From: a virus
IMG/VR virus record: IMGVR_UViG_3300036826_000647
Span: 1-25,382 of that record
DNA: 25,382 nt
Reading direction: 5' to 3' (one strand)
In this document: one piece after another, positions 1 to 25,382 of the stretch
Layout of the letters: each line of letters opens with the position of its first letter
Position numbering within the stretch: the first letter of the stretch is position 1
Made by a program: the position numbers and the translations under genes
Notes under the pieces: model-generated
Databases searched by the model: none
Told to the model about the DNA's origin: nothing
What the model saw: only the letters and a program-made list of their open reading frames with translations

Positions 1-1
1 G

Positions 2-595
2 ACAAGTGGAATTGCTCCCTCTGTCACTTTAATTGATGATGGTCTGGGAAATTTGATATTACCAAATGATCCTGGTACTACTGCGGTTACAGGATTTGTA
101 TATAGAGGAACAGTTAACTATATTACTGGGGCTATAGATATTAATGCGACTGGTTTTGGACAAAATATCCCAACTGGAAATGCAATCAATGTGCAATATA
201 TACCATATGTAGCATCAAGGCCACAATCGATTGTGTTTTACCAAGATCAGATGTATTTGTACCCAATTCCAGATCAAGCTTATACAGTATCTTTTGAAGC
301 TTACAAATATCCTCTTCCATTCACAATAAATCCGGATGGTTCTTTTGATGGGACTGTGGATCCTCAATTACAAGAATGGTGGCAATTGCTTGCTTATGGT
401 GCTGCTGATAAGATATTTGCAGATAATGCTGACTTTGAAAATCTTCAGAAATTTAGACCACTTTTAGAAGAACAAATGAAGTTAGCATTGAGAAGGACAA
501 TTGTTCAGTATACAAGTGAAAGAACTGCAACTATTTATACCGAACAGTCAGGGTTTCCAGGGTATCCTTTTGGGAATCTATTCTCAGGTTTCTAA
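2..595 (+). CDS. Head-tail adaptor-like protein (5' partial)
   Basis: The frame is open from base 2, so the gene begins outside the window; a TTG at 53 is only an internal possible start. About 197 residues are visible. The protein looks like the adaptor (connector) proteins that sit under the portal in podoviruses such as SU10 and P22: a beta-rich first half containing a segment like RPQSIVFYQDQMYLYPIP, followed by a Trp-rich helical part (EWWQLLAYGAADKIF) and a charged helix ending in LEEQMKLALRR. The C-terminus is aromatic and Gly-rich. Its place upstream of a nozzle-like gene agrees with a head-tail junction role. This assignment rests on residue pattern and gene order only; another neck protein is possible. 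Its last 12 bases overlap the convergent 59-aa ORF. Confidence 0.55.
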   Translation, partial: TSGIAPSVTLIDDGLGNLILPNDPGTTAVTGFVYRGTVNYITGAIDINATGFGQNIPTGNAINVQYIPYVASRPQSIVFYQDQMYLYPIPDQAYTVSFEAYKYPLPFTINPDGSFDGTVDPQLQEWWQLLAYGAADKIFADNADFENLQKFRPLLEEQMKLALRRTIVQYTSERTATIYTEQSGFPGYPFGNLFSGF

Positions 596-763
596 ATTTT
601 CATCTGGAACTACTTCATTTGTAATAGGATGAATGTTGACTATTTTTCCATTCCTTTCGTAAACAAGATAGGTATTAGTTTCAATTGCAACTTTTCGTGC
701 TTTTTCACAGCCTCTTTCCCAAGCTTCGAGTGTTTCTTTAAAAATATATTCTTGGTTATCCAT
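584..763 (-). CDS. Small hypothetical protein, third gene of the hicAB cassette (59 aa)
   Basis: An ATG at 763 opens a 59-codon frame ending in TGA at 584-586. It begins MDNQEYIFKETLEAWERG and carries the central stretch NTYLVYERNGKIVNIHP. The N-terminal half is probably an amphipathic helix and the second half a short beta hairpin. It starts 12 bases after the hicB stop, on the same strand, with no clear SD, so it may be translated by coupling or re-initiation. Its 3' end overlaps the adaptor gene on the other strand. No family was recognised. Its position suggests it belongs to the toxin-antitoxin cassette or entered with it. Confidence 0.6.
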   Translation of the reverse strand: MDNQEYIFKETLEAWERGCEKARKVAIETNTYLVYERNGKIVNIHPITNEVVPDENLET

Positions 764-775
764 TGTGTAATTTTT

Positions 776-1102
776 TTAATTTCTGTGAATTTCTTTGCTG
801 ATTGCTTCGATTAATAATGTATTCAAACTAATTCCGCGATATTTAGCTTCTATTGCTGCTTCTTTATGAATTTCAGGGGGCAGTCTAAGCATAAGATTTC
901 CAGAGAAAGGCTTTTCGGGGGATTTTTTAATCTTTTCACAAAATTCTAGGTAATCATCGATGGAGTCCTTGAAAGCTTGTTCTAATTGATCAACACTATA
1001 ACCTTGAAAAGTGATTACATCTTTTAATCCAATTACTTCTCCGTGAAAAACCTTGGCTTCGTCATCATAAATAGCCGTTCCTTGATATCCTTTATACTTC
1101 AT
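776..1102 (-). CDS. hicB: HicB-family antitoxin
   Basis: The 108-aa protein has the HicB layout. A degraded RNase H-like fold occupies about residues 1-65 (GYQGTAIYDDEAKVFHGEV, then a helix VDQLEQAFKDSIDDYLEFC). A ribbon-helix-helix DNA-binding part lies at about 70-105 (GNLMLRLPPEIHKEAAIEA, then GISLNTLLIEAISKEI). By family knowledge the first domain binds and blocks HicA, and the second binds the operator upstream of hicA. The start codon overlaps the hicA stop (ATGA), with TGGAG seven bases upstream, so the two are translationally coupled. The toxin-first order is normal for hicAB. In a phage this pair could act in superinfection exclusion or genome maintenance; that role is inferred. Confidence 0.9.
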   Translation of the reverse strand: MKYKGYQGTAIYDDEAKVFHGEVIGLKDVITFQGYSVDQLEQAFKDSIDDYLEFCEKIKKSPEKPFSGNLMLRLPPEIHKEAAIEAKYRGISLNTLLIEAISKEIHRN

Positions 1103-1353
1103 AGTTTTACTCCAGCACTTACTAAAAATTTTCTCACCGAAATTAAAGCTCCCTTATCTGTTTCTTTTCTAGGGTGGGGTCGATGAAAAACTGCAACTTG
1201 ATCATTAAGGTATATTCTAACTCTGGATCCTCTTCCTTCTTCTACAATCGCCCCCAATCCAATAAATAAAGTCTCAATATCTTTCCATTTTATATTAGAT
1301 AAAATGGGTTCATGAAAAATGGCTTTAAGCGTTGAAAGATGCTTATTTCTCAT
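1099..1353 (-). CDS. hicA: HicA-family toxin
   Basis: The 84-aa protein starts at the ATG at 1353 (MRNKHLSTLKAIF). A longer frame exists from a TTG at 1389, but the M-x-x-KH-x-x-TL start is typical of this HicA subfamily and the promoter lies just upstream. The fold is double-stranded-RNA-binding-like: helix IKWKDIETLFIGLGA, strands EEGRGSRVRIYLND and QVAVFHRPHPRKETDKGAL, then helix VRKFLVSAGVKL. Well-studied HicA toxins cleave mRNA using a histidine just after a Gly-Ser. Here that place reads GSR, as I recall it does across this subfamily, with histidines instead in HRPHP. The gene overlaps hicB by 4 bases. There is no SD, and the -10 box is 7 bases upstream of the ATG. Confidence 0.9.
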   Translation of the reverse strand: MRNKHLSTLKAIFHEPILSNIKWKDIETLFIGLGAIVEEGRGSRVRIYLNDQVAVFHRPHPRKETDKGALISVRKFLVSAGVKL

Positions 1354-1357
1354 ATTT

Positions 1358-1389
1358 GGTATGATACTAAATAACGATACCAATGGCAA
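1358..1389 (-). promoter_or_regulatory. hicA promoter and putative HicB operator
   Basis: Reading the minus strand, TTGCCA (1389-1384), a 17-base spacer and TATCAT (1366-1361) form a strong sigma70-type promoter. Seven bases separate the -10 box from the hicA ATG, so the transcript is predicted to begin at or next to the start codon (leaderless). An inverted repeat, GGTAT (1358-1362) and ATACC (1377-1381) with a 14-base centre, overlaps the -10 box and spacer. It is a natural site for autorepression by the HicB ribbon-helix-helix domain. Confidence 0.65.
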
Positions 1390-1405
1390 TGATTTTATTA
1401 AAAAC

Positions 1406-1478
1406 TGCTGGTGAAAGGACTTGAACCCTCAACAATCCGATTACAAGTCGGGTACTCTACCAATTGAGTTACGCCAGC
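1406..1478 (-). tRNA. tRNA-Thr (anticodon TGT)
   Basis: The minus strand folds into a complete 73-nt cloverleaf. The acceptor is GCTGGCG with CACCAGC plus discriminator A; the D arm is ACTC/GAGT around AATTGGTA; the anticodon loop is CTTGTAA; the T arm is GAGGG/CCTTT around TTCAAGT. The anticodon TGT reads Thr ACA codons, which are frequent in the phage fibre genes. There are two C-A mismatches (position 6-67 in the acceptor and 27-43 at the base of the anticodon stem). The 3' CCA is not encoded. It lies 52 bases upstream of hicA on the same strand. Confidence 0.93.
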
Positions 1479-1498
1479 TTATAAATTAAAGTCTCGCT

Positions 1499-1526
1499 TT
1501 GCATCTATTTTATGTCATGTTATAAA
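1499..1526 (+). promoter_or_regulatory. Promoter for the tail gene block
   Basis: TTGCAT (1499-1504), a 16-base spacer and TATAAA (1521-1526) precede the gene at 1564, which has a good SD (AAAGGAAA). This would restart virion transcription after the minus-strand cassette. Confidence 0.5.
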
Positions 1527-1563
1527 TAAGAAAATATATAAAAATTTTTTTTAAAGGAAATTT

Positions 1564-2163
1564 ATGACCTATAATCCTGCAATTCCACAAGCTAATGATA
1601 TTATTGCACAGTCTCAATCGCAAATTCAAACAAACTTCTCTCAAGCAGACTTGATTTTTGATGTAAACCATGTAACTTTTGATGATGCGACAGCTGCTGA
1701 TCGGGGTAAACATAGACAAATTGATTTTACTAGGTTGGTTGCGGATCCAGGTAGTGATGCTACACAATTGGCTTTATATGAAAAGTTATCAGGAACAAGT
1801 TCTGAATTGTTTTTTCAAAGAGATAACGTTGCAACTGTTACCCAATTAACCGGTGGAGGAATCACAGCCGCCGCTTGGTGTCAGTTTAATGGTAATACAG
1901 CAGGAACAAACCCTCCCACTCAAGGATTTAACGTTACATCAGTTCAACGTGTATCAGCTGGAAGTTATGTATTAAATTATACGCGGAATTTTACCACTAC
2001 AACTTATGCCATTGTTGTTTTTCCTAGTTTCAATTCAACAGGAGTAACTGTTCAAATAGGTGTAAGAAATGCTGCTGATACTAGTTTTTTGATTAGAAAC
2101 GGTGCTGCTGTTGCAACTGACTCAGGTGATATCAACGTAGTAGTTTTTGGGATTTTAGCATGA
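1564..2163 (+). CDS. Short fibre-like or tail-tip virion protein (199 aa)
   Basis: The start is fixed by AAAGGAAA just upstream of the ATG. The N-terminal ~50 residues (PQANDIIAQSQSQIQTNFSQ, then NHVTFDD and GKHRQIDF) match a motif that I recall recurring at the N-terminus of phage virion and fibre proteins. The C-terminal ~100 residues are Thr/Val/Asn-rich and beta-like (SVQRVSAGSYVLNYTRNF), as in small receptor-binding or capping domains. The stop overlaps the nozzle gene start (ATGA), so the two are coupled. The gene is the first of a tight run of virion genes after the tRNA/hicAB cassette. The exact location in the particle is not known from the sequence. Confidence 0.6.
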   Translation: MTYNPAIPQANDIIAQSQSQIQTNFSQADLIFDVNHVTFDDATAADRGKHRQIDFTRLVADPGSDATQLALYEKLSGTSSELFFQRDNVATVTQLTGGGITAAAWCQFNGNTAGTNPPTQGFNVTSVQRVSAGSYVLNYTRNFTTTTYAIVVFPSFNSTGVTVQIGVRNAADTSFLIRNGAAVATDSGDINVVVFGILA

Positions 2164-4427
2164 GTTCTTCTTTTGCAATTGTTAATTTAAGAGATGGTAT
2201 TCGAAGAGATATTGAGCCATTTTTAATTAACAATGACTCTTTTCCTACACTTGAAAATGCATATCTTTTTAGAGGACGAATTCAACGCAGATCTTGTTTC
2301 ACATCTGTGGGTAATGATGGAAGATTGAAAGGTACAATTGGAGTAACAGCCGCTTCCCCGTTTGTTACGGTTTTATTGGATGGTACTTTTGCACCAGGAA
2401 TACCAGAGGCGGTTGCAAGTTTTAGGATTGGCAATGTAATTTTAACAGATCCAGGAGGAGCTTCTCCTGTCGCTTTAATTAGTACCGATCCATTGTATTC
2501 TGGAACGTTAGATAGAGCCACTGGGGCATTAACTATTAATCATCCGGTAATAGCTCCTACCGCTGTTATATATGTTCCTGGATTGCCTGTAATGGGGCTT
2601 AGAGTTCGTGAACAGGTTGCTCTAAATGATGAATTATTAATCGGGTTCGATACACGATATTCTTACTTATTCGACATTGGAACTAATGATTTCATTTTTC
2701 AAAACACATTTGCTCTGACATTAAATACATTTATTTGGACTGGAACGGATTCGGATCTTTTTTGGTCGGTAAATTATTTTCAAGCATTTTGGGCTACAAA
2801 TAATATTGCTGGTTTTCATGCTGCGGAAAATGCTTCATTAATAGCAGAAAGAGATGGAATAAGATGGTACGGAACTTTACCAGGACCTATTCCACCGGGA
2901 ACTTCAGCTACAGGATGGAGAAACTTTAATCCCCAACTCACAACAGGTCCTAATACTTTTTTAACGGGTGGTTTAATTATTCTTCCCTATAAAAATAGAC
3001 TAGTTGTCTTAAATACTTTAGAAGGAGCGAATTTAGGAGCTACTACACGTTTTCCACAAAGAGCTAGATGGTGTCAAAATGGAACTCCCTTTTATGGAGA
3101 TTTTCCTGATGGTTCTTCGGCCCAAGTAGATTCATGGAGAAGCGATGTAGTTGGTAAAGGGAGTTTTATCGATGCACCAACTGCCGAATCAATTGTTTCA
3201 GCAGAGTTTATTAAAGACACACTCATCGTATATTTCGAAAGATCAACTTGGCAACTTGTATATACAGGAAATGAGGTCCTTCCTTTCGTTTGGCAAAAGA
3301 TAAATACAGAACTTGGAACAGAATCTACTTTTAGTATAGTACCTTTTGATAGAGGTGTATTTGGAGTGGGAAATTATGGTATTATCACATGCGATTCTGT
3401 CAACGTTCAAAGAATTGATCAAAAGATACCGGATGAAGTTTTTCAAATTCAAAATAAAAATGACGGGGTCAAGAGAGTTTATGGCATTAGGGACTATAAT
3501 GCTCAGCTTGTTTATTGGACTTTTCCTGTTAATTCTGACGAAGACAATGAAGCTCCCTCCTATGAATTAACATTCCCCAATCAAGTTTTAGTATTTAATT
3601 ATCTAGATGGCTCTTGGGCGGAATTTGATGATTGCTTTACTTGCTTTGGATACTGGCAAAGATTTTCAGACATTACATGGGCACAATTAAATCGTACCTG
3701 GGAATCATCTAATTTTTCTTGGAACTCAGGAATTCTACAAGCAAGATATCCAGATGTAATTGCGGGGAATCAACGTGGATTTGTTGTGGTTTTTTCTCAA
3801 TTACAGCAACTAGGACAAAATTCACCAAGTCTTCCGATTAGTAACATTAATCCTGCAACTCGTTTAATAACCGCTCCTAATCATAATTTGGTGAATAATC
3901 AATATGTCTTGATCACAGGAGTTCAAGGTACAACTGGAATCAATAACGTTATCTATAAAGTTACACAGGCAACAGTAAATACGTTTATTTTAGATACAGG
4001 AACATTTGTTGGTGTTTACACCGGTGGTGGACTGATTACTCATATGCCGAATATTTTTATAGAAACAAAACAATTCAATCCTTTCTATGAAAAATCTGAC
4101 AGTGTAAGAGTAAACTATTTGGACATTTATATCGATCGTACAACAGATGGGGAATTTGTTTCCAATTTTTACACAAGCAGCAATGAATCAGTAGTTATTG
4201 AAAGTGATACAATTTTAACATCGCCCGAACCGAACCCATCATTTTCTTCTAATCAAACTAGAATCTGGCATCGTGTTTTTTCTAATGTATTTGGATCATT
4301 TTTCCAAAACGTATTTACGATGAACGATGTTCAAATGAGAGATTTAGATATCACAACATCTGATATCAAGATTCATGGTTTAATCTATCAGGTAAGCCCA
4401 GCTGGTAGGATTTCTTATGACATTTAA
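2160..4427 (+). CDS. Tail nozzle / tubular tail protein-like
   Basis: The 755-aa protein begins with a stretch (INNDSFPTLENAYLFRGRIQ, then RRSCFTSVG) like the start of podoviral nozzle or tail-tube B proteins, where each gene product lists itself as a ring around the DNA channel. A long beta-rich body follows, with repeated blade-like segments (FIKDTLIVYFERSTWQLVY, then GVFGVGNYGIITCDSVNVQR), consistent with the beta-propeller of T7 gp12-type nozzles. Its length is close to gp12 (about 794 aa). Residues about 560-625 form a separate insert (PATRLITAPNHNLVNNQYV, then LITGVQGTTGINN) resembling the FCCH domain that many phage structural proteins carry. The start is coupled to the upstream gene and the end overlaps the next gene by 11 bases. 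Confidence 0.6.
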   Translation: MSSSFAIVNLRDGIRRDIEPFLINNDSFPTLENAYLFRGRIQRRSCFTSVGNDGRLKGTIGVTAASPFVTVLLDGTFAPGIPEAVASFRIGNVILTDPGGASPVALISTDPLYSGTLDRATGALTINHPVIAPTAVIYVPGLPVMGLRVREQVALNDELLIGFDTRYSYLFDIGTNDFIFQNTFALTLNTFIWTGTDSDLFWSVNYFQAFWATNNIAGFHAAENASLIAERDGIRWYGTLPGPIPPGTSATGWRNFNPQLTTGPNTFLTGGLIILPYKNRLVVLNTLEGANLGATTRFPQRARWCQNGTPFYGDFPDGSSAQVDSWRSDVVGKGSFIDAPTAESIVSAEFIKDTLIVYFERSTWQLVYTGNEVLPFVWQKINTELGTESTFSIVPFDRGVFGVGNYGIITCDSVNVQRIDQKIPDEVFQIQNKNDGVKRVYGIRDYNAQLVYWTFPVNSDEDNEAPSYELTFPNQVLVFNYLDGSWAEFDDCFTCFGYWQRFSDITWAQLNRTWESSNFSWNSGILQARYPDVIAGNQRGFVVVFSQLQQLGQNSPSLPISNINPATRLITAPNHNLVNNQYVLITGVQGTTGINNVIYKVTQATVNTFILDTGTFVGVYTGGGLITHMPNIFIETKQFNPFYEKSDSVRVNYLDIYIDRTTDGEFVSNFYTSSNESVVIESDTILTSPEPNPSFSSNQTRIWHRVFSNVFGSFFQNVFTMNDVQMRDLDITTSDIKIHGLIYQVSPAGRISYDI

Positions 4428-4911
4428 TCCTGTAAATAGTCTTGGACCATTCATTGCAACAAGCACATTTTTCCCTGAAAATTTTGAAGAATTTAGAGTT
4501 AAATTTCTTGAGTTATATAGAGATTTAGCAAATACCGTTAATACTCGTGAAGTAGGTATCTTTGATTTGCAGGAATTTCTAACAGGTGAGCAGTGGTTCA
4601 CAGTCGGTAATCCACAAGTCAAAAGGAGAACATATCGTAAATCGTTTGTTTTAGCTGCAACAGTTGCTGGTGCGACTACTGTTATTCCTCATGGAATTAC
4701 AGGAGTAAATACCACGACTACTTTCACGCATATATATGGTACATGTCTTACAGCAGTTCCCGATAATAGACCGATTCCTTATGCCTCGGTTACGAATGTG
4801 AATCAACAAATCGAAATCAATGTAGATGCAACTAATATTAATGTGATTAATGGAACTGCGGCGCCAAATATCACGAGTGGGATTGTGGTATTGGAGTATT
4901 TGAAGAATTAA
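4417..4911 (+). CDS. Virion structural protein, fibre/needle-like (164 aa)
   Basis: An SD (TAGGA) lies six bases before the ATG, which sits inside the end of the nozzle gene. The N-terminal half is helical with the motif FEEFRVKFLELYRDLANTVN, followed by TREVGIFDLQEFLTGEQWF, a pattern I associate with phage tail-tip or fibre-attachment proteins. After an RRTYRK basic patch the rest is beta-rich (IPHGITGVNTTTTFTHIYG) and looks like a small receptor-type sandwich. The organisation parallels the 199-aa gene: helical anchor, then beta tip. It ends in a 4-base convergent overlap with the endonuclease-like gene. The precise role is unknown. Confidence 0.5.
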   Translation: MTFNPVNSLGPFIATSTFFPENFEEFRVKFLELYRDLANTVNTREVGIFDLQEFLTGEQWFTVGNPQVKRRTYRKSFVLAATVAGATTVIPHGITGVNTTTTFTHIYGTCLTAVPDNRPIPYASVTNVNQQIEINVDATNINVINGTAAPNITSGIVVLEYLKN

Positions 4912-6059
4912 TTTCTTATTCTTTTAATATTATTAATGCTATTTATTCTATATTTTATACAAGTCCAACTGACATTATATTTTTTTGCTATTTCTGAAAT
5001 AGTCATTTCAGATTTTAAACAATTCCTTATTTCATTATTCGAAATTCCTGAACGATCATAAAATTCTCGTTTTTTTATTCCAAATTTTTTAAAAAGATAA
5101 GAAATCGCATTTGATGATACTCCAAATTCATTTTTAATTTCCTCTAAAGAAGCACCCTCTTTATATATTTTTTTTATTTTATCAAGATCATTAGATGTCA
5201 AATTATTAATAAAATACCAAGTTTTTCGAGGCATTTCTAAAGCTTTCTTATATGATACATTATATTTTTTAACTCTCATTCTTAATCCAGATTTAGAAAT
5301 ATTTTTTTCCTCTCTTAATTCATTTAATTTTCTTTTTCTTCCATTATAACTAATATATATACCTTGTTTTTTGGCAATTGATGATCTAAATTCTTCATTA
5401 GTAATTATTATGCAATTTTCAGGATTAAACTGTTTTTTTCCTTCTTTTAATATAATGACTTTACTTTCTTCCCAATTATGGCTAATTGCCCATTCATACA
5501 TATTTCTTCCATCATTTCTCCATAAATCGCAAACATTATAACCTTTTTTACCAAATTTTTTATAACTTGGATGTTTTGGATTATAACATTTATGAATTAG
5601 CATTGAGCGACATTGATAAAAATTATTCTGTGATGTTGTTAAAAAGCTTTGTTTTGGATAAAGAGAAGGATTTACCCATTTGGATTTTAACTTTCGTCCT
5701 AAACAGCCACAACTCATTGAATGTCTTGGCCTTTTTAAAGAATTATCTGCGACTATTCTTTCTATTCCACATTCGCATCTGCAATGCCATTGGGTTTTCC
5801 CTCTTTTATCTGGAGGAGCTCTTCCTATTACAGTCCATCTATAAAAAATTTTTCCAGTTAAATCAATTATTCTGCGCTCTTTAGTACAATGCGTACATTC
5901 AAATAAAGATCCTTTTTTAAATCGTGTATTCCAACATTTAAAAATTCTTTGACAGTCGCATATACATTCCCATATCGTATGTCCAAATCTTTTTTCTATA
6001 AATTTTAGAACTACGGCTCTTCCAATTCTTTTATTAATCAGCTCTTCAAGGTTAATCAT
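4908..6059 (-). CDS. Free-standing homing-endonuclease-like protein with two zinc ribbons
   Basis: The 383-aa protein has two N-terminal zinc-ribbon-like units: C32, C34/C36, C55, C58, and C93, C95/C97, C117, C119 (WHCRCECG, then SCGC). The second follows LTGKIFYRWTVIG, a typical start of AP2/HNH-type phage endonucleases. Residues about 147-235 resemble the nuclease core usually written MxxRCYNP...YGGRGI.VC.RW (here KCYNPKHPSYKKFGKKGYNV, then CDLWR), ending FNPENCIIITNEEF. The C-terminal 130 residues carry three helix-turn-helix-like units (LEEIKNEFGVSSNAISYLF; ISEIAKKYNVSWTCIKYRI). It sits antisense between virion genes, is richer in Lys/Ile than they are, and has no strong SD. It is probably a mobile intron-less homing gene; whether it is still catalytic is uncertain. 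Confidence 0.65.
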   Translation of the reverse strand: MINLEELINKRIGRAVVLKFIEKRFGHTIWECICDCQRIFKCWNTRFKKGSLFECTHCTKERRIIDLTGKIFYRWTVIGRAPPDKRGKTQWHCRCECGIERIVADNSLKRPRHSMSCGCLGRKLKSKWVNPSLYPKQSFLTTSQNNFYQCRSMLIHKCYNPKHPSYKKFGKKGYNVCDLWRNDGRNMYEWAISHNWEESKVIILKEGKKQFNPENCIIITNEEFRSSIAKKQGIYISYNGRKRKLNELREEKNISKSGLRMRVKKYNVSYKKALEMPRKTWYFINNLTSNDLDKIKKIYKEGASLEEIKNEFGVSSNAISYLFKKFGIKKREFYDRSGISNNEIRNCLKSEMTISEIAKKYNVSWTCIKYRINSINNIKRIRN

Positions 6060-6144
6060 ATATATAAAAATTTTATAAGCTGTAGGTGATAAAATTTCCA
6101 GTTAAAATAATTTTTTGATACTCTGGAGAAAAAAGGATCAATTT

Positions 6145-6726
6145 ATGTCAGTTCCGGCAGGCTATGAAGCATTTTCTACTTTCAATCCACAACAAGCACA
6201 ATTATTTCAACAACTACTAGCTTCTCTTGGAGGGACTCAAGGATTGAATCAAAATCCTTTATTCCAAAGTGGCCAAACTTATCTTCAAAATCTTTTATCA
6301 GGCTCACCTGAAGCGTTTGAGCAATTTGAAAGACCTTTCAAGCGACAATTCGAAGAACAAACTATTCCAGCACTTGCTGAAAGATTTTCAAGTATGGGAG
6401 CTGGTGCACAAAGATCAGGTGCATTTCAACAAGCTCTTTCGCAGGCGGCAGCCGGACTTTCTGAAAACTTAGCTTCATTACGTGGACAATTACAATTAGG
6501 TGCAATACCTCAAGCTTTAGGTTTTGCCCAAGCTCCTTTTAATCAACTTCAATCACTTCTTGGAATGAATACAATGGGATTTACACCAAAACAGAAACCT
6601 TGGTGGCAAGAATTATTAACAGGCGCTGCTCCTGGAATTGGTCAAGCGGCAGGTTTGGGAGGATTAGCAGGACTTTCTAAAATCCCCGGATTAGGATTTT
6701 TACAAAATATGTTTGGTAAGGGATAA
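6145..6726 (+). CDS. Probable internal virion protein (193 aa)
   Basis: The ATG at 6145 (MSVPAGYEAFSTF) is chosen over the upstream in-frame ATG at 6115 because AAAAGGA lies seven bases before it. The protein is rich in Gln, Ala, Leu and Gly, helical in the middle (PALAERFSSMGAGAQRSGAF), and ends in a hydrophobic Gly-rich stretch (GQAAGLGGLAGLSKIPGLGF) that could insert in a membrane. Small Ala/Gln-rich proteins placed after the tail genes and before larger helical proteins are often ejection proteins in podoviruses. No family was recognised with certainty. The next gene follows after 3 bases. Confidence 0.5.
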   Translation: MSVPAGYEAFSTFNPQQAQLFQQLLASLGGTQGLNQNPLFQSGQTYLQNLLSGSPEAFEQFERPFKRQFEEQTIPALAERFSSMGAGAQRSGAFQQALSQAAAGLSENLASLRGQLQLGAIPQALGFAQAPFNQLQSLLGMNTMGFTPKQKPWWQELLTGAAPGIGQAAGLGGLAGLSKIPGLGFLQNMFGKG

Positions 6727-6729
6727 ATT

Positions 6730-7746
6730 ATGCCACAAGTACAAATATTAGAAGGTGTTCCAAGCTTTGGACAAAAATTAGGAAGAGGGTTGGGGAGTGG
6801 AATTAGCCAAGGATTGACTCAGTCTTTAGAAGAGTTTCATAAAAAAAGACAATTAGAATTAGAAACAAATAAATTTCAAAAACTTGGATATCCAGAGCCA
6901 CTTGCCCGTTTAGCTGCAGGTGCCACCGTAGGAGGTAAAACCGAAGTTCTTAAAGAAGTGTTAGATGAATTCAAACGAGGAAATCTAGGACAATTTCCAA
7001 TTAATAACCAAAATATTCAAGATACTCCTGAACGAGTGGAAGATAATGAAATTCAATCTGCAATTCAAAAATCTAGACTTCAAGATCAAGGATTAACGGC
7101 AAAAGAAAAAATAGCAAGATCAGCGGAAAGGTATAAAACAGGATTGCCCGTCTTTCAGGAAGCAGGAACAAAATTAAGAGGAATGAGTCGTGATAAAGAA
7201 CGTATTCAAATTTTAGATAACTTAAATGAATCTAAAAGGCTTCCTCATGATTTTGGAAGATTGAACGTTGATAAAGATGGAAATCTACACTTCGCTTTTG
7301 CAACTACTCCTGAAGCTCAAAGATTTGTAAAAACATTGAACGAATTTTCAGCCGGAGCTAAAGATACATTTGGTTCCCGTGTAACAAATTTTGACTTACA
7401 GCAATACCTTCAAAGATTTCCCACTCTTCTTAATTCTGAGGAAGGGAGAAGACAAATTTTGCAGCAAATGAAAATAGTAAACGATATTAATTCTATTTAT
7501 TATAAAAATTTGAAAAAAGTTTATGATTCTGCGGGTGGCGTAAGAAATATTGATTCAGATGTGGCTGAGTCTATAGCTGAAAAACGATCTGAAAACGAAA
7601 TTGATAAATTATCTAAAAAATTTGATACGATTGGTCAATTTACGACTCTTCCAGATCCTTCAAAAATGAAAGGAGCTACTTTTATTGATGATGAAACTGG
7701 AGAAAAATTAAGAAGCGACGGAAAAAATTGGATACCGGTAAACTAA
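6730..7746 (+). CDS. Probable internal virion (ejection) protein (338 aa)
   Basis: The protein is mainly helical and charged. It opens with a Gly-rich amphipathic segment (FGQKLGRGLGSGISQGLTQS), then helical stretches with many Lys/Glu/Gln, and a small C-terminal beta motif (GATFIDDETGEKLRSDGKNW) of the kind found at the ends of structural proteins. It is flanked directly by the 193-aa and 430-aa genes (spacing 3 and 0 bases), so the three probably form one translation unit. An ejection-protein role is inferred from composition and position. A scaffold or minor tail protein cannot be excluded. Confidence 0.45.
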   Translation: MPQVQILEGVPSFGQKLGRGLGSGISQGLTQSLEEFHKKRQLELETNKFQKLGYPEPLARLAAGATVGGKTEVLKEVLDEFKRGNLGQFPINNQNIQDTPERVEDNEIQSAIQKSRLQDQGLTAKEKIARSAERYKTGLPVFQEAGTKLRGMSRDKERIQILDNLNESKRLPHDFGRLNVDKDGNLHFAFATTPEAQRFVKTLNEFSAGAKDTFGSRVTNFDLQQYLQRFPTLLNSEEGRRQILQQMKIVNDINSIYYKNLKKVYDSAGGVRNIDSDVAESIAEKRSENEIDKLSKKFDTIGQFTTLPDPSKMKGATFIDDETGEKLRSDGKNWIPVN

Positions 7747-9039
7747 ATGGCTTATCGATTACTAGAAGAAGAAAAATCAGATAAAAATATTCCCAAACAG
7801 ATCGGTCAAGAATTAGTAAGAACTCCTGCTCGTACTGCGTCCAATTTAGTTACACGCGGAATTGGATTACCAGGTGATGTTTTATCATTAGTAAATGAAC
7901 TAGCAGCACGTCCTATTACAAAAGCTCTAACTGGAAAAAAAACTCTCCCTTATGAAGAAACTTTTTTGGGAAAAGCCATTCCAACGACTCAAACACATAG
8001 AAAAGGAATTGAATCTGTAACTGGTGATTTTTTAAAACCAAAAAATAAGATTGAGGAATTTACGGATAACCTTATTGAAGATACAGCTTTAATGTTAATT
8101 CCTGGAGGAAAACTTGGAAAAGCCCAAGAAGGTCTTTCAAAAGTTCAACAGTTAATTAAACAAGTTCCATCTAGTTTTTTTAAATCTTTAGGCGCTAATC
8201 TTACTGGAGAAGTAGCAAAACAATTTTCTGGAGACAGAGAGGATGTTGGTAACTTAGCAAAAGTCGGTGCTTTTTTTGCGCTTTCTTTATTCGATAAGGG
8301 TAGATCAACTAAATATATTTCTGATTTATACCAACAAGCTGAAAAAAATTTACCTAAAAATGCTACAACTTCTGCTGAAAATTTATCCAAAAATCTAGAA
8401 ACATTGGAAAATTCTATTACTAAAGCAAGACCCGTAGAAAATTTAGCAGATTCAGAAAAATTTGTATTAAATTCAATAGATAAAACTCGTAGTTTAATCA
8501 AAGATGGAAAAATAAACATTGGACAAGCATGGGCTCAAAAAAGAAGTTTCAATGAAGAACTTACAAAAAAACTGTACGAAATCCCTGGTAAAGAAGGACA
8601 ACATAGGGCTCGTAAATTAGCCAAACAAGTAAATCATTGGTTAAATAACGTTATAGAAAATTATGGAGAAAAAAACCCTGAATTTTATAAACCTTATAAA
8701 AATGCTGAAGAAGGATTTGGTACAATTGCACAATCCAATTTTATTTCCAGATTTATAGAAAATAATCTTAAATATTCCCCATTAACAGCTGGTTTATTGC
8801 ATATTTTTGGAGCTCCTATTGGCGCAGCAGCTGCAAAAAGTGTTATACCATATCAAGTAGGGAAAATAGGATACCGTATTTGGAATTCTCCAACTCTTAG
8901 AAATCATTATTTAAATGCTGTAAAAGCTGCTTCTAAGGAAAATATTAGTATTTTTACTAAAGAATTAAAAAAATTAGATGAAAAACTTCAAGAAGAAGAA
9001 AATGTACCTAAATATAGATTTTTAGGCTATGAGAATTAA
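7747..9039 (+). CDS. Probable internal virion protein with hydrophobic segments (430 aa)
   Basis: The ATG immediately follows the preceding stop. The N-terminal third has the pattern GQELVRTPARTASNLVTRGI, followed by GLPGDVLSLVNELAA, seen in proteins that phages deliver with their DNA. The middle is a long Lys/Glu-rich helical region (LSKNLETLENSITKARPVEN). About residues 345-375 include a hydrophobic segment (LTAGLLHIFGAPIGAAAAKS) that could span or insert in a membrane. A Lys/Glu-rich coiled tail ends the protein. The three genes from 6145 to 9039 resemble an ejectosome set by size order and composition; no enzymatic domain was seen. The stop codon overlaps the end of the convergent 25-aa ORF. 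Confidence 0.45.
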   Translation: MAYRLLEEEKSDKNIPKQIGQELVRTPARTASNLVTRGIGLPGDVLSLVNELAARPITKALTGKKTLPYEETFLGKAIPTTQTHRKGIESVTGDFLKPKNKIEEFTDNLIEDTALMLIPGGKLGKAQEGLSKVQQLIKQVPSSFFKSLGANLTGEVAKQFSGDREDVGNLAKVGAFFALSLFDKGRSTKYISDLYQQAEKNLPKNATTSAENLSKNLETLENSITKARPVENLADSEKFVLNSIDKTRSLIKDGKINIGQAWAQKRSFNEELTKKLYEIPGKEGQHRARKLAKQVNHWLNNVIENYGEKNPEFYKPYKNAEEGFGTIAQSNFISRFIENNLKYSPLTAGLLHIFGAPIGAAAAKSVIPYQVGKIGYRIWNSPTLRNHYLNAVKAASKENISIFTKELKKLDEKLQEEENVPKYRFLGYEN

Positions 9040-9113
9040 AGATCACCTTTATCTATTGAACTAATAAACCAAATAATTCCTAAAATTGCTGAAATTCCAT
9101 ATATGTATGTCAT
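9036..9113 (-). CDS. Tiny membrane protein (25 aa), last of the minus-strand micro-operon
   Basis: The frame encodes MTYIYGISAILGIIWFISSI plus a charged end (DKGDL), a single hydrophobic helix with the charged tail after it. The start codon overlaps the stop of the 75-aa gene (TAATG), with AAAGGA six bases before the ATG, so the translation signals are good for such a short frame. The stop overlaps the convergent 430-aa gene. Function is unknown; single-helix phage peptides can act in lysis timing or membrane exclusion. Confidence 0.5.
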   Translation of the reverse strand: MTYIYGISAILGIIWFISSIDKGDL

Positions 9114-9127
9114 TATTTATCCTTTAT
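9111..9127 (-). repeat. 17-bp stop-start repeat, copy 1
   Basis: The 17 bases CATTATTTATCCTTTAT (+ strand) occur here and at 9475-9491. Each copy spans the last codons (IKDK-stop) of one gene, an SD (AAAGGA) and the TAATG start of a tiny hydrophobic ORF. Confidence 0.85.
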
Positions 9128-9340
9128 TTTTCCGTGAGTTCCAGTATCTTTAGATTCATAGCGATCCCTTTCATCGAATCTAATTTCTACTCTAGTCAAA
9201 CGAACATCTATAGATTTTAACTCTTGTTTAATTTCTTTAAGCTCTGTTTTTAGATTTCTAGAAAATAGCCATACTATAACAAGAATGCTCAAAATGTTTT
9301 GAATATCAAAGCCTTGTAAAAATTGTATGATTTGATCCAT
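9113..9340 (-). CDS. Small membrane protein with coiled coil (75 aa)
   Basis: AAGGAAA five bases before the ATG supports this start. Residues about 12-27 form one membrane helix (IQNILSILVIVWLF). They are followed by a charged heptad-like helix (LKEIKQELKSIDVRLTRVEI) and a polar tail ending GTHGKIKDK. The C-terminal half resembles that of the 69-aa gene at 24083-24292 (RRDLRSLDSRISRIEG and GTHDK), so the two are probably paralogues. The layout (one helix, then coiled coil) is like XhlA-type or Rz-like lysis accessory proteins, but no specific family is recognised. It lies in the alphaCTD-like micro-operon and its stop overlaps the next start. Confidence 0.7.
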   Translation of the reverse strand: MDQIIQFLQGFDIQNILSILVIVWLFSRNLKTELKEIKQELKSIDVRLTRVEIRFDERDRYESKDTGTHGKIKDK

Positions 9341-9351
9341 ATATTTTCCTT

Positions 9352-9411
9352 TTAACTATAAATCCCGACAAGAACAACCAAAATAAAAAGTCCTAACCAT
9401 ATACCGAACAT
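9352..9411 (-). CDS. Tiny hydrophobic ORF (19 aa)
   Basis: MFGIWLGLFILVVLVGIYS is almost entirely a membrane helix. It lies between the 18-aa and 75-aa ORFs on the same strand, 9 bases after the former's stop. No SD is visible, so translation would depend on re-initiation from the ORF upstream. It is listed because all small frames in this operon are hydrophobic; alone it would not be convincing. Confidence 0.35.
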   Translation of the reverse strand: MFGIWLGLFILVVLVGIYS

Positions 9412-9420
9412 TTTTATCGT

Positions 9421-9477
9421 CTATATTAAAGTACAAAATGCCCAAATACAAACTATTGCTAAAAGTAGTGTCGACAT
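9421..9477 (-). CDS. Tiny hydrophobic ORF (18 aa) coupled to the alphaCTD-like gene
   Basis: MSTLLLAIVCIWAFCTLI is one hydrophobic helix with two cysteines. Its ATG overlaps the stop of the alphaCTD-like gene (TAATG), with AAAGGA six bases before. The same signal occurs before the 25-aa ORF, within a 17-base repeat, which makes accidental occurrence less likely. Function is unknown. Confidence 0.45.
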   Translation of the reverse strand: MSTLLLAIVCIWAFCTLI

Positions 9478-9491
9478 TATTTATCCTTTAT
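9475..9491 (-). repeat. 17-bp stop-start repeat, copy 2
   Basis: This is identical to 9111-9127. It covers the end of the alphaCTD-like gene (IKDK-stop), its SD and the TAATG start of the 18-aa ORF. The repeat suggests duplication of a gene-end/tiny-ORF unit. Confidence 0.85.
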
Positions 9492-9869
9492 AAGTTCTTC
9501 AATCTCACTTTCTAAAAATTCTATTTCTTGTTTAGCTTTTATAATTCTTTTGGTTCTATTATCAATACTTTTCTTTAATCTTTCAAGCCTTAATTCATTA
9601 GGAGATTTATGAACTTTTGAAGAAATTAAAGAAATATTTAATGGTGAATTTTCAAATTTAGGATGTTTTTTTAATTTTCTTTGAATTTCTTTTAAAGATT
9701 GAATTCCAAAATTTCTGCATCTTAACAAACGAGCAACAGAAGTATTTAAAAGATCTTCAATTGTAATAATATCGGACCAACCAGCTAAACTATTACATAT
9801 TCTTGTGGATAAACCAAATTCTTTTAATTCATTTACAATTTCAGGTTGATTCATCTTTTCGTTTTCCAT
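9477..9869 (-). CDS. Stand-alone RNA polymerase alphaCTD-like protein with C-terminal coiled coil
   Basis: Residues about 13-69 read like the C-terminal domain of bacterial RNA polymerase alpha: FGLSTRICNSL, then TIEDLLN, then RCRNFGIQSLKEIQRKLK. Against E. coli alpha, the DNA-contact positions R265, N268, G296 and S299 correspond to R23, N26, G55 and S58, all kept; K298 is Gln here. A few extra residues (AGWSDI) lie after the first helix. Residues 90-130 are a Lys/Glu-rich coiled coil (RIIKAKQEIEFLESEIEELI) in place of the alpha N-terminal domain. The ATG at 9869 has GGAG eight bases upstream, inside the overlapping 38-aa ORF. The protein could bind UP-element-like DNA or contact sigma or activators and so redirect host polymerase; that is inference. 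A generic helix-hairpin-helix DNA-binding protein is the alternative. Confidence 0.75.
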   Translation of the reverse strand: MENEKMNQPEIVNELKEFGLSTRICNSLAGWSDIITIEDLLNTSVARLLRCRNFGIQSLKEIQRKLKKHPKFENSPLNISLISSKVHKSPNELRLERLKKSIDNRTKRIIKAKQEIEFLESEIEELIKDK

Positions 9870-9957
9870 GTGGAATACTCCAATAAATTCCCCATCCTAT
9901 TATACAAATTGCAAAAATAATAGGAAACCAAATGCTGAAAAAGAATTTCAAAAACAT
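9841..9957 (-). CDS. Small membrane protein (38 aa), first gene of the micro-operon
   Basis: A perfect SD (AGGAGG, five bases before the ATG) and a promoter upstream support this short gene. It encodes a single hydrophobic helix (FFFSIWFPIIFAICIIGWGI) and a charged tail HGKRKDEST. Its 3' end overlaps the alphaCTD-like start by 29 bases, so the two are probably coupled. The best translation signal in the operon belongs to this peptide, which argues that it is made in quantity. No family was recognised; a holin-like or membrane-anchor role is possible. Confidence 0.65.
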   Translation of the reverse strand: MFLKFFFSIWFPIIFAICIIGWGIYWSIPHGKRKDEST

Positions 9958-9987
9958 AAATTTCCTCCTTTTACTCTCTATTCTACA

Positions 9988-10015
9988 TTTCTAGTCATCT
10001 CTTTTCAATTGTCAA
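9988..10015 (-). promoter_or_regulatory. Promoter of the minus-strand micro-operon
   Basis: On the minus strand, TTGACA (10015-10010), 16 bases, then TAGAAA (9993-9988). It is followed by a short leader with AGGAGG and the 38-aa ORF. It is divergent from the fibre promoter, with 26 bases between the two -35 boxes. Confidence 0.55.
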
Positions 10016-10041
10016 TATTTTTATATTTTTCAAAAAATTTT

Positions 10042-10070
10042 TTGACACTTTTGTTTTACCCTAGTATTGT
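10042..10070 (+). promoter_or_regulatory. Promoter of the fibre gene block
   Basis: TTGACA (10042-10047), a 17-base spacer and TATTGT (10065-10070) form a good sigma70-type promoter. It precedes a leader of about 25 bases with AAGG upstream of the 10102 ATG. Confidence 0.65.
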
Positions 10071-10101
10071 AAAGGAAATCATTTAACAAGGGCGTAAGGT
10101 C

Positions 10102-12321
10102 ATGGTACAAAAAATAAGACCACAGGCTGCGACACTTTATGGGTTGCCCCAGCCGACTAATAATCAAAATCCACTACCCATTAAAGCACGTAGAGCACCT
10201 CTAACAACTGACACTGGATACGATCTGGGACAAGTTTGGATTGATATTGTTGGTGGCGACGCTTTTACACTCACTCAAGTTTCTGCCGGCGTTGCAAACT
10301 GGGTAATTTCAGGAGCAAGTTCTGGGCCATTAAATACTCTTACTGGTGATAGCGGAGGAGCGATTTCTCCTGTAGCTGGTAACATCAACCTTTTCGGAAC
10401 AGGAAGCCAAATCGAAACAACAGGTGCAGGAGCGGATATAACATTTAGTATCCCTTTAGCATTTGTAGCTCCGGGAAGTATTGCTTCTACAACAGGTATG
10501 CAAGCGGGTACTACTTTAACTTCCGCTGGTGCTACTACACTTGCAACAACAGGTGCGAGTATCAATACATTTGGTAACGCGACAGGCGCAACTTCTATAA
10601 CGATCACTTCTGGATCGGGTGGTACATCACTTGTTTCTACAAACTCAACGATGTCTCTTGCTTCTGGAACAGGCGCAATGAATATCAGTGCTGATGCTAC
10701 AGCAAACGCTGTAAACGTGGGAACTGGTGCAGGTGCTAAGACAGTTACAATTGGATCGACAAATACTACTTCTACAACAACTCTCCAAGCAGGAACTGGT
10801 GGTTTTGCTTTTACATCTGGTAATGGTGCAATCACAATCAACTCTGGAACAGGAACAATTGGTATTTCAACAGATGCCGCAGCAACTACAGTAAATATAG
10901 CTACTGGCGCAGGTGCTAAAACGGCAACATTTGGATCTACAAATACAACTTCTGCAACGACTGTTCAGTCTGGAACAGGAGCATTGAATATTACTTCTAC
11001 AAATGGTGCTCAAACTCATAATTCCGGAACAGGAGTCATGGGAATCAGCACAGATGCTGCTGCAACAACTGTTAACGTAGCAACTGGTGCTGGCGCAAAA
11101 ACAGCAACGTTTGGATCTACAAATACAACTTCTGCAACAACAGTACAGTCTGGTTCTGGTGCGCTTGCAATTACGGCAACAAATGGAACAATTACTGCTA
11201 ACTCAGGTACAGGAACTATCGGAGTAAGTACAGATGCTACTGCTACAACAGTGAACATTGCAACAGGAGCAGGAGCTAAAACTGCAACCTTCGGTTCTAC
11301 CAACACAACATCAGCAACTGTAGTTGGTTATGGAACAGGAAACTTGAGCATCGATGGCGCAGCTACAGGAAACGTAACGATCGCTCCAAGTGCTACATCA
11401 GGTACATTCAATCTTGGTGGAACAGGTGCTAACACAGGAACTGCTACAATATTTGGTGGGACAGGTGCACAAACAATCAATATTGCCAACTCAACTGGTG
11501 GTAAAACTCTTAACGTAGCAACCGGTGCTGGAGCTAATATCGTTGCTATCGGAAGTACAAACACTACATCTTCTCTTACAGAGAGAGTAGGAACAGGTAA
11601 CTACAGCTTAGATGGTGCTGCAACGTCGACATATACATTCGCTCCAAGTACAACTTCTGGAACGATTAACTTCGGTGGAACAGGTGCTAATACAGGAACA
11701 ATGACGATTGCCGGTGGTACAGGAGCTCAAACAATTAACGTTGCTAACTCAACAGGTGGTAAAACAGTTGCGATCGCTACAGGAGCTGGAGCGAATGCGG
11801 TAACTCTCGGATCAACAAACACAACTTCTGCTACAACAATCAACTCAGGATCAGGCAACTTAACTTTAGTTGGTAACGTTGTTCAAAGTACTAACCCATG
11901 TTTCTTAGAATACTTAGCTGCAACTGCAGTAAATAAAACAGGGGATGGTACTTCTTACACAATAGGTGCTGATGCATTAACTGAAGTATTTGATAGAGGT
12001 GGAAATGCTACTACAGCAGGGGTATTTACTGCTCCTGTTACTGGTATTTACGATTTAAGAGCACAAGTAGCCTTTACTGGTGCAACAATTGCAACAACAT
12101 TTGTGATCAATATCGTAACAACAGCAGCAACTTATACAAAAACATTTATTAAGGCAGCTGGTGCTCAAGATGAAACGATTGATATTAACGTTCTTGCTGA
12201 TATGGCAGCTACCAATACCGCAACAGTAACTGTAGTAGTAAGTGGTGAAGCTGCAGCAACAGTAGATATCTTAGGCGGAGCTACAAGAACAACATATTTC
12301 TGTGGAAGATTAGTAGGATAA
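10102..12321 (+). CDS. Large repetitive fibre/adhesin with C1q-like tip (739 aa)
   Basis: The N-terminal ~75 residues (LTTDTGYDLGQVWIDIVGGD, then AFTLTQVSAGVANWV) resemble a virion-attachment domain seen on phage fibres. Residues ~79-117 hold a module (LTGDSGGAISPVAGNINLFG) shared with the next fibres. The shaft from about residue 209 consists of repeats beginning GAGAKTATFGSTNTTSATT: three of 60 residues, then two of 86, then a partial one. Only small residues are used, as in a beta-helix or triple-beta shaft. Residues ~598-739 form a C1q/TNF-like globular tip (GVFTAPVTGIYDLRAQVAF, end TYFCGRLVG). The role is presumably receptor binding. It is the first gene after a strong promoter, and its GC content is visibly higher than that of the early genes. 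Confidence 0.7.
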   Translation: MVQKIRPQAATLYGLPQPTNNQNPLPIKARRAPLTTDTGYDLGQVWIDIVGGDAFTLTQVSAGVANWVISGASSGPLNTLTGDSGGAISPVAGNINLFGTGSQIETTGAGADITFSIPLAFVAPGSIASTTGMQAGTTLTSAGATTLATTGASINTFGNATGATSITITSGSGGTSLVSTNSTMSLASGTGAMNISADATANAVNVGTGAGAKTVTIGSTNTTSTTTLQAGTGGFAFTSGNGAITINSGTGTIGISTDAAATTVNIATGAGAKTATFGSTNTTSATTVQSGTGALNITSTNGAQTHNSGTGVMGISTDAAATTVNVATGAGAKTATFGSTNTTSATTVQSGSGALAITATNGTITANSGTGTIGVSTDATATTVNIATGAGAKTATFGSTNTTSATVVGYGTGNLSIDGAATGNVTIAPSATSGTFNLGGTGANTGTATIFGGTGAQTINIANSTGGKTLNVATGAGANIVAIGSTNTTSSLTERVGTGNYSLDGAATSTYTFAPSTTSGTINFGGTGANTGTMTIAGGTGAQTINVANSTGGKTVAIATGAGANAVTLGSTNTTSATTINSGSGNLTLVGNVVQSTNPCFLEYLAATAVNKTGDGTSYTIGADALTEVFDRGGNATTAGVFTAPVTGIYDLRAQVAFTGATIATTFVINIVTTAATYTKTFIKAAGAQDETIDINVLADMAATNTATVTVVVSGEAAATVDILGGATRTTYFCGRLVG
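10726..11781 (+). repeat. Fibre shaft repeats: three of 180 bp and two of 258 bp
   Basis: In-frame units start at 10726, 10906, 11086 (60 codons each), 11266 and 11524 (86 codons each); a partial unit follows at 11782. All begin with codons for GAGA(K/N) and contain GSTNTTS. The longer units add the segment GGTGANTGT and TGGKT. DNA identity between adjacent units is high, so unequal recombination could change shaft length. Confidence 0.9.
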
Positions 12322-12325
12322 TGAT

Positions 12326-12670
12326 ATGGCGTATGGAACACGAGCACAATTTGATCAAGTAAGAGAAGTTGCTTTTGGAGGTATTTCAGCAGTTTATGCA
12401 GTTGTTGGAGCACCCTTAACAGATCACGCTCGTATTATACGCTTTGTAAATTCAACGAATGCCGAAGTCTACATTTCTGTGGATGGTGTAAATAATTATC
12501 TAAGGCTGGCTGTTTCAAGTTTTGTTTTATTTGATTTTTCGACAAATAAAATCCAAGATGATGGACTTTTTGTTCCTGTTGGAACTCAATTTTATGTAAA
12601 ACAAGTTGCAGGTGCCCCTATAAGTGGTGCTGTTTGGATTGAAGTAGTGAGTGCTACTGGAGGCGTCTAA
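12326..12670 (+). CDS. Virion-associated protein of unknown role (114 aa)
   Basis: This compact beta-rich protein starts MAYGTRAQFDQVREVAFGGI and contains RIIRFVNSTNAEVYISVDGV, then FVPVGTQFYVKQV. I recall similar short proteins in the fibre regions of other tailed phages, with the same AYGTR...REVAFG start, but I cannot attach a function. It begins 4 bases after the fibre stop. Its own stop overlaps the next start (TAATG), indicating coupled translation of consecutive fibre-module proteins. It could be a fibre-attachment, cap or chaperone-type protein. Confidence 0.55.
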   Translation: MAYGTRAQFDQVREVAFGGISAVYAVVGAPLTDHARIIRFVNSTNAEVYISVDGVNNYLRLAVSSFVLFDFSTNKIQDDGLFVPVGTQFYVKQVAGAPISGAVWIEVVSATGGV

Positions 12671-14136
12671 TGTCTCAAGGTGGTGCATTAAGTTCTACCG
12701 GAAGCGGAAGTGGATCACCTATTGAAACCTTAACAGGTAATTCTGGTGGCGCAGTTGGCCCAGATGCATCTTTTAATATAGATGTAGTTGGAAATAATAC
12801 CGTTGGGATCGATATTGTTGGAAATCCTGGAACTAATACTCTAACTGTAATGGGGATTCCATCTTCTACTACCCAAATTGGTGTTATTGAAATCGCTACA
12901 AATGCCGAAACAATTGCCGGAACGGATACTACACGTGCGGTAACTCCTGATGATTTAACTGCAAAATTAGGCACTCAAACTATTCACGGTCTTGCTATTG
13001 GTGGTGGACCCGGAACTACTATAACATGGTCATCAGCAGGAACTTCGGGACAAGTTTTAACGTCTAATGGTCCTGCATCAGATCCGACTTTCCAAGCTGT
13101 TTCAGCATCTGGTGCTATTACATCAATAACTGGTAATACCGGTGGAGCACAAGGTCCATTAGCTGGTAATTTCAATATAGTTGGGACCGGCAGTACTACA
13201 GCTGCAGGTACAGCAAATACACAAACCATTCAACTTACAGGATTAACAAATCACGCAGTTTTGATTGGAGCAGGAACAGCAACAATAACTAAAGTGGGTC
13301 CAGTTGCATCTACGGGCGCTTTGTTAGCGTCTAACGGTTTAGCTTCCGATCCAGGGTTTACAACAGCAACTTATCCATTAACTACAACTTCTCAACAAAT
13401 TCTTTATTCAACTGCTAATAACGTGGTAGGACAACTTACTACAGCAAATAGCGCACTGGCTGCAACAAATAGCTCTGGAACTCTTGCGATGAGAGCACTT
13501 TCGGTTGTTATTCAGACATTCACCGCTAACGGAACGTATACACCAACTTCTGGGATGTTGTATTGCATTATTGAAGCTTTAGGAGGAGGTGGTGGTGGTG
13601 GCGGTGCTGCAGCTACAGCTGCCGGCCAAGCTTCAGTAGGATCGGGAGGTGGCGCTGGTGAATATGCACGAGGTGTTTTTAGCGCAGCAACTATTGGAGC
13701 TTCCCAATCTGTAACAATTGGAGCAGCCGGAGCTGCAAATTCCGGAGCTGCTGGAGGAGCTGGTGGAAATACATCAGTGGGTGCACTGATTTCTGCTAAC
13801 GGTGGTGCTGGAGGGGCTACAGGTGCTGCTGGCGGTGGCTCTCAAGCTGTAGGAGCTGCTGGTGGTACAGGTGGAGCTGGTGGGTCATTTAGACATGATG
13901 GTGATAATGGCTTGGGGCATAGTGTACTTGCTTTAACCTATCAATTTGGTGGAGATGGAGCCAATAGTCAATATGGAGCTGGTGGTGTTGGTAAACTTGC
14001 TACCGGAGCAGGTAACGCAGCTAGCAATTATGCAAGTGGTGGAAGCGGAGCTTATTCAACGAATGGAAACGGTCCTTTTGCTGGAGGAGCGGGAACAGCT
14101 GGTTTAGTAGTTGTAACAGAATATGTAATTGCGTAA
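12670..14136 (+). CDS. Fibre protein with glycine-rich receptor-binding tip (488 aa)
   Basis: The start overlaps the upstream stop. Residues ~20-60 and ~153-190 repeat the GGA-module (LTGNSGGAVGPDASFN; ITGNTGGAQGPLAGNF) shared with the neighbouring fibres. Residues ~70-100 (GVIEIATNAETIAGTDTTRA, then VTPDDL) match the common tail-fibre repeat in which an AT..E..aGtd..raVTP motif marks each shaft unit. From ~280 on (FTANGTYTPTSGMLYCIIEA, then LGGGGGGGGAA) the protein is a glycine-rich domain with many GGAGG runs. Such domains can fold as stacked polyglycine II helices and act as adhesin tips, as in the T-even gp38 type. It probably determines host range. Confidence 0.7.
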   Translation: MSQGGALSSTGSGSGSPIETLTGNSGGAVGPDASFNIDVVGNNTVGIDIVGNPGTNTLTVMGIPSSTTQIGVIEIATNAETIAGTDTTRAVTPDDLTAKLGTQTIHGLAIGGGPGTTITWSSAGTSGQVLTSNGPASDPTFQAVSASGAITSITGNTGGAQGPLAGNFNIVGTGSTTAAGTANTQTIQLTGLTNHAVLIGAGTATITKVGPVASTGALLASNGLASDPGFTTATYPLTTTSQQILYSTANNVVGQLTTANSALAATNSSGTLAMRALSVVIQTFTANGTYTPTSGMLYCIIEALGGGGGGGGAAATAAGQASVGSGGGAGEYARGVFSAATIGASQSVTIGAAGAANSGAAGGAGGNTSVGALISANGGAGGATGAAGGGSQAVGAAGGTGGAGGSFRHDGDNGLGHSVLALTYQFGGDGANSQYGAGGVGKLATGAGNAASNYASGGSGAYSTNGNGPFAGGAGTAGLVVVTEYVIA

Positions 14137-14172
14137 AAAAATTAACAAAAAAGATAAATAAAGTATTTTAAC

Positions 14173-15258
14173 ATGCCTTTTGTAGATAGAAGTACTCTCA
14201 CTTACCCTGCGACAAACTCATTTCCAGTGAGAAAATGGCTTGATCCTGCACGTAATCCAGTTTCTGGAGTAGGTGGTGATTTCAGAAGCTTTCAAATATT
14301 TGATATTTGGATAAACGATGCTAACGATACGGCTTGGATTATGGTTGATCGTACAGCTACTTCCGGAACCTGGGTGCAAATGGCTTCCACAGGGACTGGA
14401 ATTCTTACTATTACAGGAGATGCTGGCGGTGCAGTTGGTCCAGATGGTGCTAACAATATCAATTTGCTATCAGGTGCAAATATCACCGTTACCGGCAATC
14501 CAGGAACAAATACTCTTACAATTACTTTAGATGGAGCCGTTGCTCAGCAATTTGATGAAGACGTAGGTACTGCAATTCCAGCTGCAGGAGTTTTAAATAT
14601 TGTCGGAGGAATGGGAATCTCGACTACCGGAGCTGGAAACACCGTAACAATTAATGCAGCGGCAAACATCCCTTTAACTTTTACAGAAGATGCCGGATCG
14701 GCAACACCAGTTGCAAATAACTTAAATGTTTTAGGTGGAACAGGAATTAATACAGCAGGAGCAGGCGATACAATAACAATAAATGCCGATGCAAGTGTTG
14801 CTCTGACTTATACAGCCGATGTGGGAAGTGCTACTCCAGCCGCTAATAATCTAAATATTTTTGGCGCGGGAAGTACAACAACTTCAGGCGCCGGTTCGAC
14901 AATAACTATCACTTCTACGGGTGGTGGTATCGCTTGGACAGAAGTTACTGTTGTAGGTCCTACTCAAATGGTCAATGACCACGGATATATTACAAACAAT
15001 GCTTCACCCGTACAACTATTATTGCCGTTAACCAGTGCAATTGGGTCTACAATAGTTATTGTTGGAAAAGGCGCTGGTGGATGGTTAATTACTCAAAATG
15101 CGGGCCAATCTATTTTACTTGGAGCATCCACAACAACAGTGGGTGTCACAGGTACAGTGGGATCTTCAGAACCAAGTGCGTGTATAGAAATGGTGTGTAT
15201 TACAGCCGATACAGTGTGGAGAATTAGAGATTCTGCTGGTAATGAGATTTTAACATAG
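14173..15258 (+). CDS. Repeat-containing fibre protein (361 aa)
   Basis: The N-terminal ~70 residues (FQIFDIWINDANDTAWIMVD) resemble the virion-attachment domain of the 739-aa fibre. Then come the shared module (LTITGDAGGAVGPDGANNIN) and three ~43-residue repeats at about 125, 168 and 211 with the pattern TxDxGSATPxANNLNxxGGxG. The C-terminal ~110 residues (MVNDHGYITNNASPVQLLLP, later GWLITQNAGQSILLGASTT) look like a beta-helical tip that recurs in other phage fibres. There is no clear SD before the ATG at 14173, only an A-rich leader of 36 bases after the preceding gene. The next gene starts 7 bases on. Confidence 0.65.
   Translation: MPFVDRSTLTYPATNSFPVRKWLDPARNPVSGVGGDFRSFQIFDIWINDANDTAWIMVDRTATSGTWVQMASTGTGILTITGDAGGAVGPDGANNINLLSGANITVTGNPGTNTLTITLDGAVAQQFDEDVGTAIPAAGVLNIVGGMGISTTGAGNTVTINAAANIPLTFTEDAGSATPVANNLNVLGGTGINTAGAGDTITINADASVALTYTADVGSATPAANNLNIFGAGSTTTSGAGSTITITSTGGGIAWTEVTVVGPTQMVNDHGYITNNASPVQLLLPLTSAIGSTIVIVGKGAGGWLITQNAGQSILLGASTTTVGVTGTVGSSEPSACIEMVCITADTVWRIRDSAGNEILT
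14545..14931 (+). repeat. Three ~129-bp repeats in the 361-aa fibre
   Basis: Units of 43 codons begin near 14545, 14674 and 14803, each encoding a (D/A)(D/E)xGxAxPxAxxLNxxGG pattern followed by TxGAGxTxTI. They are more diverged at the DNA level than the repeats of the 739-aa gene. Confidence 0.75.
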
Positions 15259-15265
15259 GGAAAAT

Positions 15266-16012
15266 ATGGTTTCAGCAAATAACGCGATTTATAATACAGT
15301 TGGTGCATCGATTTCAGGTGTTACTAATACACTTACAGTTACCAACCCTTCAAATACAGCATCTTCAGCAGCTAGAGAAACCATTGTAGTAGGTGGTGCA
15401 ACGGCAGCAGATCCTACATTAAATTGGAATGTTAGCGGAGTAACGAATTGGGAGATGGGAATAGATAACTCGGATTCCGATAAATGGAAGTTATCTCAAG
15501 GAACAGCACTTGGGACAAACGACACTATAGTAGCTTTTACTGCAGGACAAGTTCTTTTACCACGTCAACCAGCTTTTTTAGCTGTCGTAACAGCAACCCA
15601 AAGTAACGTTACTGGTGATGGCACAGTTTATACTGTAATTTTTGACTCCGAAATTCAAGATATTGGAGGTAACTACAATACCGCTACCGGTACTTTTACA
15701 GCTCCAGTTGCTGGCACTTATTTTTTTACAGCAGCTATTAATATGACAGGTATAAATGTAGGCCATAGCTCTGGAATTATGGACATAGTTGTAAATGGGA
15801 CTACTTTCTATCACGGAAATGGTGGTGGTCCATTCCAACAATCCGATGGAAACAATTTAGACTGGATGGCAACTGTTGCCGTTCCGTTAAGTGCAGGAAA
15901 TACAGTAACCTCTACTATAAACATCGCCGGAGGAGCAAAAGTAGTAGATGTCCTTGGTACAGTAGCCGTTGGACAGCGAGTTACCCATTTCTCAGGGTGG
16001 TTGTTAGGCTAA
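15266..16012 (+). CDS. Short fibre protein with C1q-like domain (248 aa)
   Basis: A short leader with AGGGA precedes the ATG at 15266. Residues ~10-95 include a shaft/attachment module (LNWNVSGVTNWEMGIDNSDS, then DKWKLSQG) common on phage fibres. Residues ~100-248 form a C1q/TNF-like jelly roll (FLAVVTATQSNVTGDGTVYT; TGTFTAPVAGTYFFTAAINM; end THFSGWLLG). C1q-like tips are trimeric and bind surface ligands, so this is probably another receptor-binding protein. The tip resembles that of the 739-aa fibre. A remnant of a third such end lies directly downstream. Confidence 0.7.
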   Translation: MVSANNAIYNTVGASISGVTNTLTVTNPSNTASSAARETIVVGGATAADPTLNWNVSGVTNWEMGIDNSDSDKWKLSQGTALGTNDTIVAFTAGQVLLPRQPAFLAVVTATQSNVTGDGTVYTVIFDSEIQDIGGNYNTATGTFTAPVAGTYFFTAAINMTGINVGHSSGIMDIVVNGTTFYHGNGGGPFQQSDGNNLDWMATVAVPLSAGNTVTSTINIAGGAKVVDVLGTVAVGQRVTHFSGWLLG

Positions 16013-16100
16013 CTATTTATCAGGGGGAGCCCTAACAGTCGGACTAAATGGTAATCCCGGTGTAGCCTTTACATTCTTCGCCGGTTATCTTTTAGGTTAA
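16008..16100 (+). pseudogene. Start-less remnant of a fibre C1q-type C-terminus
   Basis: In the frame beginning just after TAG at 16005-16007, a 30-codon open stretch with no start codon ends ...GVAFTFFAGYLLG-stop at 16098-16100. Its end matches the last residues of the two intact C1q-like tips (TYFCGRLVG and THFSGWLLG). It follows the stop of the 248-aa gene directly. This is what would be left after replacement of one fibre tip by another. Confidence 0.5.
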
Positions 16101-16963
16101 ATTCCTATTTTTCTTAAATTTCCTTCAATCCTAGAAATTGCTCCTGGGTCAGTATATTTTATGTAGCTATCTTTTGTTTTTGGAAATTCAATATAATCTT
16201 TCCCAAGAATAATCAAACCTTCTTTAACGAGCCTATTTCCCGTTTCTTGCTTAATGTTATTTCTTAGCCATTCTCTTACTTTGTTAACAACATTTTCAGG
16301 GGATTTGATTTCATCTTCCTCTACTGCCTTTAAAACCCAGTTTAGAATCGTTCTGTAATCGTTAAGACCACCGGTAATTCCTTTGGATATTTTCCAATCC
16401 GAGAGTTTCTGATAAATCTTCTGTAAATATCTTTCATCTCCATTGACCCTTTGAAGAAGATCGTCTTCTTGTCTTTGACTAATAACTACTTCAACAGCCA
16501 CTTCTTTTTTTATTTCTTTGATTTTTTTACGGGGAGTGTAGTCTCCTTTGGGGGCTACACTGGTATTACTATTTTTATTATTAGTATAGTTATTAATTAG
16601 TAGTGTCTGTGGTTCCGCATCGGAATTCTCCGTGTCGGGATTTCCAGACACGGTAGAAATTTTTTTAATCTTACTCTCATATATGATATAATTGTTATTT
16701 GAAAATCTACCATTTATCTTTAACTGTTCTCTTTGAATATACCCATGTTCGATGCCTTCATTAATGATATTATATAAGGCATCCTTACCCTCTTTTAGAG
16801 TAGATGCAAGTTGTCGGATATGAAATTTCCAGTCATTTGGCTTAGCAAGACAAAAAGCTAAAAATCCCTTTAACTTTAAAGAGATTTCGCTATCTTCTAG
16901 GAAACTTTTATTAAGAATTACGTATGGATGGTCTTTATCTTTTTCGACCCTTATCATTGTCAT
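16097..16963 (-). CDS. Replication-initiator-like winged-helix protein (288 aa)
   Basis: AAAGGAG six bases before the ATG at 16963 sets this start (MTMIRVEKDKDHPYVILN); an 11-residue longer frame exists but lacks such a signal. Residues ~13-90 form a winged-helix unit (SLKLKGFLAFCLAKPNDWKF, then IRQLASTLKEGKDALYNII, then HGYIQREQ) as in phage replisome-organiser and O-type proteins. A low-complexity Asn/Lys linker follows. A C-terminal helical part (LNDYRTILNWVLKAVEEDEI) may bind a host helicase or loader. It reads away from a 300-base region with inverted repeats, a candidate origin. No primase or helicase was seen nearby. A transcription regulator is the alternative. Confidence 0.6.
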   Translation of the reverse strand: MTMIRVEKDKDHPYVILNKSFLEDSEISLKLKGFLAFCLAKPNDWKFHIRQLASTLKEGKDALYNIINEGIEHGYIQREQLKINGRFSNNNYIIYESKIKKISTVSGNPDTENSDAEPQTLLINNYTNNKNSNTSVAPKGDYTPRKKIKEIKKEVAVEVVISQRQEDDLLQRVNGDERYLQKIYQKLSDWKISKGITGGLNDYRTILNWVLKAVEEDEIKSPENVVNKVREWLRNNIKQETGNRLVKEGLIILGKDYIEFPKTKDSYIKYTDPGAISRIEGNLRKIGI

Positions 16964-17024
16964 ATGAATCTCCTTTATTTTACGAAGGAGACCCAACCAT
17001 TTTCACTTGCCCCAACAATTTCGT

Positions 17025-17052
17025 TTGACTAAATGTACGCTCGTGGTATATT
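17025..17052 (+). promoter_or_regulatory. Promoter-like site inside the inverted repeat
   Basis: TTGACT (17025-17030), a 16-base spacer and TATATT (17047-17052). No coding frame follows within the next 60 bases, which end in a hairpin and eight Ts. Confidence 0.45.
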
Positions 17053-17058
17053 TGTCGT

Positions 17059-17116
17059 TATAACTTTTGCTACACTGTGAGGTTAGCGAAAGCTACAACA
17101 CGCTAAGGTTTTTTTT
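17059..17116 (+). ncRNA. Candidate small RNA (about 58 nt)
   Basis: From the expected start of the promoter at 17025-17052 to a terminator-like hairpin: TTAGCG (17083-17088), a 12-base loop, CGCTAA (17101-17106), GG, then TTTTTTTT (17109-17116). The stem is short, so termination may be partial. The RNA would lie in the loop of the large inverted repeat, antisense to the initiator gene's 5' leader. It is inferred only from signals. Confidence 0.3.
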
Positions 17117-17269
17117 GTTGGGGGTGGTTCGTGGTTGGGTCACCCTTCTTTTTTTTTAATTTCCTTTTTTAAATCCCTATCTTAAGTTCATATTCAATAA
17201 AAGTCTAGAAAACATTTGACTTTCAAGTTTATCATTGATTACCTTAAACTTATTTAACATGAGGGTTTT

Positions 17270-17782
17270 ATGAATGAATTAGTATTGAGTTTAATAGTGT
17301 GTTCTGGTTGTATAATTAGTTTTTTAATAGTCCAAATTGTCTTTTATTTTGTCAGAAAAATGGATAAGCAAAATATTTGGAATCATTACGAAACTTTGGA
17401 AAAAAAGATGGCGATGTTCGAACAAAAGGATAGCGTTAATTTTAGTGAAATAGGAAATATACACAGTGATCTTAGGAATTTACAAATGGATTTGGTTAAA
17501 ATCCAAAATAAACCTGAAAACCTTAAAGAACAATTGGTGGATATGTTTTTTTCAACAGAAAAAAGACTTCAGATTTTAGAATTTCGAGTTGAAGGGTATG
17601 ATATTGATGTAGTTTCTTTAAAAAATATTCATCTAAATTTACAAAATGACTTTAAAAAATTAGAGATTGAGTTTGCTAAAATCCAAACTAAAATTGAGGA
17701 AAGAAATATTAAACAACCAGATCTTCCTCAAATAAGCTTTAAAAAAGGCCCAGGACGACCACCTAATATATTACAAGAATAA
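17270..17782 (+). CDS. Membrane-anchored coiled-coil protein with AT-hook-like tail (170 aa)
   Basis: GAGGG before the ATG supports the start. Residues ~5-28 are one membrane helix (LVLSLIVCSGCIISFLIVQI) followed by a basic stop-transfer (RKMDK). Residues ~45-150 are a long coiled coil with Lys/Glu/Leu heptads. The last 13 residues (KKGPGRPPNILQE) contain GRP flanked by basic and proline residues, the core of an AT-hook. The order membrane helix, coil, DNA-binding-like tail would suit tethering of phage DNA to the membrane, which is inference. It stands alone on the plus strand amid minus-strand replication genes and is followed by a convergent hairpin. Confidence 0.6.
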   Translation: MNELVLSLIVCSGCIISFLIVQIVFYFVRKMDKQNIWNHYETLEKKMAMFEQKDSVNFSEIGNIHSDLRNLQMDLVKIQNKPENLKEQLVDMFFSTEKRLQILEFRVEGYDIDVVSLKNIHLNLQNDFKKLEIEFAKIQTKIEERNIKQPDLPQISFKKGPGRPPNILQE

Positions 17783-17803
17783 GCGGGACGTTTTAAGCCC
17801 CGC
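17783..17803. terminator. Hairpin between convergent genes
   Basis: GCGGG (17783-17787) pairs with CCCGC (17799-17803) directly after the 170-aa stop. On the minus strand the stem is followed by TTATTCTT, so it fits best as terminator of the minus-strand exonuclease operon. On the plus strand it lacks a T-run. Confidence 0.45.
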
Positions 17804-17862
17804 ACACACATGGAGAATATCAATGAAGAAAACCTTCAACTCCAATATATATAAAAATTATT

Positions 17863-18708
17863 TTAAGTCAATATCGAAGTACGCCATTTTACATAAGATG
17901 GTTTGCGATACTTTTCTACATCAACACTTTGAATCTCAGGTATTTTTGAATACTCAATCGCCCCTTTTGTCATCGATTTAGTCAACTTGATTCCGCAACC
18001 TTTTGCGTTGCGACCTGAAGAAAATAAAACAAACTGAGCCCTTAAAAAAGTTCTTTCTTCTTCAAGTTCTTCTAGTATCTTATCGATCTCTTTATAACGT
18101 GGAGCAAGCTCTTGCCAGTTTTCATCACCATCCATATCCACCCAATCAAGATCGGTAAATTCTGGAGCTTCTAAATTATTGATACAATCCCAAAAAGCTT
18201 TCTCTTCTTTGATTAAATTGGAAATGTATTTTTTATCTTTTTCAACTTCAACAATCACTCCATCGTCACCATCAAAGCTGAAGTAATACATGCTATCTAA
18301 TCCACTTACTTCTAGTTGATGTTGGCATTGTGGATAATACTTTTGAGGAATTTTACCATCTTTAGCAGATTGATGATCGTTACGATTAGGACATTTAATC
18401 TCTACTAGATGTTTACGATTAGAAGAGATTCCATCAACAGTTGCTGTCATCCAATTTATTTCTGGATGTTTTAAAACTTCTGGAAAAACTTCAATTCCAA
18501 ATTTTTTCTCAAAACAATGACGAGCTGATTCTTCGAGTTTGTTTCCTCGAAACATCGCACCATTCATAGTTTGTTCTTTACCAAAAACCTTTTCTTCCCA
18601 TAATTGGTAAGGAGATTTATAAGGCGATACCCTCATGATAACAGGAGCGTCACTGCTTCCTACAGTGGCTCTCCTTTTTTCTTTCCATTCTTTAGATCCT
18701 ATCTCCAT
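17863..18708 (-). CDS. YqaJ-family recombination exonuclease
   Basis: The 281-aa protein has the YqaJ/lambda-exonuclease-type PD-(D/E)XK core. The N-terminal motif is RRATVGSSDAPVIMRVSPYK, followed by PYQLWEEK; then GNKLEESARHCFEKKFG (E59/E60), ATVDGI with D92, LVEIKCP with E103 and K105, and QCQHQ (127-131). By family knowledge it degrades one strand of double-stranded DNA ends 5' to 3' for single-strand annealing. The C-terminal ~100 residues are a helical extension (IDKILEELEEERTFLRAQF). It starts one base after the ERF stop, so the two form a recombination pair acting on replication intermediates. Confidence 0.9.
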   Translation of the reverse strand: MEIGSKEWKEKRRATVGSSDAPVIMRVSPYKSPYQLWEEKVFGKEQTMNGAMFRGNKLEESARHCFEKKFGIEVFPEVLKHPEINWMTATVDGISSNRKHLVEIKCPNRNDHQSAKDGKIPQKYYPQCQHQLEVSGLDSMYYFSFDGDDGVIVEVEKDKKYISNLIKEEKAFWDCINNLEAPEFTDLDWVDMDGDENWQELAPRYKEIDKILEELEEERTFLRAQFVLFSSGRNAKGCGIKLTKSMTKGAIEYSKIPEIQSVDVEKYRKPSYVKWRTSILT

Positions 18709-18709
18709 G

Positions 18710-19288
18710 TTACACTTCCTGTAGTTCAGATTTCTTTGCTTTTAAATAGTTCACAAATCCTGTGACTTCTTCTGTTTTTAGATCATGAATCGAATTCACC
18801 TTCTTGATCTTTTTTAGCTTTTCCACTTCGTTTGGATAATCTTTTAAAAGGATATCTAAAGAGTTCTTCTGAGGTTTTTCTTCTCTAACGATCTCCATTG
18901 CTTTTTCGGCGTCATCATCTTCGTTATAGGGACACACTCCTGCAATCGCAGCCAGTGCATAACGTCTTGCATAAGTAATGGCAGAGCCGATAGATTGAGG
19001 ATCTCTTTTGGTTACAATAACGGGCAGAGAACTCTTAATCCATTCTCCGGAAGAGTGTGCTAGAGTGGTTATTAAAATTATTTCCTCATTTTTACTTTCC
19101 ATAGTTTGGATAACCGCAAGGCCATTTTCAGTTAGGGGCTTTTTGCAGGCTCTCCAAATACTGGATAAATCAGCGTACTGACTTTTAAAAAAAGGGTTCT
19201 TACTATCTTCTCTAGCACCCTCAATTTGATTTTGAGCTTTTGATAAAGCTTCTGTTAATTTTGCAATTGATTCACTTTGTAAACTCAT
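18710..19288 (-). CDS. erf: ERF-family single-strand annealing protein
   Basis: The 192-aa protein matches the ERF family: ALSKAQNQIEGAREDSKNPF, FFKSQYADLSSIWRACKKPL, NGLAVIQTME, a strand LITTLAHSSGEWIKSSLPV, and the signature DPQSIGSAITYARRYALAAI followed by GVCPYNEDDDAE. Such proteins bind single-stranded DNA as rings and anneal complementary strands, used in genome circularisation and recombination. The C-terminal ~55 residues are a charged tail, probably for contacting partner proteins. GGAG lies five bases before the ATG. The YqaJ exonuclease follows immediately, as in many phages. Confidence 0.92.
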   Translation of the reverse strand: MSLQSESIAKLTEALSKAQNQIEGAREDSKNPFFKSQYADLSSIWRACKKPLTENGLAVIQTMESKNEEIILITTLAHSSGEWIKSSLPVIVTKRDPQSIGSAITYARRYALAAIAGVCPYNEDDDAEKAMEIVREEKPQKNSLDILLKDYPNEVEKLKKIKKVNSIHDLKTEEVTGFVNYLKAKKSELQEV

Positions 19289-19297
19289 GTCATTCTC

Positions 19298-19411
19298 CTA
19301 TTGTTCTTCTTCTGGATAATATTGTTTAGCTTCCCATTTAGCGTATGCCTTGAAAAAATCAAGTTCTTCTTCCTCTTCTTCTTCAGGATCTCGATCGTCA
19401 TACCAGTCCAT
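19298..19411 (-). CDS. Small acidic protein (37 aa)
   Basis: The frame begins MDWYDDRDPEEEEEEELDFF and ends KQYYPEEEQ; about half the residues are Asp or Glu. GGAG lies six bases before the ATG and the gene sits 9 bases upstream of ERF on the same strand, so it is probably real and co-transcribed. Highly acidic phage peptides can mimic DNA and block host nucleases or DNA-binding proteins, but nothing specific is visible here. A 27-base stretch separates its start from the 57-aa gene. Confidence 0.6.
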   Translation of the reverse strand: MDWYDDRDPEEEEEEELDFFKAYAKWEAKQYYPEEEQ

Positions 19412-19438
19412 AAAAAACTCCGTTATTAAAATATTTTT

Positions 19439-19612
19439 TTACCATATCCATGACTTTTTCTCGATATACTTCTGGAAGGCTTCTTGTTGTTTTAGCTTGT
19501 ACGTAAGCCACGCATTATCAAACTTTAAGAATGAAATCTCGTTTTCAATGGAAGCGATTTTTTCATAAAGTTTTATGATTAAATCTTTCATTTCTGATAT
19601 ATTTTCAGACAT
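19439..19612 (-). CDS. Small coiled-coil protein (57 aa), first gene of the recombination operon
   Basis: The ATG at 19612 (MSENISEMKDLIIKLYEKIA) is preferred; AGGAG lies ten bases before it. A longer frame reaches 19696 but runs through a perfect hairpin and the promoter's start region. The protein is a single helix with heptads (IKLYEKIASIENEISFLKF) and an aromatic C-terminus (KKSWIW). No family was recognised. It is the first gene after the minus-strand promoter at 19692-19721, so it would be expressed early with the acidic peptide, ERF and exonuclease. Confidence 0.55.
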   Translation of the reverse strand: MSENISEMKDLIIKLYEKIASIENEISFLKFDNAWLTYKLKQQEAFQKYIEKKSWIW

Positions 19613-19653
19613 AAATGCAAGACTCCTTTGATTTGCAATTATTAAATTCCTTT

Positions 19654-19678
19654 GCCCGTGTTGACGCACGGGCTTTTT
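19654..19678 (+). terminator. Perfect hairpin with T-run
   Basis: GCCCGTG (19654-19660), loop TTGACG, CACGGGC (19667-19673), then TTTTT (19674-19678) is an intrinsic terminator reading on the plus strand. No plus-strand gene lies upstream of it for about 1.8 kb, so it may stop read-through or antisense transcription. On the minus strand it becomes a stable hairpin in the 5' leader of the recombination operon. Confidence 0.7.
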
Positions 19679-19691
19679 CATTAATGAACCA

Positions 19692-19721
19692 ATCATAATC
19701 CAAGAACAGTATTTTTGTAAA
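19692..19721 (-). promoter_or_regulatory. Promoter of the recombination/replication operon
   Basis: On the minus strand: TTTACA (19721-19716), an 18-base spacer, TATGAT (19697-19692). The transcript would start near 19685 and carry the GCCCGTG hairpin in its leader. Confidence 0.55.
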
Positions 19722-19754
19722 GAAAACGTGACAAATTGACAAACAAATATTGTT
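19705..19754. promoter_or_regulatory. Pair of operator-like sites
   Basis: AACAGTATTTTTGT (19705-19718) lies in the spacer of the minus promoter and AACAAATATTGTT (19742-19754) in the spacer of the plus promoter. Both have AACA...TGT ends; the second is a true inverted repeat (AACAA/TTGTT). They are candidate binding sites for the Cro/CI-like protein encoded next to them. Confidence 0.4.
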
Positions 19755-19764
19755 CCTATACAAT
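19736..19764 (+). promoter_or_regulatory. Promoter of the Cro/CI-like regulator, predicted leaderless
   Basis: TTGACA (19736-19741), a 17-base spacer, TACAAT (19759-19764). Only seven bases separate the -10 box from the ATG at 19772, so the mRNA should start at the start codon. There is no SD. Confidence 0.7.
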
Positions 19765-19771
19765 TTTTCGA

Positions 19772-19957
19772 ATGAAACTCAAAGATTATCTAAAAATACA
19801 TAATTTATCATTCCGTGACTTCGAAAAAATTTCCGGTATCAACCATCAGACCCTTCATCATTACGTTCATAAAATTCACAAACCTTCTTTACAAAACGCT
19901 CAAAAAATCTTTAAAGCCACTAAAGGTGCGGTGACCCTCGAAGATCTGGAAAATTAA
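19772..19957 (+). CDS. Cro/CI-like helix-turn-helix regulator (61 aa)
   Basis: The ATG at 19772 is taken as the start because the strong promoter immediately upstream excludes the longer frame from the TTG at 19736. The protein is a minimal helix-turn-helix domain: MKLKDYLKIHNLSFRDFEKI, then SGINHQTLHHYVHKIHKPSL, then QNAQKIF and a short tail TLEDLEN, similar in size to Cro. It is divergent from the recombination operon, with operator-like sites in both promoters, so it probably controls the switch to or from early gene expression. No integrase is present in the window, so lysogeny cannot be claimed. Confidence 0.75.
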   Translation: MKLKDYLKIHNLSFRDFEKISGINHQTLHHYVHKIHKPSLQNAQKIFKATKGAVTLEDLEN

Positions 19958-20006
19958 TCTTTAAAATAATTCCTCCATTTATTATTTCTTAACTGGAGGT
20001 AAACAT

Positions 20007-20432
20007 ATGATTATATATGAAGTCGTTGGTGATCCCACACCTTGGGCGGCTCCAAGAAAGGGAAGAAATGGTTTCTATAATCCGAAACATCTTCAAAAAG
20101 GCCAAGCCATTTGGCAATTAAAATCTCAAGTCAATCATGAATCTCTAAGTGAAGCTCTCTATATTGATGTGCACTTTTATATGCCTATTCCTAAAAGTAC
20201 TTCAGGAATTCGCAAACGACAAATGCTTAATGGAATGATTCATCCCAAAGGCAAGCCCGACGTTACTAATATGGAAAAGTTCATTGAAGATTGCCTTCAA
20301 GAAGCCGGAGCTATTTCTAATGATTCGATCATTGTTAAAAAAAGTTCTAGCAAACAATACGGCGAAGTGCCAAAAACAGTGATTATGTTAAAAAGTATAG
20401 AAACATTACAAGAAAGGGAGAAGAAACAATGA
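20007..20432 (+). CDS. rusA: RusA-family Holliday junction resolvase
   Basis: GGAGG before the ATG supports the start. The 141-aa protein has the RusA layout: a first strand GDPTPWAAPRKGRNGFYNP, then LYIDVHFYMPIPKS, and the catalytic stretch HPKGKPDVTNMEKFIEDCLQ followed by EAGAISNDSIIV. D85, D95 and D106 correspond in spacing to the acidic active-site residues of RusA. The length is normal. By family knowledge it is a homodimer that cuts four-way junctions, here probably resolving replication or recombination intermediates before packaging. Its stop overlaps the next start (ATGA). Confidence 0.9.
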   Translation: MIIYEVVGDPTPWAAPRKGRNGFYNPKHLQKGQAIWQLKSQVNHESLSEALYIDVHFYMPIPKSTSGIRKRQMLNGMIHPKGKPDVTNMEKFIEDCLQEAGAISNDSIIVKKSSSKQYGEVPKTVIMLKSIETLQEREKKQ

Positions 20433-20632
20433 AAATCACCGAAGAGCAAATTGAAAAAGAGGTTTATCTAGATATTCGTCTAACACCTCAAGAAATCCAA
20501 AATCTAAAAGATTTTGCCCTCCTATCTAATTCATTCAAAGTCGGGCAGTGCACTTTTAATATAGGAGTCTGTAGGGATGTACCAGACTTTAATGAATTTG
20601 ATAAAAACGATCCTCTTAATGATATATTTTAA
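20429..20632 (+). CDS. Hypothetical protein (67 aa)
   Basis: The start overlaps the rusA stop and has GGGAG nine bases upstream, so it is co-translated. The sequence (EEQIEKEVYLDIRLTPQEIQ, then FKVGQCTFNIGVCRDVPDFN) has a short helix, a beta strand and an acidic C-terminus (FNEFDKNDPLNDIF). No family was recognised. Its coupling to rusA may indicate a role in DNA metabolism or control of the resolvase. Confidence 0.6.
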   Translation: MKITEEQIEKEVYLDIRLTPQEIQNLKDFALLSNSFKVGQCTFNIGVCRDVPDFNEFDKNDPLNDIF

Positions 20633-20687
20633 AGAACTTTGAAAATATAATCCTTGATGCTTTTTATCAATCGCAAAGGAGTCATTT

Positions 20688-21098
20688 ATGTCTTATTATT
20701 TAGCTATATCAAGTGATCCAAAACCTTATGTATTTGAATCATCTTATTCAACGTATCATCCCTATAGTTCATCTGCAGTGCCTATTACAGGATCACTCGC
20801 AACGATAATGGGGGCATTCTTTTTGATAGTATTAAATAAATCGATCCCACTCGATTGTAACGCTCAGTGTCCCATGGGGTTTGGTCTTACTTCTCCACTT
20901 CTATGGGGGACAGGATTGGTTATATTATCTACCGCCAACTGTCTTTTAAATATCTGTTTTTTAAAAGCACTTACTACTGATGTTCAAAAAAAACTATATT
21001 CCTGCAATTTAATAGCATCAACGGCGGCATCGGTTGCAGCAATCGTTTTAAATATTACTGGAACTGTTATGTGGAGTACTTATTGCAATCAGTGCTAA
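20688..21098 (+). CDS. Membrane protein with three helices (136 aa)
   Basis: AAAGGAG six bases before the ATG fixes the start. The first 30 residues are Ser/Tyr-rich and polar. Membrane helices are likely at ~34-50 (GSLATIMGAFFLIVLN), ~69-93 (SPLLWGTGLVILSTANCLLN) and ~107-129 (NLIASTAASVAAIVLNITG). Seven cysteines include C57/C61 in the first loop and C133/C136 at the end, which could form disulfides outside the cytoplasm. The small size and three helices are compatible with a class I-like holin, but no endolysin is adjacent. A superinfection-exclusion protein is equally possible. Confidence 0.6.
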   Translation: MSYYLAISSDPKPYVFESSYSTYHPYSSSAVPITGSLATIMGAFFLIVLNKSIPLDCNAQCPMGFGLTSPLLWGTGLVILSTANCLLNICFLKALTTDVQKKLYSCNLIASTAASVAAIVLNITGTVMWSTYCNQC

Positions 21099-21099
21099 A

Positions 21100-21161
21100 A
21101 AACGTCTGTGCACAATATTGAGTAGTTTTGACTACAACGTAATGGTAATTATCGGACGTTT
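21100..21161 (+). other. Candidate structured RNA element
   Basis: AAACGTC (21100-21106) pairs with GACGTTT (21155-21161). Inside are a perfect hairpin GTAGT-TTTG-ACTAC (21122-21135) and the palindrome TGTGCACA (21107-21114). The element lies just after the 136-aa stop and 68 bases before the 50-aa gene. No T-run follows, so it is not a normal terminator; a leader element or RNA processing site is possible. Confidence 0.4.
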
Positions 21162-21228
21162 GCCCCAATTCTCTCATAGACAATCGTGAAGATAAACTCA
21201 TTTTATACAAAAGATATTAAAGGTAAAT

Positions 21229-21381
21229 ATGCAAGAAAATAAAAAAGAACCAAAACCAGTCGAAGTGAGTTTAGGATATATTGCCTGGGGTTTAAAGGGA
21301 ATTGAGGCCGAATTAAAAAAATTAAACGAAAATATCGAAAAATCTAAGAAAAATATTGAAAATTCGGAAAGATTTTTTTAG
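21229..21381 (+). CDS. Small coiled-coil protein (50 aa)
   Basis: AAAGG five bases before the ATG supports this short gene. After a polar start (MQENKKEPKPVEVSLGYIAW) it is one Lys/Glu/Asn-rich helix with heptad spacing (GIEAELKKLNENIEKSKKNI) and ends ERFF. The coding stretch is unbroken and in the middle of a run of small plus-strand genes. No family was recognised. The helix could pair with one of the other small coiled-coil proteins in this genome. Confidence 0.6.
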   Translation: MQENKKEPKPVEVSLGYIAWGLKGIEAELKKLNENIEKSKKNIENSERFF

Positions 21382-21404
21382 TATTTCTTCAACAAGGAGG
21401 AAAT

Positions 21405-21638
21405 ATGGGAAGAAATTGTACCTATATTGCGGCATATTTATTGATATTTTACGGAATTGTTGACGGCACAATTGTAGACGTACATTTAGGCAATGACGGA
21501 GAATCCCATCAAATGGACAGAGAAAGACGTTCGATTGAATCTGAAAGAGATTTAGAAACTGTTCATAACGAAGAAGCCTCTCCTCAAGAAAGACAAGAAG
21601 CGATGGATAGAATGATGCAAAACCATGAGATTGCTTAA
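21405..21638 (+). CDS. Small protein with N-terminal hydrophobic segment (77 aa)
   Basis: AAGGAGG before the ATG is a strong SD. Residues ~6-24 are hydrophobic (TYIAAYLLIFYGIVDGTIV) and could be a signal anchor. The remaining 50 residues are highly charged and helical (ESERDLETVHNEEASPQERQ, then EAMDRMMQ). No family was recognised. The layout, a membrane segment followed by an acidic helix, repeats the theme seen in several other genes here. Its stop overlaps by four bases the end of the convergent 51-aa gene. Confidence 0.6.
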   Translation: MGRNCTYIAAYLLIFYGIVDGTIVDVHLGNDGESHQMDRERRSIESERDLETVHNEEASPQERQEAMDRMMQNHEIA

Positions 21639-21790
21639 ACTTTAAAAATAGGATTGAATTTAGAAACCGGCTCTGGAGGTGGAAAATACCTTTCCTCTAA
21701 TTTCACTAATATAAAAGCAAGAGTAAAAAAACCTACGAATACGTAAATAATTAGACGAAATCCTTCGTTTTCACGCCAGAGTTTGATCAT
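21635..21790 (-). CDS. Small membrane protein with proline-rich end (51 aa)
   Basis: The ATG overlaps the stop of the 69-aa gene upstream (ATGA), so the two are coupled. After a polar start (MIKLWRENEGFR) comes one membrane helix (LIIYVFVGFFTLAFILVKL), then a short tail with ERYFPPPEPVSKFNP. The pair, a membrane/coiled-coil protein followed by an overlapping short membrane protein with a proline-rich end, is reminiscent of spanin-type lysis pairs. However, there is no lipoprotein signal and no endolysin nearby, so this remains a weak suggestion. Confidence 0.6.
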   Translation of the reverse strand: MIKLWRENEGFRLIIYVFVGFFTLAFILVKLEERYFPPPEPVSKFNPIFKV

Positions 21791-21996
21791 GATTTTCTAC
21801 TTTTTTCAATCTCTAGTAATCGATAATGAAAATCTTTCATTAAATTGATATTCTCCTTGTGAACCTCATGAATTAAATCACGATTCGCTTTTAATTGAAC
21901 ATCCATATGCCGAGAATCAGCTCTCGCTTCAGCTCTTTGCCATAACCACAATCCAAAAACACCTAAGAAAAATATTACAAATTGAACCCACTCCAT
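21787..21996 (-). CDS. Small membrane protein with helical tail (69 aa)
   Basis: AAGGAG five bases before the ATG fixes the start. Residues ~3-20 form a membrane helix (WVQFVIFFLGVFGLWLW), followed by QRAEARADSRH and a charged helix to the end (IHEVHKENINLMKDFHYRLL). It belongs to the same architectural class as the 75-aa and other 69-aa genes, though the residues are not clearly related. It forms a two-gene minus-strand unit inside a plus-strand cluster, arguing for separate acquisition or separate timing. Function is unknown. Confidence 0.65.
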   Translation of the reverse strand: MEWVQFVIFFLGVFGLWLWQRAEARADSRHMDVQLKANRDLIHEVHKENINLMKDFHYRLLEIEKSRKS

Positions 21997-22105
21997 ATAA
22001 CTCCTTTTCTTATCCTTTACTCTATAACATATTAATTTTTGAGTTTAAAAAAAATATTATAATATGCTAAACCTAAGATAAGCTATTGTAAATCAACCCT
22101 AAATT

Positions 22106-22546
22106 ATGGCGAAACAAAAAAGAACCGTACGATTCCCCGGTCAAGTAAGACTCGGAAATAAAAACGGTCTCAAGTTAAAAATCCCTCAAATTAGACAACA
22201 AGCATACGAACAATACTGTGCACACTTAGCTAAAGGAAAGTCACAAGAATCCTTTTATTTTGACCATCCTGACTTTGATGTTACATACAAAACAATGAAT
22301 AAATATATCCTGGAAAACCCCGGTGAGTTTCCAGCAATAAAAAAAGAAAAGGCTCAATGTCAATCATTTGCGCACTGGGAAAATATTATCGAAGACATGA
22401 TTCATGGTAATAAAAAAGCAGAGACTGCATTAATTCAAATGGTAATGCGCAATAAATTCGGATGGGATAAGGAAAATAAGGAAAATAATTCTACATTTGA
22501 GCCAGAGGTTCGTGTGCTTTTACGAAAATTCGATGATTTATCTTAA
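22106..22546 (+). CDS. Terminase small subunit candidate
   Basis: The 146-aa protein starts with a basic arm (MAKQKRTVRFPGQVRLGNKN). It is then helical: a helix-turn-helix-like part (AYEQYCAHLAKGKSQESFYF, then VTYKTMNKYI) and a stretch (AETALIQMVMRNKFGWDKEN) typical of small terminases that load phage DNA into the motor. It lies about 1.8 kb upstream of terL on the same strand. There is no SD. The assignment is by pattern and context, and the distance from terL is larger than usual because several small genes lie between. A DNA-binding regulator is the alternative. Confidence 0.6.
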   Translation: MAKQKRTVRFPGQVRLGNKNGLKLKIPQIRQQAYEQYCAHLAKGKSQESFYFDHPDFDVTYKTMNKYILENPGEFPAIKKEKAQCQSFAHWENIIEDMIHGNKKAETALIQMVMRNKFGWDKENKENNSTFEPEVRVLLRKFDDLS

Positions 22547-22561
22547 AATTAGGAGAAATTA

Positions 22562-22780
22562 ATGAAGATTTCCAATTCTGAAAAAGCAAAAGAGATTCTT
22601 TACATAACAAATTCTATAATGCAAGCGCTTGAAGATCATGACATTAATTCTGAAATCGCTTACTCTGCACTTGGGTCTGCATTTTCCAAAATGCACTTCA
22701 AATTAGGAAAAACCATTAAAGACTGGGAAGAAATTACCAGTGATATGGTGGAAATATTTAACTTAAGAGGTGAAAAATGA
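22562..22780 (+). CDS. Hypothetical protein (72 aa)
   Basis: AGGAG seven bases before the ATG supports the start. The protein appears wholly helical (SNSEKAKEILYITNSIMQAL; AYSALGSAFSKMHFKLGKTI; WEEITSDMVEIFNL), like a small helical bundle. It follows the small terminase candidate by 15 bases and overlaps the next gene (ATGA), so it is part of the same transcription unit. No family was recognised. Confidence 0.6.
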   Translation: MKISNSEKAKEILYITNSIMQALEDHDINSEIAYSALGSAFSKMHFKLGKTIKDWEEITSDMVEIFNLRGEK

Positions 22781-23025
22781 TTAAAAAATGCGTGCAAATT
22801 TTTATGAAAGACTTGAATTTCAAACATTTCGTCGATGATAATCAGCCAATTTTCGACTTTATCAATAAATTTATCACAGAAATTGAGAAATTGCGTAAAA
22901 AAGGCGGCTATTTACTTTTGAATAACGATCCAGGATGTGCTGCAATTCGACCATCCGAAATAAATGCCATTTATATTTCTGAAGAAAAAGGAGAAATTCT
23001 TCCTAAAGAAGAAAAATCCGTGTAA
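22777..23025 (+). CDS. Hypothetical protein (82 aa)
   Basis: The start overlaps the upstream stop, with AGAGG five bases before it. The N-terminal half is helical (IFDFINKFITEIEKLRKKGG). The second half has a strand YLLLNNDPGCAAIRPSEINA, then IYISEEKGEILPKEE, which looks like a small beta-structured domain displaying information such as a metal or peptide site, though nothing specific is identified. It lies in the string of small genes between the terminase candidates. Confidence 0.6.
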   Translation: MIKKCVQIFMKDLNFKHFVDDNQPIFDFINKFITEIEKLRKKGGYLLLNNDPGCAAIRPSEINAIYISEEKGEILPKEEKSV

Positions 23026-23028
23026 ATT

Positions 23029-23157
23029 ATGAAGATATTACACAAAATTCTCTCTAAATTACTCAAATGCAAATGCCATCATCACATTCATGAACTTGAA
23101 AAAGAGATGGCATTTTGGAAAGAAAAAGCGTTGAATTACAGAAAGCCCCATGCATAA
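23029..23157 (+). CDS. Small Cys/His-rich protein (42 aa)
   Basis: The frame begins 3 bases after the preceding stop. It has a basic helix (MKILHKILSKLLK), a CKCHHHIH cluster (C14, C16, H17-H19, H21) and a charged helix (ELEKEMAFWKEKALNYR). The Cys/His cluster could bind a metal ion. The SD is weak, so translation is probably coupled to the upstream gene. The last eight bases overlap the start of the next gene. No family was recognised. Confidence 0.5.
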   Translation: MKILHKILSKLLKCKCHHHIHELEKEMAFWKEKALNYRKPHA

Positions 23158-23338
23158 ATTTTACGTATATTTCTTTCTTCTTGTTATGCTTCTTCAATGG
23201 ATTGACTTATCTTTATCCATACCTTTAGTTGGAACCGAGCCGCCTAGAGTTACTGTGATGCGACCGATATTGAGCTTTATAATGGCTATCCTTACATCGG
23301 CAGCTTGTATTGAGATGGTTAGAGAGAAAATGATCTAA
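23150..23338 (+). CDS. Two-helix membrane protein, holin candidate (62 aa)
   Basis: Two membrane helices are visible: residues ~4-25 (FYVYFFLLVMLLQWIDLSLS) and ~40-56 (PILSFIMAILTSAACIEM), joined by a loop with VGTEPPRVTVMR, and a short charged end VREKMI. Size and topology suit a class II-type holin, but small membrane proteins of other roles look the same and no endolysin is found next to it. The start lies inside the end of the Cys/His-rich ORF and has no good SD, so it depends on coupling. Confidence 0.5.
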   Translation: MHKFYVYFFLLVMLLQWIDLSLSIPLVGTEPPRVTVMRPILSFIMAILTSAACIEMVREKMI

Positions 23339-23366
23339 ATTAATCGATCAAAAATTAGGAGATATT

Positions 23367-23870
23367 GTGATTTTAACAGATGCAAATAAAATTAAACCGC
23401 CGGTTGATATTTATGTATATGCATTTTGGAACAACTCACAGTCCGCAGAAGTTTTTAAATTTTCTGAGGAGGAGTTAAAAAAACCTTTAACTAAAACAGA
23501 TTATGAGCTTAAAAAATTAAACTCCGAACATAAGGTTGAAGTTTTAGAAGAAGAAAAGGAAAAGAGGTATTTGCAATACTGGTCTTTTATTCCTCTTTTG
23601 CCCCCCGATCAAGTTACAAAACATTTGAATTATCAGACTCAAGCAATATTAGATATATACGACCAAATAAAGAAGATTAGAGAAGAATTGCAATCAATCC
23701 CTAAAATTGATTCCATCATGCAAATGATACACGCGCTTCAGATACAAATTGGTCAAGTTAATCCAGACCCTTATCATGCTTTTACATTGGAAAAATTAAA
23801 GAAGGGTCTTTCCGTTGCTAACGTTCCATTAGGAAGTGGACCAACTCCTCCGCCTGCTCAAAACTACTAA
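23367..23870 (+). CDS. Hypothetical coiled-coil protein with proline-rich tail (167 aa)
   Basis: The start is GTG at 23367, with AGGAG five or so bases before it. The N-terminal ~30 residues are beta-like (PPVDIYVYAFWNNSQSAEVF). Residues ~35-75 are a charged helix. Residues ~85-130 are a coiled coil (AILDIYDQIKKIREELQSIP, then MQMIHALQIQIG). The C-terminus is low complexity (GSGPTPPPAQNY). No family was recognised. It is the last gene of the plus-strand small-gene string and is followed by a strong terminator, so it ends that transcript. Confidence 0.6.
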   Translation: MILTDANKIKPPVDIYVYAFWNNSQSAEVFKFSEEELKKPLTKTDYELKKLNSEHKVEVLEEEKEKRYLQYWSFIPLLPPDQVTKHLNYQTQAILDIYDQIKKIREELQSIPKIDSIMQMIHALQIQIGQVNPDPYHAFTLEKLKKGLSVANVPLGSGPTPPPAQNY

Positions 23871-23878
23871 AGATTTTA

Positions 23879-23942
23879 CCCTGACTTTACTGAAGGATCA
23901 CGTTATGCGTGATTCATTTATGTAGGTAAGTCGGGGTTTTTT
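23879..23942 (+). terminator. Nested-hairpin intrinsic terminator
   Basis: An outer stem CCCTGACTTTAC (23879-23890) with GTAAGTCGGGG (23926-23936) encloses an inner hairpin ATCACG-TTATG-CGTGAT (23897-23913). TTTTTT (23937-23942) follows. The outer stem needs one G-U pair and one bulge. It closes the plus-strand small-gene operon 8 bases after its last stop. Confidence 0.75.
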
Positions 23943-23958
23943 ATTTTGCTAAGTACAT

Positions 23959-24093
23959 CTATTTAACGACTTTTAACTCTTCTTTGTTGCTTAAACGCTC
24001 ATAGAGTATTTGTAAAATAACTTCTAGAGCATTCACTTTTCCCTCTAGAAAACTAATCCTGCCAGTAAGATCTGATATAACTTTATTTGTCAT
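23959..24093 (-). CDS. Small coiled-coil protein (44 aa)
   Basis: The ATG at 24093 lies inside the end of the 69-aa gene (11-base overlap), with AAGGA four bases upstream. The protein is one heptad-patterned helix (ISDLTGRISFLEGKVNALEV, then ILQILYERL) with a charged end. The RIS..LEG segment echoes SRISRIEG in the upstream gene, so the two might form a mixed coiled coil. No family was recognised. Confidence 0.55.
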   Translation of the reverse strand: MTNKVISDLTGRISFLEGKVNALEVILQILYERLSNKEELKVVK

Positions 24094-24292
24094 GAGTTCC
24101 TTCTCTTTTCATATCCTTAACTTCTAAAATGCCTTCAATTCTAGAGATTCTGCTATCTAAACTTCGAAGATCCCTTCTAACTTCCGTAAAGTTGGATTCT
24201 ATTTTTTCAAACTTTCTATTTAAAATGGTCACAATTGAAATTATGGTGCCCACAGCAGTGCATATAGCTATAACAACATTAGACCAATCCAT
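24083..24292 (-). CDS. Small membrane/coiled-coil protein (69 aa), paralogue of the 75-aa gene
   Basis: AGGGA six bases before the ATG fixes the start. Residues ~5-25 are a membrane helix (NVVIAICTAVGTIISIVTIL). Then comes a charged coil (FEKIESNFTEVRRDLRSLDS, then RISRIEG) and the end KREGTHDK. The coil and the GTH(D/G) end resemble the gene at 9113-9340, pointing to duplication. Both are minus-strand genes placed at boundaries of plus-strand blocks, each overlapping a second small ORF. Function is unknown; anchors for membrane-associated complexes or lysis accessories are possible. Confidence 0.7.
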   Translation of the reverse strand: MDWSNVVIAICTAVGTIISIVTILNRKFEKIESNFTEVRRDLRSLDSRISRIEGILEVKDMKREGTHDK

Positions 24293-24317
24293 ATCGATTC
24301 CCTATTAAAATAATTTG

Positions 24318-24346
24318 TTTACAATCAATCTAATCTACATTATTTT
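24318..24346 (+). promoter_or_regulatory. terL promoter, predicted leaderless
   Basis: TTTACA (24318-24323), a 17-base spacer, TATTTT (24341-24346), then six bases (TGAGGA) and the terL ATG. GAGGA touches the start codon, too close for a normal SD, and the in-frame TGA at 24347-24349 rules out an upstream start. Confidence 0.45.
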
Positions 24347-24352
24347 TGAGGA

Positions 24353-25382
24353 ATGCGTTCTCTTTCCCCTAAACAAATTAGATCATACCAAGATTCTAAT
24401 GCAAAGATAAATATATGGGAAGGAGCGGTTCGTTCTGGTAAGACATATATATCCATTTGGAGATTCATTAAAGAATTAACTTATGGTCCTCCGGGCGAAT
24501 ATTGTATAGTTACAAGAACTTACGATTCATTTAAGCGTAACTTGCTTCCACAACTGAGCAATAAGATTGGAGCTGACGCAAAATACCTTAAAGGGAATCG
24601 TGAACTTAACATTTGGGGCAAGACTGTCCATATTATAGGTGCAGACGATGAAAGAGCAGAAGCAAAAATTAGAGGCCCAACATTTTCAGGAGCTTATGTC
24701 GACGAAGCAACCATTATCCCTGAATCTGTCTTCAAAATGCTTGTCTCTCGATGCGCTATGGGAGGAGCTAGAATCTTTGTCACAACCAACCCAGATTCAC
24801 CTTATCATTGGCTCAAAGTCGACTACCTTACAGATAACCCCGATGTCAAATCATGGCAATTCCGATTAGATGATAATCCTGAGCTGACTCAAGATGATAA
24901 GAATTATTTACTTAGACAATACACAGGTTTATGGTATCAAAGATTTATAGAAGGAAAATGGGTTCAAGCTGAAGGGGCGATATATGACTTTTTCGATACT
25001 AAACTACACGTGGTGGACTTCCCTCGTAGTAATGCAGAATATTATATTGTCGGAATAGATTACGGAACCTCGAATCCCTGTGCTTTCGTACTTGTTGGCA
25101 TCAATCGTAATAAATTTCCAAATATCTGGGTCGAAAGGGAATACTACTTCGATTCTAAAGTTGCTCAAAGACAGAAAACCGATTCAGAATACGCAGAAGA
25201 TTTAAAGCGGTTCCTCTCTAATATTCCTGTAAAGGCGATTTATCTGGATCCATCAGCCTTATCATTTAGAATAGAACTACAAAAGATCGGAGTTCAAAAT
25301 GTAGTAGAAGCTCAAAACGAGGTGATGGATGGAATTCATTTCGTTAGAAAGCTTCTTGGTAACGGAACACTCAAAATCTGTC
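24353..25382 (+). CDS. terL: Terminase large subunit (3' partial)
   Basis: The frame runs from ATG at 24353 to the window end (343 codons). It has a Walker A GAVRSGKT (24-31), the Walker B GAYVDEA (D117, E118), a coupling-type motif TTNPDSP (~145), and the start of the RNase H-like nuclease domain with GIDYGTSNP (D236). The nuclease middle YLDPSA (~300) follows. This is the packaging motor that translocates DNA into the head and cuts it. About the last 80-150 residues, expected to contain the final nuclease acidic residue, lie outside. In-frame TGA just before the ATG makes the start certain. The portal gene would be expected next. Confidence 0.95.
   Translation, partial: MRSLSPKQIRSYQDSNAKINIWEGAVRSGKTYISIWRFIKELTYGPPGEYCIVTRTYDSFKRNLLPQLSNKIGADAKYLKGNRELNIWGKTVHIIGADDERAEAKIRGPTFSGAYVDEATIIPESVFKMLVSRCAMGGARIFVTTNPDSPYHWLKVDYLTDNPDVKSWQFRLDDNPELTQDDKNYLLRQYTGLWYQRFIEGKWVQAEGAIYDFFDTKLHVVDFPRSNAEYYIVGIDYGTSNPCAFVLVGINRNKFPNIWVEREYYFDSKVAQRQKTDSEYAEDLKRFLSNIPVKAIYLDPSALSFRIELQKIGVQNVVEAQNEVMDGIHFVRKLLGNGTLKIC

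Follow-up and report, generated by a model that had tools for sequence, protein, structure and literature searches.

A mosaic operon of predicted membrane micropeptides and an alpha-CTD-like protein, antisense to virion genes in a phage probably infecting chlamydiae

The 25,382-nucleotide stretch of viral DNA analyzed here (the window) carries six minus-strand frames at 9036-9957, encoding 38, 130, 18, 19, 75, and 25 amino acids, as first noted. The leading frame (9841..9957) encodes a transmembrane micropeptide of 38 aa with the motif GIYWSxPHGK and is followed by a gene for a 130-aa protein resembling the C-terminal domain of the RNA polymerase (RNAP) alpha subunit (alpha-CTD; 9477..9869; Pfam PF03118). 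Downstream lie an 18-aa single-transmembrane micropeptide (9421..9477; Shine-Dalgarno sequence AAGGA, with a start overlapping the stop of the alpha-CTD gene as TAATG), a hydrophobic frame of 19 aa (9352..9411), a 75-aa transmembrane and coiled-coil protein (9113..9340; RLTRVE..ERxxxES family, Shine-Dalgarno AAGGA), and a 25-aa single-transmembrane micropeptide (9036..9113) whose start overlaps the stop of the 75-aa gene. A 17-nt junction, ATAAAGGATAAATAATG, is common to the starts of the 25-aa and 18-aa genes. The original prediction of a strong Shine-Dalgarno sequence before the 38-aa frame (AAGGAGG, 6 nt 5′ of the start) and of three starts overlapping the preceding gene (by 29, 1, and 1 nt) was borne out, as was that of a membrane helix in five of the six frames, since the best 17-residue Kyte-Doolittle means (2.45, 0.82, 2.42, 2.75, 1.81, and 2.03, in gene order) indicate a helix-length hydrophobic stretch in all but the 130-aa protein.

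The operon occupies a slot bounded by two plus-strand genes: a virion-operon gene of 430 aa (7747..9039), which converges on the 25-aa gene so that the two stops overlap, and a divergent fibre-like gene of 739 aa (10102..12321). A sigma-70-like sequence, TTGAAA-17-TAGAAT (9980..10008, minus strand; 10 of 12 matches), lies just upstream of the operon. It is treated as a candidate promoter, because such sites do not exceed shuffle expectation in this AT-rich DNA (four found versus 7.1 expected), and a statistical claim for it was dropped. The upstream sites of related cassettes are variable, and a search for an intrinsic terminator at the window operon found none.

Small open frames might arise by chance in AT-rich DNA, leaving the 130-aa and 75-aa genes as the real ones; this is very improbable for the set as a whole. 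The window cassette contains three ATG-started, Shine-Dalgarno-preceded transmembrane frames of 15-45 aa, whereas its opposite strand has none and dinucleotide shuffles yield 0.04. For 18 cassettes taken together, 25 Shine-Dalgarno-preceded transmembrane micro-ORFs were counted; the opposite strand gave none and shuffles 0.76. Chance would best suit the 19-aa frame, which is doubtful because it has neither a Shine-Dalgarno sequence nor a recognized counterpart. The 18-aa and 25-aa frames are supported by Shine-Dalgarno sequences, overlaps, and many analogous but non-alignable peptides in relatives; because a convincing common sequence is absent, the 18-, 19-, and 25-aa frames were kept apart from the relatives' terminal peptides and not pooled as homologs.

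The 38-aa frame belongs to a family of 16 genes in 15 phage contigs, all encoding an uncharged hydrophobic helix and the GIYWSxPHGK motif; the family has no match in Pfam, PHROGs, or annotated phages. Matches to the motif pattern in L096, L098, L103, L104, and L107 were discarded as false by context. The family pN/pS is 0.46, falling to 0.07 for the Ile-Tyr-Trp codons of the motif, and no polar residue occurs among 156 helix positions (neutral expectation, 16.5; minimum in 2,000 simulations, 5). The comparative evidence thus identifies the frame as a real, conserved gene and contradicts a chance origin for it. Genes this small are usually missed by gene callers. Relatives in which the tiny frames were broken and the larger genes kept had been named as the finding that would tell against a genuine module of membrane micropeptides; conservation, selection, and enrichment over shuffles uphold the module, and for the 38-aa frame the reverse was found. 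Relatives retain the micropeptide (16 genes in 15 contigs), whereas its larger downstream neighbor has been exchanged in the window and disrupted in G019.

The 3′ end of the 38-aa gene doubles as the Shine-Dalgarno sequence (TGGAGT) and ATG (CATGG) of the next gene, which sit in the Trp-Ser and His-Gly codons of the motif. The family genes are in 14 of 16 cases directly overlapped by a transmembrane/coiled-coil gene, the normal occupant of this position; in the window the alpha-CTD-like gene is found there instead. As judged from sequence, the last codons of the leading micropeptide serve as ribosome-binding site and start for the gene that follows, and the downstream position is swappable. 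The conserved block is C-terminal and reaches the stop codon in most members; it would be in the exit tunnel at termination, which raises the unlikely alternative that GIYWSxPHGK acts not in the membrane but on the ribosome, where arrest or coupling would govern how the gene downstream is translated. Against such a regulatory leader, the N-terminal half stays hydrophobic without a polar residue despite divergence to 32% identity, and the peptides of the window, G016, G004, and G019 extend at least two residues beyond the Lys/Arg position. In G019 (L071), moreover, the partner gene has been shortened to ten codons and the micropeptide frame remains intact. This case, together with the use of all four codons for the invariant motif Pro and the position of Gly-Ile-Tyr upstream of the Shine-Dalgarno sequence, led us to reject conservation of the motif solely for the start of the next gene.

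In Pfam, the 130-aa protein hits RNA_pol_A_CTD (PF03118) at E = 2.9e-12 (46.6 bits; cut-off, 23.8), and its best PDB sequence matches are RNAP alpha. It consists of an alpha-CTD-like domain (approximately residues 8-68) and a long C-terminal helix (90-129), and lacks the N-terminal dimerization and assembly domain of RpoA. An AlphaFold model from a two-sequence alignment (mean pLDDT 76.7) has the compact helical fold of an alpha-CTD, and its top Foldseek matches are alpha-CTDs of RNAP (TM-score 0.80 by target length, E 0.02, probability 1.00). When aligned by sequence with the RpoA of a Parachlamydia MAG, the protein keeps the equivalents of Escherichia coli R265, N268, G296, S299, and E302 and has C269 and K298 replaced by Ser and Gln, respectively; we take these positions to be DNA-contacting residues of the "265 determinant" of RNAP alpha. 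Alpha-CTD-like genes occur in two of the 49 phage records examined, the window included, both in cassettes with the micropeptide; the second copy (L115) scores 59 bits to PF03118.

Only terminase, a virion protein, and a nucleotide pattern encoding the peptide motif led to relatives of the window. Scans of viral contigs with the single 130-aa, 75-aa, and 430-aa proteins or with the two-member alpha-CTD alignment returned nothing, nor did a near-DNA search. Four tblastn queries (the 130-aa protein, one micropeptide of the family, and two transmembrane/coiled-coil proteins) against 50,697 annotated phages were likewise negative. The slot and its antisense orientation are conserved in diverse relatives, among which the presence and content of the cassette vary at this fixed position, as in a phage moron. 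The slot of G269 holds one 23-aa transmembrane peptide alone (with AAGGAGG), that of G001 five or more transmembrane/coiled-coil genes, and no single component is universal. The cassette is a mosaic accessory operon whose usual location is a slot on the strand opposite the virion genes. Tandem paralogs in G001, G007, and G042 would suit exclusion or arms-race roles.

The pairing of a regulator with membrane peptides, seen in the original prediction as a possible regulated module, holds in part. DNA-binding genes recur in the cassettes (the second alpha-CTD gene with an RHH-like gene in G043, HTH_17 in two G041 cassettes, and HNH plus HTH_17 in G039), but several cassettes have no recognizable regulator. 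Because of these, and because most cassettes have no alpha-CTD gene, membrane sequestration of the regulator is disfavored as a general mechanism; without conservation of the alpha-CTD position, the regulator and membrane parts need not cooperate.

Sequence comparison shows that the segment encodes single-helix membrane micropeptides and transmembrane/coiled-coil proteins that are conserved and translationally coupled. We favor reading the operon as a mosaic, moron-like unit that combines early membrane modification by micropeptides with a DNA-binding alpha-CTD mimic (probability roughly 0.5). Lying on the opposite strand between the fibre gene and an internal virion gene, and probably served by its own host-type promoter, it would be made early, ahead of late transcription. 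The peptides would enter the host inner membrane and alter it to the phage's benefit, most likely for superinfection exclusion or host takeover, either of which would account for how quickly the genes turn over and for their tandem paralogs. The alpha-CTD-like protein, which by alignment retains most residues at which RNAP alpha contacts DNA, may oligomerize via its long C-terminal helix and would occupy AT-rich upstream promoter DNA, either diverting host transcription or autoregulating the cassette.

Like phage morons and the 26-gene host-takeover cluster of SPO1 (PMC6873191), the operon is an independent, variable set of very small genes apart from the core, plausibly involved in reshaping the host. 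Unlike the SPO1 cluster, it consists mostly of membrane micropeptides with a conserved overlapping leader, lies antisense within the virion gene region, and belongs to a different host group. Other phage proteins are directed at transcription dependent on the alpha-CTD or on promoter DNA, as the 130-aa protein may be: P2 Ogr, G1 Gp67, and phiKMV-type Rac act on or around the alpha-CTD (PMC7552054), and T7 Gp5.7 is a small promoter-binding protein (PMC5569994). In contrast to these, the 130-aa protein is not a binder, cleaver, or winged-helix protein, but is itself alpha-CTD-like, with a long C-terminal helix.

A lysis module, in which the micropeptides and transmembrane/coiled-coil proteins would act as holins, antiholins, or pinholin-like disruptors of the membrane, is a possible though clearly less probable reading. 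The hosts of this phage group are probably Chlamydiota, and in such peptidoglycan-poor hosts membrane disruption without a classical endolysin may suffice; the small single-transmembrane peptides are pinholin-like in size. This role is possible because no recognizable endolysin was found in two relatives of near-complete length (38-40 kb), whose 71 ORFs include no lysozyme, amidase, or other lysis family at E ≤ 0.001 (for PHROGs, among the matches listed); separate scans of the two large ORFs and of the terminase likewise gave no lysis family, and there is no adjacent endolysin gene in the window cassette or its flanks. The cassette is nevertheless antisense to the late genes, and because its content ranges from one peptide to at least five transmembrane/coiled-coil genes with none universal, it is unlike an essential lysis set. 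Profile and homology searches of the cassette genes found no homolog of known membrane function and no significant holin family match. The window proteins are similar to XhlA and small holin-type proteins in having one transmembrane helix and a coiled coil in fewer than 100 aa, but their transmembrane segment is N-terminal, whereas that of XhlA is C-terminal. No XhlA haemolysin/holin profile scored above cut-off; the best were a weak PHROG hemolysin match to the 75-aa protein (E = 0.039) and a Pfam XhlA match to the coil of the 130-aa protein (E = 0.027, below cut-off). An Rz/Rz1 spanin identity was rejected: an overlapping pair is present, but by inspection the micropeptides have no lipobox.

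It is improbable that the peptides are type I toxin-like or anti-defence products that depolarize the membrane and arrest or modulate the host, as with Ibs, TisB, or TimP, a small hydrophobic type I toxin (PMC7667032). The 18-25-aa single hydrophobic helices of the window resemble IbsC, TisB, and TimP in size and composition. Unlike those repressed solo transcripts, they are encoded in coupled multigene operons with strong Shine-Dalgarno sequences, and a search for antisense RNA families found none, returning just a tRNA and an unrelated sRNA family.

The window phage probably infects environmental chlamydiae, and the data suggest that tailed phages associated with these bacteria form a large group; the cultured chlamydia phages known are small ssDNA microviruses. 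A prophage origin in Chlamydiota was rejected, as the motif is absent from 232 genomes. The literature searched, mostly outside subscription journals, contained no match for tailed phages of chlamydiae or for alpha-CTD-like phage proteins. More speculatively, tailed chlamydial phages might carry an endolysin-independent operon for membrane attack or exclusion, in which a membrane peptide of 24-38 aa is a portable translation start and one version has captured a host alpha-CTD; if so, the captured domain would link host transcription to membrane remodeling. The locus offers candidates, open to experiment, for control of infection at the membrane and for an alpha-CTD copy carried by a phage. The new family, with its diagnostic motif, is directly searchable, and its conservation, which goes beyond the reading of ORFs, indicates that frames of approximately 20-40 aa dropped by standard annotation can be real phage genes.

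The cassette gene pool extends beyond the slot. The 75-aa protein has relatives in G001, at the same slot (46% identity), and also in G007 and G033. Two outlying minus-strand genes of the window encode similar transmembrane and coiled-coil proteins: one at 24083..24292, which is paralog-like to the 75-aa gene and has relatives in the G001 cassette, and one at 21787..21996 (..MKDFHYRLLEIEKSRKS), whose closest relatives are in the G007 cassette.

The window derives from a tailed phage (linear virus record, 25,382 bp); the terminase lies at the right end, and the plus strand carries virion and fibre genes. The six small minus-strand frames predicted at 9036-9957 are all in place: 38 aa (9957-9841), 130 aa (9869-9477), 18 aa (9477-9421), 19 aa (9411-9352), 75 aa (9340-9113), and 25 aa (9113-9036). 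As the original prediction had it, five contain a hydrophobic stretch of helix length (the sixth, of 130 aa, is alpha-CTD-like), and the perfect AGGAGG claimed for the 38-aa frame is present as AAGGAGG upstream of its start. The three overlapping starts are also found; the 130-aa gene begins inside the 38-aa frame (29-nt overlap), and the starts of the 18-aa and 25-aa frames both lie on the final base of the preceding stop (TAATG), with 17 nt (ATAAAGGATAAATAATG) identical at the two junctions. The 75-aa gene has AAGGA as a Shine-Dalgarno-type site; no Shine-Dalgarno precedes the 19-aa frame, which is doubtful. We regard the 38-aa gene as real with high confidence, the 18-aa and 25-aa genes with moderate confidence, and the 19-aa frame with low confidence.

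The C-terminal motif of the 38-aa product, GIYWSxPHGK, recurs in small peptides encoded at the corresponding genomic slot (described below) of three related phages (G030, G004, and G016). When 2.9 million viral contigs were scanned with a DNA pattern for this motif, 18 stretches matched, family members for the most part; together with a profile search, the family totals 16 genes on 15 contigs (24-38 aa), each an uncharged hydrophobic helix (often M-I-W-P...C) followed by the motif. The Trp-Ser codons (TGGAGY) form the Shine-Dalgarno of the following frame, and the His-Gly codons (C-ATG-x; His-Ala in the relative G019) its start codon. In 14 of the 16, the following gene belongs to a second family, xNWEKIGVYIA(TM)..KLEVKVEKLE; the exceptions are the window, with its alpha-CTD-like gene, and G019, where the next frame is a ten-codon remnant (MQNTNWENYK-stop) and the micropeptide frame is still open. 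A possible 24-aa hydrophobic frame in G019 (L071:19180-19260, minus strand, approximate; MSIGVFCFLYGLFFLRFITRLHNR), as read from the sequence, starts immediately past the micropeptide stop, at the site of the lost partner gene.

The micropeptide is selected as a protein. The comparison of synonymous and non-synonymous changes proposed earlier for the small frames bears out conservation of the 38-aa family, with pN/pS 0.46 (12 sequences; synonymous sites near saturation) and 0.07 at the I-Y-W codons of the motif (12 sequences); all four codons are in use for the invariant Pro, and synonymous variation is seen at Gly, Tyr, and Ser as well. The 13 residues preceding the motif have a mean identity of only 32%, but charged or strongly polar residues are absent from all 156 positions, against 16.5 expected in neutral simulations at the same divergence (minimum 5 in 2000 runs). 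Conservation of the start codon leaves this unexplained if taken alone, which makes a membrane peptide the simplest interpretation.

The window terminase matches 31 viral contigs (46-77% identity), and a virion protein matches eight loci. Synteny places differing opposite-strand small-gene sets in one slot, between the 430-aa virion gene (7747-9039, plus strand) and the 739-aa fibre-like gene (10102-12321, plus strand). In G001 and G007 TM/coiled-coil genes fill the slot in tandem arrays; some of them are related to the window's 75-aa gene and to the outlying window genes at 21787-21996 and 24083-24292 (both minus strand). In G269 the slot is about 300 bp and holds only a 23-aa TM peptide preceded by AAGGAGG. 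The slot is usual, not universal, as the micropeptide adjoins other genes in G045 and G040. One phage genome, G041, carries two cassette copies (L121 and L133) at two fibre-adjacent slots, their micropeptide and HTH_17 genes nearly identical. Another relative encodes a signal-peptide, beta-barrel-like protein (L049:6816-7873, plus strand; weak OMP_b-brl match) plus a second protein that looks secreted, both opposite-strand inside the head-gene region.

Most cassettes have tightly coupled gene junctions. In 18 cassettes (19.8 kb) there are 25 TM frames of 15-45 aa with an ATG start and a preceding Shine-Dalgarno, whereas the complementary strand has none and shuffled sequences average 0.76; several of the 25 are of 16-26 aa with a short overlap with the preceding gene, like the window's 18-aa and 25-aa frames. 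These tiny frames are analogous across cassettes, homology not being demonstrable. By sequence, the cassette is a mosaic operon of overlapping genes for membrane micropeptides in which the second position can be swapped; it is of the same general kind as the accessory small-gene modules of phages, to which it adds a micropeptide family that is previously unlisted.

The 130-aa product resembles the RNA polymerase alpha-CTD (PF03118, E 2.9e-12), and its PDB sequence matches are RNAP alpha. The predicted structure combines an alpha-CTD-like helical domain with a C-terminal helix of 40 residues; the best fold matches are RNAP alpha CTDs (TM-score 0.80 by target length), with E-values weak because the domain is small. 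Aligned with RpoA of a Parachlamydia MAG, it keeps most equivalents of the residues that form the 265 determinant in E. coli, although Gln stands in place of Lys298; the residue roles are taken as established. Such a gene was found in none of the 36 first-round relatives and in exactly one motif-bearing relative, G043 (139 aa, 28% identity, with a C-terminal extension), where it shares a cassette with the micropeptide. Other predicted DNA-binding genes lie ahead in cassettes, namely HTH_17 in G041 (two cassettes), HNH+HTH_17 in G039, and an RHH-like gene in G043; the presence of a DNA-binding gene next to membrane micropeptides is thus a recurring pattern, with variable identity of that gene. 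The interpretation originally proposed, a regulated membrane-acting module, is partly supported.

Variability, tandem paralogy, and antisense placement suggest a role in exclusion or host takeover, to which we give a probability of about one half. The cassette would be expressed early off a host-type promoter (the candidate, TTGAAA-17-TAGAAT, is statistically indistinguishable from background), and its peptides would insert in the host inner membrane. The alpha-CTD-like protein would bind either to promoter DNA that is rich in AT or to RNAP partners, an action likened to that of other phage proteins on the alpha-CTD (PMC7552054) and of T7 Gp5.7 on host-RNAP promoters (PMC5569994). The main rival is a lysis module, in keeping with the lack of a recognised endolysin in two relatives; however, the cassette lies in opposite orientation, and no component is universal among cassettes.

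In one scan of 84,980 species genomes, the sole cellular contig with a close terminase (69%) is one of 39.8 kb in a Parachlamydia MAG; two more Chlamydiota genomes have contigs of phage size, one of 36.5 kb (terminase at 50%) and one of 35.5 kb (48%). Binning errors are possible, but with three cases that are independent of each other the hosts are likely to be Chlamydiota. One ORF of the relatives matches the C-terminal domain of chlamydial Pgp3 (E 5.6e-5). The micropeptide motif is absent from all 232 Chlamydiota genomes searched, so in those genomes the family does not represent a resident prophage gene. The phage family occurs on phage-sized contigs in three Chlamydiota bins (L111 / G037:C388, G208:C1, and G269:C102), and the N4-gp56 capsid model matches relatives; this suggests that chlamydiae have a group of podovirus-like phages.

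Further features lie elsewhere in the window. A HicAB-like pair amid the virion genes (776-1389, minus strand) comprises a HicB-like antitoxin (PHROG E 1.7e-36) with a PHROG toxin-family protein (E 1.5e-23) as its partner, and adjoins a tRNA-Thr (TGT; 1406-1478, minus strand). A 383-aa HNH-endonuclease-like protein (4908-6059, minus strand; PHROG E 5.6e-36), with HTH matches at its C-terminal end, is a further accessory insertion, antisense between two virion genes. A DUF3800-VIII RNA (Rfam RF03075, 49 bits), of a small RNA family, is located at 23875-23940 (plus strand), a short way upstream of the terminase.

Follow-up and report, generated by a model that had tools for sequence, protein, structure and literature searches.

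The 25,382-nt window analysed here, which is the whole of an IMG/VR virus record with a GC content of 36%, carries an accessory gene for a 130-aa protein in which a free C-terminal domain of the RNA polymerase alpha subunit (alphaCTD) is followed by a predicted coiled coil. The gene, identified from the ORF list, Pfam and codon use, lies at 9477..9869 on the minus strand, the strand being corrected here; it starts with ATG, with GGAG 8 nt upstream. Codon use scored 0.203 in its own frame and at most 0.046 in the other five frames, and own-frame codon use fits that of the other genes of the phage. The best reading of its function, which is put forward tentatively, is that of a DNA-binding protein, paired through the coiled coil, which recognises the A/T-rich minor groove and acts on phage, and perhaps host, promoters.

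The Pfam family PF03118 (RNA_pol_A_CTD) matched the protein with an E-value of 2.9e-12 and 46.6 bits (cut-off 23.8), over residues 4-68 (9666..9860, minus strand) and profile positions 4-67 of 67, and no other Pfam family scored above its own cut-off. Eight NCBIfam RpoA models matched by their C-terminal ends only and far under their equivalog cut-offs (39.4 bits against 277, at model positions 246-310 only); the protein is therefore not a full RpoA, and this pattern is what is expected of a free alphaCTD. The best PDB sequence match was the alphaCTD chain 9zum (Caulobacter by title). In the single-sequence model the domain was poor and the helix at residues 90-129 confident; a second model, built with an alignment of 15 phage alphaCTD domains, had block-mean pLDDT values of 82-91 over residues 11 to 70 (about 90 for the domain) and 84 overall. 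The best 27 PDB rows in the Foldseek search of this model were all RNA polymerase alpha chains, bacterial or plastid, with E-values that were weak (best 0.03), as expected for a small domain. Superposition in VIA was best on solved alphaCTDs, with a middling Z of 7.7 and an rmsd of 1.7 Å over 56 residues, and other helix-hairpin-helix (HhH) domains gave Z 5.7-6.5 (archaeal Hjm 6.5, then Dmc1 and RAD51). It is the profile score and the structure together that decide the identity, as the structure alone is insufficient. The sequence-only reading had proposed a free alphaCTD, with assignment to a different HhH family as the outcome that would speak against it; profile and fold both agree with the proposal and rank alphaCTDs top, although Hjm, RAD51 and Dmc1 come fairly close in Z. 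The same ranking led to rejection of a repair or ribosomal HhH family.

Alignment with E. coli K-12 RpoA showed that R265, N268, N294, G296, S299 and E302 are kept (as R23, N26, N53, G55, S58 and E61), so that the four equivalents picked out earlier from the sequence (R265, N268, G296 and S299) were all correct. The changes are V264T, C269S, K297I, K298Q, E261G, E286V and E288R; K271 is absent, as are the activator-contact residues at the C-terminal end, and the sigma-side D259 is replaced by E. In E. coli the DNA-contact set of the alphaCTD is R265, N268, C269, G296, K298 and S299, while E261 faces sigma, and E286 and E288 face CAP or activators. Four of the six DNA-contact residues are kept, the differences being C269S and K298Q. 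Across 16 stand-alone phage alphaCTDs, including the present one, R23, N53, G55, S58 and E61 do not vary; at the positions of K298 and K297, which are Q and I here, 14 of the 15 others have K and R. The earlier suggestion of contact with the UP element or activators is half supported: DNA contact is plausible, but K298 and K297 are lost and the residues facing sigma and CAP are mostly gone. The domain could thus plausibly bind DNA, perhaps more weakly or with another specificity, as loss of the K298, K297 and K271 equivalents may lower its affinity, and contacts of the E. coli type to sigma and activators appear doubtful.

Residues 90-129 (9483..9602, minus strand) were predicted as a single long helix with pLDDT 93-98, and the heptad a/d positions in residues 90-130 read N-L-L-I-R-I-A-I-L-I-L-K, mostly I or L, with 0.9% of shuffles as good (p about 0.009). 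From the confident helix and the heptad pattern, the predicted C-terminal coiled coil is well founded. It had been suggested to replace the assembly domain of alpha; the coiled coil stands, but the replacement is not a simple one, as the coil comes after the alphaCTD and the assembly domain of RpoA before it. Compared with the bacterial RpoA C-terminal domain (PF03118; PDB 3n97, 3k4g, 9zum, 7vpd), the phage protein has the fold, the full domain length and the six kept residues in common at about 30-37% identity, whereas it has no assembly domain, carries its alphaCTD at the N-terminus ahead of the coil, and lacks K298, K297, E261, E286 and E288.

The gene is part of a leftward cassette of tightly overlapped ORFs on the minus strand. 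Its start is overlapped by a 38-aa single-span hydrophobic peptide ORF (9841..9957) with an AGGAGG Shine-Dalgarno sequence, and its stop by the ATG of an 18-aa hydrophobic ORF (TAATG; 9421..9477). A 19-aa hydrophobic ORF (9352..9411), a 75-aa protein with a membrane span and a coiled coil, both judged by eye (9113..9340), and a 25-aa hydrophobic ORF coupled to the 75-aa gene by TAATG (9036..9113) complete it. The 18- and 19-aa ORFs were read from the sequence, and the tiny hydrophobic ORFs are probably coding, to judge from the Shine-Dalgarno sequences and TAATG overlaps. An identical 17-nt ATAAAGGATAAATAATG occurs at 9107-9125 and 9473-9490 (minus strand), where the 75-aa and alphaCTD genes end; each copy leads via the TAATG overlap into a tiny hydrophobic ORF, and it is read as a shared ribosome-binding/start junction. 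No alignment was found between the 75-aa protein and the alphaCTD protein that would point to a common origin of their coiled coils. More small leftward proteins with hydrophobic spans, with a general look like that at 9113-9340, lie at 21635-21996 and 24083-24292 (minus strand).

Upstream of the cassette, a 26-bp A/T tract containing one C (10016..10041) lies between divergent promoter-like sites: TTGAAA-17-TAGAAT (9980..10008, minus strand) before the cassette and TTGACA-17-TATTGT (10042..10070, plus strand) before the tail-fibre-type gene at 10102-12321, the label of which comes from its repeats and place. Promoter-like matches were no more frequent than in shuffles. The window contains three such A/T tracts against 0.3 in mono-nucleotide shuffles. 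At the homologous site in three relatives without the alphaCTD gene (L002, L004 and L006) there was no A/T tract; L002 and L006 have bases resembling the promoter-like site of 10042-10070 in the corresponding position. The tract fits a candidate UP-like binding site for the alphaCTD protein, with one case behind the link. The tail-fibre-type gene (plus strand) encodes a 739-aa protein with many imperfect repeats of TGAGAKT.TFGSTNTTS and a C-terminal domain of a type common to the product of 15266-16012.

Under the promoter-binding reading, the alphaCTD half would bind the minor groove of A/T-rich, UP-element-like DNA, and the coiled coil would dimerise the protein so that two alphaCTDs are presented together, resembling the two alpha subunits in RNA polymerase. 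The protein would most likely sit on the A/T tract that precedes both its own leftward cassette and the rightward promoter of the tail-fibre-type gene, where UP-dependent transcription by the host polymerase would be tuned, probably by repression or competition; an effect on strong host UP-element promoters may be a by-product or the aim. The family, the fold, the kept residues, the coiled coil and the A/T tract beside the gene, which L002, L004 and L006 lack at that site, were counted in favour, and purified free alphaCTD suffices to bind A/T-rich UP-type sequence in vitro at B. subtilis spoVG (PMC2801614). Counted against it were the lost K298, K297 and K271 equivalents, the single case that links protein and tract, and promoter-like matches at shuffle level.

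Stand-alone alphaCTDs turned out to be widespread in phages, which removes the uniqueness implied earlier. They are found in at least 18 viral contigs besides the present one (alphaCTD-based scans of viral contigs with chosen patterns gave at least 19 loci among the matches listed), and all 18 records then searched scored above the Pfam alphaCTD cut-off, with ORFs of 98-192 aa. The present protein is of the same kind: it is a small ORF of a phage record, above the cut-off and with no assembly domain. Extensions vary, being N-terminal (L024, L020), C-terminal (L013, L019, L021, L023, L027) or hardly present (L016). Some further matches, from the 'phages' collection, have the look of host rpoA genes whose records were misfiled or contaminated. 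In a 178-kb phage record, two neighbouring genes (L020:5680-7231) each carry an alphaCTD segment and another, possibly helix-turn-helix, segment.

The five best BFVD rows of the model are named as phage alphaCTD proteins, and several from uncultured phages already carry such a name in UniProt. A0A6J5SA90, A0A6J5L490 and A0A6J5N2B9 (uncultured Caudovirales phages; 'RNA polymerase, alpha subunit, C-terminal') are likewise small phage alphaCTD proteins and represent the best viral-library matches of the model, but their extensions differ from that of the present protein. Gp005 of the isolated Bacillus phage vB_BmeM-Goe8 ('RNA polymerase subunit alpha', 210 aa) is also an alphaCTD without the rest of alpha, although its domain is C-terminal, behind a 145-aa unknown N-terminal part, and the phage is a large member of the Herelleviridae. 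The 161.6-kb linear record encodes it twice, at 2.4 kb and at 156.5 kb, which agrees with a terminal repeat. In SPO1-like phages the terminal repeat houses early take-over genes, and as the Goe8 copies near both ends fit such a region, they were counted for the promoter-binding reading. Outside RpoA, the BREX kinase PglW (NF033442, PDLC02512) has an alphaCTD-like segment followed by more sequence that also aligns weakly; unlike the present protein it is a 1,400-aa kinase, and the match is weak and far under cut-off.

The open literature searched yielded no study of free alphaCTDs encoded by phages or of their function; the present protein adds to a kind that is annotated and, as far as found there, functionally unstudied. 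Phages hit the host polymerase in many ways, and a loose copy of the polymerase's own domain is unstudied in the searched papers; host alpha is targeted in the case of Rac (PMC7552054) and used at Mu Pm (PMC4390567). As the domain occurs in at least 18 viral contigs with varied fused parts, any real function would be general. It is conceivable, if improbable, that phage-made dimeric alphaCTDs outcompete or replace those of the host polymerase at UP elements and so re-rank promoter strength, with the extensions (the coiled coil or other helical segments) choosing the partner; if true, this would be a widespread and unnoticed phage route to re-rank promoters in the infected cell.

The alternative that survives best, although we regard it as unlikely, is a polymerase-facing decoy or bridge, in which the free alphaCTD would bind host sigma region 4, an activator or NusA instead of the real alphaCTD and host transcription would be shut down or redirected, the coiled coil adding a second partner. 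The alphaCTD is a hub bound by proteins such as Spx and CAP (PMC4496699, PMC2801614), free alphaCTDs recur in many phages, and the placing of the Goe8 copies suits an early region; however, the E261, E286 and E288 equivalents are G, V and R, the C-terminal activator contacts are missing, and the gene is accessory and lies in the structural part of the genome, outside any evident early take-over module. A slightly less credible alternative is that the domain serves as an HhH DNA-binding module with no link to polymerase, in packaging, replication, recombination or protection of phage DNA. The fold is generic, as the Z-scores of the Hjm, RAD51 and Dmc1 chains illustrate, the alphaCTD gene of L025 stands beside replication or recombination-type genes (judged by eye), and PglW shows an alphaCTD-like segment in a kinase, but profile and fold put the protein with alphaCTDs and not with repair HhH families.

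Besides the tail-fibre-type gene at 10102, the window encodes structural proteins (2160-9039); RecE-like and Erf-like recombination genes lie at 17863-19288, and there are also genes for a RusA-like resolvase and a replication-initiator-like product. Eight related phage records, several of them fragments, were found by the 755-aa structural protein, and no alphaCTD was detected in them, some being partial, at E up to 10. L002, L004 and L006 have the homologous interval, which holds other small leftward genes, and the alphaCTD gene is accordingly accessory. The least probable of the alternatives, that it is a moron gene of the membrane-peptide cassette whose alphaCTD is losing function or acts indirectly in control of lysis or superinfection, would suit the eight records without the gene, the varied slot, the overlapping hydrophobic peptide ORFs and the lost basic DNA-contact residues, but the gene has kept its reading frame, domain core and codon use intact.

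No close relative of the exact protein was found in viral contigs, annotated phages gave weak matches only, and PHROGs held no family for it or for the phage alphaCTDs tried. Genome contigs, searched with window-specific patterns that leave RpoA and distant relatives outside the sample, likewise gave no close relative, and the structural protein, used there as a host search, had no match. In L002 (16681-16887) and L006 (17400-17606), a conserved 68-aa protein (MTNEKRYLTMTQFC...) that belongs to no known family is encoded where the window has its alphaCTD gene. Elsewhere in the window, a 383-aa HNH-endonuclease-like protein with helix-turn-helix parts (4908-6059, minus strand; phrog_374, 5.6e-36) is inserted leftward between structural genes, and a HicA/HicB toxin-antitoxin pair (776-1389, minus strand; Pfam 3.1e-10 and 3.4e-19), encoded on the other strand from the structural genes, adjoins a tRNA-Thr(tgt) at 1406-1478.
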